Assembly: GCF_947241125.1 (NCBI RefSeq)
Contig: NZ_OX365700.1
Span: 1,178,001 to 1,242,000 of the forward strand
Source: Nitrospira tepida
Lineage (GTDB): Bacteria > Nitrospirota > Nitrospiria > Nitrospirales > Nitrospiraceae
DNA: 64,000 nt
Direction of reading: 5' to 3'
Shown: positions 1 through 64,000 of the stretch, in pieces
Layout of the letters: each line of letters starts with the position of its first letter
Position numbering within the stretch: the first letter of the stretch is position 1
Position numbers and translations under genes: made by a program
Notes under the pieces: generated by a model
What the model was told of the DNA's origin: nothing
What the model saw: only the letters and a program-made list of their open reading frames with translations
Database searches by the model: none

Positions 1-212
1 CCCGCTTCCAGTGCGACTTTCCGGATTGTCGCAGCCACATCGAGTTATACACAGTTTTCGATTTGTCCTGTGAACGGGCGCCGTTCTGAAATGGGCTGAG
101 AGGGGTCATAACCGGACATGATCGGCCTTGTTTTTGGGGCGGGACCAGGCAGATTTTCTCATTCTCTTAACATGAGGCACGGCCAAGTCTGAGACCTTCA
201 ACCCCGCATAAA

Positions 213-242
213 TTGACGCCCTTAAAAGGCCGATGGTAAGAT
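213..242 (+). promoter_or_regulatory. candidate sigma70-type promoter upstream of hpnH
   Basis: TTGACG at 213-218 and TAAGAT at 237-242 are separated by 18 bases, about 75 bases ahead of the hpnH start. The match is by eye to the -35/-10 consensus. The rest of 1-316 shows no convincing gene. A single perfect DnaA-box-like 9-mer (TTATACACA, 45-53) is present but isolated. Confidence 0.35.
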
Positions 243-316
243 GCCACGGCTCAATCCACAGAATTGGCCAATTTTCAGGCCGATTTCCATCAAGACCAGT
301 GAGGAAGGAGAAAGGG

Positions 317-1399
317 ATGGCCGTACCGCTTTCCCAAGCCTATACCGTCGCGAAATATGTGCTCACCCAGAAGGCCAAGGGCGTTGCCCGCTACCCCCTG
401 GTGCTGATGCTGGAGCCGTTGTTTCGATGCAACTTAGCCTGTGCCGGGTGCGGCAAGATCCAATACCCCGACCATGTCCTGGATATGCGCCTGACCCCCC
501 AGCAATGCTGGGCGGCGGCGGAGGAGTGTGGCGCGCCCATGGTCAGCATCCCGGGAGGGGAACCGCTGATCCATCCTGAGATGCCCGAGATCGTCCGGGG
601 ATTGGTCAACCAGCAGCGCTATGTCTATCTTTGCACCAACGCGTTGCTGTTAGAGCGAAAGCTGGACGACTACGCCCCAAGCAAGTACCTCACGTTCAGC
701 ATCCACATGGACGGCCTCAAAGAGGAGCACGACCACGCGGTCTGCCGGGACGGCGTCTATGACGTGGCGGTCCGTGCCATCCGGGCGGCCTTGAAGCGGG
801 GTTTCCGCGTGACCTCCAACACCACCCTGTTCGACGACGCCAAGCCGGAGCGGGTTCGGGCGTTCTTCGATGAAATGATGACCTTGGGCGTCGAGGGGAT
901 GATGATTTCTCCCGGGTACAGCTATCAGAAGGCGCCGGATCAGCAACACTTCCTCAAGCGACAGCGGACGCAGGAGCTGTTCAGCGAGCTGTTGCGGGAC
1001 CGGAAGCGCTCCTGGCGGTTCAACCAGTCGCCCATGTTCCTTGAATTCTTGATGGGGCATGTCGAGTACCAATGCACCCCTTGGGGCAATCCCACCTACA
1101 ACGTGTTTGGATGGCAGCGGCCCTGTTATTTGCTTCAAGACGGATACGTGAAGACGTTTCGCGAACTGATGGAGGGCACCGATTGGGACCGATACGGAAC
1201 CGGCCGGCACGAGAAGTGCGCCGACTGCATGGTCCATTGCGGGTATGAGGCCTCAGCCGTGAACGACACCTTCGGGTCATGGGGCGGCCTGGCGCGGACC
1301 GTTCGCGCCATGGTGGGCCCGAACCGGCATGGCTCCGGTCCTTCTCTCCTTCAACCACGACCGCCTCGACATGACGGACACGAAGTATCACGAGCCTGA
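317..1399 (+). CDS. hpnH: HpnH, radical SAM adenosylhopane synthase
   Basis: Radical SAM enzyme that joins the 5'-deoxyadenosyl group to a hopene scaffold, the first step of extended (C35) hopanoid side-chain synthesis. The 4Fe-4S motif CX3CX2C is C38, C42 and C45 (RCNLACAGC), followed by a TIM-barrel core and a Cys-rich C-terminal stretch (CADCMVHC). The 360-residue length fits the family. The start at 317 is chosen because GAAGGAG (304-310) sits just upstream and the N-terminus MAVPLSQAYT is typical of HpnH; an ORF opening at 233 would add a 28-residue non-family extension. No other hopanoid gene lies in the window. Confidence 0.93.
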   Translation: MAVPLSQAYTVAKYVLTQKAKGVARYPLVLMLEPLFRCNLACAGCGKIQYPDHVLDMRLTPQQCWAAAEECGAPMVSIPGGEPLIHPEMPEIVRGLVNQQRYVYLCTNALLLERKLDDYAPSKYLTFSIHMDGLKEEHDHAVCRDGVYDVAVRAIRAALKRGFRVTSNTTLFDDAKPERVRAFFDEMMTLGVEGMMISPGYSYQKAPDQQHFLKRQRTQELFSELLRDRKRSWRFNQSPMFLEFLMGHVEYQCTPWGNPTYNVFGWQRPCYLLQDGYVKTFRELMEGTDWDRYGTGRHEKCADCMVHCGYEASAVNDTFGSWGGLARTVRAMVGPNRHGSGPSLLQPRPPRHDGHEVSRA

Positions 1400-1778
1400 A
1401 GAGAGGTCGCTACAGGCCCGGCGGTTCACTCCGGCTTCGGAGGCGGAGCTGGCCAAGGCGATCGAATTGGCGTTCGACTATCGCGGCGATGTGCGGCTTC
1501 GGCTCCGTCACGGCGAAACCGTCGAAGGCTACCTGTTCAACCGGGTGAACTCGGGCGCCCATCCCGATGCCCCCTACGTCGAAATCTTCCCGGTTGATCG
1601 GGGCGTGCAGCGCCCCGCTCGAACGATTCCCTACGGTCAGATCGAGGAGATTGAGTTCAGCGGGGAAGATACAGCCAACGGCAAATCCTGGGAAGCCTGG
1701 GCCGCCAAAAAAGAATTCCAACGACAGGCCGAAGCCGCCCGCGTGGAAGCGGAAGCGCGGGCAAGGGGACACCTCTAG
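1371..1778 (+). CDS. conserved hypothetical protein overlapping hpnH
   Basis: 135-residue soluble protein, not recognised. The N-terminal part contains a compact beta-rich segment (DVRLRLRHGETVEGYLFNR followed by VEIFPVD) that resembles small SH3/Sm-like barrels. The C-terminus is a charged, Ala/Glu-rich helix. It overlaps the end of hpnH by 29 bp, so translational coupling is likely. An upstream in-frame ATG at 1329 would add 14 residues. No transmembrane segment or signal peptide is visible. Confidence 0.6.
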   Translation: MTDTKYHEPEERSLQARRFTPASEAELAKAIELAFDYRGDVRLRLRHGETVEGYLFNRVNSGAHPDAPYVEIFPVDRGVQRPARTIPYGQIEEIEFSGEDTANGKSWEAWAAKKEFQRQAEAARVEAEARARGHL

Positions 1779-2125
1779 CGACGTTTCGGCGGCGCCAATT
1801 TCCATTCTGACGTTCTCCTGAGCCGATCCTCCAGACGACACCTTCCGTCCTGAACTCCTGGCCGTGGCGTTGAACCGCACGCGCTTGGGCGGCGCGGTCT
1901 CCGATGGTTCGTCCCATGTTCAGACGCTCCCGCATCGCAGGGTGACGGTTCCGCGCATACCCTGCGCCGCCGACCGATTCTTTGTGATTTCTTGCGACGC
2001 GCGCCGCTTCAGAATCCCCGCGTCGAAGCGAAGCCAGAGGCCTTTGGCACCGGTGTTTGTGTTGACAATAGGTGGTGCCTGTGTTAAATGTCTCGCCCTC
2101 TAAGGGGCCGGCACCCGGCGTCGCA
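1779..2125. other. intergenic region, no convincing gene
   Basis: I see no coding region with plausible composition here; short open frames lack a ribosome-binding site and look like random GC-rich reading frames. No strong hairpin followed by a T-run was found. Confidence 0.4.
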
Positions 2126-2704
2126 ATGATGTTGCAAGCTCGCTCTCTGCCGCTCTGGAAGCGGGGTTTTGCAATGGCGCTTCCGAGGCTGGTGCGGCTG
2201 GTTCTGGGAGCGGCCGGCGCGTTTATCATGATGCAGCTTGGGTGGGCGCCGGTTGTGACGGCGACGCACGAAGCCGATCACCGGTTTACCGTCGAAGGGT
2301 TTGTCTGCGGAGACGGCGGGCGGCCGGTTGGGAAGAGCGAGGTGGTGGTCAAAGACCCTCGCATCTCACTCGGGCAAACGGTCGAAACAAACGAACGGGG
2401 ATATTACAAGGCCACCCTGCATCTCCATAACGACAATCTCGGTGACGTTCTCGTCATTCAGGCCGCTGGAGAGGAACAGCGGACGAAGGTTCAATTCGAT
2501 CCGAAAGATCTTGAAACCGAGCGGAAGGTTCGCGTCGACTTCGGGTCCGGTTGTCAAAGCACGGTGGAAGGGCTGCCGCGGTGGGTCTATGTCACCGTAG
2601 CGGGCAGTCTGGTCGGGGTCGCGGCATTGACCGGCATCCGCATCATGCGGGGCAAGCAGCGTGCGCAGCCGTCCCGGAAACGACAGAAGAAGCAGCGACG
2701 ATAA
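2126..2704 (+). CDS. exported, membrane-anchored protein with carboxypeptidase-regulatory-like domain
   Basis: About 192 residues. A positively charged N-terminus and hydrophobic stretch ending near VVTA suggest a signal peptide. A beta-sandwich domain follows (FTVEGFVCGDGGRPVGKSEV, with an ETNERGYYKATL strand pair), as in CarboxypepD_reg-like domains. A C-terminal transmembrane helix (VYVTVAGSLVGVAALTGI) is followed by a very basic cytoplasmic tail (RKRQKKQRR). Alternative starts are 2072 and 2174, and none has a strong Shine-Dalgarno. The function is unknown. It lies ahead of the respiratory operon but is separated from it by about 280 bp. Confidence 0.6.
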   Translation: MMLQARSLPLWKRGFAMALPRLVRLVLGAAGAFIMMQLGWAPVVTATHEADHRFTVEGFVCGDGGRPVGKSEVVVKDPRISLGQTVETNERGYYKATLHLHNDNLGDVLVIQAAGEEQRTKVQFDPKDLETERKVRVDFGSGCQSTVEGLPRWVYVTVAGSLVGVAALTGIRIMRGKQRAQPSRKRQKKQRR

Positions 2705-2982
2705 ATTCAATAGACAGACGCTGGTCCGCGGGTCGTCGGAGTGTCCTTGCCGGATCGGTTCATGACGCTGGGTGAGGATGGGTGAGCGAGTGACCCTCGG
2801 CCGGTTTCGCAAAAAATAGCGCTTTTGCTTGTGCCGACGTCGTCGACCCGGGCGGAAGCGTTTTTTCATGTCCGGAGTAAGGGCCGGAATCGATCACCAG
2901 GGCCAACGATCTGTTATTGCGGTCTTCATACACCTGCGGGATGGGTACGGCCCGCGGGACAGAAAGGAGCGGACAAGTCATT

Positions 2983-3486
2983 ATGAAACAAGCAAGCTGG
3001 ACCAGGATGACGTGGGTGCTTGGAATCGCGGGCATGGGGATCGCGCTCGCCAGTTGCGGGGGTGAAGGAGGGGAAGGCCCAATTGTTCCACCGCCGCCCG
3101 CCCCGGCCGAGTATGCGGATAAACACATGCCCGAAGGCTGGTGGACCGACCCCAAGATTGTGGAAGAGGGGAAGGAGATCTACATCGGCGCAAAGAACCC
3201 TGACGTGAATTGTTCCAGTTGCCATGGAAAGGACGGCAAGCCGGTGAAGGCCGGGGCCAGAGATTTCCGCGTCGGCGAGCGGATGAAATTGTATTCCGAC
3301 TCGGTCTGGTTCTGGCGTATCTCGGAAGGGGTGCCCAATACCAAAATGAAGGCCTGGAAGAGCAAGCTCTCGGAAGAGGATCGCTGGAAGCTCGTTGCCT
3401 TCGAGCGCACGTTCGGTCTGGCCGGCAAGAGCTGGGATCCAAAGTCGAATGCATGGGTGTCGGCCGGGCAGGTGGCAAGCAAGTAA
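2983..3486 (+). CDS. monoheme c-type cytochrome lipoprotein
   Basis: 167-residue periplasmic electron carrier, first gene of the respiratory run. The lipobox (ALASC) after a short hydrophobic segment predicts lipid anchoring. One heme-c site is CSSCH (C77-H81). Downstream Met residues (TKMKAW) could supply the distal ligand. AAAGGAG at 2963-2969 supports the ATG at 2983 over an upstream in-frame ATG at 2917. It probably passes electrons to or from the adjacent bd-like protein or the bc complex; the direction cannot be read from sequence. Confidence 0.85.
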   Translation: MKQASWTRMTWVLGIAGMGIALASCGGEGGEGPIVPPPPAPAEYADKHMPEGWWTDPKIVEEGKEIYIGAKNPDVNCSSCHGKDGKPVKAGARDFRVGERMKLYSDSVWFWRISEGVPNTKMKAWKSKLSEEDRWKLVAFERTFGLAGKSWDPKSNAWVSAGQVASK

Positions 3487-3525
3487 GTATTTCCAAACAG
3501 ACGAGTGGAGGGGCGACGAGACATC

Positions 3526-5229
3526 ATGAAAGGCTGGCACCGAAATCTGCTGATCGCGATCGGTCTGCTGACGGTCTGGGGCTCGGCGGCGTATGCCCAA
3601 GTGCCCAATCCCCCGGCTGCGGAGTTTCCATACACGGGAAACCGAACGGCGGTGTGGATCGTCGCCCAACTGCACATCCTGTTTGCCGCCTTCATCCTGG
3701 GGGCGCCGATTTTCGTGGTGATCTCCGAGTGGCTGGGATACAGGAAGCAGGATCCCCGGTACGACCGGCTGGCCAAGGAAGTGACGAAAGTCACCGTGAT
3801 TCTGTACAGCATGACGGCGCTCACGGGCGGCCTCTTCATTTTCGTGTTGCTGGCGACCTACCCCCAATTCACCACCTGGCTCATCAATCATTTCTTTCTC
3901 ATCTTCGCGGTGATCTATCCGCTGCTCTTCATCAGCGAAACGATCGTCCTCTATCTCTATTTCTACACGTGGGACGCGATGAAGGGCGACAAGAAGGGCC
4001 GGCACATCGCGTTGGGCGTGCTGCTGAACCTGATCGGAGCGGTGACGCTCTTTGTCATCGACGGCCCGACCGCCTTCATGAACACGCCGGCCAAGGCGGA
4101 GGGCGCATCCATCGTCGAGTTCATCCAGAGCGCCACGCTGTGGGATAAGGTCTACAACTACAGTTGGATGCCGATGAACCTGCACCGCCTGGTCGGCAAC
4201 GTGACCTTCGGCGGGTTTATCGCCGGCCTCATCGCGGCCTATCAGTTCTTGGGGTCGAAGAAGGAAGAGGATCGGGCCTATTACGATTGGATGGGGTTTG
4301 TCGGGAATCTGATCGGCGTGGGGGCGCTGCTGTTCCTTCCCTTCATGGGCTACTTGTTGGCCTACGAACTCTGCGACTATGACGCCTCCATCTGCCCCTA
4401 CATGATGGCCGACCAACTCTCGATGTTCTTCGAGATGCAGGGCGCCATGGTCGGGCTGATTTTCCTGGCGAGCAACTATTATATTTGGCTGAGCATGAAG
4501 CGCATCGAAGGCGTGGAGCGCGTGCGGATGTCGTTGTTCACGCTCATCGCGATGATCGCCACGCCGTTCGTGATGACCTGGGCCTGGACGGTCTATCCCG
4601 CCCCCGACCCGACCTCCCTGGCGTTTCTGGCCCCGCTGGTGGTGCTCCCGGCCATCCTGGGAAAGTTCATCCCGATGACCGTCTCCTCGCGCACGTTCAT
4701 CAAGCTGGGCTTTTTGATGATCGTCATCGGGAACGCCATCTGGATGACGCCGCACGGGTTCGTCCCGACGGGCGCCAAGCTGGTGGAGGAATTGGAGCTT
4801 CCCTCGGAATGGAATTTCCTCGCCCTGATGCCGGCGAAGAATGCCGCCGCCTTCACGCTGGTGTTCGTGACGGTGCTCAACTACATCATGTACAACCGGG
4901 CGATCCGGCAGGGCACGATCGTGTGGGGCAAGATCGACTTCGCCTCGCAGTTCGTCCTGATCTTCCTGGCCTTCAGCGCGATTTGGACCATGGGCCTCAT
5001 GGGGGCCGTGCGCTCGCTGCTTCGGAAATATTTCCACACGTACAACCTGGTGCCCGACTTCACGCCGGAGTCCTATACGCCGACGCTGGCCTATTCCGCC
5101 TGGTGGATTACGGCGATCACGCTGCTGTTCTATATCGTCGTCAGTTTCGCCATCATCGTGACCTTGCGCGCCTCCGAACCCAAGGGCCATGCGCATGAGG
5201 CCAAACCGGTTCCGGCAGGAGCGAAATAG
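3526..5229 (+). CDS. cytochrome bd-like (CydA-type) membrane protein I
   Basis: 567 residues with many transmembrane helices, related to subunit I of cytochrome bd quinol oxidases. Two His residues in family-like positions are H50 (VAQLHILFA) and H220 (NLHRLVGN), candidate heme ligands. I see no CydA Q-loop GRQPW motif, and no cydB lies nearby. A hydrophobic N-terminal segment ending in AYA may be a signal sequence. GGAGGGG near 3507 supports this start. Nitrospira genomes are known to carry bd-like proteins of unsettled role. With the bc genes directly downstream, this one may be a membrane subunit of a complex III-like assembly rather than a stand-alone oxidase (inference). A paralogue lies at 9222-11102. 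Confidence 0.82.
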   Translation: MKGWHRNLLIAIGLLTVWGSAAYAQVPNPPAAEFPYTGNRTAVWIVAQLHILFAAFILGAPIFVVISEWLGYRKQDPRYDRLAKEVTKVTVILYSMTALTGGLFIFVLLATYPQFTTWLINHFFLIFAVIYPLLFISETIVLYLYFYTWDAMKGDKKGRHIALGVLLNLIGAVTLFVIDGPTAFMNTPAKAEGASIVEFIQSATLWDKVYNYSWMPMNLHRLVGNVTFGGFIAGLIAAYQFLGSKKEEDRAYYDWMGFVGNLIGVGALLFLPFMGYLLAYELCDYDASICPYMMADQLSMFFEMQGAMVGLIFLASNYYIWLSMKRIEGVERVRMSLFTLIAMIATPFVMTWAWTVYPAPDPTSLAFLAPLVVLPAILGKFIPMTVSSRTFIKLGFLMIVIGNAIWMTPHGFVPTGAKLVEELELPSEWNFLALMPAKNAAAFTLVFVTVLNYIMYNRAIRQGTIVWGKIDFASQFVLIFLAFSAIWTMGLMGAVRSLLRKYFHTYNLVPDFTPESYTPTLAYSAWWITAITLLFYIVVSFAIIVTLRASEPKGHAHEAKPVPAGAK

Positions 5230-5283
5230 GCATCAGGCAACCTTGCGAGCGGAGCTTCGGAAATACAGGGAAGGAGACCGAAC

Positions 5284-6099
5284 GTGATACGGAAAGTGAT
5301 CGGTGGGATTGTGGTCGGGGTGGGGCTGCTCGTCGCCGCCAAGATCCTCGGCTTTCCGGAGATATTTCAGTACATGTTCTTTGCCTACGCCATGCTGGGC
5401 ATGCTCGTGTACATGCTCCTCGACGCTCCCTCCGTGAAACCGATCAGCGGCGGCAAAGCCATCGTGGCGCTGATCGTGTTCTATCTGATCCTGTCCGTGT
5501 TTTATATCGGCGGCGCCTCGCTCCTGCCGCAGTATGATCCGGAAGACGAGAAGGGCAAAATCGAGAAGATTCTGGCTCCCAAGCGAAAGCTGACCGAGCA
5601 GGGCAAGACGGAAGATCTGATCGCCAAGGTCAAGGCGTTGGACGAGAAGGCCGCGGCCTTGCAGGAACGGATCAAGAACCTCGGGAAGGATGTCATTCAG
5701 GAAGGGGCGGCGGCCGCGGGAGCCGGTGTGGTCGAGACGTCAACGCCGTCCGGCGGCGCCTCCGTGAACGACCCCAAGGAGCTGGAGCGGTTGGGATTCG
5801 AGCAGTGGCAACTGCAGGAATGTTACAACTGCCACAAGCTGAAGGGGGAGGGTGGGAAAAAGCGCGGTCCGGAGTTGGATAACATCGGCTCCTTGATGAC
5901 GGTCGCCGAGATAAAGGAAAAGATCCTCGAGCCGCAAAGTTTTATGGCCGAAGGGTTTGAGAAGGAATACGAGAAGAAGAAGATGCCGGATAAATACAAG
6001 GAGCTGATGGAAGAGAAGGACGTGGATGTGCTGGCGGCCTGGCTGGGGACGATGAAGAACACCTCGGTCAATACACCCAAGCCGATCAAAAAGAAATAA
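5284..6099 (+). CDS. membrane-anchored monoheme cytochrome c with coiled coil
   Basis: 271 residues starting with GTG; AAGGAG (5271-5276) lies 7 bases upstream. Three hydrophobic helices at the N-terminus are followed by a Lys/Glu-rich coiled-coil segment (about residues 95-140) and a C-terminal cytochrome c domain with CYNCH (C180-H184) and a downstream KKKMPD Met as probable sixth ligand. It ends 4 bp before the Rieske gene, which indicates co-translation. Its likely role is the c-type heme subunit of the bc complex encoded by the next two genes. Confidence 0.85.
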   Translation: MIRKVIGGIVVGVGLLVAAKILGFPEIFQYMFFAYAMLGMLVYMLLDAPSVKPISGGKAIVALIVFYLILSVFYIGGASLLPQYDPEDEKGKIEKILAPKRKLTEQGKTEDLIAKVKALDEKAAALQERIKNLGKDVIQEGAAAAGAGVVETSTPSGGASVNDPKELERLGFEQWQLQECYNCHKLKGEGGKKRGPELDNIGSLMTVAEIKEKILEPQSFMAEGFEKEYEKKKMPDKYKELMEEKDVDVLAAWLGTMKNTSVNTPKPIKKK

Positions 6100-6103
6100 G
6101 ACG

Positions 6104-7045
6104 ATGCAACAGCCAAAGCTCAGATCGAAAGTCCGCGGAACGGATCGTGAAATCGGCGAGGTGACCCGCATCATCGTCGATCCGCTGTCCCACCACATCA
6201 GCCACCTCGTGGTGTCGGTGAACGGTCGCGGCGGGCCGGAACGGCAGATCGAGTCCATCCATATCCAGTCGGTCGGAGACGATCTGGTGCAACTGCGGCT
6301 GTCCTCCGGCGAAGTCGAAGGGCTGCCTGCGTTCACGCGGGACGGGTATGTCAGCATTCACGACATCGAGATTGCGCACCTCGAAGATCACCTGCATGTG
6401 GAGTCGGGGGAGGTGTTGGTCCCCCTTCCGGAGTTGGAACGGAACGTGCCGCGCCGGAATTTCTTCGCCAAGTTCACCCATGTGATCGGCCTGTTCATCG
6501 GCCTGCCGCTGGCTTGGCCGGTCCTGCGCTATCTCATGAAGCCCATGTATCAGCCGTTCGACAACGGCTGGATCAGCATCGGCAACGCGAACAAGATCAA
6601 GAAGGACGATTCCGGAGTCCAGTTCAAGTTCAAGCGCAAGGTCAAGGAAGCCTACATGCCCGAGCAGGAAATCGACAAGAATGCCTGGGTCTTGAAGGCG
6701 ACGCCCGAGGTGTTGGACAAGATCTACCACGGCAAGGACATGGATTTTCGTGATGAGAAGGGGCGGGTGGTGTGGACGAACAAGAAGGACGTCCCCTATG
6801 TGGCCTTCTCGGGCAAGTGTCCCCATCTCGGCTGCGGCTACAAGTGGCGGAAGCACAAGGTGCTGGGAGAGGTGTTTCTCTGCCCCTGCCATCTCAGCAT
6901 CTATGACGCGGCGGGCAAGGTGCTCGATGGGCCGGCGCCTCGTCCTCTCGATCCATTGCCCATTCAAGTGACCCCGAGCGGCGACATCAAGATCATCGAC
7001 ATGGAATTCAAGGCCGGCACCAAGACGCAAACCCGTATTATCTAG
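6104..7045 (+). CDS. Rieske iron-sulfur protein with N-terminal PRC-barrel-like domain
   Basis: 313 residues. The C-terminal Rieske domain binds a 2Fe-2S cluster: C239 and H241 in CPHLGC, C260 and H263 in CPCH, with C244/C262 as the expected disulfide. One transmembrane helix (about residues 128-146) precedes it. The first ~110 residues (DREIGEVTRIIVDP, HHISHLVVSV and a second similar half) look like a PRC-barrel domain, which is unusual for a Rieske protein. The PRC part would lie on the cytoplasmic side if topology is normal. It is the high-potential subunit of a quinol:cytochrome c reductase with the adjacent cytochrome b. Confidence 0.88.
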   Translation: MQQPKLRSKVRGTDREIGEVTRIIVDPLSHHISHLVVSVNGRGGPERQIESIHIQSVGDDLVQLRLSSGEVEGLPAFTRDGYVSIHDIEIAHLEDHLHVESGEVLVPLPELERNVPRRNFFAKFTHVIGLFIGLPLAWPVLRYLMKPMYQPFDNGWISIGNANKIKKDDSGVQFKFKRKVKEAYMPEQEIDKNAWVLKATPEVLDKIYHGKDMDFRDEKGRVVWTNKKDVPYVAFSGKCPHLGCGYKWRKHKVLGEVFLCPCHLSIYDAAGKVLDGPAPRPLDPLPIQVTPSGDIKIIDMEFKAGTKTQTRII

Positions 7046-7062
7046 CCGCGACGTATCTCAAA

Positions 7063-8172
7063 ATGGACACGCCATCCACCACGACACAGCCGTCCCCGAT
7101 CGAAAAAGTCGTCCAATTCGTCGATGAGCGGATCGGCCTGCAGAAGTTGCAGGCCAAGATGCTGAACGAACCGGTGCCGGGCGGTTCGCGCTGGGCCTAT
7201 GTGTTCGGGTCGGTGTTGCTCTTCATCTTCATCATGCAGGCCGTCACCGGCGTACTCCTGATGTTCTATTACGTGCCGACGGCGGACCATGCCTACGCCA
7301 GCACACAGTACATCATTCACGAGGTCGATTACGGCTGGTTCCTGTTGAGTTACCATTTCTGGGGCTCGACCGCGATGGTCGTCTGCGTCTTCGCGCACAT
7401 GTCCCAAGTGTTTCTATGGGGCGCCTATAAGAAGCCCCGGGAAATGATCTGGCTGGTCGGCTTGGCCCTGTTCGGCCTCGTCATGGGGTTCGGGTTCACG
7501 GGCTATTTGCTCCCCTGGGACCAGCGGGCCTACTGGGCGACCACAGTGGGCGTGGAGATCATGGACAAGACGCCGATCGTCGGCGACTTCATGGCGCGCT
7601 TTCTGAAAGGCGGCCCGACTCCGGGCCAAATGACCTTAAGCCGGTTCTTCGTCATCCATGTCATGATCCTGCCGGCGCTCCTGATGGGCCTGGCGGGCCT
7701 GCACCTGTTCCTGTTTAGAAAGGCGGGGCCGGCCGGACCGTTCCGCGGCAGCCCCGAGGAGTTGAAGGCCAAGACGGATTACTTCTTTCCCAGGCAGATT
7801 TGGAAGGACATCGTCGCCATGGTGGCGGTATTCTTCACGACTGCCTGCCTGGCGTTCTGGGAGCCGGTCGTCTTGCTCGAAGAAGCCACGCCGGACCCCG
7901 GGGAGTATCATCCGGAACCGGAATGGTATTTTCTGTTTCTCTTCCAGATGCTGCGCCTGAAGATCTTTTCCGGCGAGTTCGGGCAGTTCGTGGCAGCCAC
8001 GGGGTTGCCCGGTCTGTTCATGCTCTTCCTGGCGGCGTTGCCGTTTATCGACCGAGATCCCGAGCGCAATATCTTCAAGCGGCCGCTCGCGCTGATCGGG
8101 TGGCTAGTCGTGATGGGCAGCATCCTGGTGTTCACGGTCTCGGCCATTATCAATCGCGAATTCCTCGAATAA
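7063..8172 (+). CDS. cytochrome b (b6-type, fused with subunit IV-like C-terminus)
   Basis: 369 residues and about eight helices. Heme-b ligands are visible as H98/H112 (HX13H) and H199/H214 (HX14H); the X14 spacing in the second pair is the b6 pattern. The quinol-site motif PEWY is at 286-289, in the part that corresponds to subunit IV in split systems. The gene encodes the quinol-oxidising core of complex III, between the Rieske gene and a lineage-specific membrane protein. The first ATG is accepted; spacing to the Rieske stop is 17 bp. Confidence 0.92.
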   Translation: MDTPSTTTQPSPIEKVVQFVDERIGLQKLQAKMLNEPVPGGSRWAYVFGSVLLFIFIMQAVTGVLLMFYYVPTADHAYASTQYIIHEVDYGWFLLSYHFWGSTAMVVCVFAHMSQVFLWGAYKKPREMIWLVGLALFGLVMGFGFTGYLLPWDQRAYWATTVGVEIMDKTPIVGDFMARFLKGGPTPGQMTLSRFFVIHVMILPALLMGLAGLHLFLFRKAGPAGPFRGSPEELKAKTDYFFPRQIWKDIVAMVAVFFTTACLAFWEPVVLLEEATPDPGEYHPEPEWYFLFLFQMLRLKIFSGEFGQFVAATGLPGLFMLFLAALPFIDRDPERNIFKRPLALIGWLVVMGSILVFTVSAIINREFLE

Positions 8173-8188
8173 CCAGAGCACAGATCTC

Positions 8189-9193
8189 ATGTCCTCAATG
8201 AAGCTTGCCCTTCACGTCCTCTGGTCGGCCTGTTGGACCGGACTGCCAGCCAAGCTGGGCCTGGCCCTGCTCATGATGGCCATGGGCAGCATGCACCTTG
8301 AACACATGATGGGCGTCGCGTTCCTCTTTCTGTTGACCACGCCCGTGTCCCTGCTTTCCGTGCCGGCGTTGCAGGGGTTGGCCGACCTTCATTTGGGAGA
8401 AGGCGCCGGCCTCGGCATCCTCTTTGTTCTTTGCATTCCCATCGACATGTGGGCCGTCGGCCTGGCCGCCCGCACGGTCTTCATCGAGCGATTGAAGGTC
8501 GAGCCGCAAGGATCGTTTGGGGTCCGGCTCTGGGGCCTCCTTGTCCTAGCCGGCGGCTTCTATGTGACCCTCCTGTGGCTGATCGAAGGGCTCGTGACCG
8601 GGATCGGCAAGGATCTGGCGCACTGGTTCATGGAATTGGAGATGATGAAGGGCCTGCCGGTCGCGGAGCGGATCGGGGTCGAGCTGATGATCTGGGGCTC
8701 GATCTCCACCATCTCGCTGGTGATTCTGCTGGCCGTCGGATTGAAGATCGCCGGCGCGATTATTCAACGGGAAGCGGCCAAGGCGGCGCCCTTGAGCGAG
8801 TCCTATCAGCACCTGGTGACCCGCTGGGACCTCATGCGCATCCCGGCCGATCAAACCTTGATGCTGACCTCGGTGACCGCCGCCGGCGTCTTGCTGATCT
8901 TCGTCTTCTGGGGAGCGATGCCGGTGACGACCCCGCATCCCCATCAGGATTATAAGAAGCCGGAGGTGAAGGCCGCGCCACATGTCAAACCGGCTGACCG
9001 TATTGCCAAGGGTGAAAAAGTCCTGGCGCAGGTGGAATCCCAAGTCGTCGCGCTGGAAGCCAGGCAGGCGGAGCTGGAAGCGGAAAAACAAAAGGGAAAG
9101 CCGAAGCCGCAGGCAAAGGAAAAGGCGAGCGCGAAATCCGACGGGGCGAAGGGGCCGGCCCAGCCTGCCGCGCCGCAAGCGGCCAAGCCGTAA
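8189..9193 (+). CDS. polytopic membrane protein of the respiratory locus
   Basis: 334 residues, function not recognised. About five to six hydrophobic helices span residues 1-250. A long Lys/Ala/Pro-rich hydrophilic tail follows (EKVLAQVESQVVALEARQAE, then KPKPQAKEKASAKSD), probably partly coiled coil and partly disordered. His residues in the membrane part (MHLEHMM, DLHLGEG) could bind heme but match no motif I know. It starts 16 bp after cytochrome b and precedes the second bd-like gene, so it is probably an accessory subunit of the same complex. Confidence 0.7.
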   Translation: MSSMKLALHVLWSACWTGLPAKLGLALLMMAMGSMHLEHMMGVAFLFLLTTPVSLLSVPALQGLADLHLGEGAGLGILFVLCIPIDMWAVGLAARTVFIERLKVEPQGSFGVRLWGLLVLAGGFYVTLLWLIEGLVTGIGKDLAHWFMELEMMKGLPVAERIGVELMIWGSISTISLVILLAVGLKIAGAIIQREAAKAAPLSESYQHLVTRWDLMRIPADQTLMLTSVTAAGVLLIFVFWGAMPVTTPHPHQDYKKPEVKAAPHVKPADRIAKGEKVLAQVESQVVALEARQAELEAEKQKGKPKPQAKEKASAKSDGAKGPAQPAAPQAAKP

Positions 9194-9221
9194 GGCGCCG
9201 GCCAAGCAAGGGAGATCAGCC

Positions 9222-11102
9222 ATGAACCGATATCTCGACGATCTCAAGCAGGCGTTACGCAACACGCGCCCGACGGGGTGGCTGGGTACGGCCGTGGTGC
9301 TGCTCGGCGCGTTCGTGCTGTTTCCGGCTCTGGGACTGGCTCAAGAGGGCGGGGCGGCTTCCGCGCAAGTCGCCTATCGGGATATTCCTGGCATCGGCAG
9401 CCGGAACATCATTTGGATCATCGCCCAGTTGCACCTTCTGCTGGCGGGCTTCGTGCTCGGCGTCCCGATCTTCGCATGGGTCTGCGAGATCGTCGGCTGG
9501 AAGGGAGGCGACAAGCGCTACGACAAGCTGGCGAAAGAGTTTACCAAGCTGCTGACCTCTTCCTACGCGACTACGGCATTGTTCGGGGGCATTCTCCTGT
9601 TCATGCTCATCGGCTTCTATCCAAAGCTGATGAATTACCTGACCGACATCTTCTTCCCCTCCTTTGTCGTCTATTGTCTCCTGTTCCTGCTCGAAACCGC
9701 GACGCTGTATCTCTATTGGTACGGGTGGGACGCCATGTCGGAAGGCGGAGCCAAGACCTTCCATGTGTTCCTGGGATTCCTGCTCAACGTCTTCGCCTTC
9801 TTCATCATGATCGTGCCGAACTCGTGGGCGACGTTCCAAGCCAGCCCGGTAGTGATTTCCGAAGGATCGGACCTGGCCAGGGCCTGGGCCGCCACCTGGA
9901 ATCCGACCTGGTGGCCGGTCAATATCCACCGGCTCATCGCCAACGTCGTGCTCGGCGGCTACATCTGCGGCGCTTATGCCGGTGTTCGGTACCTGTCGGC
10001 CAAGACCCCGGACGAGCGCAACCATTACGACTGGATGGGGTACGTCGGCAACTTCATCGGCGTGTTCGGCCTGCTGCCGCTGCCCTTCGCCGGCTACTGG
10101 TTGATGCGCGAAATTTATCAGTACAACCAGCAGATGGGCATCACGCTCATGGGCGGGTTCTTGTCCTGGCTGTTCATCCTGCAAGCCATGTTGATCGGGG
10201 TCCTGTTCCTGGGCTCGAACTATTATTTCTGGATGGGCATCACGCACCGGATTCAAGGCTCGGAGGTGCAGTATCGCAAGCCGATCATGGCGATGCTCAT
10301 CATCCTGTTGCTCTGTCTCGGCGTCTGGATGACACCGCACTCGCTGGTCGCCAGCTTGGAAGAGGCCAGAAAGATGGGAGGCACGCACCATCCGTTGCTC
10401 GGCGTCTTCGGCGTGATGAGCGCAAAGATGACCGTGGCGAACTTGATGATCCTCGTGACCTTCATGAGCTTCATCATGTACTGGCGCGCCGGCAAGCAGG
10501 AAACGGCGACCTGGGCAAAGCTTGCGAAAGCGGTCATGAACGCGGTGCTGTTCATCGCGGCTATTGCCGTCATCATTCTCGGCGTCTGGGGCTATTTCGT
10601 TCCCGCGATCGTTCGCATCAACTATTTCTCGACCTCGCAGGTGCTGATCGTGCTGTTTGTCATGTTGACGATCACGCCGCTCACCGCGCTGCTCTTGAAG
10701 AGCGCCCGCACGACCACGGAAATGGTCTGGGGACAGATGCCGCCTCGGGCCGGCTACGCGCTGGTGCTCAATGCGGTAATGGTGATCCTGCTCATGACGC
10801 TCATGGGCTATGCGCGGTCGTCGTCGCGCGTCCATTGGCACGTCTACGGCGTCATGCGCGACTCCTCGCAATATGCCTATTCGCCGGCCTTGGGCTATGC
10901 CGCGGCCTTCATGGCGTTGAACACGTTCTTGTTCTGCCTGCTCGTTTCCTTCATCTTCTGGGTGGCGACCATGGGGGACAAGGCCAAGGAGAAGGGTGGC
11001 CACGAAGAACCCAAGGGCAAAATGGTGCCGGGCGCCATTCCGGCCATGGCGGGCGGATCGCCGGCCTTGGATAGCATGAGTGCGTCGCCCCGGGAGAAGT
11101 GA
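9222..11102 (+). CDS. cytochrome bd-like (CydA-type) membrane protein II
   Basis: 626 residues, paralogous to the protein at 3526-5229: both share RNIIW/RTAVW-IVAQLH near the N-terminus, a YDKLAKE/YDRLAKE loop, YLYWYGWDAM/YLYFYTWDAM and NIHRL/NLHRL. Candidate heme ligands are H71 and H236. A signal-like N-terminus ends at LGLAQ. GGAG at 9211 supports the ATG at 9222. No CydB partner is present. Having two CydA-type paralogues around bc genes suggests a composite quinol-oxidising complex, or alternative modules for forward and reverse electron flow. This is inference. Confidence 0.82.
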   Translation: MNRYLDDLKQALRNTRPTGWLGTAVVLLGAFVLFPALGLAQEGGAASAQVAYRDIPGIGSRNIIWIIAQLHLLLAGFVLGVPIFAWVCEIVGWKGGDKRYDKLAKEFTKLLTSSYATTALFGGILLFMLIGFYPKLMNYLTDIFFPSFVVYCLLFLLETATLYLYWYGWDAMSEGGAKTFHVFLGFLLNVFAFFIMIVPNSWATFQASPVVISEGSDLARAWAATWNPTWWPVNIHRLIANVVLGGYICGAYAGVRYLSAKTPDERNHYDWMGYVGNFIGVFGLLPLPFAGYWLMREIYQYNQQMGITLMGGFLSWLFILQAMLIGVLFLGSNYYFWMGITHRIQGSEVQYRKPIMAMLIILLLCLGVWMTPHSLVASLEEARKMGGTHHPLLGVFGVMSAKMTVANLMILVTFMSFIMYWRAGKQETATWAKLAKAVMNAVLFIAAIAVIILGVWGYFVPAIVRINYFSTSQVLIVLFVMLTITPLTALLLKSARTTTEMVWGQMPPRAGYALVLNAVMVILLMTLMGYARSSSRVHWHVYGVMRDSSQYAYSPALGYAAAFMALNTFLFCLLVSFIFWVATMGDKAKEKGGHEEPKGKMVPGAIPAMAGGSPALDSMSASPREK

Positions 11103-11128
11103 AGACAGCTTGAAAGGGACGTCCGACT

Positions 11129-11758
11129 ATGAGTGAAGTCGCGCTGCTTCAGTTGATCGGATTGGCGATCGTCGGAAGCGGGATTGCCATTCTCCTCTTT
11201 ATCCCGGCGAGATTCGTCCGGGTCATGGGCTTCGTCATGATCGTGCTCGGCCTCTTTGCGCTGGTCGCCCTGGCCGTCCCGCAGATGGCGTCATTGCCGC
11301 CGGCGGAAGAGAAGATCGACCTGGCGACGATCAAGACGCCGGCCGACATGGCCGCCATCGGCCAGAAGATCTTCTTCAGCAAGGGCCAATGCGCCCTTTG
11401 CCATTCGATCGGTCCGAGCGAGTCAGCCCGTTGTCCGGATCTCAAGGGCATCGGCGCGAAACTGTCCAAGGAATTCATGTATGAGAGCCTGACCCAGCCG
11501 CAGGCCTATATCTATCTCGATTATCGCCATGAGGGGCCGCCGAAGGAGTATCCGGCGCGGATGCCCTACATCAACAAGAACCCGATCGGCCTGTCGAAAA
11601 ACGAAATCCTGTCGGTCATTGCCTTCTTGCAGCAGATGAGCGGCGAGCCGATCACGGTGAGCACGGCCGATCTCGACACGACGAGCCCGCAGCCCAACGG
11701 CCAGCCGACCCAAAAAGCCGAAGCTTCTCAACTGGCGAAGGCGGCGAGCCTCAAATAA
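11129..11758 (+). CDS. membrane-anchored monoheme cytochrome c
   Basis: 209 residues. Two N-terminal helices (LLQLIGLAIVGSGIAILLF and VMGFVMIVLGLFALVALAV) anchor a C-terminal heme domain with CALCH (C88-H92). ARMPYI supplies a probable distal Met. A low-complexity Gln/Thr/Ala tail ends the protein. It lies 26 bp after bd-like II and is likely an electron carrier of that module. Confidence 0.83.
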   Translation: MSEVALLQLIGLAIVGSGIAILLFIPARFVRVMGFVMIVLGLFALVALAVPQMASLPPAEEKIDLATIKTPADMAAIGQKIFFSKGQCALCHSIGPSESARCPDLKGIGAKLSKEFMYESLTQPQAYIYLDYRHEGPPKEYPARMPYINKNPIGLSKNEILSVIAFLQQMSGEPITVSTADLDTTSPQPNGQPTQKAEASQLAKAASLK

Positions 11759-11785
11759 CGAGCGGAGAGAACGGGAGGAAGGACC

Positions 11786-12502
11786 ATGAAAGGGGGAGTT
11801 CTCACTAAGGCGCTGATTCTGATGGTCGCCGTGTGGGCGTTCCTGAAGCTGGGCATGCCGCTGTTTACGGCTCCGCTCCCCAACAGCTTGATTTTCTTGT
11901 ATCTGATGCTGACCCTGTCCGGGATCGTCATTTTCGGCACCTTGAGCGGCGCGTCGAAGGACGCCTTCTGGGGGCCGATCTCGCGCTTCATCACCGGCGA
12001 CAACCTCGGCGCGTTGCAGGGAGCCCGCTTGGCGGTGCTGATCCTGTTTCCGCTCTTGATCGGTTGGCAGACTTACGGGAGCACGGCGCCGAGCGATCAA
12101 CCGCCTGCCGAAAACCGCACCATACACCCGGCGCCTCCCGGCGAGTACACAGGCCTGGCGAATCCGGTGCCCAACACGCCGGAGAACATCATGACGGGGA
12201 AGGGGCTCTATGCGGCCTTCTGTTCGCCCTGCCACGGCGGCAATTTCGACGGCAAGGGCGTGGCCGCCAAGGGATTCAACCCGCCGCCGGCCAATTTCGC
12301 CGATCCGACCACGATTGCGATGTTGCAGGAGAGCTATCTCTTCTGGCGGATCAAAAAGGGCGGGGTCGGGCTGCCGATCGAGGGCATGCCCTGGAAATCG
12401 GCGATGCCGCGCTGGGAGGTCGAGCTGCCGGACGAATGGATTTGGAAGATTATTATGGGTGAATACGACGGGGCGCATCAAAAGCCGAGAACGTGGGAGT
12501 GA
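11786..12502 (+). CDS. membrane-anchored monoheme cytochrome c
   Basis: 238 residues. Hydrophobic helices lie near residues 8-27, 33-52 and 77-95, followed by a cytochrome c domain with CSPCH (C146-H150). Candidate distal Met residues are in EGMPWKSAMP. It has a ribosome-binding site (GGAGGAAGGACC just before the ATG). It is co-directional with the preceding cytochrome and the NxrC-like gene, so the three may form one electron-transfer subcomplex. Confidence 0.83.
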   Translation: MKGGVLTKALILMVAVWAFLKLGMPLFTAPLPNSLIFLYLMLTLSGIVIFGTLSGASKDAFWGPISRFITGDNLGALQGARLAVLILFPLLIGWQTYGSTAPSDQPPAENRTIHPAPPGEYTGLANPVPNTPENIMTGKGLYAAFCSPCHGGNFDGKGVAAKGFNPPPANFADPTTIAMLQESYLFWRIKKGGVGLPIEGMPWKSAMPRWEVELPDEWIWKIIMGEYDGAHQKPRTWE

Positions 12503-12544
12503 CCCTCCGTCGGACACACTGAAGACTGGGTGAGAGAGGCCGCT

Positions 12545-13375
12545 ATGTCGCAATGCAGCGCATCCTGGGGACGACCGGTGACAATCATAGGCGGGGGGCT
12601 GCTCGGCCTGATGCTCATGGCAACCGCTGCCGTGGCCCAGGAGAGCGTCGCCGTCCGGGCCAATATGGTGAAGGGCAATCTGCCGGTGGACGATCCCACG
12701 GCCGCCGCCTGGACCCAGGCGCCGGCCTCAGAGTTTCCGATGTCTCCCCAGGTGCATTGGAAAGAGCGCATTCAGGCGGTGACGGTGAACAGCGTGAAGG
12801 TGCGGAGCCTGCACGACGGGACGAACATCGCCATCATGCTCGAATACGAAGATCCCACGCAGGACCCGGACGATGCGGCGGCCCTGGAGTTCATGGTCGG
12901 CGACAAGAAGGCGCATTTCGCCCACGGCCAGCCCATGTTGCAGGTCGAAGGCGGTCCGGTGAACATTTGGTACTGGAAGAACAAAGATGGCAAGGCGGTC
13001 GACATGACGGCCAAGGGCTTCGGAACGCTGAGGCCGCAGGCCGACCAGGACGTGAAGGCCAAGGGGGTGTATGACAACGGCAAGTGGCGGGTCGTCTTCT
13101 CTCGAGCCCTCACCACGGGCAATGTGGAAGAAGACACGCAGATCAAGCCGGGCGAGTTCATCAACATTGCGTTTGCGGTCTGGGACGGCATCAAGACGGA
13201 AAGCGGCGAAGTGAAGGAGAAAGGATCCCAGAAGGCCGTCTCCTCCTGGTGGTATTTCCGCGCCGAGCCGCCGGCGGATTACTCAGCCTATCTGTACGCG
13301 CTCATGGCGATGGGCATCGCCGCCGCCTTCCAGTTTGTCCTGATCCGAAAGCTCAAGAAGGGAGCCTCGGCATGA
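12545..13375 (+). CDS. ethylbenzene-dehydrogenase/NxrC-like heme-binding protein
   Basis: 276 residues: signal peptide (TAAVAQ), a periplasmic domain with the layout of DMSO-reductase-family gamma subunits that bind heme b (VHWKERIQAVTVNSVKVRSL; NIAIMLEYEDPTQDPDDAAA; NIWYWK), and one C-terminal helix with a basic tail (IRKLKKG). In nitrite-oxidising Nitrospira, gamma-subunit candidates of nitrite oxidoreductase belong to this family. No nxrA or nxrB gene is in this window, so a role inside this respiratory complex is equally possible. The ATG at 12545 is preferred over a GTG at 12530; GAGAGG lies 6 bases upstream. Its stop overlaps the next gene's start (ATGA). Confidence 0.8.
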   Translation: MSQCSASWGRPVTIIGGGLLGLMLMATAAVAQESVAVRANMVKGNLPVDDPTAAAWTQAPASEFPMSPQVHWKERIQAVTVNSVKVRSLHDGTNIAIMLEYEDPTQDPDDAAALEFMVGDKKAHFAHGQPMLQVEGGPVNIWYWKNKDGKAVDMTAKGFGTLRPQADQDVKAKGVYDNGKWRVVFSRALTTGNVEEDTQIKPGEFINIAFAVWDGIKTESGEVKEKGSQKAVSSWWYFRAEPPADYSAYLYALMAMGIAAAFQFVLIRKLKKGASA

Positions 13376-14385
13376 TCGCACAGGCACGTTGGCGAAGGAT
13401 GGTCGTGGGCGGCGCCGTGCTCGGCGTGGTGGCGGCGAGCAGCATCGTCGGCTGCGCGCTGTTCCAGAGCGAGCAGGTGTCGAAGGGCCGGGAACTGTAC
13501 AACCACTACTGCTCCCACTGTCACGGCGAAAACGGCCGGCAGAACGAAGGCTACAACTGGGCGTCGATGCCGGACCCCAAGCCGAAGGACCTGTCGAACA
13601 AGTCCGAAATGTCCACCTTCAAGGATGAAGAAATCTTCAATACGATCTCGCGGGACATGAAGGACACCAGCCCCGAAGGCGGAGACAAGATCGGAGACGA
13701 TGAGTTCGCCGTGCCGACCATGCCGACGTTCAAGTACACCCTGTCCGAAGAGGAGATCTGGTCGATCGTCGCCTACGTCCGCACGTTGCACGGGATGAAG
13801 CTGACCTACAACGTCGAAGAGCGCAAGAAGGAAATCAAAGACGCCTTGCAGGCCGCGCAAGCCAAGTATGATGAAGCCAAGGCGGCCTACGAAGCGGCGG
13901 AAAAGAAGGCCAACGAAGAGGCGGAGCAAAAGGGCAAGGAGGTCGACGACGACGCCTATGCCAAAGAGGCCGCCGCCTTGGCCGCCGCGAAAAAGGCGCT
14001 GGACGAGGCGAAGAACGTCGATGAGCGGTTTGCCAAGCGCCCGAAATTCCCCCAGGTGGCGAGGCCGGACCTCGCGATGAAACCCGATGCCGCCGAAAAA
14101 TCGACCGAGCTTGGAAAGCGGCTCTACACCAACAAATACGGCTGCAACGCCTGCCACGCGGTGAACCAGGAGGGAGGCAAGGTCGGGCCGGCGCTGGATC
14201 GTGCCGGGTTCCGGCTGAACCCGAGCTGGGTCTACCGCTGGATCAAGTATCCGCAGGCCATGAAGCCGGAGAGCCGAATGCCCAACCTCGGCATCAGCGA
14301 TCAGGACGCCAAGGCCATCAGCCTGTATCTCAGCACGTTGCGAGCGCCGCGAGAGGCTCAAGTCGCCGATAAGCCCGCGAGCTGA
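13372..14385 (+). CDS. diheme cytochrome c lipoprotein with central coiled coil
   Basis: 337 residues. The lipobox (SIVGC) predicts a lipid anchor. Two cytochrome c domains carry CSHCH (C47-H51) and CNACH (C258-H262). They are separated by about 80 residues of strongly helical Ala/Lys/Glu sequence (KIKDAL-type heptads from about residue 145 to 220) that could act as a rigid spacer or dimerisation arm. It is the last gene of the respiratory run and is translationally coupled to the NxrC-like gene by a 4-bp overlap. Confidence 0.85.
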   Translation: MIAQARWRRMVVGGAVLGVVAASSIVGCALFQSEQVSKGRELYNHYCSHCHGENGRQNEGYNWASMPDPKPKDLSNKSEMSTFKDEEIFNTISRDMKDTSPEGGDKIGDDEFAVPTMPTFKYTLSEEEIWSIVAYVRTLHGMKLTYNVEERKKEIKDALQAAQAKYDEAKAAYEAAEKKANEEAEQKGKEVDDDAYAKEAAALAAAKKALDEAKNVDERFAKRPKFPQVARPDLAMKPDAAEKSTELGKRLYTNKYGCNACHAVNQEGGKVGPALDRAGFRLNPSWVYRWIKYPQAMKPESRMPNLGISDQDAKAISLYLSTLRAPREAQVADKPAS

Positions 14386-14426
14386 GCCCGCCCAAGGTAA
14401 AGAACGTTCGTCGAAGGATGACCCGT

Positions 14427-14498
14427 AGGATGCTGGAAAAGAGCGTTGGTTCACCCTCCAGGTGAACGTCCCCGGCCAGCGAGCCGTCTCAGCATCCT
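14427..14498. terminator. nested hairpin between convergent genes
   Basis: Outer arms AGGATGCTG (14427-14435) and CAGCATCCT (14490-14498) enclose an inner perfect hairpin GTTCACC/GGTGAAC (14449-14455 and 14461-14467). It sits between the end of the respiratory run (+) and the 3' end of ubiA (-), overlapping the ubiA stop by 2 bases. No clear T-run follows, so it may act as a bidirectional Rho-independent-like or processing structure. Confidence 0.4.
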
Positions 14499-15426
14499 AC
14501 CAATAGCCTGCGAGGATCCCACCCAGAATCGCCAGCCCGAACCACACGTGCTGGCGGAAGAATCGAAAGGCCAGGGCCGGCGGGATTGGCTCACGGACCT
14601 GCCACGTTTGGATGACCATGCCGATGGCGACGCCGGCGAGGATGGCGTAGAACGCCGGCCCGATCTGTTCGGCCCATCCGGCGAGCCCCAAGAATCCCAG
14701 CATCAGCCCCTCGAACCCAAGAATCGCCAGCCACGCGGCCTCTCCGAACAGCAGCGCCGAGGACTTGACCCCGATCTTTTGATCATCGATGCGGTCTTGC
14801 AGCGCATAGACCGTGTCGTACGCCACGGCCCAGCAGACGGTGCTGCCGAACAGCAACCAGGCCGGCAGTTCAAGCCTGTGCCGGGCGGCGGCCCAGGCCA
14901 TCACCACCGCCCAACCGAACGCCACCCCCAGCACGGCCTGGGGCAGGGAGACGAACCGCTTCGCGTAGGGATAGCCGGCGGCCAGCGCCACCGCGAACGG
15001 ACTTAGCAGCCACGTGATGGGCGGCAGCCGTAAGAGCAGGAGGACCGCCAGGCTGAGCAGGACAAGGACCGCAATCCACGCGTCGCGCACCGTGAGGCTC
15101 CCGGCCGCCAGCGGGCGGGATTTCGTGCGGGCCACGTGACGATCGACGTCACGGTCAGCCAGGTCGTTGAGGATCACCCCCGCGCTCCGCATGAGAAAAG
15201 CGCCGGCCAGGAACAGGCAGACCAATTCCCCGTCCGGACGGCCGTGGGACGCAAGGGCAAGCGACCAGAGCGAGGGCAGGGCCAGCAACAAGGTGCCCGT
15301 TTGGGATCGGAGCCGGATCAGGCGCGCCAGGTGGGTCCAACGGGAGCGGTCCGGGCTGTCATGCGCGGATGTCTCGCCGGATATTCGGGCCGAGGCGTCG
15401 GATGCGCGTGAACGGGGGGCGGTCAC
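14497..15426 (-). CDS. ubiA: UbiA-family prenyltransferase
   Basis: 309 residues with about eight helices, an integral membrane enzyme that prenylates an aromatic acceptor in quinone or related biosynthesis. Both Asp-rich motifs are present: NDLADRDVDRHVARTKSRPL and AYDTVYALQDRIDDQKIGVK, the second characteristic of 4-hydroxybenzoate polyprenyltransferases. About 28 hydrophilic residues precede the family N-terminus, so the true start may be further in, though no other ATG is well placed. The substrate cannot be decided here, and ubiA is used in the family sense. Confidence 0.85.
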   Translation of the reverse strand: MTAPRSRASDASARISGETSAHDSPDRSRWTHLARLIRLRSQTGTLLLALPSLWSLALASHGRPDGELVCLFLAGAFLMRSAGVILNDLADRDVDRHVARTKSRPLAAGSLTVRDAWIAVLVLLSLAVLLLLRLPPITWLLSPFAVALAAGYPYAKRFVSLPQAVLGVAFGWAVVMAWAAARHRLELPAWLLFGSTVCWAVAYDTVYALQDRIDDQKIGVKSSALLFGEAAWLAILGFEGLMLGFLGLAGWAEQIGPAFYAILAGVAIGMVIQTWQVREPIPPALAFRFFRQHVWFGLAILGGILAGYW

Positions 15427-15504
15427 AGGAGGACCTTAACGAACCGGCGGCGGGGGAGTCAACGTGTAGGGCGGCGATGGCAGATACCCCAAACCGGCGT
15501 CCTA

Positions 15505-15532
15505 TTGTGTTAACAGGTCGTTTGAGTATACT
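15505..15532 (+). promoter_or_regulatory. candidate promoter for the pseudo-caspase lipoprotein
   Basis: TTGTGT (15505-15510) and TATACT (15527-15532) with a 16-base spacer lie 65 bases before the lipoprotein start, in the divergent gap with ubiA. Identified by eye only. Confidence 0.35.
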
Positions 15533-15596
15533 AGCGAATGAGCGGGTCCTGGCGTATAGCTCACGTCCCCCCTCCGCAGCGTTCCAAGCGAGTTCC

Positions 15597-16949
15597 ATGA
15601 TGGCTCCAAGGCTCGTGGTCATCACGATCAGTCTGTGGATGCTGGCCGGATGCCAGTCTGCGTCGACTCGCGACAGCGCGTCAGGCTCGGTGGAGACACA
15701 GACCGTTCTCCAGTCTCGGGCGTCTGCGGAGACGAATGAACGGAGTCTCGAACCGGAGTCGGCCGGGCCCTCCGCTACCCTGTCCTTTCGCGCAATGCTC
15801 CGGGATGAGAACCGCAACCACGTGCTGGAGCAGGGCGAGCAGATGACGTTGGAGGTCGAAATCACCAACCATGGCCCAGCTCCCGTATCGGACCTCGAAA
15901 TCCGCTATAGCGGCAAGGGACGGATCGCGGAGCAATTCACCCAACCTCTGCGCGTGGCGGCATTGTCGGCGGGGGAACGCACGCGGCTGGTCGCGACCGC
16001 CAAGGCGCCTCCGGTCAAGCAAGTGGAACAGGGGGAATTGACGGTTGAATTGGTGAGCGGAGACCATATACAAATCCCGTCGCCCAAGACGTTCATGGTG
16101 GCGGTACGGCCCGGATCGGCGGATCAGATCGAAGTGCTCTCGGTGGACGTCGACCAAATTCCCAATAAGCCGCGCGGGACCGGACAGCCGCAAGCAATCG
16201 GGATCGCCATCGGGATCGGGAATTACCGGGATGCGGGTCAGGCCGGCGGTCGCTATGCCGTCCATGACGCGGAGATCACCGCCGCCTATTGGCGCACGGT
16301 GGTCGGGGTGCCGGCATCGCAACTCAAGCTGCTCACCGGGCGGCGCGCGCTGCGCGACGATTTCGTGGATACGTTCGAGACTTGGCTGCCCCAACAGGTG
16401 AAACCGGGGTCGCTCGTCTATCTCTATGTGTCCGGCAAGGCCTCGGTTCATCCGACGACGGGGGCGGTGGAGTTGGCGCCCTACGACGCGCTGCCGTCCT
16501 CGACGGAGCGGCACTATCCGCTGCGGCGCCTCCACGCGGCCTTGGCGAGGCTGCCGATCGAACGGGCGCTGGTGTTTTTGGAGTTGTCCCTTGAACCGTC
16601 GAGCGGCGGCTTAGCGCAGAATCCGTCGCCGCCTCGGTGGGAGACGCCCGATCTCACGGCCCATTCCGGCAAGATTGTGCAGGTAATCGGCAATCAGGCG
16701 CTGCAGGAGGCGCATGATTATCCGCTCGGCCGGCATGGGCTCTTCACCTATCACCTGTTGAAAGGCTTGGCCGGAGGGGCGGACCTGAAGAAGGACGGAC
16801 GCGTGTCGCTCGGTGAATTGTGCCGGTACGTGAAGGAGCAGGTGCAGGACGTGGCCCGCACGGAATTCGGCAATCAGCAGGAACCCACCTGCCGGCCGTC
16901 GCCGGCGGACGACGCGCTGGCGCAGGTCGTGCTCACGCGCCTGAAATGA
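15597..16949 (+). CDS. caspase-fold (C14-like) lipoprotein lacking the catalytic dyad
   Basis: 450 residues. The lipobox (MLAGC) follows a short hydrophobic segment, which fixes the start at 15597 or 15600 rather than the upstream open frame. Residues ~60-185 resemble a CARDB/NEW3-like beta-sandwich. Residues ~200-450 follow the bacterial metacaspase pattern: AIGIGNY, YAVHDAEITAAYW, a VYLYVSG strand, and a FTYHLLKGL...DGRVSLGEL C-terminal module. The usual SGHG has become SGKA (Lys281 for His), and the Cys strand reads FLELSLEPSSGG (Ser331 where Cys is expected). It is therefore probably a non-catalytic pseudopeptidase, perhaps a scaffold or binding protein at the outer membrane. The partner is unknown. 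Confidence 0.78.
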   Translation: MMAPRLVVITISLWMLAGCQSASTRDSASGSVETQTVLQSRASAETNERSLEPESAGPSATLSFRAMLRDENRNHVLEQGEQMTLEVEITNHGPAPVSDLEIRYSGKGRIAEQFTQPLRVAALSAGERTRLVATAKAPPVKQVEQGELTVELVSGDHIQIPSPKTFMVAVRPGSADQIEVLSVDVDQIPNKPRGTGQPQAIGIAIGIGNYRDAGQAGGRYAVHDAEITAAYWRTVVGVPASQLKLLTGRRALRDDFVDTFETWLPQQVKPGSLVYLYVSGKASVHPTTGAVELAPYDALPSSTERHYPLRRLHAALARLPIERALVFLELSLEPSSGGLAQNPSPPRWETPDLTAHSGKIVQVIGNQALQEAHDYPLGRHGLFTYHLLKGLAGGADLKKDGRVSLGELCRYVKEQVQDVARTEFGNQQEPTCRPSPADDALAQVVLTRLK

Positions 16950-17022
16950 GCGGCAGCTTCGTTGACAGCGAGTGGCGGGGCCGCTATCATGCCGACTTCC
17001 GCATTCGAACCCTCACCAGCAT

Positions 17023-17098
17023 GCCGGCGTAGCTCAGTTGGTAGAGCAGCGGTTTCGTAAACCGCAGGTCGCTGGTTCGATCCCAGTCGCCGGCTCCA
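17023..17098 (+). tRNA. tRNA-Thr (anticodon CGT)
   Basis: A full cloverleaf can be drawn: acceptor GCCGGCG/CGCCGGC (17023-17029, 17088-17094), D arm GCTC...GAGC, anticodon stem GCGGT/ACCGC with loop TTCGTAA (anticodon CGT at 17056-17058), and T arm GCTGG/CCAGT with TTCGATC. The discriminator is T95, and CCA is encoded at 17096-17098. A structured repeat array begins two bases after the CCA. Confidence 0.97.
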
Positions 17099-17100
17099 TA

Positions 17101-17585
17101 CCAACCTTCGGTTGTACCAGCGGCTCATCGGGCGAAGCCCCTCCCCATTGACGCCGCTGGAGAAAACCGCAAGTGGCTTGTTCTCCTGATCCAACCTTCG
17201 GTTGTGCCGCTGACCTATTTTGAAACTTATCGTAACGAAGGTCAGCAGAGAAATACCTCCAGTGATTGTTTCTTTTGATCCAACCTTCGTGTGAGCCGGG
17301 CGCTCTTCATCGGTGTTCCGTATATGACGCGCCCGGAGAAAACCGCCAGTAGTCTTGTTGTTAGATCCGCACTTCGTGAGTCCCGCCGGCTCTTCAGGCG
17401 CAGCCTTCTTCATGGACGCCGGCGGAGAAACCCCTCCAAGGATTCCCGTTACTAACCTTCATGTGTACCAGCGGCTCATCGGGCGTAGCCCATCCTCAAT
17501 AGCTCCGCTGAAGAAAACCACCAGTGATTGTTTGAACCAACCTTCGGTTGAACCGGCGGTTCATCAGGCTGGCGCGTAACCGTCC
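17101..17585 (+). repeat. tandem array of ~84-90 bp structured repeats, units 1-6
   Basis: Units begin with CCAACCTTCGGTTG or a close variant at about 17101, 17191, 17280, 17367, 17453 and 17537. Each has three parts. First comes a small CAACC/GGTTG hairpin. Next is a larger hairpin whose arms differ between units but stay complementary: CCAGCGGC/GCCGCTGG, GCTGACC/GGTCAGC, CCGGGCGC/GCGCCCGG, CGCCGGC/GCCGGCG, CAGCGG/CCGCTG. Last is a conserved GAGAAAACC...CCAGTGATTGTT linker. No sustained reading frame is present. The array starts directly behind tRNA-Thr and may be co-transcribed with it. Function unknown; the changing but paired stems argue for selection on structure. Confidence 0.75.
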
Positions 17586-17789
17586 GGTCATTGGCTCTCA
17601 AGCGGCCTTGCACCCTGGTGTAGCAACATGTTCTGGAAGGGCACTCTGTGAGCTTCTTTTTGCCCAGATGGCGGCAGTTTGGTATGGTTAATGAAGCGCA
17701 TCACCGATGTTGGGCCATGCACCGCTCATCTCTTTGCTTGAGAAGTGAGTTGGAGTGATCCACATCGCGGATAAATCGGAGGGACACGT

Positions 17790-18068
17790 ATGGAAACGAC
17801 TCACAAAGTGACCAAAGTGACGCAGGTCCTTGTCGCCATAATCACTGCAAGTGCGTGTTTGGGCTGCGCCGAAGCGAAGATCGGTATTGGCCCGTTCAAA
17901 GCCGCATCGGTGGAAGTCGGACCGGGGGGCGTTGAGGCAAAAGGCCCCAGCGCGGGGCCATTCAAGGCCACGTCAGCGGAGGTCGGACCAGGCGGTGCCG
18001 AGGCGAAGGGTCCCAGCGCAGGACCTGTAGGAAACACGAAGGCGAAATCACAACCGAAGGAGAAATAA
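17790..18068 (+). CDS. small lipoprotein with internal duplication
   Basis: 92 residues. A hydrophobic leader ends in a lipobox (CLGC), giving a mature protein of about 67 residues made of two copies of a GPFKA(A/T)S(V/A)EVGPGG(V/A)EAKGPSAGP-type repeat and a Lys-rich tail. The GGAGG-containing stretch just upstream fits a ribosome-binding site. It lies between two blocks of the structured DNA repeats. Function not recognised; Gly/Pro-rich low-complexity lipoproteins are often cell-surface spacers. Confidence 0.7.
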   Translation: METTHKVTKVTQVLVAIITASACLGCAEAKIGIGPFKAASVEVGPGGVEAKGPSAGPFKATSAEVGPGGAEAKGPSAGPVGNTKAKSQPKEK

Positions 18069-18086
18069 TCGAGCGGAGTGCCGAAT

Positions 18087-18260
18087 CCAACCTCCATTTC
18101 TACACCAGCGGCTCGTCGGGCGCAGCTCTTCCCCATTGGCGCCGCTACAGAGAACTGCCAGTGATTCTTCCCGGTTGATCCAACCTTCGGTTGAACCGCT
18201 CGCCGATTTATCGACGGCGAACGGAGAAATCCTCCCGTAGGCTTCACTTCCAATCCAGTC
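18087..18260 (+). repeat. structured repeats, units 7-8 plus a partial unit
   Basis: Same family as the block at 17101: units start at 18087 and 18180 (93 bp apart), with a degenerate start near 18250. Variable paired stems include CAGCGGC/GCCGCT and TCGCCG/CGGCGA. The linker CCAGTGATTCTT is conserved in unit 7. The two blocks are separated by about 500 bp containing the small lipoprotein gene. Confidence 0.65.
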
Positions 18261-18338
18261 TTCTGGTGAGGAGCCAGAGAACGCCTTGTTCTATTGAGTG
18301 CCAGGTTCTTGTTGGCCCGAAATGTGCCTGGAAGCGGC

Positions 18339-18367
18339 TTGACTTGCTTGTTTTCGACAGGTACGTT
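18339..18367 (+). promoter_or_regulatory. candidate promoter for the restriction-modification operon
   Basis: TTGACT (18339-18344) and TACGTT (18362-18367) with a 17-base spacer lie about 60 bases before hsdM. hsdM itself has no obvious Shine-Dalgarno. Confidence 0.3.
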
Positions 18368-18429
18368 CGCCGGCGGGTGCTTCCTCTCGGGATGTTGAGT
18401 CCGACCTCCATGGCTGCATAGTCTGTGAC

Positions 18430-20925
18430 ATGACTAAGCTCACCCTCGGCCAACTCTCGGGTCTTTTATTCCGCGCCTGCGACGATTTGCGCGGGAACAT
18501 GGATGCATCCGAATACAAGGAATACATCTTCGGCATGCTCTTCCTGAAACGGATGAGCGATCTGTTCGATCAGGAGCGCGAGCAGCTTGCCAAAGATCTC
18601 AAGGCGAGAGGGATGTCCGAGAGCCAAATTGCCGCGCAACTTGCCAATCCGGATAAATACACCTTCTTCGTTCCCGAAAATGCCCATTGGTCGAAGATTC
18701 GCCACCTCAAGACCAACGTCGGGACCGGCCTCAACAAGGCGCTCGAAGCGTTGGAAGACGCGAACGTCGATCCGCTGCAGGACGTGCTCAAGCACATCAA
18801 CTTCAACCGCAAGATCGGTCAGCGGACGCTGGACGACGACACGCTTGCCAATTTCGTCCAGAACTTCGAGAAGATTCCGCTCCGCGACGAGAACTTCGAG
18901 TTTCCCGACCTGCTTGGCGCAGCCTACGAATATCTGATCAAGTTTTTCGCCGACTCGGCGGGAAAGAAGGCGGGAGAGTTCTACACCCCGGCGGAAGTGG
19001 TGCGGACTCTGGTCGAGATCGTCGATCCCCAGCCCGGTATGAGCGTGTACGACCCGACGTGCGGGTCGGGCGGCATGCTCATTCAGACCCGGGACTATAT
19101 CCGGGAATGCGGCGGCGACCCGCGGGACCTCTCGCTGTATGGGCAAGAGAGCATCGGGACCACCTGGTCCATCTGTAAGATGAACATGCTCCTCCACGGC
19201 ATCGCCCATGCCGACATCCGCCAGGAAGACACGATTCGCCGTCCCCAGCACAAGGACGAGAACAACGAACTCAAGCGCTACGACCGTGTGCTGGCCAATC
19301 CGCCCTTCAGCCAGAACTACATCAAAAAGGATATCGAGTATCCGGGCCGCTTCGCCGTCTGGATGCCGGAGAAGGGCAAGAAGGCCGATCTGATGTTTGT
19401 CCAGCACATGCTGGCCGTGCTCAAGGCGGAAGGGAAGATGGCCACCATCATGCCGCACGGCGTCCTGTTTCGGGGCGGGGAGGAGAAGGAAGCCCGGAAA
19501 CACTTCATCGAACGCGGCTGGTTGGAGGCCGTCATCGGCCTGCCGGCCGGCCTGTTCTACGGCACAGGCATTCCGGCCTGCGTCCTGGTGATGAACAAGC
19601 AAGGAGCGGCCGACCGCAAGCATGTCTTCTTCATCAATGCCGACCGGGAATATCGCGAGGGGAAGGCGCAGAACTTCCTCCGTCCGGAAGACATCTCGAA
19701 AATCGTCCACGTGTATCGGGAGCGGAAGGATATCGAAGGCTATGCGCGTCTCGTCCCGGTGAGCGAGATCGAAGCCGAGGACTACAACTGCAATATCCGC
19801 CGCTATGTGGACAACGCGCCGCCGCCGGAACCGCACGACGTGCGGGCGCATCTGCAGGGCGGCGTGCCCGTGAGCGAAATCGACGCCCTCGCCCGTTTTT
19901 GGAACAACTATCCCGGCCTCCGCGAGCGGGTCTTCGTTCCACGCGTCAATAGCGGCCCTCTCCCTCAGGGAGAGGGCAAGGGTGAGGGGCTCTATGCCGA
20001 TTTCGCTCCCGCCGTCGCCGACCTCCGCGCACTCGCCGAATTGGTGAAGAGCGATCCAGGCGTGGCCAAAGCTCGTGCGCGCTTTCTCGACATGCTGGAG
20101 TCCTGGTGGAAAGAGCAGCTCCCGCTCATTGAAGTCCTTGCGCCGACAAACGGCCAGAAAGGCAACGTCTATGAGCTGCGGAGCAGGCTCCTGGCCAGTG
20201 CGACCAAGGCCTTTGCGAATCAGACGCTACTGAATGAGCATCAGATTCGCGGCGCCCTGGCCAGCTACTTCGAGTTCTTCAAGCCGGAGTTCAAATCCAT
20301 CGCATTCAGCGGGTGGGGGCCGGAACTCGTTCCGGATGACGAAATTCTCCAGAGCCAGTTCCCCGACATCCTCGTCGAGATGGAGCAGAAGCGGAGGCGC
20401 TTGGCGGAATTGTCCGGCCTATTCGCGGCAGCCGACGATGATGACTATGATGATGCCAACGACACGGGTGTGCTGCCCGACGAGGAGGTAAAGACCCTGA
20501 AAGCCGACATCAAGGAAGCCAGGGCCCAGGCCAAGTTAGCGAAGAAAGAAAAGCGGGATCAAGCAGAGTTCCACGCCCGCGCCGAGTCGGCCGAGACACG
20601 GCTGGCCCGTCACAAGGCGCTGGAAGATGAAGCCAAGCAGTTGAAGGCCGACCTGCGTGCGATGGAAAAAAGGGAAGAAGAACTCGTGGCCGCCGCCCGA
20701 GAGAAGATCGACCGCAACGAGGCCCGCCGCGTGATCCTCGACCGCCTCCATCGTATTCTCGTTCAGACCTATGAAGGCTACCTCCGCGCCGACCAACGAG
20801 CCTGCACCGCCGCACTGGAAAATCTGTACGCAAAGTACGCCGTGACGGCCAAAGCGATCGAGGCGAAGCGGGACGCCGAGGCGGCGAAGCTGAAGAAGTT
20901 TCTGGAAGAGTTGGGATATGAGTGA
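18430..20925 (+). CDS. hsdM: type I restriction-modification system, methyltransferase subunit HsdM
   Basis: 831-residue N6-adenine methyltransferase. The N-terminal HsdM helical domain ([20 protein letters not shown]) is followed by the SAM-binding motif I (DPTCGSGG from D208) and the catalytic NPPF (N290-F293). It is much longer than the usual ~500 residues: the C-terminal ~330 residues include coiled-coil segments ([20 protein letters not shown]) and an acidic stretch ([13 protein letters not shown]). Residues around 510-520 ([11 protein letters not shown]) are encoded by a DNA palindrome that looks like an inserted repeat. It overlaps hsdS by 8 bp. Together with HsdS it forms the modification enzyme and with HsdR the restriction complex. 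Confidence 0.95.
19956..19976. repeat. perfect 10-bp-arm palindrome inside hsdM
   Basis: CCCTCTCCCT, one base, then AGGGAGAGGG, followed by GCAAGGGTGAGGGG. This word is typical of REP-like palindromes scattered in many bacterial genomes and is read through in frame as [11 protein letters not shown]. It sits between blocks that look like continuous HsdM sequence, so it is probably an in-frame insertion. Confidence 0.7.
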
Positions 20926-22144
20926 GGGCTGGCGAGAAACACCTCTTAGTGAGTTGGCTTCAATTACGATGGGCCAATCGCCACAATCCTCGTGCATCAA
21001 CACCGGAGAGCGTGGTTTGCCCTTTCTTCAAGGCTGTGCGGAGTTCGGCAAGAGGGTACCAGCCGCCAAGCTTCACTGCTCTCCGCCGCTTCGCGTAGCG
21101 AAATCAGGATCAGTTTTAATGAGCGTCCGAGCACCCGTTGGAACAACCAACTTTGCGGATATGGACTATTGCATCGGGCGCGGGCTTGGAGCAGTGTCCG
21201 CTAAGCAAGACGTTGCCGATAACATTTTCCTGCTTCACGCCATAGAACAGAATGTTGGCTTTCTGCACCGGCGTAGTCAGGGATCGACATTCCTGGCTAT
21301 TGGGTCAAAGGATTTGTCTGCCCTTCCAGTGCCTTCATTGGCTCTTGGAATGCAGCGCCGCATCGCCGAAATCCTTTCGACGGTGGACGAGGCGATTGAG
21401 CAGACGGAGGCGCTGATTGCGAAGTATCAGCAAATTAAGGCTGGGCTGATGCACGACCTCTTCACCCGCGGCGTCACGCCTGACGGTCGACTCCGTCACA
21501 CCCGCGTCGAAGCGCCCCACCTTTACAAAGAGTCTCCCCTCGGCTGGATTCCGAAGGAATGGGAAGTGGTTCGGCTTGATATGGTTTCTGAGGTTGACCG
21601 CGGAAAATTCACAGTCAGGCCAAGAAATGATCCTCGGTTCTACGGCGGACAATACCCCTTTATACAAACAGGTGATGTCGCGTTTGCTGGAGGGCGAACG
21701 CTTAAAAGCTACGCTCAAAGCCTTAATGAGCTTGGATTGTCAGTGAGCAAGTTATTCCCTCCGGGCACAATCATGGTCACAATTGCAGCCAATATTGCTG
21801 ATACGTGCATCCTTGGGATGCCGATGTGTGCGCCCGATAGCCTTGTGGGGGTTCAGCCCAAGACGCGAGAGGATGCGAGGTTTATTGAACTCAGCATACG
21901 GCGGCGAAAATCCTGGTTGGAGTCTCGCGCTCCTCAGACGGCACAGAGAAATATCAACCTTGAAGACCTGCGCCCGTTAATAATTCCGTGGCCTAAGGGG
22001 TGGGAGCGATCGCGGATTTCTGAGATATACGAAACACAGGATTCTGCGATAAGAGCTTGCGAAGAGCAGCTTGCGAAACTCCAGAAAGAAAAGCAGGGCC
22101 TCATGCACGACCTCCTTTCTGGAAGGGTGAGGGTGGATGGGTGA
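20918..22144 (+). CDS. hsdS: type I restriction-modification system, specificity subunit HsdS
   Basis: 408 residues with the two-half HsdS plan: TRD1 (about 1-145), a helical spacer ending [16 protein letters not shown]2 (about 200-345) and a second helix ending [13 protein letters not shown]. The two conserved helices set the distance between half-sites of a bipartite target. The recognition sequence cannot be predicted from this sequence alone. The start overlaps the hsdM stop by 8 bp. Confidence 0.94.
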
Positions 22145-22196
22145 AGTGTGAAAGAAACAAATTGGGATGGGTGAGGGCGGAAGTGTGAAGGATGAA

Positions 22197-22592
22197 ATGA
22201 AGGCGGGAGCGAAGGAGAACTTTCTTCGTCGAACTTCGCCCGTCTCTCTTCCAGATCGGACTTTTGAGTTTGCCCGACAAATCGTGAGGCTGTGTCTTGT
22301 TCTGGAGAGCAAGCAAGGGGTCTCGCGCACGCTTTGTCGCCAGCTCTTGCGATCGGGAACCTCCATCGGCGCGAATGTAGAGGAAGGCCAGGCCTCACAA
22401 AGTGAAGCAGACTTCCTCAGCAAGTATTCCATCGCCTGTAAAGAAGCGCGTGAGACCCATTACTGGCTTCGGCTTCTTGCGTCGGTGAAACTTGTCGATC
22501 CAGCTCGACTCAGTGTGATGACAGATGAATGTAATGAACTCATCGCCATCCTCACGAGCATCTGCAAGAAACTTCGGGGGAGACGCCCATGA
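22197..22592 (+). CDS. four-helix bundle protein (23S rRNA intervening-sequence/Avd-like family)
   Basis: 131 residues from the ATG at 22197; an upstream ATG at 22167 would give 141. Family signatures are RTFEFARQIVRL, RQLLRSGTSIGANVEEGQA and FLSKYSIACKEARETHYWL. These proteins form pentameric or smaller helical bundles; many are stand-alone genes of unknown role, and the DGR protein Avd is one characterised relative. No reverse transcriptase or rRNA gene is nearby. It is flanked by similar purine-rich/pyrimidine-rich runs in opposite orientation (GTGAAGTGTGAAAG at the left, TTTCACCCTTCAAAC at the right). Confidence 0.82.
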   Translation: MKAGAKENFLRRTSPVSLPDRTFEFARQIVRLCLVLESKQGVSRTLCRQLLRSGTSIGANVEEGQASQSEADFLSKYSIACKEARETHYWLRLLASVKLVDPARLSVMTDECNELIAILTSICKKLRGRRP

Positions 22593-22862
22593 CTGCTGTT
22601 TTCACCCTTCAAACTTTACTCTTCACCACTCTCTTAACCGTGCGTGTGAAGGTGGAGGAGTCGAAGGGGAAGGCCTGAGCAGAAGCGAAAGGGGCCACCA
22701 AGGGTGTGGGTACTAAGCTAGGCAACCATAGGAAATTACTATTCGGGTTTAGATAGGCCATCCATTGCATAGCTATTGACTGCAAAATGTTCAATTTGTA
22801 AACCATCCAGCGCCATTCAAGGTAGAACAGCTCGTCACTTCAATGGGTTTGCAATAGTTATA
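22593..22862. other. intergenic region between the four-helix-bundle gene and abiE genes
   Basis: Begins with a pyrimidine-rich run (TTTCACCCTTCAAAC, TCTTCACC) that mirrors sequence left of the preceding gene. The remainder is more AT-rich than the surroundings. TATAAA at 22860-22865 may be a -10 box overlapping the adjacent operator. No gene was seen. Confidence 0.4.
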
Positions 22863-22887
22863 AAATGCATACATACTGTATGCATTT
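22863..22887. promoter_or_regulatory. palindromic operator of the AbiE toxin-antitoxin pair
   Basis: AAATGCATAC (22863-22872), spacer ATACT, GTATGCATTT (22878-22887): a perfect 10-bp inverted repeat 18 bases before the antitoxin start. AbiEi-family antitoxins are known to bind inverted repeats and repress their own promoter, so this is the expected autoregulatory site. Confidence 0.7.
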
Positions 22888-22904
22888 GACGACTAATGTA
22901 AACC

Positions 22905-23690
22905 ATGGCTCTCCCATCAAAGAAGACGTCGTTGGATCGGCTCCCTCCGGAGGGGCAGCTCGTCAATCGCGCATGGCTACGAACGCGCGGTGTCACTCGC
23001 CCTCTTGTGGACTTCTGGTTGAGATCAGGAAAGCTCGAAGCCGTTTCTCACGGTCTCTACCGACGGCCGGGGCCTCCGCTCAAGTGGGAACAGGTTGTCT
23101 ATTCGGTGAACGAAATGGGCGTCCAAGTTCACGTCGGAGGGCGCACCGCCCTGGAACTGCAGGGATTGGCGCATTACCTGCCACTGCAGGGTGTCACCAG
23201 GGTGTCCCTCTACACGACGTCAAAGGTGCCGCCCTGGGTGCAAAGATTCCCGGCCGACTATACGTTTACCGTTCATCGCGGAAAGCTCTTCAAGACGTTG
23301 CCGGGCGGGGCTCTTGTCTCAAAGCCGTTTGGGGCCTGGGATTGGCCGGTGCCGTATGCCACCGTGGAATTGGCGCTCTTGGAGTATCTGGCGGATGTCC
23401 GTACTGAGGACAGCTTCGATTTCGCGGATAAGTTTTTCGAAGGTGCCTCGGTCCTTCGCCCGGCGCTGATCCGCGAGTTGCTATTATCCTGTTCGCATGT
23501 GCTGGCGAAGCGACTCTTCCTGTGGTTTGCCGAGAGACACGAGTACGCCTGGTTCAAGAAGCTCGATACAACGGGAGTCGATCTTGGCCACGGCAAACGC
23601 GCAGTGGTCAAAGGCGGTGCGCTGGATACGAAGTATCTGATCACCGTTCCTAGGACCATGGTGCATGGTCACGGACAACCGGTTTACTGA
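22905..23690 (+). CDS. AbiEi-family antitoxin (type IV toxin-antitoxin)
   Basis: 261 residues. The N-terminal winged-helix-like segment (GQLVNRAWLRTRGVTRPLVDFWLRSG, then LYRRPG) is followed by the AbiEi C-terminal domain (GGRTALELQGLAHYLP, SLYTTSKVPPW, YATVELALLEYL). It would neutralise the downstream nucleotidyltransferase toxin and repress transcription at the 22863 palindrome. There is no clear Shine-Dalgarno before the ATG. The 26-bp overlap with the toxin gene implies coupling. Confidence 0.87.
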   Translation: MALPSKKTSLDRLPPEGQLVNRAWLRTRGVTRPLVDFWLRSGKLEAVSHGLYRRPGPPLKWEQVVYSVNEMGVQVHVGGRTALELQGLAHYLPLQGVTRVSLYTTSKVPPWVQRFPADYTFTVHRGKLFKTLPGGALVSKPFGAWDWPVPYATVELALLEYLADVRTEDSFDFADKFFEGASVLRPALIRELLLSCSHVLAKRLFLWFAERHEYAWFKKLDTTGVDLGHGKRAVVKGGALDTKYLITVPRTMVHGHGQPVY

Positions 23691-24582
23691 GCAAGTTCGT
23701 CTGCTGGTTACGGTGCTGCCTCATGTGGCGCGCCAAGGCTGTTTCGCCCTCAAGGGCGGAACAGCCTTGAATCTGTTTGTCCGGGACATGCCTCGTTTGT
23801 CCGTCGATATTGATCTGGCCTATTTACCGGTTCAAGATCGCGAGACCAGTCTGACTGCAATCGATCAAGCGCTGAAGGCGATTGCCGCAGATATTGCGCG
23901 CGCCGTCCCTGGCGTGAACGTGCAAGGCTCAGTGTTGAGCGGGACGATGGGATGGTTCAAACTCGTGGTGGAACGTGGGGGTGTTCGCGTCAAGATTGAA
24001 GTCACGCCGGTGTTGCGCGGAAGTGTCTATTCGTCCGAACTACGTGAGCTGGTGCCACGAGCGCAGGCGGAGTTCGGCTATGCTCAGGTGCAGGTGCTGA
24101 GTTTCGAAGATTTGTATGCAGGGAAACTCTGCGCCGCGTTGGACCGACAACATCCGCGCGATTTGTTCGATGTACGCCTCTTGTTGGCGGCGGAGGGAAT
24201 TACGCCGCGCTTAAAGAATGCCTTCCTCGTGTACTTGATCAGCCACAACCGGCCGATGGCGGAACTGATCGCTCCAACGCGTAAGGACAACAGGGCTATT
24301 TATGAGGGTGAGTTCGCCGGGATGGCGATCGAACTGGTCACATTGGAAGTGCTGGATGCCGCACGCGAACAGTTAATCACAACCATTCAGCGGTCGCTAA
24401 CGGAAGAGGACCGGCAGTTTCTGCTAGCGGTCAAGCGGGGCGATGCAGACTGGAGCATGTTTCCCATTCCCGGAGCCAAGAACTTGCCGGCCGTTCAGTG
24501 GAAGCTACAAAATCTTTCTCGGATGGAACCGGCCAAACGTCAGAAGGCTTTCCGATCCTTGGAACGTGTCCTGTACGGATAG
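23665..24582 (+). CDS. AbiEii-family nucleotidyltransferase toxin
   Basis: 305 residues. The nucleotidyltransferase motif is GGTALNLF (G31-T33) with SVDIDL supplying metal-binding Asp residues. Further family motifs are KIEVTPV and SFEDLYAGKLCAALDRQHPRDLFDV. AbiEii toxins transfer nucleotides to target RNAs such as tRNA acceptor ends and cause growth arrest or abortive infection; the target here is not known. The gene ends 4 bp before hsdR, placing the toxin inside the restriction operon. Confidence 0.88.
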   Translation: MVTDNRFTEQVRLLVTVLPHVARQGCFALKGGTALNLFVRDMPRLSVDIDLAYLPVQDRETSLTAIDQALKAIAADIARAVPGVNVQGSVLSGTMGWFKLVVERGGVRVKIEVTPVLRGSVYSSELRELVPRAQAEFGYAQVQVLSFEDLYAGKLCAALDRQHPRDLFDVRLLLAAEGITPRLKNAFLVYLISHNRPMAELIAPTRKDNRAIYEGEFAGMAIELVTLEVLDAAREQLITTIQRSLTEEDRQFLLAVKRGDADWSMFPIPGAKNLPAVQWKLQNLSRMEPAKRQKAFRSLERVLYG

Positions 24583-24586
24583 CCCC

Positions 24587-27500
24587 ATGTCCGAATACCT
24601 GCACGTCGAAAAGCCCTTTCTCGATCAGCTCGCTTCGCTGGGCTGGACGGTCATTGACCAGGGCCACGGGCTGATTCCCTCCAACCCAGCCGAGAGCCTC
24701 CGCACCAGCTTCCGGGAATGTCTCCTGCCGGAGGTCTTTCGCCGGGCGGTCCGCTCGCTCAACCGCACCGTTGATGGAAGGGTCTGGCTCACGAATCGGC
24801 AGTTGGATGATCTGCGAGATCAGATCTTCCGGCGGCCGAACCGCACCTTGTTGGAAGCGAATGAGGCGGTTCAGGCCCTCTTTCTGAAGGCCCAGGTGGA
24901 CGTGAACGAACTGACCGGAGAAGCCGATCCGGTGGTGCAGTTGATCGACTTCGCCCATCCGGAGCGGAACGCCTTCCACGCCGTGAACCAATTCAGGATC
25001 GATACGCCGGGGTGCGTGAAGGCCTGCATCATCCCGGACATTGTCCTCTTCGTGAACGGCATCCCGCTGGTGGTGGTGGAGGCGAAGATCGGCGATCCGA
25101 ACACAGCCAACCCGCTCCATGCCGCCTTCGAGCAGTTGCTTCGCTACCGCAACGCGCGGCCCGAAACGAGTGCGGCAGGGTTACGAGAAGGGGAGCCGCG
25201 CCTGTTCTATCCCAATCTCGTTCTGATCCGTACCTGCGGCGAACGAGCCGAGTTCGGCACGATCACGTCGGGCCATGAACATTTCTACGCCTGGAAGGAC
25301 ATCTGGCCGGAAAGCCGACGTGCCTATCAGCCGCCATTCGGCATCGAGCGGGAGCAGGAGCGCATGATCCAGGGCTTGCTGGCGCCCGACACGCTGCTCG
25401 ATGTGCTGCGGACCTGCACGGTGTTCATGGATACAGACTCCGGCAAGCGCGTGAAGGTGGTGTGCCGCTACCAGCAGTACCGGGCCGCCCGGCGCATCGT
25501 GGAGCGTCTGCGGCTGGGCACAACAGCGGAGGCACGGTCCGGCGTCGTCTGGCACACGCAGGGGTCCGGCAAATCGCTGACGATGGTCTTCGTGGCGCGG
25601 ATGCTGCGCGCCTCCGCGGACCTCTCGGACTTCAAGATCGTCATGGTCAATGATCGCATCGACCTTGAGGAACAGCTTGCCGCGACAGCCCGGCTCATCG
25701 GCGGCAAAGTCAACGTGATCGCGAGCACCGTCCAACTCCGGGCGCATCTGAGCACCGACGCCTCCGACGTCAACATGGTGATGGTCCACAAGTTCATGGA
25801 GCGGACGGAGGAATTGCCGCTGATGGTCGCCGAAACGCTGGCGCGATATGGCAAGCCTCCCAAGGCTGACACGTTCGGCGTCGTCAATCGGTCCGAGCGT
25901 ATCCTCCTCATGATCGACGAAGCGCACCGCACTCAAAGCTCCGATCTCGGCGACAACCTGTTCGAAGCCTTCCCGAACGCCACTCGAATCGCGTTCACCG
26001 GCACGCCGCTGATTACGGAACAGCACGGCAACAAACGGACGGTGAAACGGTTCGGCGACTACATCGATACGTACAAGCTCATGGACGCGGTGAACGACCG
26101 GGCGACGTTGCAGATCCTCTACGAGGGGCGGACGGCGGACACCGCGCTGAGGGATAAACACGCATTCGATACGAAGTTCGAGGACTTGTTTCGCGAGCGG
26201 TCCGAGGAGGAACTCCTCGCCATCAAGAAGAAGTATGGGGCGAGCGGCGACATTCTCGAGGCCGAAAGGCGGATCGAGGCGATCGCGCGGGATCTCGTCA
26301 ATCACTATATCGACAATATCCTGCCTGATGGCTTCAAGGCGCAGGTGGTCTGTCACTCCAAGCTCGCGGCGGTTCGTTACAAGAAGGCGATCCGTGCTGC
26401 GTTGACCGAGCGGATCGCTCGGGAGAAGGTCGAGCCCCGGCCGGATGACGCGCTCATCAGGCGCATTGCGTTCCTCAAGGCCGTCACGGTCTTGTCCGCC
26501 GATGTCACCAACGAGCTGGCGGTGATCACCGAGGCTCGCAAGGAAGCGAAGCGCTGGAACGCGGTGGAGAACTTCTGCAAGCCTTTTGATTTCGATGATC
26601 CGGCCAAGGACTTGACCGGGATCGCGTTCCTGATCGTCTGCGACATGTTCCTGACCGGCTTCGATGCCCCGATCGAGCAGGTCATGTACATCGACAAGCG
26701 GCTACGGGAGCACAACCTCCTCCAGGCCATCGCGCGGGTGAACCGGGTGGCCCCGGGCAAGCACCGCGGGTTCATCGTCGATTACATCGGGCTGGCCAAT
26801 CATTTGAGCCATGCCCTGTCCATCTATGCGGCGGAGGACGCTCAGGACATTCAGCAGGGGCTCAAGAATCTGCTCACCGAGCTGCCAATCCTGGAAGAAC
26901 GGTATCGACGGCTTCTGCAGCACTTCCGGTCGGCCGGCGTGACGGAGATCGAGGCTTTTGTGGCGGGGACGCTCGCGACTCCGGACAAGGAAGTAGCTGT
27001 GGTGCATGCGGCCGTCGGTGCGATGAAGGATATCAAGCGGCGGGCTGACTTTGAGGTGTACCTGAAGAAGTTTCTTGAAAGCCTGAACCTGATCCTGCCC
27101 CTCGAAGCCGGGCATCCGTACCGGGGGCCGGCCAAACGTTTCGGGTACCTGCTGCGCATGGTCAAGGAGCGGTACAAAGACGACTCGCTCGACCTGGCCG
27201 ACGCGGGGGCGAAGGTGAAGGCGCTCATCAACGAGCACCTCGTCGATCTCGGCATCAACCCGAAGATTCCCCCCATCGAACTCCTCTCCGATGATTTCAT
27301 GGCCAACGTGCGAAAACATGCGGGCGGGGATCCTGAAGCCAAGGCGAGCGAGATGGAACACGCCATCCGGAAACACTGCACCGTGCACGTCGAAGAGGAT
27401 CCGTCCTTCTACAAGCGCCTCAGCGACAAGTTGGAGAAACTGATTCAGGAGCAGAAGGACAATTGGGAAGCGCTCGCCGAGGCGTATGAACAGCTCAGGG

Positions 27501-27841
27501 AGGAGGCGCTGGCCGGGCGCAAGGACGCCGCCGAGGGTTTGACGAAGGAGGCCACGACCTTCTACGACTACGTGCTTCAACTCGCGTTCGACGGCCAGGA
27601 CGCGCCGGCTGAGTATCGGCTGCTGCTGAAAACCGTCATTGCCCGCATCGTGGAGATCCTGCAGCAGACGATCGATATCATCGATTTCTGGAAGAAACCG
27701 ATCGAAGTAAAAAAGCTCAGGGGCAACATCGACACCGAAATTCTCCTCTCGAACATTCCGCAACTTGTCGAGCGACACGAGCGGATCGCGGTCGAGATCG
27801 TGAAGCTGGCCGAAAAGCGGCATAAGAACCTAATCGCATGA
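24587..27841 (+). CDS. hsdR: type I restriction-modification system, endonuclease/translocase subunit HsdR
   Basis: 1084 residues. The N-terminal nuclease has the PD-(D/E)xK core IPLVVVEAK (E165, K167). The translocase has Walker A GSGKS (about 326-330), DEAH (D444) and FTGTPL. The C-terminal helical part mediates assembly with HsdM. ATG 24587 (MSEYLHVEKPFLDQL) is the family N-terminus; an open frame from 24443 reads back into the toxin gene. Stop overlaps the next start (ATGA). It cleaves DNA lacking the operon's own methylation. Confidence 0.95.
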   Translation: MSEYLHVEKPFLDQLASLGWTVIDQGHGLIPSNPAESLRTSFRECLLPEVFRRAVRSLNRTVDGRVWLTNRQLDDLRDQIFRRPNRTLLEANEAVQALFLKAQVDVNELTGEADPVVQLIDFAHPERNAFHAVNQFRIDTPGCVKACIIPDIVLFVNGIPLVVVEAKIGDPNTANPLHAAFEQLLRYRNARPETSAAGLREGEPRLFYPNLVLIRTCGERAEFGTITSGHEHFYAWKDIWPESRRAYQPPFGIEREQERMIQGLLAPDTLLDVLRTCTVFMDTDSGKRVKVVCRYQQYRAARRIVERLRLGTTAEARSGVVWHTQGSGKSLTMVFVARMLRASADLSDFKIVMVNDRIDLEEQLAATARLIGGKVNVIASTVQLRAHLSTDASDVNMVMVHKFMERTEELPLMVAETLARYGKPPKADTFGVVNRSERILLMIDEAHRTQSSDLGDNLFEAFPNATRIAFTGTPLITEQHGNKRTVKRFGDYIDTYKLMDAVNDRATLQILYEGRTADTALRDKHAFDTKFEDLFRERSEEELLAIKKKYGASGDILEAERRIEAIARDLVNHYIDNILPDGFKAQVVCHSKLAAVRYKKAIRAALTERIAREKVEPRPDDALIRRIAFLKAVTVLSADVTNELAVITEARKEAKRWNAVENFCKPFDFDDPAKDLTGIAFLIVCDMFLTGFDAPIEQVMYIDKRLREHNLLQAIARVNRVAPGKHRGFIVDYIGLANHLSHALSIYAAEDAQDIQQGLKNLLTELPILEERYRRLLQHFRSAGVTEIEAFVAGTLATPDKEVAVVHAAVGAMKDIKRRADFEVYLKKFLESLNLILPLEAGHPYRGPAKRFGYLLRMVKERYKDDSLDLADAGAKVKALINEHLVDLGINPKIPPIELLSDDFMANVRKHAGGDPEAKASEMEHAIRKHCTVHVEEDPSFYKRLSDKLEKLIQEQKDNWEALAEAYEQLREEALAGRKDAAEGLTKEATTFYDYVLQLAFDGQDAPAEYRLLLKTVIARIVEILQQTIDIIDFWKKPIEVKKLRGNIDTEILLSNIPQLVERHERIAVEIVKLAEKRHKNLIA

Positions 27842-28542
27842 GAGCATCGCGCGATTCCGATCTTTCGTATGACGTCGTCCGGAGCCGGCGGACCACGGCG
27901 GATATTGTCGTGGAGCGAGACGGGCGGGTGGTGGTGCGCGTGCCAGCGAGCATCCCGCACCAGCGAATCGAGGATCTCGTCAAGGCGAAGCGATATTGGA
28001 TCTACAGGACGCTGGCCGAATGGCGCGATTTGAATGCGACGAAGGTTCTGCGCGAGTACCGCAACGGGGAAGGGTTCCTGTATCTCGGGCGCTCGTACCG
28101 GCTGATCCTCGTCGGCGATCAAGACGAGCCCTTGCTGCTGAAGAGCGGTCGGTTTTGGCTGCGGCGCGATCTGGTGAACCGAGGCGAAGTCGCAGGGGCC
28201 AAGTCCGCATTCCGCGATTACTTTATCGCACGGGGCCTGGAATGGATCCCGGAGCGTGTGCGGTATTACGCTCCGAAAGTTGGAGTCAGACCGCGAGATA
28301 TAGACGTACGGGAACTCGGCCACCGCTGGGCTTCGTGCTCGCCGAAAGGGAATCTTGCGTTCCATTGGAAGTGTATGATGGCCCCTCCCACCATCATCGA
28401 CTACATCGTCGTGCACGAACTCTGCCACTTCCACTATCTGAACCACGCGGAGGCGTTCTGGAATGAGATCGACAAGGTCATGCCGAATTTTCGTGAGCGG
28501 AGGGAGTGGCTGAAAAAAAATGGTGCGGCAATGGATGTTTAA
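27838..28542 (+). CDS. YgjP/SprT-like M48-type zinc metallopeptidase domain protein (DUF45)
   Basis: 234 residues. The metal site HELCH (H193, E194, H197) is followed by HFHYLNHAEAFW, the DUF45/YgjP pattern, after the family block LGHRWASCSPKGNLAFHWK. Proteins of this family are often encoded directly after hsdR in type I systems. The role is not established, and a protease controlling restriction-complex turnover is one possibility. The ATG overlaps the hsdR stop by 4 bp. Confidence 0.88.
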   Translation: MRASRDSDLSYDVVRSRRTTADIVVERDGRVVVRVPASIPHQRIEDLVKAKRYWIYRTLAEWRDLNATKVLREYRNGEGFLYLGRSYRLILVGDQDEPLLLKSGRFWLRRDLVNRGEVAGAKSAFRDYFIARGLEWIPERVRYYAPKVGVRPRDIDVRELGHRWASCSPKGNLAFHWKCMMAPPTIIDYIVVHELCHFHYLNHAEAFWNEIDKVMPNFRERREWLKKNGAAMDV

Positions 28543-28682
28543 CCATCCGAGGCTGGATTCATGGATTGGGGAGCACTGATGTTTATCCTCGATCGCGGTT
28601 TCTTAATCCCCGGTTGACTTCTCTCGCCGAGACCGATAGAAAGTCTGTGTCCCTCCATCCCTCATCGAAGGAGCGAATCAGC

Positions 28683-29576
28683 ATGAAGCCGGCCGACCGA
28701 TCCCGCGCGCTTCGTTGGACCATGATGCTGGCGATCCTCGCGCTGACGGCGGGGAATCTGTCCTCCTGCGGAACCACCCCCACACCCTCAGTCCCTCCCA
28801 CGCCGCTGCATTTTGTGCAGGCGCTTCAGTATGCGCAGCATGCCGCGCTCGCCTACGAACAGGAGGCGACGATTCAGCAGCGGAGCGGCGCAGGAGTGCG
28901 CATCACGATCAGTCCACCTCTCTCCTCCGGGATACGGGCCTATGTGGAGCAGGACGATGCCAACCGCGTGCAGTGGATCGTGGTCCGCGGCACGTCCAAC
29001 CTCGTCAACATGCGATTGGATGTGGATTACAACAAGGTCGTGGACAGCCGGCTCCAGATCCCGCTGCACAAGGGATTCGCGGATTCCGCGCTGCAGGTCT
29101 ACCAGTTCGCGAAGCCGCTGTTGAAAACGGACTATGAAACCCGCATCACCGGCCACAGCCTCGGCGGCGCCGCGGCGGTGATCGTTCTCATGTTGTTAAA
29201 GGAGGATGGAGCGAAGCTCGGACCGGCGATCACGTTCGGCCAGCCGAAGGTGACGAATCGCGAGGGGGCTCGCAAATATCGGACGCTGCCGTTGCTCCGG
29301 TTCGTGAACGACAAGGACCCGGTGCCCTTGTTGCCGCCCTTTGAGGTGTTTGCGGTCCTGGACGAAGGGCCCTTTCAGCACTTTGGTCCGGAAGTCGTCT
29401 TGGAGGATGGTCTCAGTTATCGCTATTACTCCGATCACCAGGCGCAACGCCTGTCCGTGCTCTCATTCTGGAATAATCTTAAGAACCTGAGCATTCAAGA
29501 TGTGCCGGAACATTTCATGTCCACCTACCTCGCGCGCATCCAGCAGAAGCTTCCCGCCGCTCCTCCGAGCCGCTGA
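28683..29576 (+). CDS. class 3 lipase-like lipoprotein
   Basis: 297 residues. The lipobox (NLSSC) predicts a lipid-anchored exported enzyme. The alpha/beta-hydrolase core has VVRGTSNLVN, the nucleophile elbow GHSLGG (S159), FGQPKVTN and FVNDKDPVPLLPP, in the order seen in fungal-type Lipase_3 proteins; the Asp of NDKDPV and a late His (DHQAQRL) could complete the triad. GAAGGAG at 28667-28673 fixes the start. The substrate is unknown. It lies just outside the restriction operon, after a ~140-bp gap. Confidence 0.85.
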   Translation: MKPADRSRALRWTMMLAILALTAGNLSSCGTTPTPSVPPTPLHFVQALQYAQHAALAYEQEATIQQRSGAGVRITISPPLSSGIRAYVEQDDANRVQWIVVRGTSNLVNMRLDVDYNKVVDSRLQIPLHKGFADSALQVYQFAKPLLKTDYETRITGHSLGGAAAVIVLMLLKEDGAKLGPAITFGQPKVTNREGARKYRTLPLLRFVNDKDPVPLLPPFEVFAVLDEGPFQHFGPEVVLEDGLSYRYYSDHQAQRLSVLSFWNNLKNLSIQDVPEHFMSTYLARIQQKLPAAPPSR

Positions 29577-29656
29577 GGATCGCCCCCTATCACTATCAAT
29601 CTTCGATTGAATCGTTGACCGAGTTTTGACTTATGGGGTGATGGCGCCCAGGGAGG

Positions 29657-30205
29657 CTATTCGCAGGGACTGGCTTCCACGTCGGCCAGGGTCTTCCCAT
29701 AAGGGACGGTGAGCGTGACCGGCTTGCCGCAGCGGAAGGAAATGATTTTGGCCGGCGCGACCGGGGATGGTGGGACGACAGGAACCGCCTCGCTTTGGTC
29801 ATACGCTTCAGGTTGAAGAAATACTTCCATCGCGAGCGGAGGAGCTGCATAGGGAGGCAGCACGAGCACCGTTCCATCAATCGTTTGCAACATGGCCGGG
29901 AATCCGCCTGCCGCCAATCTGGAGGCCCAGGCCTCTTGCAGATTCGGGGAGGTGGCGAACCGATAGGGGCCGAACGGGTTGCCGATCAGTTGCGTGGGGC
30001 TCTCCCTCATTCGGCTGTCATGCCGTTGAATGGCCGAGTCCCTCATCCGGCTGTCGAACCGTGCGACGGGGGAATCCATCAGGCTCGGCGTAGCGACCAG
30101 ATCCCTGGTCTTCGCAACAGCCTGGTCAACAAGCCCCAAGTGAAGCGATCCCCACAGGACCGCCGCAAGGCCGAGTCGGGCAAGGGATGGATTGTAGAGA
30201 AACAT
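29657..30205 (-). CDS. exported hypothetical protein
   Basis: 182 residues: signal peptide (LGLAAVLWGSLHLGLVDQAVA), then a region with a partial repeat (FDSRMRDSAIQ / HDSRMRESPTQ) and a Pro-rich C-terminal half ending CGKPVTLTVPYGKTLADVEASPCE, with two Cys that could form a disulfide. Not recognised. It stands alone, convergent with the lipase gene. No strong Shine-Dalgarno is visible. Confidence 0.55.
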   Translation of the reverse strand: MFLYNPSLARLGLAAVLWGSLHLGLVDQAVAKTRDLVATPSLMDSPVARFDSRMRDSAIQRHDSRMRESPTQLIGNPFGPYRFATSPNLQEAWASRLAAGGFPAMLQTIDGTVLVLPPYAAPPLAMEVFLQPEAYDQSEAVPVVPPSPVAPAKIISFRCGKPVTLTVPYGKTLADVEASPCE

Positions 30206-30305
30206 AGGCTGGACCGTGGTGACTCCAATAGCCTACTCCATGCATGTGTGATGGGCAAGAGTCACCCTGTCCGATGGGCTCAGTCACCTTAAGCCAGCTC
30301 CGTCG

Positions 30306-30764
30306 TCACGCGGGCGGCGGACCAGGTTTCCAGTGCAACGCCAAGTCCTTGCGCAAGGGGGCGGCGTTGTGAGCGGTGGGATCAGGATCGGCCAATGCAT
30401 TCCGGACCGCATACAGCAAGAGCCGGGCATCGACCGGTTTTGAGAGACAAGCAAAAGCCCCGTCTTCCGCGCTGACGGGCGGGTGGCTGTCGGCTGGGGA
30501 ATGGAAGTCGTTGGAGAGGACAATCACCGGGGTCAGAGGATACTGGTCACGGCAGATCTTCAACAACTCTCTCCCGTTCATGTGCGGCATCCGCACATCC
30601 GTGAGAATGACGTCATAGCGCCGCCGTTTCAGTTCTGCCACCGCTTCCACCCCGTCGCCTGCTTCGGAGACGGTATAACCGGCGCTCATCAGGAGAAGAG
30701 AAATCACATGTCTCACGTCCCTGTTGTCATCGACGATCAGGACCCGCTTGCCGTGACCTTCCAT
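30306..30764 (-). CDS. single-domain response regulator (receiver)
   Basis: 152 residues. A CheY-like receiver is complete: acidic pair DDN near residue 13, phospho-acceptor Asp in ILTDVRMPHMNG, and Lys in CLSKPVD. There is no output domain; about 30 Pro/Ala-rich residues follow. GGAGG lies close before the ATG. It probably relays a signal from one of the kinases downstream in the same strand block (33.3-38.4 kb). Confidence 0.87.
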   Translation of the reverse strand: MEGHGKRVLIVDDNRDVRHVISLLLMSAGYTVSEAGDGVEAVAELKRRRYDVILTDVRMPHMNGRELLKICRDQYPLTPVIVLSNDFHSPADSHPPVSAEDGAFACLSKPVDARLLLYAVRNALADPDPTAHNAAPLRKDLALHWKPGPPPA

Positions 30765-31048
30765 GTCGGCCTCCTGCTTTAATCAGTCATTCATCGGCGA
30801 ACCACTCCTTGCTTGATCTGGGCGAGGACCCTGACCGGGGTAGAAGCGTGCGAACCATGACTGACAGAAGGTCATGGTGTCCGGATCGATCGACGTATTC
30901 AGCAGAGTCTGCCTCGTTGATCCATCCAGCCGGAAATACCTTCTCGCGATCGGGTGATGGGTCGCGGCCAATGGAGCCTCATGACCGACAACGAAACGAA
31001 GGCGGCGCCGCGCCGGCATTCAGGACGGACGAGGCCTTTTCTGATCTG
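30765..31048. other. intergenic region between response regulator and RHH gene
   Basis: Short open frames exist on both strands, but none has a good ribosome-binding site or recognisable domain. No clear terminator seen. Confidence 0.3.
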
Positions 31049-31465
31049 TCAGCGCTGCTCGGCAACCGGTCCGGACTGCGGGATGCGATCCGGACTCTGG
31101 AATCCCTGTTCTGAGAGCACGTCGGTTGGAGGGTAGGACGACGGGAGGCTGCTCCCGTTCCGGAGTTTTCTGGGTCGGCCGGATTTGAGTTCGGCCAATC
31201 GTGCCGGGTAACGGCGGCCGTTTCGCTGTTCCCATCGGCTGAGGAATTCATGAAGCGCGTCCTTGATCAATCCCGTCAAGGTCACGCCCGGGGTCCAGTA
31301 CACGGTATTCCGCAATTGCTCCACCAGGTCCGCCGGGAGATTCAACGTCACGCGGCGGTAGCCCTTGGCCCCGATCGGCTCGGCGTGCTCGGCGGCGGGC
31401 GGCGGCAGCAAAGGGAGCGCCGATAACCGGCGATGAGGTCGGATCTCACGCAGTATGTCTTCCAT
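31049..31465 (-). CDS. ribbon-helix-helix-like DNA-binding protein
   Basis: 138 residues. The central block YRRVTLNLPADLVEQLRNTVYWTPGVTLTGLIKDAL has the strand-helix-helix layout of RHH proteins, followed by a basic segment (RWEQRNGRRYPAR). The C-terminal tail is Ser/Pro-rich and probably disordered. GGGAGGG just before the ATG at 31465 decides the start over an ATG 24 bases upstream. No toxin partner is adjacent, so it is likely a transcription regulator or an orphan partition-like protein. Confidence 0.65.
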   Translation of the reverse strand: MEDILREIRPHRRLSALPLLPPPAAEHAEPIGAKGYRRVTLNLPADLVEQLRNTVYWTPGVTLTGLIKDALHEFLSRWEQRNGRRYPARLAELKSGRPRKLRNGSSLPSSYPPTDVLSEQGFQSPDRIPQSGPVAEQR

Positions 31466-31526
31466 AATCGATCCCTCCCTCAGGACCATGGGTCAGATCA
31501 TGTGATGCAGGGCGAATGAACGGCCG

Positions 31527-31796
31527 TTACGCCCCTTGCATGCCGGCTTGCGACGCGATCAGCTCTTCGGCCTTCAGCCAGTCGTCCACGTCAAAGCCAT
31601 CCGCCCGCCCTCGACGCTCGTACAGGTTATAGGCGAGCGCGGCGATACTGGCATGGAGGTGGTGAGGAGCTTGCGTGCCGTTGCCGTCCGCCGGCGCCGG
31701 ACTGCTGGTCTCGACTGCCTGCTGGGTGGGCTGTGCTTGTTGATGGCCGTTTGCACCGGTGCGGTCCCCTGTCTTGCGTTTCCGTGACTGCGCCAT
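31527..31796 (-). CDS. DUF2934 domain protein
   Basis: 89 residues. A disordered Gln/Thr/Pro-rich N-terminus precedes a C-terminal DUF2934 motif (IAALAYNLYERRGRADGFDV followed by DDWLKAEELI). The function of this domain is unknown; such genes are often found near stress regulators. GGAGGA precedes the ATG. Confidence 0.8.
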   Translation of the reverse strand: MAQSRKRKTGDRTGANGHQQAQPTQQAVETSSPAPADGNGTQAPHHLHASIAALAYNLYERRGRADGFDVDDWLKAEELIASQAGMQGA

Positions 31797-31810
31797 GAAT
31801 AGAGTCCTCC

Positions 31811-32281
31811 CTACTGAACCGTTGACTGTTCCATTATCGCCACGCTCCCGTCCCCCGGCCTGACGAGGCCGACCGGATGGGTGGACGAGCTGTCCAGTTT
31901 CGTTCTGAGCCAGCCCACCATCCGTGCCAGTTCAACCGGTTTCGGCAGCGACTCTTTGCCGCCGTCCCGGAAGAAGATATCCAGCCAGGTATTCTGGTTG
32001 GATTTGGTAATCGTGATGACGGGCACAGTGGGGCAGGCGCTCCGGACCAGCCTCAAGGCGTCGCCGCTGTGCGCGGGCCATTCCTGCCGGAGCGGATCGG
32101 AGCTCAGCAGGATGGCATCGGGCTGCATGTCGCCCAGTTCGTCGAGCACGGTCCCCAGGGACCTGACCAGGATCGGATGGTATCCGTTGGCGGCCAGCCA
32201 ATCGGCCAGGGTCAGCCCAAATCGCAAATCAGGATCGACGATCAGCACGCGCGCTCTGCCGGTGCGGGGCATACGGGTCAT
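31811..32281 (-). CDS. receiver-like regulator lacking the usual phospho-acceptor Asp
   Basis: 156 residues. The fold follows a CheY receiver: RVLIVDPDLRFGLTLADWLAANG, then PDAILLSSDP, VPVITITKSN and ESLPKPVELARM. At the position of the phosphorylated Asp (normally ILLDxxMP) the sequence reads ILLSSDP, so Ser replaces Asp. The acidic pocket (DPD) and the Lys remain. AAAGGAGG before the ATG at 32281 fixes the start; the longer open frame to 32437 is not used. It is probably a phosphorylation-independent regulator. Confidence 0.7.
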   Translation of the reverse strand: MTRMPRTGRARVLIVDPDLRFGLTLADWLAANGYHPILVRSLGTVLDELGDMQPDAILLSSDPLRQEWPAHSGDALRLVRSACPTVPVITITKSNQNTWLDIFFRDGGKESLPKPVELARMVGWLRTKLDSSSTHPVGLVRPGDGSVAIMEQSTVQ

Positions 32282-32639
32282 GCTTGGCCTCCTTTCGTTC
32301 CTATGCTGGACAAGTGTCGATGTGGGTAGGTGGCGATCGGTCCCAGGCATATGACCCTCCTTGTTGCTTGCCGCGTGGGTTCTGAGGATCGTCGACGGGA
32401 AGGTCGAAGCGGCGACGGCTCCGGCAAGGCCGGGCACGGCGAATAACTGCCCCCCACACCGACTTCAGTGATGGCGCCATATGTACCGGGAAAGAGTTTC
32501 GGACATCATCGACATCTGCACAATTGCTGTGTCGACGTTTTGTCGATCGTCGCTGTCGACGATGATGCTACGGGTTTGTTCCGGGGGAGTTGGCAGGAAC
32601 AGGGAAGGCGACGGAAGGCGACAACAGGACGCAAGACGC
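32282..32639. other. intergenic region downstream of the frameshifted NarL-type regulator
   Basis: No gene seen. CATCATCGAC near 32507 and GTCGACGATGATG near 32555 form an imperfect inverted repeat that could be a terminator stem, without a T-run. Confidence 0.3.
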
Positions 32640-33285
32640 TTATGTGACGAGGCGGTTCACCAGGCGATTCTCGATGGCGTAATGGGTGAGCTCGGTGTTG
32701 TTCTTCAGTTGCATCTTTTCGAGGATGCGCGCCCGATAGGTATTGACGGTGCTGACGCTGACGGACAGATCGTCCGCGATCTCCTTCAAGCTTTTTCCTA
32801 CGGCGATCAGGCACAGCACCTGGTACTCGCGGTCCGACAACTGCTCGTGGAGCGGTTTGTCCAATTCCGTTTCCAGGTTCGAGGCCAGGAGTTTCGGCCA
32901 CCGCGGCGCTGACGAATTTCCCACTGCCGAGGATCTTGCGGATGGCCTGCACCAATTCGTTCGGCGCGCTGTCTTTCGACAGGTACCCGGTCGCGCCCGC
33001 CTTCAACATCCGGAGCGCGAGCTGATCTTCGGGGTAGGCGCTCAAGACCAACACGGGGAGTTTCGGGTGAAGCAGCTTGAGGTCTTTCAGAGCATCGAGG
33101 CCGCCCTTTCCTGGCATGCCCACGTCCAACACCACGATGTCCCACCGCTCCTTGCGCACCTGCCTGAACAGTTCCTCGGCGTTCGGGGCCTCTCCGATCA
33201 CGGCATCGTGGAACTGTTCGCTGAGAATCTGCTTGACGCCGTGCCGAACCACCGCGTGATCGTCCACAACGAGAATCTTGGTCAC
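32640..33285 (-). pseudogene. NarL/FixJ-type response regulator interrupted by a +1 frameshift
   Basis: The N-terminal receiver (TKILVVDDHAVVRHG, VVLDVGMPGKGG, YLSKDS) is in one frame and the C-terminal LuxR-type HTH (LSDREYQVLCLIAVGKSLKE then STVNTYRARILEKM) in another. Skipping one A of the GAAAC run on the coding strand (32892-32894) gives the expected continuous sequence VAELLASNLETELDKPLHEQ. The GTG start at 33285 has GAGGAG upstream. It would pair with the HisKA_3 kinase upstream at 33345. This may be a true mutation, a sequencing error at a short homopolymer, or a programmed shift; I favour one of the first two. Confidence 0.8.
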
Positions 33286-33344
33286 GATCGGCTCCTCTTC
33301 TCGATCCCTTACACGACAGGCAGGGCAACTCCCCGTCCAGTGCA

Positions 33345-36131
33345 TCATTCCGGCCGCCTCTCATCAAGGGGAATTCTCACCTTCACGGTCGTGCCCTTCC
33401 CCGGAGTCCCCTTGATCGTGGTCTCCCCGCCTAAGAGCAGGGCCCGTTCCCGCATCCCGACCAGGCCGAGCGATTTCGGGTTGGACAATTCGGCATCGGT
33501 GACGCCGCGTCCATTGTCGCGCACTTCGAGCACGAGAGCGCCGGCCTGTTCCTGGAGATTAATGTTAACGGCGGAGGCGCGCGCATGGCGGGCTACATTG
33601 GTCAGGATCTCTTGAAAGATCCGGAACATGGCTGTCGAGCCGGCTTGGGAGAGCGACACAGACCGCAGATAAATATCGAGGGTGCATTGAATCGCCGTAC
33701 GCGACTGAAACTCCCGCGCCTGCCATTCGATGGCCGGGACGAGGCCGAGCTGATCCAGTACCACCGGGCGGAGTTCGGTCGCGATGCGCCGGACGGATTG
33801 GATCGTCGTATCGACGAGCGCGTAGATCGATTGCAGCGTGTCCACGAGAGATAGAGGGGCCTGCGGCAACTGATCGCGCAACCGCGACAGCTCGAGCTTC
33901 ACGGCGGTCAGCGCTTGCCCCAGCTCGTCGTGAACCTCGCGGGCGATTCTGGTCCGCTCCTCCTCTTGAACGGATTCGAGCCGCGCAGTCAGATTTCTGA
34001 GGCGGTCTTGGGATTGCTGGAGCTGCTCCTCGGCGCGCCGGCGTTCCCATTGCTCATAGGCCAGGGCAATCAGATTCGACATGGCGACGGCGAACATCTG
34101 CTCATCATCCGTCCATCGCCGGGGCGGCCCGACCTGTTCATGGCAGATCACGCCTTCCAGCCGTCCGAAGAGATAGATCGGGACATCCATCATCGAGCTG
34201 ATGCCGATCTTCGACAGGTAACCGGCCAATTCGGCGGTCCGTTCGTCCCGCTGGGCATCGTCCGCCGCGATGATATGGGAGGTGGCCAACGCTTGGAAAT
34301 AGCTGGGACAGGACGCGACCTGGAGCGTGACTTCAGACAGATGCCGGTCCCGGCTCAGGATGTAGAGATCGACGCATTGAATGGCCGTCCGGTCGTCCGT
34401 ATATCGCCACACGCTGATCCGCTCGACGGCGAGCGTCTTCGCCGCCACCTCGGTGATGTGCTGCAGCGTCGCCATCAGCGGCGAGCTCTGAAACAATCGG
34501 CTTTGGGTGAGGCCGATCAGGGCCGACTGCTGTTGGAGCAGGCGCGCCGCCCGTTGGCTCCGTTCCTCCTCCAGCCGCTTGCGCGCCGTACAATCGACAA
34601 AGTTCACCACCGCCCCGGTAATCTCTCCCTGTTCCAGGACCGGGAACGACGAATAGGAGACCGGAAACGAGGTTCCGTCCTTGCGCCAGAAGACTTCATC
34701 CTCGACCTGGCACCCTTGTCCGCTGATGAACGCCTCATAGATGCGACAGCGCGCGCGAGGCAATGCCGAACCGTCGGCGAACGAATGATGAATGAGTTGA
34801 TGCATCTCCTGCCCTAGCACCTCACTCGCTTGGTACCCCAGCATTCGGGCCGCGGCTCTGTTGATGAAGGTGCAGCGGCCCTGCCGGTCCATCCCGTAGA
34901 TGCCTTCCCCGGTAGATTCCAGGAGCAGGAGGCGGTCCTTCGCCAACTTCTGCCGCTCTTCTTCCTCCCGCTTGCGGTCGGTGATGTCGGTTGCGATGCC
35001 GCACAGGGCGTAGCACCGGCCCTGCGCGTCGAACAGCGGGAATTTCACGACCAGGAATGTCTGAGGGCCGTCCGGATGAGCCGCCGCCTCCTCGAACTCC
35101 ATCGGGGCGCCGGCCTCGAGCACCCGCCGGTCGTTGGCACGATACGCGGCGGCCTGTGCGGGAGGAAAGACGTCCTCGTCTGTTTTGCCGAGCAATGATC
35201 CGTTTGGAAGATGGATGAGGGTCTCGAGCCGGCGGTTGACCTGCAGGTAGCGGCCCTCGAGATCCTTGATGAAGATCAGGGCCGGGCTGTGGTCCATGAT
35301 CGTTCTGAATCGTTCTTCGGTTTCACACAGCGCCTCTTCCATCCGCTTGGCGACCGTGATGTCGCGGAAGACGGCGACGCCGCCATTGATCCGCCCGTTC
35401 TCGTCCCGCAACGGCCTCGCGTTGACGCTGAGCCAGATGCCCTCGGCCTGATCCGGCCGGCGGAGAAACACCAGGACATTGGCGACGGATTCCCCACGAA
35501 CCGCTCGGGCGAGGGGCAAGTCATCGGGCGGGTAGAGCGTCGTCTTATCTGGCAAGAAGAGTCCGTAATGGTCCGACCACTGGCCGATTCCGACATTGGC
35601 CGGACCGGCGCCCACAATGCGTTCGGCTGCCGGGTTCCAGACTTGGAACATTCCCGCTTGATCGGCCATGACCACCCCGTCGGCCATGCTGTCCAGCACC
35701 GACTGAAGAAGGCGGGATTTCTCCCGCAGTTCGCTCTCCAGCCGTTTGCGTTCAATCGCATATCGCAGGGCGCGGGTCAACAGCGGGGCGGTGACCTGTC
35801 CTTTCACGAGATAGTCTTGGGCTCCGGCTTGGATTAATTGGAGGCCCAGCTCTTCGTCGTCCAGGCTGGTCATCACAACGATGGGGATCCCGTTCGAGGC
35901 CGCAAGCACCCGGGCCAGGGTTTCGGTCCCGTGACTGTCCGGCAAGGAGAGGTCCAACAGGATGACGTCGATCCCGGTTTGGCTCAGTTCGGTGAGGGCG
36001 CTTGCCAGCCGGTCGGCATGGATGAGCTTGAATCGACCGGCGCCTGCCTCCGACAGGAGCTCCCGCAAGAGGCGCGCATCCCCCGCGTTGTCCTCGACCA
36101 GGAGAATGTGTGTGAGGCCGCCGCTCCTCAC
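33345..36131 (-). CDS. hybrid sensor: receiver-PAS-GAF-HisKA_3 histidine kinase
   Basis: 928 residues from a GTG at 36131 with GGGAGAGG upstream. Order: N-terminal receiver (ILLVEDNAGDARLL, VILLDLSLPD, YLVKGQ), at least three PAS/PAC repeats (SVLDSMADGVVMADQAG, RTIMDHSPALIFIKD, LLESTGEGIYGMDRQG), a GAF-like domain, a coiled coil, a NarX/DegS-type dimerisation helix with phospho-acceptor His (RIAREVHDELGQALTAV) and an HATPase domain (NVARHARASAV, DNGRGV, GLVGMRERA). There is no transmembrane segment, so it is cytoplasmic. The cognate output is probably the adjacent NarL-type regulator. Confidence 0.9.
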   Translation of the reverse strand: MRSGGLTHILLVEDNAGDARLLRELLSEAGAGRFKLIHADRLASALTELSQTGIDVILLDLSLPDSHGTETLARVLAASNGIPIVVMTSLDDEELGLQLIQAGAQDYLVKGQVTAPLLTRALRYAIERKRLESELREKSRLLQSVLDSMADGVVMADQAGMFQVWNPAAERIVGAGPANVGIGQWSDHYGLFLPDKTTLYPPDDLPLARAVRGESVANVLVFLRRPDQAEGIWLSVNARPLRDENGRINGGVAVFRDITVAKRMEEALCETEERFRTIMDHSPALIFIKDLEGRYLQVNRRLETLIHLPNGSLLGKTDEDVFPPAQAAAYRANDRRVLEAGAPMEFEEAAAHPDGPQTFLVVKFPLFDAQGRCYALCGIATDITDRKREEEERQKLAKDRLLLLESTGEGIYGMDRQGRCTFINRAAARMLGYQASEVLGQEMHQLIHHSFADGSALPRARCRIYEAFISGQGCQVEDEVFWRKDGTSFPVSYSSFPVLEQGEITGAVVNFVDCTARKRLEEERSQRAARLLQQQSALIGLTQSRLFQSSPLMATLQHITEVAAKTLAVERISVWRYTDDRTAIQCVDLYILSRDRHLSEVTLQVASCPSYFQALATSHIIAADDAQRDERTAELAGYLSKIGISSMMDVPIYLFGRLEGVICHEQVGPPRRWTDDEQMFAVAMSNLIALAYEQWERRRAEEQLQQSQDRLRNLTARLESVQEEERTRIAREVHDELGQALTAVKLELSRLRDQLPQAPLSLVDTLQSIYALVDTTIQSVRRIATELRPVVLDQLGLVPAIEWQAREFQSRTAIQCTLDIYLRSVSLSQAGSTAMFRIFQEILTNVARHARASAVNINLQEQAGALVLEVRDNGRGVTDAELSNPKSLGLVGMRERALLLGGETTIKGTPGKGTTVKVRIPLDERRPE

Positions 36132-36136
36132 CTGGT

Positions 36137-36592
36137 TCAGCCTCTCCCGTTGACCGGCAGGACGACGATGCCGAGCCAAAAGTCCTCGATGGATCGGACC
36201 ACCTTGACGAACTGCTCCAAATCGACCGGCTTCGTAATAAAACAGTTCGCGTGAAGGTTGTAACTCTTGTACACATCTTGTTCATCTTGAGAGGTGGTCA
36301 GCACGACGACCGGAATGCGCCTCAACGTGGGGTCGGCCTTGATATCGGCGAGCACCTCGCGCCCGTCTTTCTTGGGCAGATTCAAGTCCAAGAGAATGAG
36401 GTGAGGGCGCGGCGCCTTGGCATACTGGCCCTGACGGTGAAGAAAGGCCAGGGCTTCGGCACCGTCCTTGAGCACCGTCAGGTTGTTGATCACCTTCGCT
36501 TCTTTCAGGGCCTCCATCGTAAGGCGGACATCGCCGGGGTTATCCTCGACCAAGAGAATTTCAATTGGAGTCACCTGCTCTGGAACGACCAT
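36137..36592 (-). CDS. Rcp1-like single-domain response regulator
   Basis: 151 residues. Receiver with [14 protein letters not shown], phospho-Asp in [16 protein letters not shown] and ITKPVD, the pattern of Rcp1-type partners of phytochrome-like kinases. AAAGGAG precedes the ATG. The gene lies between two kinases and ends about 6 bases before the GTG of the hybrid kinase, so the three are co-transcribed. Confidence 0.9.
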
Positions 36593-36636
36593 GGTATTGC
36601 TCCTTTGCTGTTACGATCCGGGATGACTCAACTCGG

Positions 36637-38430
36637 TCAGGTACGCGGCGTCCGGGGCATTGGCCGCGCCTCGGGGTTTGCGGACTTCCCGTGGTGAACG
36701 GGGATCGTGAAATAGAACGTGGCTCCCTTGCCCAACTCTGATTCCACCCAAATGCGCCCGCCGTGGCGCTCGACGATCTTCTTGCAGATGGCAAGGCCGA
36801 TGCCGGTTCCCGGGTATTCCGCCCGGTTGTGCAGCCGCTGGAAGATGACGAAGATCCGGTCCGCGAATTGTGGCTCAAGTCCGATGCCGTTGTCACGAAC
36901 GGAAACCAGCCAGGCGCTGTCGGCGGATTTGGCGGACACATGGACCCGCGGCGGCTGATTCTCTCCGAATTTGATGGCGTTGCTCAGGAGATTCTGGAAG
37001 AGCTGCACCAACTGCCGTTCATCGCCCGTCACGACCGGGAGTTCCTGATGGGTTACGACCGCGCCGCTCTCCTCGATGGCCTTTTTCAGGTTGTCCAGCG
37101 CATACATCAGCACGGCTTCCAGCGAGACGGCTTCGAAGTCACGGCCTCTGGTGCTGACCCGGGAATAGGCCAGGAGATCGTGAATGAGCCGCTGCATGCG
37201 GGTGGCGCCGTCCACCGCATAGGCGATGAACTCGTCTGCGTCGGCATCAAGCTTGCCTTTGTACCGCTTCGCCAAAAGCTGCGTGTAGCTGCTCACCATC
37301 CGGAGGGGCTCCTGCAAGTCATGCGAGGCCACATAGGCGAACTGCTGCAATTCCGCATTGGATCGGCCGAGTTCCGCCACGGACTCCTCCAACTCGCGCC
37401 GCGTCTTCAGGAGATCGTTCCGCTCGCGCCCCAGTCTCCAGGACACCCAGATGCCGAATCCGGTCAGCGGGAGGGTGATCAGCAGGCCGATCCCTCCCAC
37501 CCGCCAGATCAATCGATCGATGGGGGCATAGATCTCGTCGTGGTCCAGGCGGAACAGGACCGTCCAGTTGAATCCGCCGAAGTTGCGATACCCTCTGGTT
37601 CTCGCATAGCCGGTCACGACGGAGGTTCCCCGGCGATGGTGGAGTTCTTCCACATACCCGGGCCGGTCCCGGTCGGCGGCGGCCCTGGCTTGCGAGAGCA
37701 ACTCCACCTTGATCGGACTCTCCGTTGCGCCCGTCGGTCCGGTTTTCTCGCTGATGATCGTGCCGTCCCGAGCGAGCAGCAGCCAATCGTAGGCGCCTTC
37801 TCCATAGCGCAGCCGGCCCTCCTGCTCGAACACGGTTCGCAGATTCTCGACCGGGACTCGGGTGATCACCATCCCGCGAAACTCTCCCCGCGCCCCATAG
37901 AGCGGCGCGGAGAATCCCACAACCAAGGTCCCGGGGGAATCGGGCGAATCATGCACGTCTTCCATGTGAACCATGCCGGTCCGCCGTACCCCGTCAAACG
38001 TGTCGGGGATCGAGCCGGCGGCGCTCTGCGGGGAAAACGGGGCGGTCGCCGCAATGAGGCGGCCCCGCTCATCGGTGACCCCCAGCCAGGAGTAATACCA
38101 ATAGAGGTGTTTGTAGTGCAGGAGCCTCGCGGTCTTGTCGGCCGGCGTCCCCTCCCGGAGGATGCCGTCGTTGGCGAACAACTGGATATCGCCGAAGCGC
38201 TCAAACAGCACCCGGTCGAGCGTGTCCGCGACCGCGGCCGCGTTCTGCGCCAGCTCGCTGCCCCGTTCAGCCACCATGATGGTGCGCAAGGAGGACAGGG
38301 CATAGAGCCCCAACCCCACCGCGACCGCGAAACAGACCAACAGGGCAAGCGGAAGAAGCGTGGTCGTCCAGCGCGTTCGGTCCGTGGTCGATGCGGCCGT
38401 CACAGTCGAAGATTGTCTGTCGCTTGCCAT
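36637..38430 (-). CDS. Cache-domain membrane histidine kinase
   Basis: 597 residues. Transmembrane helix 1 (LLPLALLVCFAVAVGLGLYA) is followed by a ~260-residue periplasmic dCache-like sensor, transmembrane helix 2 (VGGIGLLITLPLTGFGIWV), a HisKA domain with phospho-acceptor His in YVASHDLQEPLRMVSSY, and an HATPase (NLLSNAIKFG, DNGIGL, GTGIGLAICKKIVERHGG). The HisKA sequence is of the phytochrome-like type that signals to Rcp1-type receivers, which is what the next gene encodes. The start at 38430 is chosen from the N-terminal topology; no strong Shine-Dalgarno is visible, and the open frame continues to 38778. Confidence 0.87.
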   Translation of the reverse strand: MASDRQSSTVTAASTTDRTRWTTTLLPLALLVCFAVAVGLGLYALSSLRTIMVAERGSELAQNAAAVADTLDRVLFERFGDIQLFANDGILREGTPADKTARLLHYKHLYWYYSWLGVTDERGRLIAATAPFSPQSAAGSIPDTFDGVRRTGMVHMEDVHDSPDSPGTLVVGFSAPLYGARGEFRGMVITRVPVENLRTVFEQEGRLRYGEGAYDWLLLARDGTIISEKTGPTGATESPIKVELLSQARAAADRDRPGYVEELHHRRGTSVVTGYARTRGYRNFGGFNWTVLFRLDHDEIYAPIDRLIWRVGGIGLLITLPLTGFGIWVSWRLGRERNDLLKTRRELEESVAELGRSNAELQQFAYVASHDLQEPLRMVSSYTQLLAKRYKGKLDADADEFIAYAVDGATRMQRLIHDLLAYSRVSTRGRDFEAVSLEAVLMYALDNLKKAIEESGAVVTHQELPVVTGDERQLVQLFQNLLSNAIKFGENQPPRVHVSAKSADSAWLVSVRDNGIGLEPQFADRIFVIFQRLHNRAEYPGTGIGLAICKKIVERHGGRIWVESELGKGATFYFTIPVHHGKSANPEARPMPRTPRT

Positions 38431-38647
38431 AAGAGTCCGGCCCGCATCATCTATCGGAAACTGGAACCGCAAATCATAGCCGGTTCGCGGGGCAAGGTCC
38501 ATGCGGCAAAGTTCATATGGCAAGGTCCATTGCGCGCCGATGTATCGAAGCCGACTCTCGCAGTAGAATGGAATCCGAGCGTGGAGACAGGTGAGGGGGA
38601 GACGGTTGCTCCACGTCAGGACGGCGCCGCGATCACCGGAGGACCAA

Positions 38648-39478
38648 GTGAATACCGATGAGATTCGGGAAACAGTGAAAAAGGAATATGGACAAGCCGC
38701 GCTGCGGGTCAAAGAGGGGGGAAGCTCCTGCTGCGGTCCTCGACTCGATCCAGCCAAGCTCGATCCCATCACGTCCAACCTCTACGGCGCGCATGAAACC
38801 GATGGATTGCCCACGGAAGCCTTGGCGGCCTCGCTCGGCTGCGGGAATCCAACCGCGCTGGCCGAACTGCATCCGGGAGAAACGGTGCTCGATCTGGGAT
38901 CGGGAGGCGGCATCGACGTGTTGCTGTCGGCCAAACGGGTCGGACCGAGCGGCAAGGTCTATGGCATCGACATGACCGACGAAATGCTGGCCCTGGCGCG
39001 GGAGAACCAGGCCAAGGCCGGGGTCGCCAATGTGGAGTTTCTCAAGGGCGAGATCGAAGCGATCCCGCTGCCGGACCAGTCGGTGGATGTGATCATCTCG
39101 AACTGCGTCATCAACCTGTCCGGCGAGAAGGAACGGGTGCTGGCGGAGGCCTTCCGAGTGCTTCGACCGGGAGGCCGGTTGGCCGTGTCCGACATCGTCG
39201 TGCGGGGGGCCGTGCCGGCGGAGATCAAGAAGAGCATGGAACTCTGGGCCGGCTGCGTCGCCGGCGCCTTGGAAGAGAGCGAGTACCGGCGCCTGCTTGC
39301 AAAGGCCGGTTTTCAGGATATCACGATCGAGCCCACGCGGATCTACCGCGCGGAGGACGCCAGGGAGTTCCTGGCCGGGATGGAGGCGGATGTCGCGCGC
39401 ATCGCCGCCGCCGTGGACGGTACATTCATGAGCGCCTTCGTGCGGGCGGAGAAGCCGGCGGATTCTGCAAGAGCATGA
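38648..39478 (+). CDS. arsM: ArsM, arsenite S-adenosylmethionine methyltransferase
   Basis: 276 residues starting at GTG with GGAGGA 5-6 bases upstream. The SAM site is [16 protein letters not shown]. As(III)-binding Cys residues appear in the family positions: SSCCGP near the N-terminus, [14 protein letters not shown] and WAGCVAGAL. It methylates arsenite, giving volatile or less toxic arsenic species. No arsR or other ars gene is adjacent, so regulation is unclear. Confidence 0.93.
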
Positions 39479-39621
39479 CAAAGGATGTCTGTGAGCTTCA
39501 CAAGAAAAGACTCCCGCCCGCTTTGTTTTCCTCGCTGCTATCCCTCACACGCAATAGACCTGCCCGTATCAAAAATGTAAACTGGGTCGGTTCCTCATTC
39601 GACACCGCGAGGCGTTACCTG

Positions 39622-40023
39622 ATGGCCGTTGTTGTTGGCGTTCTCCTTGCTATTGCGATCGCAGCACTTGCCAAGTTCACACGCTTCGATGAAGACCGCA
39701 GCTTCTATGCCACTGTTCTCGTCGTCATCGCGTCATATTATGTGCTGTTCGCAGTTTTAGACGGTTCAAGTCACGTGTTGGTCTGGGAACTGGTAATAGC
39801 CATCGCGTTTTCAATGGTAGCGATAATCGGGGCTCTCTTTCTTCCCACGCTAGTGGGGACTGGGATCATTGCACACGGTCTCTTTGATCTTGTGCATGAT
39901 GTTATCATTGAGAACTCTGGCGTCCCGACCTGGTGGCCCAGCTTTTGCGGGAGCTTGGATGTATTGTTGGGGCTGTGGGTGATTACCTCTCTCCGTTCAC
40001 GACTCACGTGTTCAATGCGCTAG
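39622..40023 (+). CDS. small polytopic membrane protein
   Basis: 133 residues, about four helices (VVVGVLLAIAIAALAKF, FYATVLVVIASYYVLFAVL, LVIAIAFSMVAIIGALFLP, LDVLLGLWVITSL) with the loop HGLFDLVHDVIIENSGVPTWWP. His, Asp and Trp residues in this loop look functional, but no family is recognised. The open frame continues upstream to 39475, where the sequence is not membrane-like. It overlaps the next gene by 16 bp. Confidence 0.6.
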   Translation: MAVVVGVLLAIAIAALAKFTRFDEDRSFYATVLVVIASYYVLFAVLDGSSHVLVWELVIAIAFSMVAIIGALFLPTLVGTGIIAHGLFDLVHDVIIENSGVPTWWPSFCGSLDVLLGLWVITSLRSRLTCSMR

Positions 40024-40469
40024 AATTGAAAGTGCCCCCACTTGCGCTCGTATTCCTGTTCAGCGTTCTGATGTGGCTCGCCTCTGCCTATTCTGCGTTC
40101 ACCATCGCACTGCCATGGCGCTCGGTGTTCGCCCTTATTTTGTGCGCCCTGGGGTTCGCGATCGTTTCGGTGGGCGTCTCGGCGTTCCGCCGGGCGAAAA
40201 CCACTGTCAATCCGCTCACACCGGAGGCGACCACGACCATGGTGACCTCGGGCATCTACCGCTTCACCCGTAACCCGATGTACCTCGGCTTCCTCTTGGT
40301 TCTTGCGGGGTGGGCGATGTATCTCTCCAATTTACTGGCATTCGCACTCCTTCCCCTGTTCGTGTGGTATATGAATCGATTTCAAATCGTACCTGAGGAA
40401 CGAGCCTTGTGCGCCAAATTCTCGCATGCATTCACGTCGTACAAGTGTTCTGTTCGCCGATGGTTATGA
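40008..40469 (+). CDS. isoprenylcysteine carboxyl methyltransferase (ICMT/PEMT) family protein
   Basis: 153 residues. The family motif TSGIYRFTRNPMYLGFLLVLAGWAMY and a C-terminal EERALCAKFSHAFTSYK mark SAM-dependent methyltransferases of the ICMT/phospholipid-methyltransferase fold. About four membrane helices. The GTG at 40008 is proposed because the following LELKVPPLALVFLF is the usual N-terminus; an upstream ATG at 39933 lies in the previous gene. The substrate is unknown. Confidence 0.8.
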   Translation: MFNALELKVPPLALVFLFSVLMWLASAYSAFTIALPWRSVFALILCALGFAIVSVGVSAFRRAKTTVNPLTPEATTTMVTSGIYRFTRNPMYLGFLLVLAGWAMYLSNLLAFALLPLFVWYMNRFQIVPEERALCAKFSHAFTSYKCSVRRWL

Positions 40470-40543
40470 TCGCGGTCCGGGAGAGCCGACATATTCTTTC
40501 TCCACTGCCAGACTCGGGAATGAAGAAGGGAATGAAATCATAG

Positions 40544-40681
40544 GACCGGCCCAGAACAAAGGCTAGAGTGAAAGGCGAACGCAAGGGCACCTGGGCGGTG
40601 AAAGTCAGCGGCAATTGGCGTCTGACCTTCCGATTCACCGATGGCGATGGCGACATTGTAGATTATGAGGATTACCATTGA
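40544..40681 (+). pseudogene. truncated HigB-type toxin remnant
   Basis: The frame ending just before higA encodes KGERKGTWAVKVSGNWRLTF and ends in DYEDYH, the C-terminal half of a HigB mRNA interferase. An in-frame stop at 40541-40543 and absence of the first ~55 residues show that the toxin is decayed. The earliest possible start is a GTG at 40568, giving a peptide unlikely to be active. Confidence 0.8.
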
Positions 40682-40693
40682 GGAGGTGAGTCT

Positions 40694-40990
40694 ATGGGCA
40701 TGCACAACCCGGCCCATCCGGGAGAGATTCTCAAGGAGTTGGTGATCGACCCATTGGGCTTGTCCGTCACCGATGCGGCCCACCATCTCGGAGTGAGCCG
40801 CAAGACCCTGTCCAAGGTACTGAACGGGCGCGGTACGGTGACGCCGGAGATGGCGTTACGGCTTGAAATGACGTTCGGGAAACCCGATGCGGCGCATTGG
40901 CTCAGGCTACAGAATGCCTATGACCTTTGGCAGATGCGACAGCATTCCCGCAGGATTCAAGTCTCGCCTATTACGGCTCATGCCGTTTAG
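40694..40990 (+). CDS. higA: HigA-family antitoxin
   Basis: 98 residues. HTH_3 domain [48 protein letters not shown] as in HigA proteins. A perfect ribosome-binding site, AGGAGGTGA, starts at 40681 and overlaps the end of the higB remnant. It may persist as a solitary regulator. Its 3' end is the left part of a ~280-bp direct repeat whose second copy lies at 41918. Confidence 0.9.
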
Positions 40991-41224
40991 TCGGCCGTGA
41001 CATCATCCTCGGCCACTGTGAATGATTCAGCGTCGCCTTGCCGGTCACGTTCGAGCTCTGTTGCTCTCTCGCAGATTCTGTCGAACATCACGCTCGGGGA
41101 TGGAGTTCCCCAAATCAAACCGCCGATAGCGGGGCTGCTGACTCCTCCGCTACAGATGGCTGTAGCCATGGAGTGGTCACGAATGTCGTGATCCCCGCCA
41201 CCAGGCGGTTTTGTTGTTTCGGCT
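40948..41224 (+). repeat. imperfect direct repeat, copy 1 (higA tail + degenerate riboswitch)
   Basis: From CCGCAGGATTCA in the end of higA to the T-run after GGCGG. Copy 2 is at 41918-42180 and pairs with it along its length with scattered changes and small indels. The two copies flank a toxin-antitoxin pair. Confidence 0.8.
41093..41216 (+). promoter_or_regulatory. degenerate fluoride (crcB) riboswitch copy without a gene
   Basis: The P1 hairpin GGGG...CCCC with loop GGAGT (41102-41106) and its pseudoknot partner ACTCC (41141-41145) are kept, as is AAACCGCC and the terminator CCGCC/GGCGG (41195-41208) with TTTTG. The conserved core TGATGACTCCTAC reads TGCTGACTCCTCC here: two A-to-C changes at nearly invariant positions. 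No plus-strand gene follows, only the minus-strand toxin gene. It is probably non-functional, or a constitutive terminator. Confidence 0.72.
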
Positions 41225-41356
41225 GAAGAGGGAAAAGATGCTCTGTGGCTTCGTTTGCTTATCTTGCAACCATCCATCTATGCGGCATGCCCTACTGTGG
41301 GCCTTGGAGTGTCGCGGCCCTTATCGGTGTTCACGGAGCCGGTAGGATCGGTGCTC

Positions 41357-41614
41357 TTACCGATACACATCCTTCCGGAGGCCGATCCGAAGGATAAGAA
41401 CAACGGACGGCGATTTCTGAATTTCATAGACGATCCGGAAGCGCCCCACGCGCCAGCGGTACAGCCCTTTGAACTCACCCGTCAACGCCTTGCCCTGGTA
41501 CGGACTTGGAGCCAACTCTTTATGTATGGCCTCCAGCAGCCGTTCCTGGTCAAGCTGTGGAAGATCCTGAAGGTCCTTGAGGACTGTTTTCTTGAAGCGT
41601 AGTTCAAATGCCAA
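41357..41614 (-). CDS. RelE/ParE-family toxin
   Basis: 85 residues with the RelE fold pattern: FELRFKKTVLKDLQDLP, a helix, KALTGEFKGLYRWRVGRFRIVYEI, VVLILRIGLRKDVYR. It is expected to be an mRNA interferase or gyrase inhibitor. The gene overlaps its antitoxin by 11 bp and ends 130 bp from the dead riboswitch copy, on the opposite strand. Confidence 0.88.
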   Translation of the reverse strand: MAFELRFKKTVLKDLQDLPQLDQERLLEAIHKELAPSPYQGKALTGEFKGLYRWRVGRFRIVYEIQKSPSVVLILRIGLRKDVYR

Positions 41615-41819
41615 GCGCCTTCCTCACTTGCGCCAGGGTGAGAATGTCATCGTCCCTATCGGCGCGGCGAGCCAAGGCGATCTGATAATCCTCGTACTCC
41701 TGAAGGTAGAGCTCAAGCGCCTTCTTAATGAAGTAGCTCTTAGGGCGTTCGCTCTCCTTCGCGAGCCTCCGCAGTTTCCGATCCGTTTGTTCATCGAGCC
41801 TCAACGTTAAGACTGCCAT
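41604..41819 (-). CDS. ribbon-helix-helix antitoxin of the RelE-type toxin
   Basis: 71 residues. AVLTLRLDEQTDRKLRRLAK followed by RPKSYFIKKALELYL is an RHH DNA-binding domain; the C-terminal acidic helix would wrap the toxin. The ATG at 41819, preceded by GAGGAGG, is preferred over one 15 bases upstream. It likely represses its own operon through the palindrome at 41837-41868. Confidence 0.88.
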   Translation of the reverse strand: MAVLTLRLDEQTDRKLRRLAKESERPKSYFIKKALELYLQEYEDYQIALARRADRDDDILTLAQVRKALGI

Positions 41820-41836
41820 AGGTGACCTCCTCATAG

Positions 41837-41868
41837 ATGCTTGTGTAGTCTATGTATTACACAAGCAT
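41837..41868. promoter_or_regulatory. palindromic operator of the RelE/RHH pair
   Basis: ATGCTTGTGTA (41837-41847), 10-base spacer, TACACAAGCAT (41858-41868): perfect 11-bp arms 18 bases upstream of the antitoxin start on the minus strand. This matches the expected site for RHH autorepression. Confidence 0.75.
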
Positions 41869-41918
41869 CACGTCAAGGTGCCGGACTTACTGCTGTACGA
41901 GCCGAGGCTTCTTCCAGC

Positions 41919-41998
41919 CGCAGGATTCATGTCTCGCGCATTACGGCCCATGCCATGGACAGTGCCGCGATGAGATTTCTCGTCTACGGTGAGTAGTG
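41919..41998 (+). pseudogene. 3' fragment of a second higA gene
   Basis: In-frame codons from 41919 read RRIHVSRITAHAM, matching the last residues of the intact HigA ([13 protein letters not shown]). Nothing upstream resembles the rest of the gene. It marks the left edge of direct-repeat copy 2 and shows that the duplicated unit began inside higA. Confidence 0.7.
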
Positions 41999-42051
41999 CG
42001 CGTCGTCTTGCCCCTCGCATTCGATCTCTGGTACGCTCTCGACATCACGCA

Positions 42052-42180
42052 GTTGGGGATGGAGTCCCCCAGATCAAACCGCCGATGGCCGGGCTGATGA
42101 CTCCTACGGTACAGATGGCTGTAGCCATGGAGTGGTCACGAATGTCGTGATCCCCGCCACCAGGCGGTTTTGTGGTTTCT
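42052..42180 (+). promoter_or_regulatory. fluoride (crcB) riboswitch with intrinsic terminator
   Basis: Aptamer 42052-42108: GGGG (42055-42058) pairs with CCCC (42066-42070). Loop GGAGT (42061-42065) can pseudoknot with ACTCC (42100-42104), and the conserved core GCTGATGACTCCTAC is intact. Expression platform: AAACCGCC (42076-42083) can pair with GGCGGTTT (42163-42170), competing with the terminator hairpin CCGCC-ACCA-GGCGG (42154-42167) and its T-rich tail. Fluoride riboswitches typically control fluoride exporters and Na+/H+-type antiporters; a CPA2 antiporter starts 25 bases downstream. Fluoride would be expected to relieve termination. Confidence 0.88.
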
Positions 42181-42204
42181 TCGGCCGGAACGGAGGACTC
42201 CTGC

Positions 42205-43410
42205 ATGGACCCCATCTTTGCGACCGCTGCGCTCTGGCTGGCCCTCGCCGTTGTTTCTGCTCTGATCGCCGCCCACCTTCGCCTCTCCATCGCGCTGATC
42301 GAGATCTGTCTGGGCGTGGCGGTCGCCGCCCTCGCCGGCTGGCTTCCTATCGAGCATGTCCTGGCCGCCGACTCGGACTGGATCAGGTTTCTTGCTTCCT
42401 CCGGGGCGGTCGTGCTCACGTTTCTGGCCGGCGCGGAACTCGATCCTCAGGTCATGCGGACCAAGCTCCAGGAAGTGGGCATGGTCGGACTGATCGGTTT
42501 TCTGGCGCCGTTTCTGGGCTGCGCCGCGGTGGCCTTCTCTGTCCTCGGGTGGGATGCCAAGGCGAGTTGGCTCTGCGGCGTGGCTCTCTCCACGACCTCC
42601 ATGGCGGTGGTCTATGCCGTGCTGTTGGAAACGGGGTTCAACCGGACGGAATTCGGGAAGGGCCTGCTCGGGTCCTGCTTCGTCAACGATCTCGGAACGG
42701 TCGTTGCGCTCGGCGTCCTCTTTGCGCCCTTTACCTACAAGACCCTGATCTTTCTCGCGGGCAGCGCGGTCGCGATCTCCTCCTTGCCCAGACTGACGAC
42801 CTGGTTGACCCGTCACTATGCCAACCGGACGGCGGCGATCCGGACGAAATGGGTGATGGTCGTGCTCTTTGGCCTCGGCGCCTTGGCCCTCTGGTCCGGA
42901 AGCGAAGCCGTGCTGCCGGCCTATCTGGCCGGGATGGTTCTCGCCGGGAGCGCCGCGCGCGATACCCATTGGATTCGCCGGCTCCGGACCTTGACGGTCG
43001 GTTTCCTCACGCCGTTTTATTTCATCCGGGCGGGAACGTTGGTGTCGCTGCCTGCGCTGCTGGCTGCGCCTTTGATCTTGATGGTGCTCTTGGTCGCGAA
43101 GGTCGTCTCCAAGATCTTCGGCCTCTATCCGGTCATCAGCCTGTTTCGGCGGGAACGCAATGAACGCTGGTACTACACGTTGTTGATGTCCACCGGCCTG
43201 ACCTTCGGGACGATCTCGGCCATCTATGGCTTGGCGCACGAGATCGTGACGCAGGAGCAATATTCCTATCTCGTGGCGGCGGTGATCGCGAGCGCGGTCG
43301 TTCCCACCGTGATCGCCGGGGCGGCCTTTGTGCCGACGCATCTGCTGCCGGAGGGATCACACCTGGGCAAACCTGCGAGACGGATCAACGGGCCAAGCGA
43401 GGAGGGATAG
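42205..43410 (+). CDS. CPA2-family cation:proton antiporter under fluoride-riboswitch control
   Basis: 401 residues and about 12 helices. Kef/NapA-type features: FLASSGAVVLTFLAGAELDP, STTSMAVVYAVLLETGFNRT and SCFVNDLGTVVAL with the ND pair in a transporting helix. There is no C-terminal RCK domain, only a short hydrophilic tail. CGGAGGAC at 42191 supports ATG 42205. The riboswitch directly upstream suggests a role in tolerance to fluoride or to the acid load that accompanies HF entry. Confidence 0.9.
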   Translation: MDPIFATAALWLALAVVSALIAAHLRLSIALIEICLGVAVAALAGWLPIEHVLAADSDWIRFLASSGAVVLTFLAGAELDPQVMRTKLQEVGMVGLIGFLAPFLGCAAVAFSVLGWDAKASWLCGVALSTTSMAVVYAVLLETGFNRTEFGKGLLGSCFVNDLGTVVALGVLFAPFTYKTLIFLAGSAVAISSLPRLTTWLTRHYANRTAAIRTKWVMVVLFGLGALALWSGSEAVLPAYLAGMVLAGSAARDTHWIRRLRTLTVGFLTPFYFIRAGTLVSLPALLAAPLILMVLLVAKVVSKIFGLYPVISLFRRERNERWYYTLLMSTGLTFGTISAIYGLAHEIVTQEQYSYLVAAVIASAVVPTVIAGAAFVPTHLLPEGSHLGKPARRINGPSEEG

Positions 43411-43418
43411 GAGGCTGC

Positions 43419-43547
43419 CGTCAATGGTCAATCGTCAATCGACAGACGTCAATCGACAGACTTCAACCGTCATGCGTCAAACGGATTGGGAGAGAACGTT
43501 ATGCCGAGCCTCGGCGTTCTTGCGGATGACGAATGACGAATGACGGG
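43419..43547. repeat. dispersed GTCAA/TGACG intergenic repeat, copy A
   Basis: Left arm of repeated TCAATCGTCAA, CGACAGACGTCAA words; right arm GATGACGAATGACGAATGACGGG; the core holds a separate hairpin (AGAACG...GAGCCTCGGC...CGTTCT). Further copies are at 44908, 52149 and 59652. It lies between the antiporter and the convergent MFS gene. Confidence 0.7.
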
Positions 43548-43558
43548 CTGGTTCGGAG

Positions 43559-44794
43559 TCACGGCGCCGCGGTAGGTGTGATCCGGCCCCGCATGAGTAC
43601 CAACCATAGGAGGCCCATTGCTCCGACCGCCGCCGCCGCTCCAAACGCCACGGTGGCTCGTTGCGCTTCCAACAGGTAGCCGACCGAGAGGCTCGACAAC
43701 ATATCGCCGACCGCATTGGCGCAGGCCAGCAGGCCGAACCCCAAGCTCCGCATCGCGCGGGGCAGCAGCTCGGCGGCCACCGCCTTCTCCAACGTTTCCT
43801 CCACCGCGATGTAGCAGCCGGATAGCAGTATCACGGCCAGAATCCCACCGGTCGATCCGCCGGCAAGGGCCAGCAGCAGGTTGGTGACGACGCCGAGTCC
43901 GTAACCCCAAAGTAGAATCTGGAGCTTGGACCCTCGGTCTCCCAGGTGGCCGACCGGATAGGCCACCGCGGCGCTCACGAGGTTGTGCAGCGCATAGAGG
44001 AGCACGGCCGTGGAAAGGGTCATGCCCGAATGCATCGCCGCTCCCGGCGCCACCGGGCCGTCAAAGTGTTGGGCCGCGACCCAAATGAGGAATGTCCGGG
44101 AGAAGTCTCCCAGGCCGAACAGCGACACGCCCGCGAGCAAGATCCAGAACGAACGGGGAAAGGCCGACAGGCCCGGTCGATGGCTTGGCTGGCGCGTGGT
44201 TGCCGAAGATCCCCGATGTCGTTCCTTCGTGAGGAAGAAGAGGGATGCCGCAGCCAACAGCCCGGGAACCACGGTCCAGAGAATGACCGTGCGGAATTCA
44301 CTCCCGCCCCAAATCAGCAGCGCGGCGGTCAAGGGGCCGAGCACCGCCCCGAGCATGTCACCGGCCCGTTCCAATCCATAGGCCCGTCCATAGTGAGTGG
44401 GCTCGACGGCGTCTGCGAGCAGATCATCCCGCAGCGGTCCGCGAAAGCCACGGCCGATCCAGGCCAAACTGCGAAGGCCGACCAGCGCGCTGACGCCCGC
44501 GGCGAGTCCCATGGCTGCGGTCGCCAAGGCGGTGATGAGATAGCCGAGCGAGGCCAGGGGGCGCTTGTAATCCGTGTGGTGCCCGACGACCCCGCCGGCC
44601 AGTTTGGAAAGGCTGACCAGAAAATCGGCGAGGCCCTCCATCAGGCCGAGCGCGGCCGGCCCCAGCCCTAATGTGGCCAGGTAGAGCGGGAGGACCGCCG
44701 TGCACATTTCATGGCTGACATCGGAGAAGAACGTCGCGAGGACGATCCCGAGCACCGACCGGTTGATCCACGAGGCAGCGAGCATGGCGGTCAC
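43559..44794 (-). CDS. major facilitator superfamily transporter
   Basis: 411 residues and 12 predicted helices. MFS loop-2/3 features: GLMEGLADFLVSLSKLAGGV and DYKRPLASLGYLI, then RGFRGPLRDDLLADAV and YGLERAGDMLGAVLGPL. This resembles the group of MFS proteins annotated as possible drug or metal exporters; the substrate is not predictable. An ATG 9 bases inside is an alternative start. Convergent with the antiporter gene. Confidence 0.87.
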   Translation of the reverse strand: MTAMLAASWINRSVLGIVLATFFSDVSHEMCTAVLPLYLATLGLGPAALGLMEGLADFLVSLSKLAGGVVGHHTDYKRPLASLGYLITALATAAMGLAAGVSALVGLRSLAWIGRGFRGPLRDDLLADAVEPTHYGRAYGLERAGDMLGAVLGPLTAALLIWGGSEFRTVILWTVVPGLLAAASLFFLTKERHRGSSATTRQPSHRPGLSAFPRSFWILLAGVSLFGLGDFSRTFLIWVAAQHFDGPVAPGAAMHSGMTLSTAVLLYALHNLVSAAVAYPVGHLGDRGSKLQILLWGYGLGVVTNLLLALAGGSTGGILAVILLSGCYIAVEETLEKAVAAELLPRAMRSLGFGLLACANAVGDMLSSLSVGYLLEAQRATVAFGAAAAVGAMGLLWLVLMRGRITPTAAP

Positions 44795-44851
44795 AGCGGA
44801 GCGGGTGAACGGAACGGCGCGCCGTGACAGCCGGCGCCGGGAGCGGAGACT

Positions 44852-45445
44852 CTACCCGATCAAGAGAGGAAATTCGAGGCGCGGGGGCCGGGAGGCTGCG
44901 TGAAGATGGTCGTCATTCGTTAAGCGTCGGTCATCCATCGTAAGAACATCGAGACTCTGCGAGCGTTGTCGCTTTCTTATCGTTTGACGATTGACGCCTG
45001 TCGATTGACGGCTGAGTAGGGGGCTAGAGGGGATGCGGAAGCCCATCTGAAATTCGTTCGGCAGATATCCGCCGCCGTTCATGTTGCCCAGGATGTGTTT
45101 TTGCTGGAGTGTCGGGTCCTGGCCGAGCATCCGATCCCGTTCGGTGGCATAGCCGCCTCCGAATCCGGCGCCGAGATAGGGGATCAATGTGTGGTCGCCG
45201 ACGTGGATCTCTCCGGTGATGGTCGGTGGTTCGCGCAACAACCTGGTGGACTGATCCGGAAGGGGAGCGGAGACCGTCGGGCCGGGAATACGGTCAGGAG
45301 TCCCTCGCTGGAGGGTAGAGAGACTTGGGGGCGAGCCCTCCAGACGGCGCTCGATCTCGCCGGCCGATGCAGCGGCGCCCGCAGACACGAGCGCCGCCAA
45401 GGCCAAACCCCTTGCCATCAGCCCAATAGACCGTTGCCCGGACAT
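44852..45445 (-). CDS. exported hypothetical protein whose C-terminus reads through a DNA repeat
   Basis: 197 residues. The signal peptide (ALAALVSAGAAASAG) is followed by a Pro/Gly-rich region with GEIHVGDHTLIPYLGAGFGG and LGNMNGGGYLPNEFQMG. The last ~50 residues (from about SRQSTGVNRQT) are encoded by the dispersed repeat at 44908-45014 and are unlikely to be ancestral sequence. No family recognised. Confidence 0.55.
   Translation of the reverse strand: MSGQRSIGLMARGLALAALVSAGAAASAGEIERRLEGSPPSLSTLQRGTPDRIPGPTVSAPLPDQSTRLLREPPTITGEIHVGDHTLIPYLGAGFGGGYATERDRMLGQDPTLQQKHILGNMNGGGYLPNEFQMGFRIPSSPLLSRQSTGVNRQTIRKRQRSQSLDVLTMDDRRLTNDDHLHAASRPPRLEFPLLIG
44908..45014. repeat. dispersed GTCAA/TGACG intergenic repeat, copy B
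   Basis: Left arm GGTCGTCATTCGTTAAGCGTC, core with GAGACTCTGCGAGCGTTGTC, right arm CGTTTGACGATTGACGCCTG then TCGATTGACGGCTGAG. It has the same architecture as copies at 43419, 52149 and 59652, with arms able to pair. It overlaps the 3' end of the exported protein gene. Confidence 0.72.
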
Positions 45446-45448
45446 TCC

Positions 45449-45892
45449 CTAGTCCCGTTTTCTCTCTGAGGATTGTAATTGAGGCTCTCCGACCCTCAGG
45501 GTACCAGGCAACAACTTCTTCCCACCCGCCAAGGCCGTCTCCGCGCGGACGTTGTAGTGGACGACCGTGGGCGCCTTGAAGCAGAGAGATACCGTCTCAT
45601 TGGGGTGTATGTTCACCGCTTCGGTGACCAGACCCATCCAATTCCGGAAGCCGCGCTGACAACTAAGTTTGTCCGATGTCAGATTGGGAATATCGATGCT
45701 GACATCCTGCTTTCTCAGGTTAATCCAGCGGATTTCGTCCCCTGGTTGAACCATCAGGGTCTCGGACGACAGCTCATCTTCAACCTTGACGTCGTGGATC
45801 ACCGCGGTCCTCGTCGTGCGGGGCAACATGCAACCAACAAGACTCAATACAGCAGCGACGATGAGTATCTTCGGCCATACGCGGGGTTCCAT
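45449..45892 (-). CDS. cupredoxin-like lipoprotein
   Basis: 147 residues. GAGGAGGG precedes the ATG at 45892, and the lipobox is SLVGC. The mature domain has cupredoxin-like strands (VQPGDEIRWINLRKQDVSID and VSLCFKAPTVVHYNVRAE). A Cys...His pair (LCFKAPTVVHY) lies where blue-copper C and H ligands usually are, but the canonical full ligand set is not obvious, so metal binding is uncertain. It ends 3 bp before the neighbouring exported protein gene on the same strand, so the two are probably co-transcribed. Confidence 0.65.
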   Translation of the reverse strand: MEPRVWPKILIVAAVLSLVGCMLPRTTRTAVIHDVKVEDELSSETLMVQPGDEIRWINLRKQDVSIDIPNLTSDKLSCQRGFRNWMGLVTEAVNIHPNETVSLCFKAPTVVHYNVRAETALAGGKKLLPGTLRVGEPQLQSSERKRD

Positions 45893-46154
45893 GGTGAGCC
45901 CTCCTCTGCGTCGTGGAATGCCGTGCTGCGCAAGCACCATGCGATAGCATAATAAAGCAAAAAAATGCCGTAAGGAATGACGGGGAGAACAGGCTCGATG
46001 GCATGAAAGAGGACTGTCTCCTTCATGCGACGGTCTGTGTCCTTCATGGCCCACATGTCTCGCAAATGAAACGATGTAACAGCCTGGCTCACGAGCTATG
46101 GCGGTACAGAAGCCGCGGTCATGGCGCGGACGGATTTGGATAAGCGAAAAACAA

Positions 46155-46190
46155 AAGGGGGCACGGCGTTGCCGCCGCCCCCCTTTCCTT
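46155..46190 (-). terminator. intrinsic terminator of the repeat-peptide gene
   Basis: AAAGGGGG (46155-46162) pairs with CCCCCCTTT near 46179-46187 around GGC/GCC. On the minus strand the GC-rich stem is followed by TTTTGTTTTTCGC, a classic terminator tail downstream of the gene at 46244-46477. Confidence 0.75.
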
Positions 46191-46243
46191 GAATGAACCG
46201 AACAGGCCGTCTGCGATGGCCGACGGCCTGACGTCAAGCGAGC

Positions 46244-46477
46244 TTACTTGCCGCTCTCGTCCTTCTTCTCGTCGAACAGCTTGCCGCCCTCGTTCTTCTG
46301 CTCATCCGAGAGCTTGCCACCTTCGTTCTTCTGCTCATCGAAGAGCTTCCCGCCCTCGTTCTTCTTCTCTTCGGAGAACTTGCCACCCTCGTTCTTCTCC
46401 TCGCCGTAGAACGCGAAGGAGCCGGTGGTGAAGCTCAACAACGCCGCAAAGGCCAGCAATCCAGCAAACTTCTTCAT
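46244..46477 (-). CDS. small exported protein built of 11-residue repeats
   Basis: 77 residues. The signal peptide (LLAFAALLSFTTGSFA) is followed by five near-perfect copies of an 11-residue unit of the form (D/E)E(K/Q)KNEGGKL(F/S), encoded by 33-bp DNA repeats. The mature part is very hydrophilic and probably disordered. GGGAGG lies 7 bases before the ATG and a strong terminator follows, so it is a well-defined single-gene unit. Function unknown; a cation-binding or desiccation-type role is only a guess. Confidence 0.75.
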   Translation of the reverse strand: MKKFAGLLAFAALLSFTTGSFAFYGEEKNEGGKFSEEKKNEGGKLFDEQKNEGGKLSDEQKNEGGKLFDEKKDESGK

Positions 46478-46845
46478 GATGGAACCTCCCTACGAGTAAA
46501 TGTGAAGTGATTGATGATTGAGAAACGACTCAGAGTATGAGCCGCGCCCGACGCAGGCTTTCGTTCCGGCGCCGCCCACCCCATCCTCTAGCATCTTCAC
46601 GAGTATCAAAAGGGGGAGGTCCCCTCCAATAGACAAATCTCCGGTCAGGGGCCGCAAAAAATCCAGTTGCTTTGTCTTGGGAAAACATCCCACAATAGCC
46701 TGCCGCCCGGTCTGATCTTCCCTACCGTCGCGTTTCTATACCTGTTTGTGGCGGCTTGGCTTCAGATCTCTTTCTCCTTCCGGCTTGACCGAGGCCTGCG
46801 GGAGAAGGAACATGCGCCTCGCGTCAAGCGAAGGACGAGGGACAT
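46478..46845. other. intergenic region upstream of two divergent genes
   Basis: Contains the promoters of the minus-strand repeat peptide and the plus-strand gene at 46846. No convincing gene; short frames lack ribosome-binding sites. No clear consensus promoter was identified. Confidence 0.35.
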
Positions 46846-47784
46846 ATGAATGCCGTGCAGGAAGCGAATTCGGGACTGAGTCTCCTGATCACCTCTTCCG
46901 AAGAGTTCGACCGCGCCATGGTCGAGGCCTTGCCGGAGCTGCTGGACCGGGCCACCCAGCACACGAAACGATTTCTCAAGGAAACCGGCCAATGGGTGAA
47001 CGACACGACCCATGAGAAATTGGCCCTTCGCTGGGGCTATGAGTTGGTTGAGCGGTTCATTGTGTGCGGGCGGGCAGAAGTGCCCTGCCGGCCCCTGTTC
47101 TTGCTGGAGAGTCAAATCGCGAAGTATTTCAGCCAGCCGCAGCCGCTCTGCTATCACCCCGATCTGCTGTCGCCGCTGGGCCGATTTTTGGATGGACTGG
47201 CCTCGCGGGCGGTGGTCAGCCGGGATGCCCTGATGGCGCTGTTCTATCATGTGTACGGATTGCGCCAGGGACAGGTGGTCCGGCTGCTCGGGTTCGGATC
47301 GGCCGAGAGCCAGCGGGTCTATAAGAATTTTGAACGGTGGCGGCAAACCGGCTGGCAGCGGACTTTGGAAGAAGTCGGGTTGGACGAAAGCGACCTGACC
47401 GAGATCGAGGAAAACAAGCGGCGCGATCCGGAGGCCTTTAACCTGGAGGGCCGGCGATTGCTCAGGATCCTTCAAGCCCATTATCGGAAGAGCGAACCCG
47501 ATCATTATCCCTGCCTCTCGCGGGAGCGCTGGCAGGAACTGTTCCGACAGGATTTCGGGCATGATTATCGCGTGTGGCACCTGGCGTTTTGCCATGAATG
47601 TTTGGCGGAAGTGGGTCGAATGCGGTATGACACCGTGGACAGCACGACACAGATCGCGATGGATTTACAGATTCGCCCGTTACACAAGACCGGTGTAATC
47701 GGAGTGCTGATGGGAACACGGGGAGGGCATGGTCATCATGGAACAGGACGCATATCTCAACGCGTATCGACAACGACTGCTTGA
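46846..47784 (+). CDS. sigma-factor-like HTH protein
   Basis: 312 residues, not firmly recognised. Residues ~125-165 (ALMALFYHVYGLRQGQVVRL then GSAESQRVYKNFERWRQTGW) look like a sigma-70 region 4-type helix-turn-helix, and the preceding helical part could act as a region-2-like segment. The last ~25 residues are Gly/His/Thr-rich and overlap the next gene by 47 bp. The gene after it encodes a single-helix membrane protein, the usual arrangement for a sigma/anti-sigma pair. This assignment is inference. Confidence 0.6.
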   Translation: MNAVQEANSGLSLLITSSEEFDRAMVEALPELLDRATQHTKRFLKETGQWVNDTTHEKLALRWGYELVERFIVCGRAEVPCRPLFLLESQIAKYFSQPQPLCYHPDLLSPLGRFLDGLASRAVVSRDALMALFYHVYGLRQGQVVRLLGFGSAESQRVYKNFERWRQTGWQRTLEEVGLDESDLTEIEENKRRDPEAFNLEGRRLLRILQAHYRKSEPDHYPCLSRERWQELFRQDFGHDYRVWHLAFCHECLAEVGRMRYDTVDSTTQIAMDLQIRPLHKTGVIGVLMGTRGGHGHHGTGRISQRVSTTTA

Positions 47785-49063
47785 ATCGCTTCACGAGCTT
47801 CCGAAGCGCCGTCGTGAGGAACGCCCCGATGCGCTTCAGGTGTTTGTGAACCATGAGTGCGTGGGCAGCCTCAACTGCCGCAGCAGCGATCCGACGTTTG
47901 CGTTTGCCAGCCGGGAGCGGAGCATCCACTCGTTCGAGGTGCGGACCGAAACCGGCATGTTGCTGGGCGGGCTTTCCGCGCCCGAACTCGGGCTCAAGTC
48001 GCAGCGGCTGGCCTGGCCGGGCTACAGCCTGGATGTCACCATCCATAACCGGCTGGAGGGCGGGTCGTTACGCGTGGCTTACGCGGCCGCGCCGGCCTGG
48101 TGGAGCAGGCTCGGGCGCGCGGCGAGCAGCGTGCTGCCGGCGACCGGACCGGCCGTGGGCGCGCCGGCTTTCGGCCTGCGGGCCATGTTGGTGGCGCAAG
48201 TCGTGCTGCTGGCGGCGGTGACGTTCTTGATCGGAGATCGGCTCTTCGACCGCATGCAGCAGACGGAACAGACGATCGGCGCGGTCCAGCGGGCGCAACA
48301 GGACTTGGCTTCCGCCGTGCAGGCCCAGGCGCAGGACGCGATCAACCGCCTGGAAGCGAAGGTGAACCAGGTCCTGCAGGCGCAGGCGTCCTCCGCGGCG
48401 GTCGCCGAGGGGAATCAAAAGGCCATCTCGATCGTGCAGCGCGCGATGGATGAGCTGTCGCAACAACAGCGGCTGATGGGCACGCAAGTGGTGTCGGTGC
48501 AACATATGGAGGAGCATCAGGAGCGCGTGGCCCGGCAGGCCAATCTGGAAGTGGAGCGGATGGCCAGGGTTATGATGAGCCAGATGCAAACCGACCGGGA
48601 GGAATTGCGCGACGAGCTGCACAGTCTCTCGTTGGCCAACGAACACCTCGCCAAGCAGGTGAGCTCGCTGGAGAAGAAGAATCAGGATCTGGTGAACCGG
48701 CTGAAGACGGCGGGGGTGGATGTCTCGTCCCGCGTCAAGGATACGGGGGATGCCGGGCCGATGCTGGCCAAGGAGAAGGAACGGACGGAATCGGTGCCGT
48801 CCCAGACGCAGATGGCCGAGGCCCGTCCGGACGGGTCCCCGTTGAAGTTCTTCGTGTCGTTCCACGACGGGACATCCGAAGAGAGCATCGATCGCTGGCT
48901 CCAGGAGATCCAGGCGCGGAAGGGCGATCTGGATTCCGGATGGTATACGGTTGAGCTGGCTCAACCGACGCAACAGCCGGCCGATCGGTTTCTCGAATCG
49001 ATCAAGACCGCCAAGATCATCAAAGCCGTCGCGAAAAGCCGCAGCCGCCTTCCTGCCCGCTAG
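47738..49063 (+). CDS. membrane protein with coiled coil, possible anti-sigma-like partner
   Basis: 441 residues. An N-terminal cytoplasmic domain of about 110 residues (ALQVFVNHECVGSLNCRSSD, RTETGMLLGGLS) is followed by one transmembrane helix (AMLVAQVVLLAAVTFLIGD), ~150 residues of coiled coil (QQTEQTIGAVQRAQQDLASA and onwards) and a C-terminal globular domain (KFFVSFHDGTSEESIDRWLQ). GGGAGGG 10 bases upstream supports ATG 47738. It would span the inner membrane and could couple a periplasmic signal to the preceding HTH protein. Confidence 0.6.
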   Translation: MEQDAYLNAYRQRLLESLHELPKRRREERPDALQVFVNHECVGSLNCRSSDPTFAFASRERSIHSFEVRTETGMLLGGLSAPELGLKSQRLAWPGYSLDVTIHNRLEGGSLRVAYAAAPAWWSRLGRAASSVLPATGPAVGAPAFGLRAMLVAQVVLLAAVTFLIGDRLFDRMQQTEQTIGAVQRAQQDLASAVQAQAQDAINRLEAKVNQVLQAQASSAAVAEGNQKAISIVQRAMDELSQQQRLMGTQVVSVQHMEEHQERVARQANLEVERMARVMMSQMQTDREELRDELHSLSLANEHLAKQVSSLEKKNQDLVNRLKTAGVDVSSRVKDTGDAGPMLAKEKERTESVPSQTQMAEARPDGSPLKFFVSFHDGTSEESIDRWLQEIQARKGDLDSGWYTVELAQPTQQPADRFLESIKTAKIIKAVAKSRSRLPAR

Positions 49064-49238
49064 GGTCGGATTTCGGCGCACGAGCGACGAGAATCCGGCG
49101 GGCGCCGGTCCGGCGCCCGCCGACATCCGTTCCACGGGATCAGCACCGCATCGGCGCCGGTGCGTGTCAGGCCCTCACGCAGCGGCGTCGCCATTACCCG
49201 TACAGATCGCGCGACCGCCCGGGTTGAAAGGAGCCCTC

Positions 49239-50480
49239 GTGTCGGACTTTTTCCAAAACGGCGTCGTGACCGTGTTGCACCGGCTCGGTCAGGATAATCT
49301 GCCTCAGCTTGAGGCGGACCTGCGAGCCTACGCCGAAACCAATCCGATCGCGCTGGTGCTGCCCTCCCTGTTCGCCGAATTGTCTCGTCCCGCGCTCCGG
49401 CAGATCGTTGCGACGCTCCGGGACGTCACTTACCTGAACGAGATCGTGATCTCGCTGGACAAGGCTTCGCCGCTCGAATTTCGGTACGCCAAGGAATATT
49501 TTTCCGTCCTGCCGCAGCGGGTCCGCCTGATCTGGAACGACGGCCCCGGCATTCAGGACATTCTGCGCCGGCTCGAATCCTGCGCCATCGACATCGGGTT
49601 GGCGGGCAAGGGGCGGGGTTGTTGGATGGCGTTCGGCTACGTGCTGGCCAGGGGGCGGAGCCGGGTCCTGGCGTTGCACGACTGCGACATTCTCAGCTAC
49701 ACGCGCCATTATCTCGCCCGCCTCTGTTATCCCATCGCGAACCCCAACATGGGCTATGAGTTCTGCAAGGGCTACTACAGCCGCATCACCGACCGGCTGC
49801 ACGGCCGCGTGACGCGGCTCTTCTTCACTCCGCTGGTTCGGAGCCTGCAGAAGCTGGCGGGGCCGCAGCCGCTTCTGACCTTCCTGGACAGTTTCCGGTA
49901 TCCCCTTGCCGGCGAGTTTGCCATGGTGAAGGATCTGGCTTGGATCAACCGAATTCCCGGCGATTGGGGGTTGGAAGTCGGCGTGCTGTCGGAGATCCAC
50001 CGGAATTGCGCCTTGCGGCGGGTTTGCCAGGTGGATATCGCCGATACCTACGAACACAAGCACCAGGACCTGTCGGGGGGCGATCCCAACGCCGGATTGC
50101 TGAAGATGTGCGTGGACATCACGAAGGCGCTGTTCCGCAACCTCGCCAGCGAAGGGCTGGTCCTGTCCGACGGCGTCCTCAAAACCCTACAGGCCACGTA
50201 CCTCCAGGGGGCGCAAGAGGCCATCGGGCGCTATGAACATGACGCCGCAATCAACAGCTTACGGTTCGACCGGCACGAAGAACGGAAGGCGGTCGAGGTC
50301 TTTCTCCATGGCATGAAGCTGGCTACGGAATCCTTTCAGAACGATCCGCTCGGGGTGCCGATGATCTCGAACTGGAGCCGGGTCGCCGCGGCCGTCCCGG
50401 ACGTGTTCAGCCGGCTGATCGACGTCGTCGAGAACGACCACCAGTGGGATCCGACCGCCGCCATGGCCTCCGTTTCATAG
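49239..50480 (+). CDS. glucosyl/mannosyl-3-phosphoglycerate synthase-like glycosyltransferase
   Basis: 413 residues from a GTG with GAAAGGAG 5 bases upstream. GT-A fold with the metal-binding DCDI motif in RVLALHDCDILSYTR, plus FRYPLAGEFAMVKDLAWINR and DWGLEVGVLSEI, typical of GT81/GT78-type phosphoglycerate glycosyltransferases. It transfers a sugar from a nucleotide donor to 3-phosphoglycerate. The phosphatase that would release the osmolyte lies two genes downstream. Whether the sugar is glucose or mannose cannot be told from the sequence. Confidence 0.82.
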   Translation: MSDFFQNGVVTVLHRLGQDNLPQLEADLRAYAETNPIALVLPSLFAELSRPALRQIVATLRDVTYLNEIVISLDKASPLEFRYAKEYFSVLPQRVRLIWNDGPGIQDILRRLESCAIDIGLAGKGRGCWMAFGYVLARGRSRVLALHDCDILSYTRHYLARLCYPIANPNMGYEFCKGYYSRITDRLHGRVTRLFFTPLVRSLQKLAGPQPLLTFLDSFRYPLAGEFAMVKDLAWINRIPGDWGLEVGVLSEIHRNCALRRVCQVDIADTYEHKHQDLSGGDPNAGLLKMCVDITKALFRNLASEGLVLSDGVLKTLQATYLQGAQEAIGRYEHDAAINSLRFDRHEERKAVEVFLHGMKLATESFQNDPLGVPMISNWSRVAAAVPDVFSRLIDVVENDHQWDPTAAMASVS

Positions 50481-50519
50481 CCGGGTCCGATCCGGCCCTG
50501 GGGGAAATCAAGGATCACC

Positions 50520-51257
50520 GTGGCGATGCATCCACTGTTGAATCCGCCTCTTGCGACGTCCTCGGCCTCGGTGTTGCTGGAACCGCTTGAGACAATGGCG
50601 CAGCGCATGTTGGCGGTCTTGCCCAATGTGCTGGCCATGTCGCTCATCTTGATCGGCGGGGTGTTGTTGGCCTGGGGCGCGAGGGTCCTGATCGAGCGCG
50701 CGGCCCGCCTGGTGGGTCTTGACCGGCTGAGCGATCGCCTGGGCTTCACGACGGCGCTGCTGCGCGGCGGGGTCAAGGTCAATCCCTCGCGGATGCTCGG
50801 GCAAACGGGCTATTGGATCGTCCTGGGATTTGCGCTTCTGGCGGCGATCGGGGCGCTCCACGTCGAGGCGATCAACCATGCGACCCAGGCGCTCCTGGCC
50901 TATATTCCCTATCTGTTCACCGCCTGCGTGATCATGGTGGCGGGCTATGTGCTCTCGAATTTTGTCTCACGGGCCGTGTTGATCGCCTCGGTGAACGCGG
51001 GCCTGCCTCCGGCGAAGCTGCTGGCGGCCTGCGCCCGATGGGGGCTGCTGTTGGCGGCCGCCGCTATGGCCTTGGAGCAGTTGGGGATCGCCGAACATAT
51101 CGTCGTGGTGGGTTTTGCCATCACCTTCGGCGGTATTGTCCTCGCGGCCACGTTGGCCTGCGGGCTCGGCGCGCAAGACTTGGCCAAACAGTGGCTGGAG
51201 GCGCAATTTTACGGACGGACTCGATGGCGCCAGCCTGACGATCTGCGTCACCTGTGA
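50520..51257 (+). CDS. conserved TM-helix channel-like protein (MscS-associated TM repeat family)
   Basis: 245 residues, GTG start with AAGGA upstream. Five hydrophobic helices (VLAMSLILIGGVLLAWGARV; GYWIVLGFALLAAIGAL; YLFTACVIMVAGYVLSNFV; WGLLLAAAAMALEQLG; HIVVVGFAITFGGIVLAATL) match the conserved TM-helix repeat found in small mechanosensitive-channel relatives. The soluble MscS domain is absent. Its position between the synthase and the phosphatase suggests an osmotic role, such as solute release. Confidence 0.75.
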   Translation: MAMHPLLNPPLATSSASVLLEPLETMAQRMLAVLPNVLAMSLILIGGVLLAWGARVLIERAARLVGLDRLSDRLGFTTALLRGGVKVNPSRMLGQTGYWIVLGFALLAAIGALHVEAINHATQALLAYIPYLFTACVIMVAGYVLSNFVSRAVLIASVNAGLPPAKLLAACARWGLLLAAAAMALEQLGIAEHIVVVGFAITFGGIVLAATLACGLGAQDLAKQWLEAQFYGRTRWRQPDDLRHL

Positions 51258-51297
51258 CGGACGGAACCTACAGCGGGATGGGGGAGGATGTGGGCCC

Positions 51298-52131
51298 ATG
51301 CGGCGTCTCATGGTGTTGACCAACCTCGACGGCAGTCTCCTGGACAGCGTGACCTATTCGTGGGAGCCGGCGAGGCCTGCGCTGGATCTGCTGCGAGCTC
51401 TGGCCGTGCCGATCGTGCTCGTGTCGAGCAAGACCAGGATGGAACTCGAGCAGATACGGGCTCGCTTGGAGCTGGAGGAACCCTTCGTGATCGAAAACGG
51501 AGGGGCGGTGTACCTTCCGGACCGTCCCGCCCATGCGGCCGTCAGCCAGAAGCGCGAGCCGGGCCGTTATCGGGCCGTTGAGTTCGGCACGCCCTATGCC
51601 ACCTTAAGGCAGGCGCTGCACGACATTTCGACGGAGGCCGGGGTCGAGGTGCGGGGGTTCGGGGATATGGAGGCTGAGGAGATTGCCGATCGCACGGGCT
51701 TGAGTTCCGAGGAGGCCCGCCTGGCCAAGCAACGCGAATACGATGAACCGTTCCTGGTCGAGGGCTCCGCCAAGTCGGCGCCGCATGTCCTGAAGGCCAT
51801 CAAGGGCCGGGGATTACAGTGGACCCGCGGAGGCCGGTTTTTTCACCTCACCGGACACAATGACAAGGGGGCGGCCTGCCGGTTTCTGCTCGATTGGTAT
51901 CTGCGGGAATGGCTCTCCGGTCTCCGGCGGCAGGATGTGGTGACGATCGGCATCGGCGACAGTTTGAGCGACGTCCCCCTGTTGCGGCAGGTGGATTACC
52001 CGGTGCTGGTTCGGCGGCCCGACGGAACCTACGATGCCGCCGTCGAGGTGCCCAATCTCATCTACGCCCATGGATCAGGGCCGGTCGGATGGGGGATGGC
52101 GGTCATGAACGTGCTCCGAACCATCGGCTAG
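51298..52131 (+). CDS. mannosyl/glucosyl-3-phosphoglycerate phosphatase-like HAD protein with altered nucleophile
   Basis: 277 residues, ATG 51298 with GGGGGAGG upstream. HAD subfamily IIB layout: VLTNLDGSLLD, VLVSSKTRMELEQ, PFVIENGGAVYLP, GRFFHLTGHNDKG, TIGIGDSLSDVPLL. It should remove phosphate from the glycosyl-3-phosphoglycerate made by the upstream synthase. The nucleophile position of the DxDG motif is Asn (N9, codon AAC), while the second Asp (D11) and later motifs are intact. Either activity is lost or lowered, or Asn deamidates. This is an unusual feature for an otherwise well-conserved gene. Confidence 0.83.
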   Translation: MRRLMVLTNLDGSLLDSVTYSWEPARPALDLLRALAVPIVLVSSKTRMELEQIRARLELEEPFVIENGGAVYLPDRPAHAAVSQKREPGRYRAVEFGTPYATLRQALHDISTEAGVEVRGFGDMEAEEIADRTGLSSEEARLAKQREYDEPFLVEGSAKSAPHVLKAIKGRGLQWTRGGRFFHLTGHNDKGAACRFLLDWYLREWLSGLRRQDVVTIGIGDSLSDVPLLRQVDYPVLVRRPDGTYDAAVEVPNLIYAHGSGPVGWGMAVMNVLRTIG

Positions 52132-52148
52132 GAGCGGCGTCGCAGGCC

Positions 52149-52252
52149 CGTCAGTCGTCATTCGTCACACGTCAATCGTAAAACAATTGGTGAGTCTTGG
52201 TGCAGCGTCCCCTTGTTGTTATCGTTTGACGCATGACGGTTGACGCTTGACA
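52149..52252. repeat. dispersed GTCAA/TGACG intergenic repeat, copy C
   Basis: Left arm CGTCAGTCGTCATTCGTCAC then ACGTCAATCGT; right arm CGTTTGACGCATGACGGTTG then ACGCTTGAC. The arms are complementary and enclose about 55 bases. It lies between the convergent phosphatase and HIT genes, so a terminator role is possible. Confidence 0.72.
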
Positions 52253-52271
52253 GATTACGCCTATTCCGTCG

Positions 52272-52724
52272 CTAGGAGCCAGTGAAGAACCGGCCGCCGG
52301 CCTGCAGACGGATGAGGTCGCGCAGTCGGCCGGCGACCTCCGAGGCCTGCGGTTCGGTCAGCGTGACCGGTTGATGCGCCACTCGCCAGACGGGTTCCAG
52401 GGGCGCAGGGTCGTTGGGGCGGCGCGGGATCACATGCCAGTGGATGTGGGGCAGTTGGTTGCCCAGCAGCTCGTAGTTCATCTTGTTCGCACGGTATTGT
52501 TTCGACAGGACCTCGCCGACCGCCGAGACCTCTTCGATGAGGCGGCGTCGTTCCTCCTCCGTCAGGTGAAACAGCTCGGTCGCATGGCGCTTGAGCACCA
52601 GGACCGTCCAACCCTCGAAAAACTGGTCTTCGTGGAGGTAGGCGACGGTCAGGCCGCAGTCCGCGATGCGCAGGCGTGGCGCCGGCCAGGCACCTCGGCA
52701 GGCGACGCAGTCAGGCTGGCTCAT
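52272..52724 (-). CDS. HIT-family nucleotide-binding protein
   Basis: 150 residues. The histidine triad HIHWHV is in context NQLPHIHWHVIPR; the N-terminus CVACRG may bind zinc. HIT proteins are nucleotide hydrolases or transferases acting on dinucleoside polyphosphates and AMP conjugates. Its ATG overlaps the stop of the upstream gene (ATGA), so the two genes are coupled. Confidence 0.9.
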   Translation of the reverse strand: MSQPDCVACRGAWPAPRLRIADCGLTVAYLHEDQFFEGWTVLVLKRHATELFHLTEEERRRLIEEVSAVGEVLSKQYRANKMNYELLGNQLPHIHWHVIPRRPNDPAPLEPVWRVAHQPVTLTEPQASEVAGRLRDLIRLQAGGRFFTGS

Positions 52725-53386
52725 CGGGATTGCTCATGGGGCGGGACTTGCTGGAGGCTCCGGCTCTCTTCCTCGGTCAAGACCCCCTTCTTGATCAAGA
52801 GTTGAATGAGCTTGTCCAGCGATGGCCTGCCGGGGGCCTGCTTCGGCGGCGGCTCCACCGCCTTCACGGCCGGCTTTTCCTTCTCACGCTCCCGCCGCTG
52901 GCCGAAGATGCGGAAGGACAGGGTGAACACGGCCACATAGTCCCGATTGCGCAGCCGGATGCTCACGGGGCGCGTGTCGCTCTGCGGCTGGAGATCCTGG
53001 TTGATTTCGGGGGAGGCGTAGAAAAACGGTTTGCCCTCATCGGTGTAGCCGTCCGCGCCGAGGATGTCCATGCGGTTGAGCAGCGTTTCGTTCTTGAGCG
53101 GTTCCCTCTCTTCGCCGCCCACGTTGGTGACCTTGTCCAGAACGAGGACGATGGAGTCGCCGACCAGCGGATCCGCTCCCACGTTCCTGATGGTTACGTC
53201 ATAGCGGTATTCGTTCGAAAAATTGTCGCGGGATTTGAACGTCACGATCGGGACGGCCTTGCCGGTCAGGTCGGTGAGGGAGTCGAAGGAACCCGCCTCC
53301 GTTGCAGCCATCGGCGCGAGCCAGGATAGGAGGGCGAAGGCGGCGGCCGAGGACCGGCTCGGGCCATGAATGCGGTGGGCGGGCAT
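52721..53386 (-). CDS. exported hypothetical protein, beta-rich
   Basis: 221 residues from the ATG at 53386. A signal peptide is followed by a domain of alternating strands (VPIVTFKSRDNFSNEYRYDV then TIRNVGADPLVGDSIVLVLD, and SIRLRNRDYVAVFTLSFRIF). A basic/acidic Pro-rich linker and a C-terminal helix (LDKLIQLLIKKGVLTEEESR) resembling short oligomerisation tails complete it. The open frame extends to 53482 but the signal peptide fixes the start. No family recognised. Confidence 0.65.
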   Translation of the reverse strand: MPAHRIHGPSRSSAAAFALLSWLAPMAATEAGSFDSLTDLTGKAVPIVTFKSRDNFSNEYRYDVTIRNVGADPLVGDSIVLVLDKVTNVGGEEREPLKNETLLNRMDILGADGYTDEGKPFFYASPEINQDLQPQSDTRPVSIRLRNRDYVAVFTLSFRIFGQRREREKEKPAVKAVEPPPKQAPGRPSLDKLIQLLIKKGVLTEEESRSLQQVPPHEQSR

Positions 53387-53573
53387 GTCGCCTGAAGCAT
53401 AACAGACAAGCCGTGGGGTCGCGAGCACTTCCTTCCTCTCCGCGCCTTGACAGTGTCTTTCGAGCGCAGATATTCTCAGCAACCGGTCGCTTCAAGATCG
53501 TCGAGATCACTCAACTGAGTTCGATTCAACGCGTCACCGCTGTCGTCTTCTGTTCTACTGTGCACCGACGGTT

Positions 53574-54452
53574 ATGGGGAACGGTTACGCCCCGCTACTC
53601 TTGTCCCGTTCGTTTGCCGCTCGGCTCCTCCGCACTTATGAATATCCGGACCCCCGCCGGCCCGGGAAGGTCATCCGAGGCTATGATCGGGCCCACGCCC
53701 TGCGTACGGCGCGCCTCTGCGGGGCGGTGGCCTTGTCTCTCGGCTATGGGGTTACAATAGTCCGGCAATACCAGATTGCCTGCCTGCTGCATGATCTCGG
53801 GCGCGCCGGGCTCGACCGGCGCCTGTTCGGACGGCTCTGGTCCTGGGCGCAGCGGCGGGGCATTCCGACCAGGCCGCGCGAATGGCGAGCCCGCTATCCA
53901 CGCACGGCCTACGGGTCCGAGACGGAGGCCTTCATTGCTCGCTTCGGGCGAGAGATCGAACGTGACGGCATGGCCATGGATGTCTGGGCGCGCGAACAGA
54001 TTGAAATGCGGTTGGGCTATGCGCGGAGGCTCGCCCGGCGCCTGCGCGCCGTCAAGCCGTCGCTAGTTCGGCTGGGCGTGCGGTGGGAACCCTGGATGCA
54101 GCGGGTCATGCTGTACTATTACTACCCCGAGCGGCTGAACGACGCGCCGCGCTGGGTGAAGCAACTGGCGGAGGTGTTGGTGGCCTGCGAACAGTTCGAG
54201 GCGTACAGCAACAGGGAACGGGGCCGCGACTATTATGGACGGCGCTCCGAATCGCTGGAGGAGGCCTTTCGCTATTTGGACAGGCTGGAGGCTGAGGGGA
54301 TCCTCTCCGCTCCCGTCTTGTCCGCGCTCAAGCAATTGGCCGCGGCCGGCGTCTTCGACGATCTGCTTGCGTCCGCGCGCGGCACCGGCTTGACTCTGCG
54401 CGAGCGGCGGTTCATGAGGCGGTTCGCGCAAGAGGTCTCCGCATGCCCGTAA
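53574..54452 (+). CDS. HD-domain protein
   Basis: 292 residues. The HD motif appears as DRAHALRTARLCGAVA...QIACLLHDLGRAG, with a later VLVACEQFEAYSNRERGRDY that resembles the second helix pair of HD-GYP-type domains; the GYP triplet itself is absent. It is likely a metal-dependent phosphohydrolase, substrate unknown. The stop overlaps the next gene by 10 bp. Confidence 0.75.
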   Translation: MGNGYAPLLLSRSFAARLLRTYEYPDPRRPGKVIRGYDRAHALRTARLCGAVALSLGYGVTIVRQYQIACLLHDLGRAGLDRRLFGRLWSWAQRRGIPTRPREWRARYPRTAYGSETEAFIARFGREIERDGMAMDVWAREQIEMRLGYARRLARRLRAVKPSLVRLGVRWEPWMQRVMLYYYYPERLNDAPRWVKQLAEVLVACEQFEAYSNRERGRDYYGRRSESLEEAFRYLDRLEAEGILSAPVLSALKQLAAAGVFDDLLASARGTGLTLRERRFMRRFAQEVSACP

Positions 54453-54865
54453 GGACGACGCTGCTCCAGATCCGGACCTCCGGACAGGGCCACATCGAAA
54501 ACCTGACCAAGCCGGTGGCGGACGCCGTGGCTCAGTCCGGTCTTCGCGACGGCATTGTCACGGTCTTCGTCAAACATACGACCGCTTCGGTCCTCATCAT
54601 CGAGGATGAGCCCGGCGTCAGGGCCGATACGACCCAGGTCTGGAATCGGCTGATTCCCGCCGATCCGGACTGGCAGCACAATGTGAGAAATCACGGGGAG
54701 GACAACGCCCACAGCCACCAACGGGGCCAGTTGCAAGGGCCGTCGGTGACGGTTCCGTTTTGCCAGGGGCAATTGACGCTCGGGAGCTGGCAACAGATCG
54801 TCCTCCTTGATTTCGACACGCGGGGACGCACCCGTGATCTGGTCGTGCAAATCATCGGTGAATGA
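54443..54865 (+). CDS. yjbQ: YjbQ-family protein (UPF0047)
   Basis: 140 residues. Family motifs: VFVKHTTASVLIIEDEPGV, HNVRNHGEDNAHSHQRGQ, LTLGSWQQIVLLDFDTRGRT. Members have a weak thiamin phosphate synthase activity when overproduced; the natural role is unsettled. Translationally coupled to the genes on either side by short overlaps. Confidence 0.93.
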   Translation: MPVRTTLLQIRTSGQGHIENLTKPVADAVAQSGLRDGIVTVFVKHTTASVLIIEDEPGVRADTTQVWNRLIPADPDWQHNVRNHGEDNAHSHQRGQLQGPSVTVPFCQGQLTLGSWQQIVLLDFDTRGRTRDLVVQIIGE

Positions 54866-56030
54866 ACCCACCGCCGGCTGCCGGCCCATCGCCCGCCTCG
54901 CCCTCCTGCTCTGTGCGTGGGGCGCGTGGGACATGTCGGACCAGTTGCAATGGCTCGGCCTGACCTCCTCCGGCTTGGCCGCCGACGACTGGGGCCGTCC
55001 CTTGGGGCCTGCCTATCGAGGCCCGGAAGTCCATCCTCGTCCGGTGGCGCCCGCCGCCGAACTCGGCGCTGATGAAAAAGTCACGATTTCCGTGTTCGAG
55101 AAGGCCGCCAAGTCGGTGGTCTTCATCGCCAACACGGCGATCCGGCGGGATCCCTGGTCGCTCAATGTCATGGAAGTGCCGCAGGGGTCCGGCTCCGGAT
55201 TCATCTGGAACAAGGAAGGCCATCTCGTCACGAATTTCCATGTGGTCTACGGCGCCGACGCCATCGACGTGACGCTGGCGGACCGGACGACCTATCGTGC
55301 CCGGATCGTCGGGCTCGACCCGGACCACGACTTGGCGGTGTTGCAGATCCAGGCGCCACCCGATCAGTTGGTTCCCCTGCCGATCGGCAGCTCGCAGGAT
55401 TTGAAGGTCGGACAGAAGGTCCTCGCGATCGGCAATCCGTTCGGATTGGACCATACCCTCACCACCGGGGTTGTCAGCGCGCTCGGCCGGACCATCAAAT
55501 CCATGACCGAGCGGACGATCGAAGGGGTCGTCCAAACGGATGCCGCCATTAATCCCGGCAATTCGGGCGGCCCGCTGTTGGACAGTTCCGGCCGGCTGAT
55601 CGGGATCAACACCCAGATCTTCAGTCCGAGCGGCGCCTACGCCGGCATCGGGTTCGCGGTGCCGGTGGACATGGTGAACCGGATTGTCCCGGAGCTGATC
55701 AAGCACGGCAAGTTGATCAGGCCCGGACTCGGCGTGTCGCTGGTGCCGGATGCGATCGTCAAGCGATGGGGCATCAAAGGGCTCGTGATCGGCAGGGTCG
55801 CGCGCGGGAGCGGGGCGGAGCAGGCGGGTCTCCGAGGATCGCGGGAGACGGTGAGCGGCCGCGTGGAGCTCGGCGACATCATCGTCGCCGTGGACGGCAA
55901 ATCTGTCGAAGTCGTGGACGATCTGATGGCCGTGCTTGATCAACGCAAGGTCGGAGATCGAGTGACCCTGGACATCCTGCGCGGCAATCGGCGCCAGCAG
56001 GTCGTCGTGACGCTCCAGGCGGTGAATTGA
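54858..56030 (+). CDS. HtrA/DegP-type trypsin-like serine protease with one PDZ domain
   Basis: 390 residues. GTG start overlaps the yjbQ stop; the N-terminal hydrophobic stretch (IARLALLLCAWGAW) is a signal anchor or signal peptide. Catalytic triad: H128 (TNFHVV), D158 (DHDLAVL), S236 (GNSGGPLL). One PDZ domain follows (about residues 285-385, GLVIGRVARGSGAEQAGLRG). It is a periplasmic protein quality-control protease. Its position just upstream of the proteasome operon, 48 bp away on the same strand, groups two proteolytic systems. Confidence 0.92.
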   Translation: MNEPTAGCRPIARLALLLCAWGAWDMSDQLQWLGLTSSGLAADDWGRPLGPAYRGPEVHPRPVAPAAELGADEKVTISVFEKAAKSVVFIANTAIRRDPWSLNVMEVPQGSGSGFIWNKEGHLVTNFHVVYGADAIDVTLADRTTYRARIVGLDPDHDLAVLQIQAPPDQLVPLPIGSSQDLKVGQKVLAIGNPFGLDHTLTTGVVSALGRTIKSMTERTIEGVVQTDAAINPGNSGGPLLDSSGRLIGINTQIFSPSGAYAGIGFAVPVDMVNRIVPELIKHGKLIRPGLGVSLVPDAIVKRWGIKGLVIGRVARGSGAEQAGLRGSRETVSGRVELGDIIVAVDGKSVEVVDDLMAVLDQRKVGDRVTLDILRGNRRQQVVVTLQAVN

Positions 56031-56078
56031 TATCTGCAGGGCCGGGTCGGTAAGATCAAAGCACGAGGTCACAAACAC

Positions 56079-57854
56079 ATGAGCGATCATATTGAAAGAA
56101 ACCCAGAGACAGGCCCTTCGCAGGAGAAGCATCAGGGAACCGGATCGGCCGGCCGGCATCGGTCGGACCAGCCGGATCTGATCGCGTTGCTGGACCAATG
56201 TCTTGAAGCCTTTCCCGACAATGACCCGCGGCAGCGGCTGCTTCTGAAGCTGCGGCATGCGGTGCTCCAGGGGGCCGTGCATCTGCAAGAGAAGGATGCG
56301 GAGCTGAGGAAGCTCCAGACGGTCGTGGAGAAACTGACTGCGCCGGCCAATCGCATCGGCATTCTGCTGGATCTGCCGGGAGAAGGCCTCGCCCGCATTG
56401 CGGTGGGAGGGGCGGAGTACTACACGACCGTCGATCCGCGGGTGAGCCGGGACGACTTGAAGATCGGCACGCAGATCCTGGTCAACGAAGCCTATGCCCT
56501 GATCAAGACGCTCGGCTACGACCGTAACGGGCCGGTGCTCCGCGTGGCGGAAGCGCTGCCGGACGGCCGGATCCGCTTCGAGGCGGAGCCGGGACGCCAA
56601 ACCCTGATTCTTCAGCGATCGGGCGATCTGGTGGGCGTGGAATTGAAGGCGGGGGACGAAGTCCGGGTGGATCCGACCCATCGGATTGCGATCGAGCGGA
56701 TCGAGGACCGGAAGGCGGCTCGGCACCTGTTGGACGAAGTGCCTTCGGTCACCTGGGACCAGATCGGCGGGCAGGAACAGGCGATCGCCGCGATCCGCAA
56801 GGCCATCGAATATCCGCTCGTCCATGCCGAGGCATTTGCCAAATACCGGTTCACCCAGCCAAAGGGGTTCCTGCTCTACGGGCCGCCCGGCTGCGGCAAG
56901 ACCATGATCGGCCAGGCGGCGGCCGCGAGTTTGTCGAAGCTGGCGGCGGAATCCCGGTCATCCGAGGGCGAAACCGTCCCGATCACGCGCGGCTCGTTCA
57001 TGCACGTCAAGGGGCCGGAGATTCTGAACATGTGGCTGGGCGAATCCGAGCGGATCGTGCGCGAGATCTTCGCCCAGGCCCGGGCGAGGCGGAAGGAAGG
57101 GGCGCTGCCCTTCATCTTTATCGACGAAGCCGAGTCGATCCTGGGCACCAGGCGGGCGATGAGGTCCTTCAACATCACCAACACGCTGGTGCCGATGTTC
57201 TGCACCGAGATGGACGGTATCGAATCGCTGCGCGACGTCGTGATCATCTTGGCCTCCAACCGGCCGGACTTGATCGATCCGGCTGTGCTCCGTCCGGGGC
57301 GGATCGATCGGAAGATCAAGGTCGAGCGGCCGGACCGAGCGGCGGCTGCCGAGATCCTCAAGGTCTATCTGAAAGACGACCTGCCGTTTGCGGAACCGCT
57401 GCTAGCCCATCATGACGGTGATGCCGGAGCGGTCCGGGAGGCGCTGGTCGAAACGGTGCTCCACGCGATCTTCCGGCGCTCGGAGGAGCATCGCATGCTG
57501 GCCGTGCGGTTGCGCAACGGCCAGACCAAGACCCTCTATCGCAGTGATCTGCTGAGCGGCGCGATCCTGGCCTCCATTGTGCAGCGGGCCAAGGAGCGGG
57601 CGATCGACCGGCAGATCCATTCAACGGATGGGTCGTCCGGCGGGTTGATCGAAGGCGGCGCGACGGGCCTGACCGAGGACGATCTGTTGAAGGCCGTGCA
57701 GGCGGAGTTTCGCGAAGGCGAAGTGCTGCCGCCCGACGATGCGGCGGAAGAGTGGCTCAAGCTGCTCGATCACCATCCGGACCAGGTCGTCGGCATCTCT
57801 TCCTATCGGCGGGGGCGGCCGTCGGAAGAGCGCCTCGTCAACCAGATCATTTAG
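56079..57854 (+). CDS. mpa: proteasome-activating AAA+ ATPase (Mpa/ARC)
   Basis: 591 residues. An N-terminal coiled coil (about 60-90, LLLKLRHAVLQGAVHLQEKDAEL) for recruiting the modifier is followed by two OB-like domains (about 95-225) and an AAA module with Walker A GPPGCGKT (268-275) and Walker B FIDEAES (D349, E350). It forms a hexamer that unfolds tagged proteins and feeds the PrcAB core. The tail ends LVNQII; the C-terminal GQYL/HbYX-like docking motif of actinobacterial Mpa is missing. It is the first gene of the operon. Confidence 0.93.
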   Translation: MSDHIERNPETGPSQEKHQGTGSAGRHRSDQPDLIALLDQCLEAFPDNDPRQRLLLKLRHAVLQGAVHLQEKDAELRKLQTVVEKLTAPANRIGILLDLPGEGLARIAVGGAEYYTTVDPRVSRDDLKIGTQILVNEAYALIKTLGYDRNGPVLRVAEALPDGRIRFEAEPGRQTLILQRSGDLVGVELKAGDEVRVDPTHRIAIERIEDRKAARHLLDEVPSVTWDQIGGQEQAIAAIRKAIEYPLVHAEAFAKYRFTQPKGFLLYGPPGCGKTMIGQAAAASLSKLAAESRSSEGETVPITRGSFMHVKGPEILNMWLGESERIVREIFAQARARRKEGALPFIFIDEAESILGTRRAMRSFNITNTLVPMFCTEMDGIESLRDVVIILASNRPDLIDPAVLRPGRIDRKIKVERPDRAAAAEILKVYLKDDLPFAEPLLAHHDGDAGAVREALVETVLHAIFRRSEEHRMLAVRLRNGQTKTLYRSDLLSGAILASIVQRAKERAIDRQIHSTDGSSGGLIEGGATGLTEDDLLKAVQAEFREGEVLPPDDAAEEWLKLLDHHPDQVVGISSYRRGRPSEERLVNQII

Positions 57855-57860
57855 CCCATC

Positions 57861-59384
57861 ATGCGACTGTTCGGCATTGAAACGGAATACGGGATCACGC
57901 GGGACGACCTCGATATGGTCGATCCCGTGGTGGAATCCATGGAGCTGGTGCGGGCGCATCTGGTCGCGTCCTTTGAGCGACGATGGGATTACCGCGGTGA
58001 AGATCCCCATGAAGATGCCAGGGGCTTTCGCGTGTCCGCCCTCCAGCAGGACAGGGAAGAGGGCGAATTCGCCGAGCAGGACGCGCACCGGCCCTTCTCG
58101 TTCCATGAGATGAAGAGCGATCTGGTCCTGCCGAACGGCGCGCGCTTCTACAACGACCATACGCATCCGGAATATTCGACGCCGGAATGCAGGACCCTGG
58201 CCAGCCTGATCGCACAGGACCGGGCGGGCGAGCGCATTGTTCAGGCGGCGGCGGTCCGCAGGAACCAGGCCCTCGGAGGGCCGCACGTCCGGCTTTACAA
58301 GAACAACACGGATTTCCACGGCCACAGCTACGGCTGCCACGACAACTATCTCATGCCCCGTTCGGTGCCCTTCACGTCGCTCGTGTCCGGCCTGCTGCCG
58401 TTTCTGGTCAGCCGGCAGATCATCGCGGGGGCCGGCAAGGTCGGGATCGAAGCCCAGGAGGGCCGATACGTCTCCGGCTGCTACCAGTTATCCCAGCGGG
58501 CCGATTTCATGGAGACCGAGCTGAGCGTGGACACGATGCACAACCGGCCCCTGCTCAATACCCGCGATGAGCCTCATGCCGACCGGCGAAAATACCGGCG
58601 GTTGCACCTGATCATCGGGGACGCGAACATGTGCGAGTACGCGACCGCGCTGAAGGTGGGCACGACCGGACTGGTCTTGGACCTGATCGCGCGGGGCGAG
58701 GCGCCGGGACTCGAACTCAGCCGGCCGGTGGAGGCGGTGAAACAGCTCTCGCGGGACCCGGATCTCAAGGCACGGGTGCCGTTGACGGACGGGCGGGCCA
58801 TGAGCGGCCTGGAGCTGCAGGAAGTCTATTACGACGCGGCCCAGCAGGTGCTCGCCGGAACGGATGAAGAAACCGACTGGATCCTGCGCGAATGGCACGA
58901 CACGCTGGCCTGGTTGCGGCGCGATCGGTCGCGGCTCGTCGGGAAGCTGGACTGGGTCACGAAGCTCTGGCTCTTGGAGTCGTTCATGCAGGAGGAACGG
59001 ATCGGCTGGGATGATCCCTGGCTGGCGAGCCTCGATCTGGAGTATCACAACGTGGACCCGGAGCGCGGCCTGTTCCTGGGATTGGAGCAGGAAGGCAAGA
59101 CCGCCCGCCTGGTGTCGGACGACGAGATCCAACGGGCGATGAAGGAAGGGCCGGCGGACACCCGCGGAGGCATTCGGGGGCTCTGCGTGCAACGGTTCCC
59201 GGATCAGATCAAGGCGGTGCAGTGGGAACGGATTCAGTTTCGCAACGGGCTGTTCTCCTCCGTGCTCGATCTGGAAGACCTGTTCGATCCGGAATCGGTC
59301 CGATCGCTGCGAAGATTGCTCGAAACGGCGGACTCGCCGGCGGACTTGCTGGAACAGTGGGATCAACGACAGGCGAAAGGATAG
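57861..59384 (+). CDS. dop: Dop, deamidase/depupylase of the ubiquitin-like modifier
   Basis: 507 residues of the carboxylate-amine ligase-like PafA/Dop family. The ATP/Mg site begins with MRLFGIETEYG. Assignment to Dop rather than PafA rests on the Dop-like loop RWDYRGEDPHEDARGF, on the motif sequence NTRDEPHADRRKYRRLHLIIGDANM, and on gene order (mpa-dop-pup-prcBA-pafA). It converts a C-terminal Gln of the modifier to Glu and removes the modifier from substrates. It starts 6 bp after mpa. Confidence 0.9.
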   Translation: MRLFGIETEYGITRDDLDMVDPVVESMELVRAHLVASFERRWDYRGEDPHEDARGFRVSALQQDREEGEFAEQDAHRPFSFHEMKSDLVLPNGARFYNDHTHPEYSTPECRTLASLIAQDRAGERIVQAAAVRRNQALGGPHVRLYKNNTDFHGHSYGCHDNYLMPRSVPFTSLVSGLLPFLVSRQIIAGAGKVGIEAQEGRYVSGCYQLSQRADFMETELSVDTMHNRPLLNTRDEPHADRRKYRRLHLIIGDANMCEYATALKVGTTGLVLDLIARGEAPGLELSRPVEAVKQLSRDPDLKARVPLTDGRAMSGLELQEVYYDAAQQVLAGTDEETDWILREWHDTLAWLRRDRSRLVGKLDWVTKLWLLESFMQEERIGWDDPWLASLDLEYHNVDPERGLFLGLEQEGKTARLVSDDEIQRAMKEGPADTRGGIRGLCVQRFPDQIKAVQWERIQFRNGLFSSVLDLEDLFDPESVRSLRRLLETADSPADLLEQWDQRQAKG

Positions 59385-59390
59385 ATCGTC

Positions 59391-59651
59391 ATGAACCATC
59401 GATACATGATCATGCGAAATCCACACACCGGTCTTGCGGGTTCGGGAAGCGAACGTCTCACTCCGGTTCCGCTCACGTCCATGGAACGGAGACCGTTTGA
59501 ACCGATGCCGAAACCGGTCCGTCCCTCGGACGACGAGGGCGGTCCTAAGCGACCGGAAACCGGTTCGCCGGATAAGGATAACTTGCTGAAGCGCATGAAG
59601 AAGGTCGATCCCAAGCAGGCTGAACGGTACCGCCAGCGGACGGGGCAGTAG
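59391..59651 (+). CDS. Pup-like modifier of the UBact type
   Basis: 86 residues, mostly hydrophilic and expected to be disordered: MRNPHTGLAG near the start, a Pro/Arg/Asp-rich middle, and LLKRMKKVDPKQAERYRQRTGQ at the end (shown in two parts: helix to ERYRQ, tail RTGQ). The C-terminal Gln means Dop must deamidate it before PafA can ligate it to Lys. The ending is TGQ, not the GGQ of actinobacterial Pup. UBact, described in Nitrospirae and other phyla, has this pattern. Start may be 59391 or a Met at 59406 or 59412. Confidence 0.88.
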   Translation: MNHRYMIMRNPHTGLAGSGSERLTPVPLTSMERRPFEPMPKPVRPSDDEGGPKRPETGSPDKDNLLKRMKKVDPKQAERYRQRTGQ

Positions 59652-59750
59652 ACGTCAACCGTCATGCGTCACGCGTCATTTGTTGTCAGAGAAGAATGCG
59701 ATAGAGGGTCTCATTGTTCACGATTGACGGATGACAAATCACGCTTAACG
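59652..59750. repeat. dispersed GTCAA/TGACG intergenic repeat, copy D
   Basis: GACGTCAACCGTCATGCGTC then ACGCGTCATTTG at the left; CACGATTGACGGATGACAAA then TCACGCTTAACG at the right; a different core of about 40 bases. It sits inside the proteasome operon between the modifier gene and prcB, and could change the relative expression of the two parts. Confidence 0.7.
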
Positions 59751-59766
59751 CCGCAGGGAGACCACT

Positions 59767-60546
59767 ATGGGCATGCAAGGCGACTTTCTTCAGCTTCTTA
59801 AGGAACGGGGGTATCAGTTCGGCGCGCCGGCCGTCTCCGACGCCAAGGCCGGGCAGGAGATCGTGAAGGCGACGACGATCCTGGCAATGAAGTATCGGGA
59901 CGGCGTGCTTGTGGCGGGGGATCGGCGGGCGACCGCCGGCAACATGGTCATGTACGACCGCACCGACAAGGTGCTCGAGATCGACCGCTACAGCGTCATG
60001 GCGATCGCCGGCGTGCCGGCCACGGCCTATGAAATGGTCCGGGTGCTGGAACATTCGTTCAAATACTACCGCCGGAGCCAACTGCAGGACTTGAGCTTCG
60101 AGGGCAAGCTGCGCGCTGTGTCCAAGCTGCTCAAGGACAATGTCGCGGCGGCCCTCTCCGGCACCGGGGCCGTGGCGCCGTTATTCGCCGGGTATGACCA
60201 TGAGGCGGGACAGGCCAAGATTTATTTCTACGACATCTTGGGCGCGGAGTTTGAAGGGGTGGAGTATGCGGTGTCCGGTTCCGGTTCCCCGACCATCCGG
60301 GGCATTCTGCACTATCTCAACACGTGGGGCGAGCGGCCGTTGCGGGAGGAGACGAGGGAGCAGGCCGCGATGCAGGCGCTGCGCCTGTTGACGAGCGCCG
60401 CGGAGTTCGATTCGGCGACCGGCGGAGTGAACCGGGAAGCCAACCTCTATCCGGTCGTGAAGCTGATAACGGAGAAGGGCGTGGAAACCCTGTCGGACCA
60501 GGATCTGAGGGCGCTGTTTGAAACCAAGGTCGCCCGTGTCGGGTGA
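59767..60546 (+). CDS. prcB: 20S proteasome beta subunit
   Basis: 259 residues. A 35-residue propeptide is followed by the catalytic Thr36 of TTILAMKYRDGVLVAGDRRA. The residue before the nucleophile is Ala (KATT) where Gly is usual, which may affect autoprocessing. Asp and Lys/Arg of the AGDRRAT block belong to the active site. It forms the inner proteolytic rings of the core particle together with PrcA. Confidence 0.93.
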   Translation: MGMQGDFLQLLKERGYQFGAPAVSDAKAGQEIVKATTILAMKYRDGVLVAGDRRATAGNMVMYDRTDKVLEIDRYSVMAIAGVPATAYEMVRVLEHSFKYYRRSQLQDLSFEGKLRAVSKLLKDNVAAALSGTGAVAPLFAGYDHEAGQAKIYFYDILGAEFEGVEYAVSGSGSPTIRGILHYLNTWGERPLREETREQAAMQALRLLTSAAEFDSATGGVNREANLYPVVKLITEKGVETLSDQDLRALFETKVARVG

Positions 60547-60551
60547 CGCGA

Positions 60552-60611
60552 GCAGGCTGCCGAGCCCGCCTGCGCAGATTTCATGCGAGCGGGGCTTTTT
60601 CAACAGCCTGC
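60552..60611 (+). terminator. nested hairpin with T-run between prcB and prcA
   Basis: Outer arms GCAGGCTG (60552-60559) and CAGCCTGC (60604-60611) enclose an inner stem AGCCCGC/GCGGGGCT ending in TTTTT. The inner stem looks like an intrinsic terminator; the outer arms could prevent or extend it. The prcA start lies 16 bases beyond, so read-through must occur for stoichiometric PrcA, unless a separate promoter exists. Confidence 0.6.
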
Positions 60612-60626
60612 GAAAGGTGACGTGTC

Positions 60627-61478
60627 ATGTATGAAGAACCCTATCGCTGGGTCGAGGCGGTCGGCAACCGGCGGCAGTACCTCGACGAGCAGTTCAAGCA
60701 GGGCAGCCCGGTCGTCGCCCTCTCCTATAAAGACGGCGTGGTGATGCTGACGCTCAGCAAGGGGACGCCCAAGCTCTACGAAATCTACGACCGCATCGGC
60801 CTCGGCGGCATGGGGCATCCGGCGGATTTGGAAAAGTTGCGGTTCGGCCTATTGGAGATGGCTCACCTGGAGGGATTCAACCGCTCTCCCTCGGACGTGA
60901 CCGGCGCGCGGCTGATGAAATACGGCTTGGCCCCTTCCATCAAGCAGGCGTTTGAAGAAATCTACAAGGCTCCGTGGATCGTCAAGATTCTGCTGGCCGA
61001 GTTGGGCACCAAGGCTGGGAAGGATGCGTTTCTGACGATCAACTACGACGGCACCTTCGAAGAGACGACCGGCTGCGCGGTGCTGGCCGCCACTCCCTCC
61101 ATTCAAAAGCTGATGCAGACTGAGCTGAAACAGGCCGGCGCCTCCGGAACCCTGACCTTGGCCGCCGCACTGGAGGCGGCGTTGCGCGTATGGGGACTGG
61201 GTTCCCTGGCTCAGAGCCGAGCGGCCGGCGATGACCGGGAGGACGAGGGACAAGAGCGGGACCGGACATCGAGGGACTCGGACGCAAAGACGAAGCCGGA
61301 ATCGAAGGCTGATCCCGCCGCGGTGACCGCCCACCTGCGCGAGCAGATGGCCGACCGCACGGTGGAATGCGCGGTGCTGGAACGGCAGACGCCCGGGTCT
61401 TCGAAATACCGTACGGTCAAGGCGGACGAGGTGACAAGTCTGCTGCCGAACGATCTAAGAAGTGAAGGTCTAGGCTGA
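60627..61478 (+). CDS. prcA: 20S proteasome alpha subunit
   Basis: 283 residues. The alpha-type fold is recognisable in SPVVALSYKDGVVMLTLSKG, LYEIYDRIGLGGMGHPADLE, KAPWIVKILLAELGTKAGKD and FLTINYDGTFEETTGCAVLA. No catalytic Thr, as expected for the outer gate-forming rings. A ~60-residue charged C-terminal stretch (DDREDEGQERDRTSRDSDAK onwards) is longer than usual. AAAGGTGA precedes the ATG. Confidence 0.92.
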   Translation: MYEEPYRWVEAVGNRRQYLDEQFKQGSPVVALSYKDGVVMLTLSKGTPKLYEIYDRIGLGGMGHPADLEKLRFGLLEMAHLEGFNRSPSDVTGARLMKYGLAPSIKQAFEEIYKAPWIVKILLAELGTKAGKDAFLTINYDGTFEETTGCAVLAATPSIQKLMQTELKQAGASGTLTLAAALEAALRVWGLGSLAQSRAAGDDREDEGQERDRTSRDSDAKTKPESKADPAAVTAHLREQMADRTVECAVLERQTPGSSKYRTVKADEVTSLLPNDLRSEGLG

Positions 61479-61551
61479 GGTTCAGGATAGACCGCGATCC
61501 AGTCTTCCTACTTTCTCTCAGCCTCAGCCTCAACCTAAACCTGTCTCCACG

Positions 61552-63036
61552 ATGTTGAACAAGATCTTCGGGCTTGAAACCGAATACGGGCTCCTCGTCA
61601 ACGAGGACCGGCCCGACCATTCGCCGACCTGGTACGCCCACCGGATTCGCGACTATATCTTCAACGTGCAGCAGCGCGGCGTGCTCGACCTGCATCACCG
61701 CGGGCACGATGAGCCGCCCGGCAACGGCGGGTTCCTGACCAACGCCGGACGCCTGTACCTCGACATGGGGCATATCGAATATGCCTCGCCCGAATGCGGG
61801 TCGTTGGCGGATGTCGTGGCATCGGACCGGGCCGGCGATTTGCTGATCCAGCAGGCCATCGACGACCTGGGCTTGGGCGGCGCGGTGTCGCTGATCAAGA
61901 ACAACATCGACCACGAGACGGACGCCACGTTCGGCTGCCATGAAAACTATCTGGTCTCCCGGCGGTTCCCGTTCACCCGGCGCGGCCTGTCCAAGCTGCT
62001 GCCGTTTCTGGTGACCCGGCAGATCTTCACGGGATCTGGGCGGGTGGGGGCGGCCACGGTGGACGAGATGTGGGTGCCGCGCGGGCAGATCATCCTGCCG
62101 AGAAGCCGGTTGCTGGACGGGCGGGACGGTCCCAGGGTGGATTTTCAACTGTCGCAGCGCGCGGATCACATCATGAACGATTTTTTCGAATGGGTGCAGG
62201 GCAACCGCTCGATCGTGAACACCCGCGACGAGCCGCTGGCCGATCCGAATGCCTACCGGCGCATCCACCTGCTTTTGGGCGATTCGAACATGGCGGAGTA
62301 CGCCAGCGCCCTCAAGCTCGGCACGACGGCGCTGGTGTTGCAATTAATCGAGGAAGGCCATGCGCCGGACGGGTTGCAGTTGGCCGATCCGGTCGAGTCG
62401 TTGCAAGAGATCTCGCAAGATCAGGCAAGGAAATGGCTCGTGACGTTGGAATCGGGGAAGACGCTCTCGGCGCTCGATATTCAGGAACAGTATCTGGAGG
62501 CGGCGCAGCGCCATTGTAAAGGCCAGGACCAGGAGACGGATTGGGTGCTGGAACAGTGGGAGCAGGTGCTCCAGGATCTCAAAGGCGACTATACGAAGCT
62601 GGTCGGCCGGGTCGATTGGGCCAGCAAATTGTGGCTGCTCGAAACCTATCGGGAAGCGGAGCGGGTCGGGTGGGATGATCCGATGCTCAAGAGCCTGGAC
62701 CTGGAGTACCACAATTTGAACGCCGGCCGCGGGCTCTACTTCGGCTTGCTGGAAGAAGGGAAGGTGCCGCGGTTCATGGCCGATCGGGCCGTCGAGCTGG
62801 CGCAGGACCGGCCTCCCCGCGACACCCGCGCGTTCGGCCGGTCTGAAGTGGTCCGTCACCTGCCCGCCTGTGGGCCGCCGCCGGATTCCGACGATCAACC
62901 GGTGCGCGACCGCTTTTATCCCGCCTACATCATCAACTGGTCCGCGTTCCAACTGCGCGGCCGCGACCCCTTCATGATGCCGAACCCCTTCAAGACCTAC
63001 GTGCAGGAAGTGAAGGCCCACCTCTCGGGCGGATGA
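61552..63036 (+). CDS. pafA: PafA, ligase of the ubiquitin-like modifier
   Basis: 494 residues, paralogous to the Dop gene upstream. It begins MLNKIFGLETEYG and contains GCHENYLVSRRFPFTRRGLS, LPFLVTRQIFTGSGRVG, NTRDEPLADPNAYRRIHLLL and GDSNMAEYASALKLGTTALV. It lacks the Dop-specific loop. It activates the modifier's C-terminal Glu with ATP and joins it to substrate Lys. An insertion around residues 178-200 (EMWVPRGQIILPRSRLLDGR) distinguishes it from actinobacterial forms. Confidence 0.9.
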   Translation: MLNKIFGLETEYGLLVNEDRPDHSPTWYAHRIRDYIFNVQQRGVLDLHHRGHDEPPGNGGFLTNAGRLYLDMGHIEYASPECGSLADVVASDRAGDLLIQQAIDDLGLGGAVSLIKNNIDHETDATFGCHENYLVSRRFPFTRRGLSKLLPFLVTRQIFTGSGRVGAATVDEMWVPRGQIILPRSRLLDGRDGPRVDFQLSQRADHIMNDFFEWVQGNRSIVNTRDEPLADPNAYRRIHLLLGDSNMAEYASALKLGTTALVLQLIEEGHAPDGLQLADPVESLQEISQDQARKWLVTLESGKTLSALDIQEQYLEAAQRHCKGQDQETDWVLEQWEQVLQDLKGDYTKLVGRVDWASKLWLLETYREAERVGWDDPMLKSLDLEYHNLNAGRGLYFGLLEEGKVPRFMADRAVELAQDRPPRDTRAFGRSEVVRHLPACGPPPDSDDQPVRDRFYPAYIINWSAFQLRGRDPFMMPNPFKTYVQEVKAHLSGG

Positions 63037-63084
63037 ATCGTCGCGGATCTCACTCAGCCGTTTCCCGATATCCGTCGTAATCGC

Positions 63085-63384
63085 TCAACTTCCGGACTCC
63101 ATGCACCTTGTCCAGGGATGCGAGGCGGCGCCGACCACGGCCCCGGCCATGCCGAACGGTACGGAAACGAAAAAGAGCGGGACGCCGAGCCCGTATCCCG
63201 CCCATTGCATCAATATACTCTCGCGCTCCTGTCCGGCATGGACCAGACGAACCGCCGGGTCCATCGGGAACATGCCGTATTCACTGCCGAGGCTGGCGCT
63301 CTCCCCGATCGTGCGGCAACGCGCGTCGCTCGCGGCCGGCATCAGGATCAGCGTCAGCAACAGCAACAACACGCTCATTTTCAT
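63085..63384 (-). CDS. small exported protein
   Basis: 99 residues: signal peptide (VLLLLLTLILMPAASDA), then RCRTIGESASLGSEYGMFPM, a hydrophobic segment (GYGLGVPLFFVSVPFGMAGA) that may be a membrane helix, and a final Cys. Not recognised. It starts 3 bp after the stop of the transaldolase gene on the same strand, so probably co-transcribed. Confidence 0.6.
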   Translation of the reverse strand: MKMSVLLLLLTLILMPAASDARCRTIGESASLGSEYGMFPMDPAVRLVHAGQERESILMQWAGYGLGVPLFFVSVPFGMAGAVVGAASHPWTRCMESGS

Positions 63385-63387
63385 TGC

Positions 63388-64000
63388 CTACCTCCTCTGG
63401 CCAAGACCTGATCCATAGGGCGAGGAAGCCGGCAGCGCGAACGGGCAACCATTCGATCGTTCCGGTTGGTCTGCCTTGGACCGGTGCTCGATCACGTCGA
63501 GAAGCCGGTCATAGGCGGCTCTGAACGACTGCAGCCCCTCATCCAACAACCGATCGGTCAGCTCCTTCAAAGAGATTCCCGCCCGCTGGAGTTCCGTCAA
63601 CGTGTTGTTTGCCTCCTCAATCCCTTCGGTCAGCCGAAATTCCGGGTGCCCGTGATCACGAAAGGCCTCCAAGGTTGCGGGCGGAACCGTGCTGACCGTC
63701 TCGGGACCGATGAGTTCCTCCAGGTACAGCACATCGCGATAACGGGGATTCTTCGTGCCGGTACTCGCCCAGAGCACCCGTTGGGGCATGGCGCCTCGTG
63801 CAGCCAGCGCGTCCCATCGCGGACCGGAGAACAGGGTCCGATAGCGCTGGTAAATCAGCTTGGCATTCGCCACGGCCACCTTTCCTTGAAGGCTTTTCAA
63901 GAGGATCTGGTCCGCTTCTCTCGTGGCGGTCTTCAGGCGCGCGTCGATGGAGGCGTCCGCCGCCGTGTCCAGGCGGCTGACGAACACGCTGGCGACGCTG
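63388..64000 (-). CDS. tal: transaldolase, C-terminal part (cut by the window edge)
   Basis: About 203 residues of the C-terminal half; the gene continues past 64000. Family sequence: SVFVSRLDTAADASIDARLK, VAVANAKLIYQRYRTLFSG, RVLWASTGTKNPRYRDVLYL, EELIGPETVSTVPPATLEAF, FRLTEGIEEANNTLTELQRA. This is the type of transaldolase with the longer C-terminus that is also found fused to glucose-6-phosphate isomerase. It works in the non-oxidative pentose-phosphate pathway. The catalytic Lys lies beyond the window. A short Pro/Ser-rich tail ends the protein. Confidence 0.9.
   Translation of the reverse strand, partial: SVASVFVSRLDTAADASIDARLKTATREADQILLKSLQGKVAVANAKLIYQRYRTLFSGPRWDALAARGAMPQRVLWASTGTKNPRYRDVLYLEELIGPETVSTVPPATLEAFRDHGHPEFRLTEGIEEANNTLTELQRAGISLKELTDRLLDEGLQSFRAAYDRLLDVIEHRSKADQPERSNGCPFALPASSPYGSGLGQRR

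Follow-up and report, generated by a model that had tools for sequence, protein, structure and literature searches.

At 15597..16949 on the plus strand of the window, i.e. the whole stretch of 64,000 nucleotides from Nitrospira tepida analyzed here, lies the gene of a putative lipoprotein (P0001) whose predicted caspase fold lacks both catalytic residues. The loss of the His-Cys dyad is common to every sampled ortholog, and the gene is under purifying selection. With a probability of roughly 0.55, we read P0001 as an envelope lipoprotein of the Nitrospiraceae in which the caspase domain, formerly a protease, now serves as a binding module that captures a partner in the old cleft. Pseudo-orthocaspases as such are already known; new here are the Arg/Ser pair at the catalytic positions, the shared loss, and, in most relatives, the fusion to an LptE-like domain.

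Domain organization and predicted localization

The open reading frame translates to 450 amino acids plus stop over exactly the span that the original prediction had given; ATG codons at 15597 and 15600 are both possible starts. Its product consists of a signal peptide with the lipobox LAGC (15597..15653; read by eye), whose Cys19 (15651-15653) is the putative lipid-attachment site, roughly 40 linker residues, a beta domain of CARDB/Ig-like type (residues 60-172; 15774..16112), and an alpha/beta domain of caspase fold (residues 196-450; 16182..16946), the latter delimited by predicted structure, fold search and profile comparison. All these features, and the single residues given below, lie on the plus strand. 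A lipobox and a CARDB-like domain ahead of the caspase part had been proposed from the sequence; the lipobox is recovered here, and the domain is assigned as CARDB/Ig-like. The match of P0001 itself to CARDB (PF07705) is sub-threshold, with 18.5 bits against a curated cut-off of 22.7 in the Pfam search; the model predicts strands of high pLDDT in this region, the profile comparison agrees, and CARDB is found in 30 of 66 full-length orthologs at E <= 0.01.

The lipobox cysteine is invariant in all 66 full-length orthologs. In P0001 it is followed by Gln, not Asp; by the rule established for E. coli, Gln rather than Asp after the lipid-bearing cysteine favors the outer membrane. The only other cysteines of the protein are Cys409 (16821..16823) and Cys432 (16890..16892). 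Both are present in 57 of the 66 full-length orthologs, neither in four, and only one of them in five; a disulfide between the two is probable from this co-occurrence, as would be expected outside the cytoplasm. The proposed outer-membrane or surface location of P0001 itself is deduced from the lipobox.

Caspase fold

The AlphaFold2 model of P0001 (71 sequences) has a mean pLDDT of 83.2; values of at least 90 are reached by 286 of its 450 residues. A Foldseek search with this model retrieved MALT1 as the best match (3v4o, E 1.6e-10) and metacaspases as well. Superposition with VIA-align places the predicted fold among caspases and paracaspases: the MALT1 paracaspase 3uo8_C gives a Z-score of 23.3 (2.8 Å rmsd over 218 residues), Arabidopsis metacaspase 4 a Z-score of 22.0, and the bacterial protein GSU0716 from Geobacter a Z-score of 20.3 at 21% identity. 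We regard the caspase fold of P0001, as modeled, as secure. The metacaspase scaffold had been called well kept in the original prediction, which agrees with the predicted structure and with the Pfam caspase matches (PF00656) of the relatives: these reach 22 of 66 full-length orthologs at E <= 0.01. P0001 by sequence alone has no match to PF00656, and searches of PDB sequences with P0001 or with the ortholog alignment (A2) found no caspase. Where these sequence searches failed, the kinship emerged from the fold search and from a profile of 13 relatives with intact dyad, which aligns with the profile of 71 rows over 390 columns (E 9.6e-80) and with the yeast metacaspase Yca1 at GHG and DSC. MALT1 and the metacaspases Yca1, AtMCA4 and AtMCA9 thus share the predicted fold of P0001; they differ in being active enzymes, in having about 15% identity to it, and in their other accompanying domains.

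Orthologs and selection

Genome contigs were searched with alignment A1 as query, and the best 80 of 109 relatives were kept; with P0001 alone as query, the contig search yielded no relative. The records of the 80 loci are named as Nitrospira, Nitrospiraceae or Nitrospirae, and almost all are MAGs; N. defluvii is included, and one record is titled Nitrosospira. Removal of loci with at least 92% identity to a kept one reduced the set from 80 to 70, so that alignment A2 has 71 rows with P0001; four loci without an N-terminal part in the compared stretch (L056, L096, L100, L112) were removed before alignment A3. Every ortholog pair with more than 80% identity has a dN/dS ratio between 0.07 and 0.27 (Nei-Gojobori counts), and on these values gene decay was rejected for the ortholog group. 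Within the Nitrospiraceae, 171 of 175 genomes contain a match at E <= 1e-3, and strong matches (best E 2.9e-74 or lower) were counted by eye in 141 of the 175; among the matches listed for these genomes, none contains a stop codon. In the sample of the phylum, 202 of 395 genomes have a match at E <= 1e-5.

Loss of the catalytic dyad

According to the profile alignment with the 13 intact relatives, Lys281 (16437..16439) faces the His of GHG, and Ser331 (16587..16589) the Cys of DSCFSG. The original prediction had noted that the His strand ends in SGKA (residues 279-282) instead of SGHG, and that Ser replaces Cys in LELSLEPSSGG, whose LELSLEP begins at residue 328; both assignments hold. Across the 71 rows, position 281 is occupied by Arg (66), Asn (3), Lys (1) or Ser (1), and position 331 by Ser (64), Thr (5) or Ala (2). 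His occurs at the former in 0 of 71 rows and Cys at the latter in 0 of 71, which is far beyond chance, and the loss seen in P0001 is accordingly conserved among its orthologs. Because columns 281 and 331 are more conserved (0.93 and 0.90) than the average of the domain (0.63), the old active site is constrained rather than decaying.

An annotation or sequencing error behind the missing dyad was rejected, as 70 orthologs agree. Another His/Cys pair was sought in the sequence, and no substitute cysteine was found; Cys409 and Cys432 were considered as replacements for the catalytic Cys and rejected, since they likely form a disulfide. H380, the sole His that is invariant in the domain, is not a replacement base either, because the intact relatives carry H380 alongside their catalytic His. 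That P0001 is not a protease, as had been suggested beforehand, is strongly inferred from the modeled caspase fold and from the dyad loss conserved in the orthologs.

Phylogeny of the subfamily

The maximum-likelihood tree is based on 65 caspase domains, whose rows were selected manually among the available loci. L166, being truncated, was left out, as were L111 and L113, which were judged to be genes already represented by L159 and L158. The topology divides 39 dead rows from 25 intact rows, mostly from other Nitrospirota, with a branch support of 100/99. The 39 dead rows comprise the orthologs of P0001, the f3 relatives with Asn or Ser at the His site and Ser or Ala at the Cys site, the paralogous group B, and the order-level family f2 together with a protein from the N. 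tepida genome itself (L004). One further dead row, the TPR protein L002, lies outside the 39 and has lost its Cys separately. The tree cannot be rooted from within, and the direction from intact to dead is adopted because known caspases possess the His-Cys dyad. On this premise, the catalytic Cys was likely lost just once, at the root of the subfamily formed by the 39 dead rows. The His is kept, and Cys alone lost, in L146 (group B), in several f2 proteins and in L004; hence, the His went later or more than once, and the dyad may have been lost in two steps, with the His lost repeatedly. Intact caspases exist in the same family and order too (L156:1327-2373 in G002, L181 in G440), so the shared loss concerns the subfamily and not the taxon.

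Group B (L145-L157, Nitrospiraceae) consists of dead paralogs that mostly have Gln at the His site, and its Cys site varies freely between Thr, Met, Ala, Lys, Ile and Gly, unlike the constrained Arg/Ser group of P0001. Family searches found no member of group B in the N. tepida genome.

The intact proteins L161-L165 and L167 from other Nitrospirota combine CARDB/Ig and caspase domains, as P0001 does, and they contribute to the profile of 13 intact rows described above, but they have kept GHG and DSCFSG and have different N-terminal parts, which in L164 and L165 contain WD40-like repeats as read by eye. Intact caspases of other Nitrospirota also stand in tandem arrays of two to four genes (L161-L163, L169), some with doubled CARDB domains.

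The LptE-like N-terminal domain

On the N-terminal side, the full-length orthologs possess an additional domain, some 180 residues long, in which two cysteines are invariant (66/66 each). As modeled for the N. defluvii protein, this part resembles 5tse (E 8e-6) and 7rxu (E 1.3e-5), which we take to be LptE lipoproteins. The likeness to LptE comes from Foldseek; VIA-align listed no row for the domain, and none of the 66 orthologs matches PF04390 at E <= 0.01. A profile of the domain finds all three f3 proteins, all 13 members of group B and seven of the eight f2 proteins in the tree. No intact protein of the scan matched it, including L161-L165 and L167, and it missed the N-terminal parts of L004 and L183. 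In the f2 protein L193, the LptE-like and CARDB parts match, but the caspase part does not. P0001 differs from the LptE lipoproteins and from most of its relatives by the absence of this domain, which is also absent from its sister in G006 (L006, L198) and from L056. The rest of the N. tepida genome yielded no copy; a separate PF04390 protein (canonical LptE) is present. Probably, the gain of the domain roughly coincided with the catalytic loss, and the branch of P0001 shed it again later.

Substrate pocket

Both acidic positions of the substrate pocket are retained. The first, Asp224 (16266..16268), aligns to the acid of the metacaspase C-x-N-D motif and is Asp in all 71 rows; the second, Glu329 (16581..16583), is Asp in 63 rows and Glu in eight. 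According to a passage in PMC6426788, Asp95 and Asp211 of TbMC2 accommodate basic substrate residues; through the C-x-N-D and D-x-C motifs, these would correspond to residues 224 and 329 of P0001. Retention of the acids is not automatic, since the first one is missing from all eight rows of the order-level family f2. The kept pocket alone is no proof of binding, because group B, with its variable Cys site, has the acids as well; the retained acids may be structural.

The best-surviving alternative to a binding cleft is that the protein might plug itself: Arg281 or Lys281, at the old His position, would fold into the acidic pocket and mimic the side chain of a basic substrate residue, so that the cleft is closed and the domain forms a rigid block with its binding surfaces elsewhere. 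A basic residue at 281 is almost fixed (67 rows with Arg or Lys) while both acids are kept in every row; group B mostly has Gln there. However, the acids are also present in the 4 of 71 rows with Asn or Ser at 281 and in group B, and we consider this explanation possible but rather unlikely.

Other caspase-fold proteins in the genome

Searches with PF00656 and the family profiles reveal four caspase-fold proteins in the N. tepida genome: P0001, L004, L002 and one with an intact dyad. L004 (G000:C1:4142841-4144022, plus strand) is a second exported pseudo-caspase, in which the His is kept (VGHT) and Ser stands in place of the Cys; its affinity in the tree is to the order-level f2 proteins and not to group B of the Nitrospiraceae. 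L002 (also L197; G000:C1:2850877-2851557, plus strand) has TPR-like repeats as judged by eye, a kept His, and Pro in place of the Cys. The intact metacaspase (L196:7148-8008, minus strand; PF00656 match at G000:C1:4126192) has 286 amino acids with GHG and DCCHSG.

The intact metacaspase adjoins, within L196:3936-8008 (minus strand), a protein of 1038 amino acids with an apparent alpha/beta-hydrolase part and an apparently intact CHAT protease domain; both domain names are our presumptive assignments. The pair of metacaspase and CHAT-like protein could be a two-gene conflict or defense module.

These homologs bear on the idea that P0001 regulates an active caspase, in that the dead domain would pair with a live one and tune its activity. 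The model for such a role is c-FLIP, an animal pseudo-caspase that is a cytosolic partner of caspase-8 and, like P0001, has a dead caspase domain. The literature offers parallels: passages of PMC3501461 describe dead caspase homologs of animals as regulators, and according to a passage in PMC7889975, deletion of a pseudo-orthocaspase made Synechocystis more tolerant of oxidative stress. But in N. tepida the sole caspase found with an intact dyad has no visible signal sequence, and the three caspase-fold proteins with an export-like N-terminal sequence are all dead; hence, the PF00656 and family searches found no exported active caspase that P0001 could regulate. Such a c-FLIP-like role seems improbable.

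Proposed function

The remaining alternatives fare worse. Residual or different catalysis, for instance with Ser331 as the nucleophile, would agree with the 64 Ser and five Thr among 71 rows at this position, but the base position holds Arg, Lys, Asn or Ser and in no row His, two rows have Ala at 331, and H380, being shared with the intact relatives, offers no new base; we consider this very improbable. That the gene is a passive leftover in decay, as the missing dyad and N-terminal domain might suggest, is hardly credible in view of the low dN/dS ratios, the absence of stop codons among the matches listed, and the matches of some kind in nearly all genomes of the family.

In the preferred reading of P0001 as a non-catalytic binding protein, the lipid on Cys19 would tether it to the outer membrane, and the stalk would be formed by the CARDB/Ig domain. 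The caspase domain would hold a partner uncleaved in the former substrate cleft; a peptide or loop that bears Arg or Lys is the likeliest candidate. The LptE-like domain of most relatives may dock the protein to an envelope partner; the lineage of N. tepida, having dropped this domain, would rely on the lipid anchor alone. For the cleft as a reader of basic residues, we see about even odds against other non-catalytic roles. More speculatively still, and in our opinion doubtful in its full form, an envelope caspase in the lineage of Nitrospira and its relatives would have lost its dyad once, at about the time of its fusion to the LptE-like outer-membrane module. The three-domain product would then have spread to near-universal occurrence in the envelope of nitrite oxidizers and comammox bacteria, where it would read Arg- or Lys-bearing peptides or protein termini via the old pocket, e.g. 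as an envelope-stress sensor or an assembly checkpoint.

The closest known counterparts are the bacterial pseudo-orthocaspases, defined by Klemencic et al. 2019, 90% of which occur in Alphaproteobacteria and Cyanobacteria according to passages of PMC6426788. As described there, they have a p20 fold in which His and Cys are replaced and the two pocket acids kept, as in P0001. Those of the Cyanobacteria have mainly Tyr-Ser or Tyr-Asn (same passages), whereas the P0001 family has Arg/Lys-Ser and no Tyr; it further differs in being a lipoprotein with CARDB/Ig and, in most relatives, the LptE-like domain. The main text of PMC6426788 contains no word beginning with Nitrospira. A passage in PMC3501461 states that the dyad is kept in only 57% of Nitrospirae metacaspases, compared with 84% across bacteria; proteins of the P0001 family are not named in its passages on Nitrospirae metacaspases, nor did the titles and abstract beginnings among the literature matches listed contain anything on this family. 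The portions of PMC6426788 cited here tie bacterial pseudo-caspases mainly to phototrophs; the P0001 family adds a putatively envelope-anchored form from a globally important lineage of nitrifiers. The clear split from catalytic relatives, the existence of intact sister proteins and the kept pocket make the purpose of a dead caspase testable by binding and structure work.

Genomic neighborhood

The gene has a conserved place in the genomes. Divergently upstream lies the gene of a UbiA-type prenyltransferase (14497..15426, minus strand; TIGR01474 over cut-off), which is found in 73 of the 77 loci whose upstream sequence spans 600 nt or more; it was not detected at L046, L047, L055 and L061, where it may be masked by a long overlapping ORF. 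Further upstream is a cluster of cytochrome b, cytochrome c and ethylbenzene-dehydrogenase-like heme b genes (7063..14385, plus strand), whose cytochrome c gene occurs in 64 of the 65 loci that extend 2500 nt or more in this direction. Downstream follows a tRNA-Thr(CGT) gene (17023..17098, plus strand), present in 40 of 41 scanned loci, on the minus strand at L111; L043, scanned over 1317 bases downstream, is the sole locus without it. The window thus has the same order of ubiA, the P0001 gene and tRNA-Thr as the other loci, and this conserved place shows orthology, from which a functional link to respiration does not follow.

After the tRNA-Thr(CGT), a type I restriction-modification module (within 17023-22144) includes hsdM (18430-20925) and an apparent specificity subunit (20918-22144). 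A gene belonging to one integrase-like cluster stands near the P0001 ortholog in 18 of 81 compared loci, mostly just downstream, so the tRNA-Thr looks like a recurrent insertion site of islands.

Follow-up and report, generated by a model that had tools for sequence, protein, structure and literature searches.

A family of small dispersed palindromic repeats in Nitrospiraceae, located directly behind tRNA genes and at antisense Shine-Dalgarno sequences

Short structured repeats are found in bacterial genomes in several forms, of which five come closest to the repeats described here. The REP, BIME and REPIN sequences, linked to the RAYT transposase (TnpA-REP), are short, dispersed and clustered extragenic palindromes with covarying stems and a family-restricted distribution. 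Non-autonomous elements derived from IS200/IS605 have hairpins near their ends, a fixed tetranucleotide at the left flank and no obvious terminal inverted repeats. Bacterial MITEs and other small mobile repeats (Correia, RUP, ERIC, RU-1/2/3) are dispersed between genes, and repeats of the Correia, RUP and ERIC type typically carry the terminal inverted repeats of known insertion sequences. Two further systems form tandem arrays: the attC sites of integrons, which are structured and variable in sequence, and the rtT repeats directly behind the E. coli tRNA-Tyr gene tyrT, whose units contain tRNA 3' sequence and are tied to that one locus. RU-1/2/3 elements are treated as small mobile repeats in the available text of PMC2759123. 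Here we describe repeats of Nitrospira tepida that probably represent a non-autonomous, hairpin-recognised miniature mobile element of ~80-100 bp, exclusive to Nitrospiraceae and inserting at CNCC(A).

The window that we analyzed, a stretch of 64,000 nucleotides, includes a gene for tRNA-Thr (CGT) with an encoded CCA (17023..17098, plus strand; identified by ARAGORN and Rfam), whose terminal CTCC(A) forms the target site of a tandem array on the same strand. The original prediction of at least eight units in tandem behind this gene was confirmed by a covariance model derived from units of the same genome, which finds eight units in 17098-18250 at a spacing of 85-92 bp, six of them consecutive (17097-17615) and two past a small open reading frame (18088-18250), with scores from 90.6 to 25.3 bits and E-values from 8e-28 to 2e-5. 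According to the model, the units start at 17097, 17187, 17276, 17363, 17448, 17533, 18088 and 18176. They occupy 17098..17186 (unit 1, 90.6 bits), 17187..17275 (unit 2, 59.2 bits), 17276..17362 (unit 3, 59.9 bits), 17363..17447 (unit 4, 77.6 bits, the match extending to 17452), 17448..17532 (unit 5, with a partly decayed main stem, 57.5 bits, match 17448-17537), 17533..17615 (unit 6, degenerate, 25.3 bits), 18088..18174 (unit 7, degenerate, 39.9 bits) and 18176..18250 (unit 8, 38.2 bits). The left end of the array abuts the encoded CCA (17096-17098), and the junction, CTCC/ATACC with the slash marking the boundary, falls after 17097.

Two neighbouring features had also been noted. The small repeat lipoprotein said to be embedded in the array corresponds to an open reading frame of 92 aa in the ORF list (17790..18068, plus strand), which sits between units 6 and 7 and has a lipobox-like N-terminus and an internal repeat; it has no match in Pfam, and is probably unrelated to the element. 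The predicted defence island was confirmed; it lies immediately to the right of the array (18430-24582) and encodes type I HsdM and HsdS, followed by an AbiEi/AbiEii type IV toxin-antitoxin system.

A unit begins with ATACC or a variant of it (GATCC, TTACT), continues with a 5-bp hairpin, H1 (CAACC-TTC-GGTTG or CAAGC-TTC-GCTTG), and an 8-bp main stem, H2, which often encloses a small inner hairpin, and ends with (G)GAGAAAMACC and a pyrimidine-rich tail. In unit 1, ATACC and the CAACC-TTC-GGTTG version of H1 precede a main stem with the arms CCAGCGGC and GCCGCTGG and the pyrimidine-rich tail. An alignment of 55 units of this genome shows a nearly invariant GGAG at the foot of H2, which is complementary to CTCC. 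Variants that keep H1 and have a wholly different main hairpin (AGTCAGTC...GACTGACAACTT) are found at L168 (4932-5125, minus strand) and L201:2580-2680.

The main stem arms were claimed to differ and yet to remain complementary in each unit. This is the case for units 1-4 and 8, where pairing is full or nearly so, and not for units 5-7, which are degraded. The further claim, that compensatory change reveals selection on the structure, was upheld by the covariation test proposed with it. Among 55 distinct units of this genome, standard pairs make up 93% of pair cells, changes on both sides of a pair in H1 and H2 number 87 against 22.4 in shuffled alignments, and the score for covariation reaches 0.290, compared with 0.097 in shuffles and at most 0.081 in controls slid by 1-3 columns. 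Many different, fully paired H2 arms exist among the copies of the genome. Mispairs are equally divided in H2 between GT (20) and AC (20), a balance that shows no trace of selection acting on a single RNA strand and is as expected where the recognised structure is DNA; in H1 there are 32 GT and 4 AC.

The array is one of many. The covariance model, with 150 candidates scored, detects at least 136 copies in the genome, in 64 arrays of 1-7 units, and a BLAST search with one unit matches about 70 places. The proposed search of Nitrospira and other genomes recovered the element in 150 of 175 Nitrospiraceae genomes and 17 of 22 genera, and in a phylum-wide sample of 396 genomes every one with a match belongs to Nitrospiraceae, with no match outside this family. 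An exact scan of GTDB contigs for the left end likewise returns almost only Nitrospira(ceae) records, including N. moscoviensis; the three exceptions are apparently due to chance or mis-binning. No match is present in 50,697 phage records or 72,556 plasmid records. Rfam 15 has no family for the units, in agreement with the initial failure to recognise them as a named family, and its matches in the window are limited to the tRNA and two fluoride riboswitches (41087-41154 and 42046-42113, on the same strand and ~1 kb apart). A search of open-licence papers yielded no description of the family, and RepRanger (PMC12306157), in its available text, gives REP counts for N. moscoviensis and no such family. 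We conclude that the element is an apparently undescribed family of a known kind, that of small dispersed palindromic repeats.

This distribution bears on the proposed analogy with attC sites. We considered a chromosomal integron whose attC-like recombination sites would form the array and whose cassette would be the lipoprotein ORF. Such an array would, like this one, have structured sites in tandem, with arms that vary yet are complementary, and an ORF in its interior (here between units 6 and 7). However, copies are scattered over 64 places, mostly with no ORF between units and hence no cassettes, the junction is CNCC/ATACC, and the RYYYAAC core box misfits the left end on inspection. This makes an integron origin extremely improbable, and the element is not an attC site, nor is it a terminator or an Rfam family.

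The left junction follows a simple rule. In this genome the tetranucleotide preceding the element is CTCC in 35 arrays, CGCC in 9, CACC in 7 and CCCC in 1, so that about 52 of the 64 arrays conform to CNCC. Among 83 exact left-end sites of other Nitrospiraceae, 79 have C at position -4, although the search pattern did not demand it, and 34 stand behind a tRNA T-arm. The largest class, 33 of the 64 arrays, has a start codon 4-16 nt off on the opposite strand, with the element abutting an antisense Shine-Dalgarno sequence (CCTCC); the start-codon test alone is permissive, as it also accepts about 24% of the CNCC or CCTCC sites of the window. Genes with the element at their Shine-Dalgarno sequence include, as named from their sequences, leuA, yajQ and flagellar genes. 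Eight arrays are right behind a full tRNA or tmRNA gene, four stand behind a 3' half-tRNA without the rest of the gene, one follows a short 3' fragment of tRNA-Ser, and another adjoins a tRNA-Ser gene at its 5' end, antisense to it. A second dispersed repeat hosts six arrays, always at the same position, and the remaining ones include arrays nested in older copies of the element itself, with junctions ...CCGCC/ATACC and CCCCTC/TATACC. The prediction that the array is tied to tRNA is therefore right for about 14 of the 46 tRNA and tmRNA genes, which either have the element behind them or have ceded it to a distal half-tRNA, and too narrow for the family, whose largest class abuts antisense Shine-Dalgarno sequences. 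Most of the best copies in relatives follow a tmRNA or one of many kinds of tRNA, in many genera.

The second repeat is about 200 bp long (GGGCGCGTGGAGCC...GAGCCCGCC...TTCATGAATAATGCGGGCTA) and usually solitary, and occurs at L135:3600-3800, L138, L139, L127, L130 and L126, and at L154-L208 in relatives. One copy lies by an IS110 transposase gene, and the repeat is possibly an IS110-derived noncoding (bridge-RNA) end. Its identification as HEARO/omega-RNA was dismissed for want of an Rfam match.

tRNA genes universally end in C-N-C-C-A (C72, discriminator N73, C74-C75-A76). tRNA-Pro, which has G72, shows GACC at the junction. We infer that this motif unifies the sites at tRNA ends and those at antisense Shine-Dalgarno sequences. 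Both are preferred over other CNCC sites, a preference for which the tetranucleotide alone does not account and to which selective retention could contribute.

Comparison of orthologous loci suggests that the element has moved. At the same place as the copies at the Shine-Dalgarno sequences of leuA and yajQ, none is present within 1.5 kb in 16 and 13 orthologues, respectively, from other genera. At both genes GGAGG flanks the insert on both sides, a pattern explained either by duplication of the target or by a right end that itself terminates in CCTCC. The right end lacks a sharp definition, and these two clean sites are the only ones that support a target duplication. The pair G117:C1:610001-630000 and G118:C17:419443-439442 is 100% identical over 20 kb, though the genomes are classed as different species, and is therefore useless for finding empty sites. 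The nearest copy elsewhere in the N. tepida genome is about 84% identical (median), and most dispersed copies are only 80-90% alike, which implies that movement, tandem copies excepted, is not very recent. Species of the same genus have some sites in common (L313/L319 and L320/L327), and this is old vertical inheritance.

Arrays also have a polarity. Of 39 arrays, 33 have a target-proximal first unit that outscores the last one (Wilcoxon p about 1e-6), which argues for growth at the target end. Internal units often, though not always, end in CTCC, TTCC or CTTC, and a composite of a 44-nt truncated copy and a full copy recurs at several loci with up to 95% identity.

These sites may alternatively be read as those of an RNA module with a function in tRNA trailers or 5' leaders, spread by duplication and maintained by selection, for instance on 3' processing, stability or translational control. 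Its position exactly at the CCA of tRNAs and tmRNA and at Shine-Dalgarno sites, the compensatory changes in its stems, and the excess of GT over AC in H1 would all be consistent with such a role. However, the element is in sense orientation to tRNAs and antisense to the Shine-Dalgarno genes, so that no single strand would be the functional RNA. Moreover, it is missing behind about 70% of the tRNAs of this genome and from leuA and yajQ in 29 of 29 relatives, GT and AC are equal in H2, and Rfam is empty. We consider an RNA module distinctly unlikely, and the original suggestion of an array of small RNAs, against which the last two observations also speak, has no evidence in its favour.

The half-tRNAs offer a view on the age of the arrays. 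For three of them, a full tRNA on the same strand lies 7-22 kb upstream and matches in blocks of 45-46 nt running from the anticodon loop to the CCA; for the fourth, a full tRNA 3 kb upstream was assigned by position only. The element is gone from behind the full copies that were checked. Judging from these sequences, the half-tRNAs appear to be the trace of island integration at the anticodon loop, which would have pushed the array to the far end of the island; arrays displaced in this way would be older than the islands. The tRNA gene had been proposed as an insertion hotspot, and in this sense only, the entry of islands into some tRNAs, the proposal finds support. The four apparent islands of the N. 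tepida genome (G000), each with the full tRNA at one end and its 3' half with the displaced array 3-22 kb on (by position only for the fourth), are at 646551-668298 (L012), 1649550-1656370 (L018), 2789094-2798533 (L135) and 4000386-4003366 (L031). tRNA gene fragments in prokaryotes are, as far as its available text goes, the subject of PMC9897764.

Left junctions are precise and right junctions variable, which would also fit a retroposition mechanism, in which an element RNA ending in ...GGUAU-3' is copied from a CNCC-3'OH primer at a nick. The 3' half-tRNAs next to arrays might then be taken for retroposed cDNA, a possibility that we rejected, as the full tRNA lies upstream on the same strand and the blocks of identity are typical of island att sites. 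The only reverse transcriptase of the genome reaches the curated cut-off of no group II intron or retron-type model; it adjoins a gene similar to those of formylglycine-generating enzymes (FGE-sulfatase-like; L248, G000 1807083), and reads as part of a probable diversity-generating retroelement. Retroposition is thus very unlikely.

The miniature mobile element that we favour consists of H1, a small hairpin on the left, of the main hairpin H2, which is variable yet mostly complementary, and of a pyrimidine-rich tail, and would be inserted with its left end (ATACC...) directly 3' of CNCC. Since this motif is both the 3' end of tRNA and tmRNA genes and, as CTCC, the complement of a strong Shine-Dalgarno sequence, copies would gather behind the former and upstream of the latter. 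Later copies would enter or duplicate at the same target, leading to target-proximal growth and decay at the far end. The hairpins may serve as recognition sites for the mobilising enzyme, which would act in trans and recognise structure, probably on single-stranded DNA.

In its most specific form, this explanation would involve a REP/REPIN- or IS200/IS605-like element moved in trans by a Y1 (HUH) tyrosine transposase, which recognises the hairpins on single-stranded DNA and cuts 3' of CNCC, guided by pairing of the GGAG at the foot of H2 with CTCC. A guide role for GGAG, by analogy with IS200/IS605 elements, would be speculative. The fixed left-flank tetranucleotide, the subterminal hairpins, the CTCC at several internal unit ends and the nearly invariant GGAG after H2 all point in this direction; moreover, the genome has six Y1 loci, and two tested products are distantly related to REP-associated tyrosine transposases, with scores under the cut-off of that model. 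However, no element flanks the Y1 genes of this genome, one of which carries 26-bp terminal inverted repeats unrelated to the element, and a convincing copy lies within 1.5 kb of just one other Y1 locus among those tested. The REP-type 5' GTAG tag is not seen, and five genomes rich in copies (at least 20, where counting stopped at 24; G001, G002, G076, G169 and G171) have no Y1 gene. A linkage of the element to RAYT or Y1 genes is thus unsupported, and we regard this specific form as unlikely. The Y1 transposase with inverted repeats (GGGTCAGGCATGAGTATTGACTT) has a DnaA-C-like domain and is present in two equal-scoring copies 1.8 kb apart, at L040 (G000 3240659) and 3242474.

No mobiliser was identified among the Y1/RAYT and reverse transcriptase genes that we looked at. 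It is conceivable, if doubtful, that the integration machinery of this family-wide element reads C-N-C-C-A and, through this motif, antisense Shine-Dalgarno sequences by means of an enzyme outside both the known Y1/RAYT transposases and the reverse transcriptases. A mobile repeat with landing sites this exact would rewrite tRNA trailers and mRNA leaders throughout a family of nitrifiers that is central ecologically. The precise insertion rule makes the mobilising enzyme searchable, and where copies are unmarked they complicate the annotation of Nitrospira genomes at tRNA loci, leaders and island boundaries.

Among known systems, bacterial MITEs and small mobile repeats share with the element their size, intergenic dispersal and a possible short direct target repeat, whereas we saw no terminal inverted repeats in the element, and its insertion rule is different. 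Derivatives of IS200/IS605 share the hairpins near the ends, the fixed left-flank tetranucleotide and the lack of obvious terminal inverted repeats. Unlike in these, the target is the tRNA-end motif CNCC(A), and none of the scanned Y1 loci holds an autonomous partner with the ends of the element. CTCC, a candidate for a fixed right-end tetranucleotide, is present at some unit ends only. The likeness to REP, BIME and REPIN sequences extends to short dispersed palindromes with covarying stems, clustering, extragenic location and family restriction. However, in the alignment of 55 units no GTAG (or CGTC) tag is found at the foot of H1 or H2, there is a fixed CNCC flank, the element abuts tRNA CCA ends and antisense Shine-Dalgarno sequences, and no RAYT is linked to it. 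attC arrays resemble it in being structured tandem sites of variable sequence, and differ by their cassettes, their junction and the absence of dispersal. At the tRNA-Pro locus of G117 (L117:8300-8700, minus strand), the element alternates with degenerate 3' fragments of tRNA-Pro, like rtT at E. coli tyrT. With the rtT repeats the element has in common the tandem arrangement directly behind a tRNA gene, but its units are without tRNA sequence and are dispersed.
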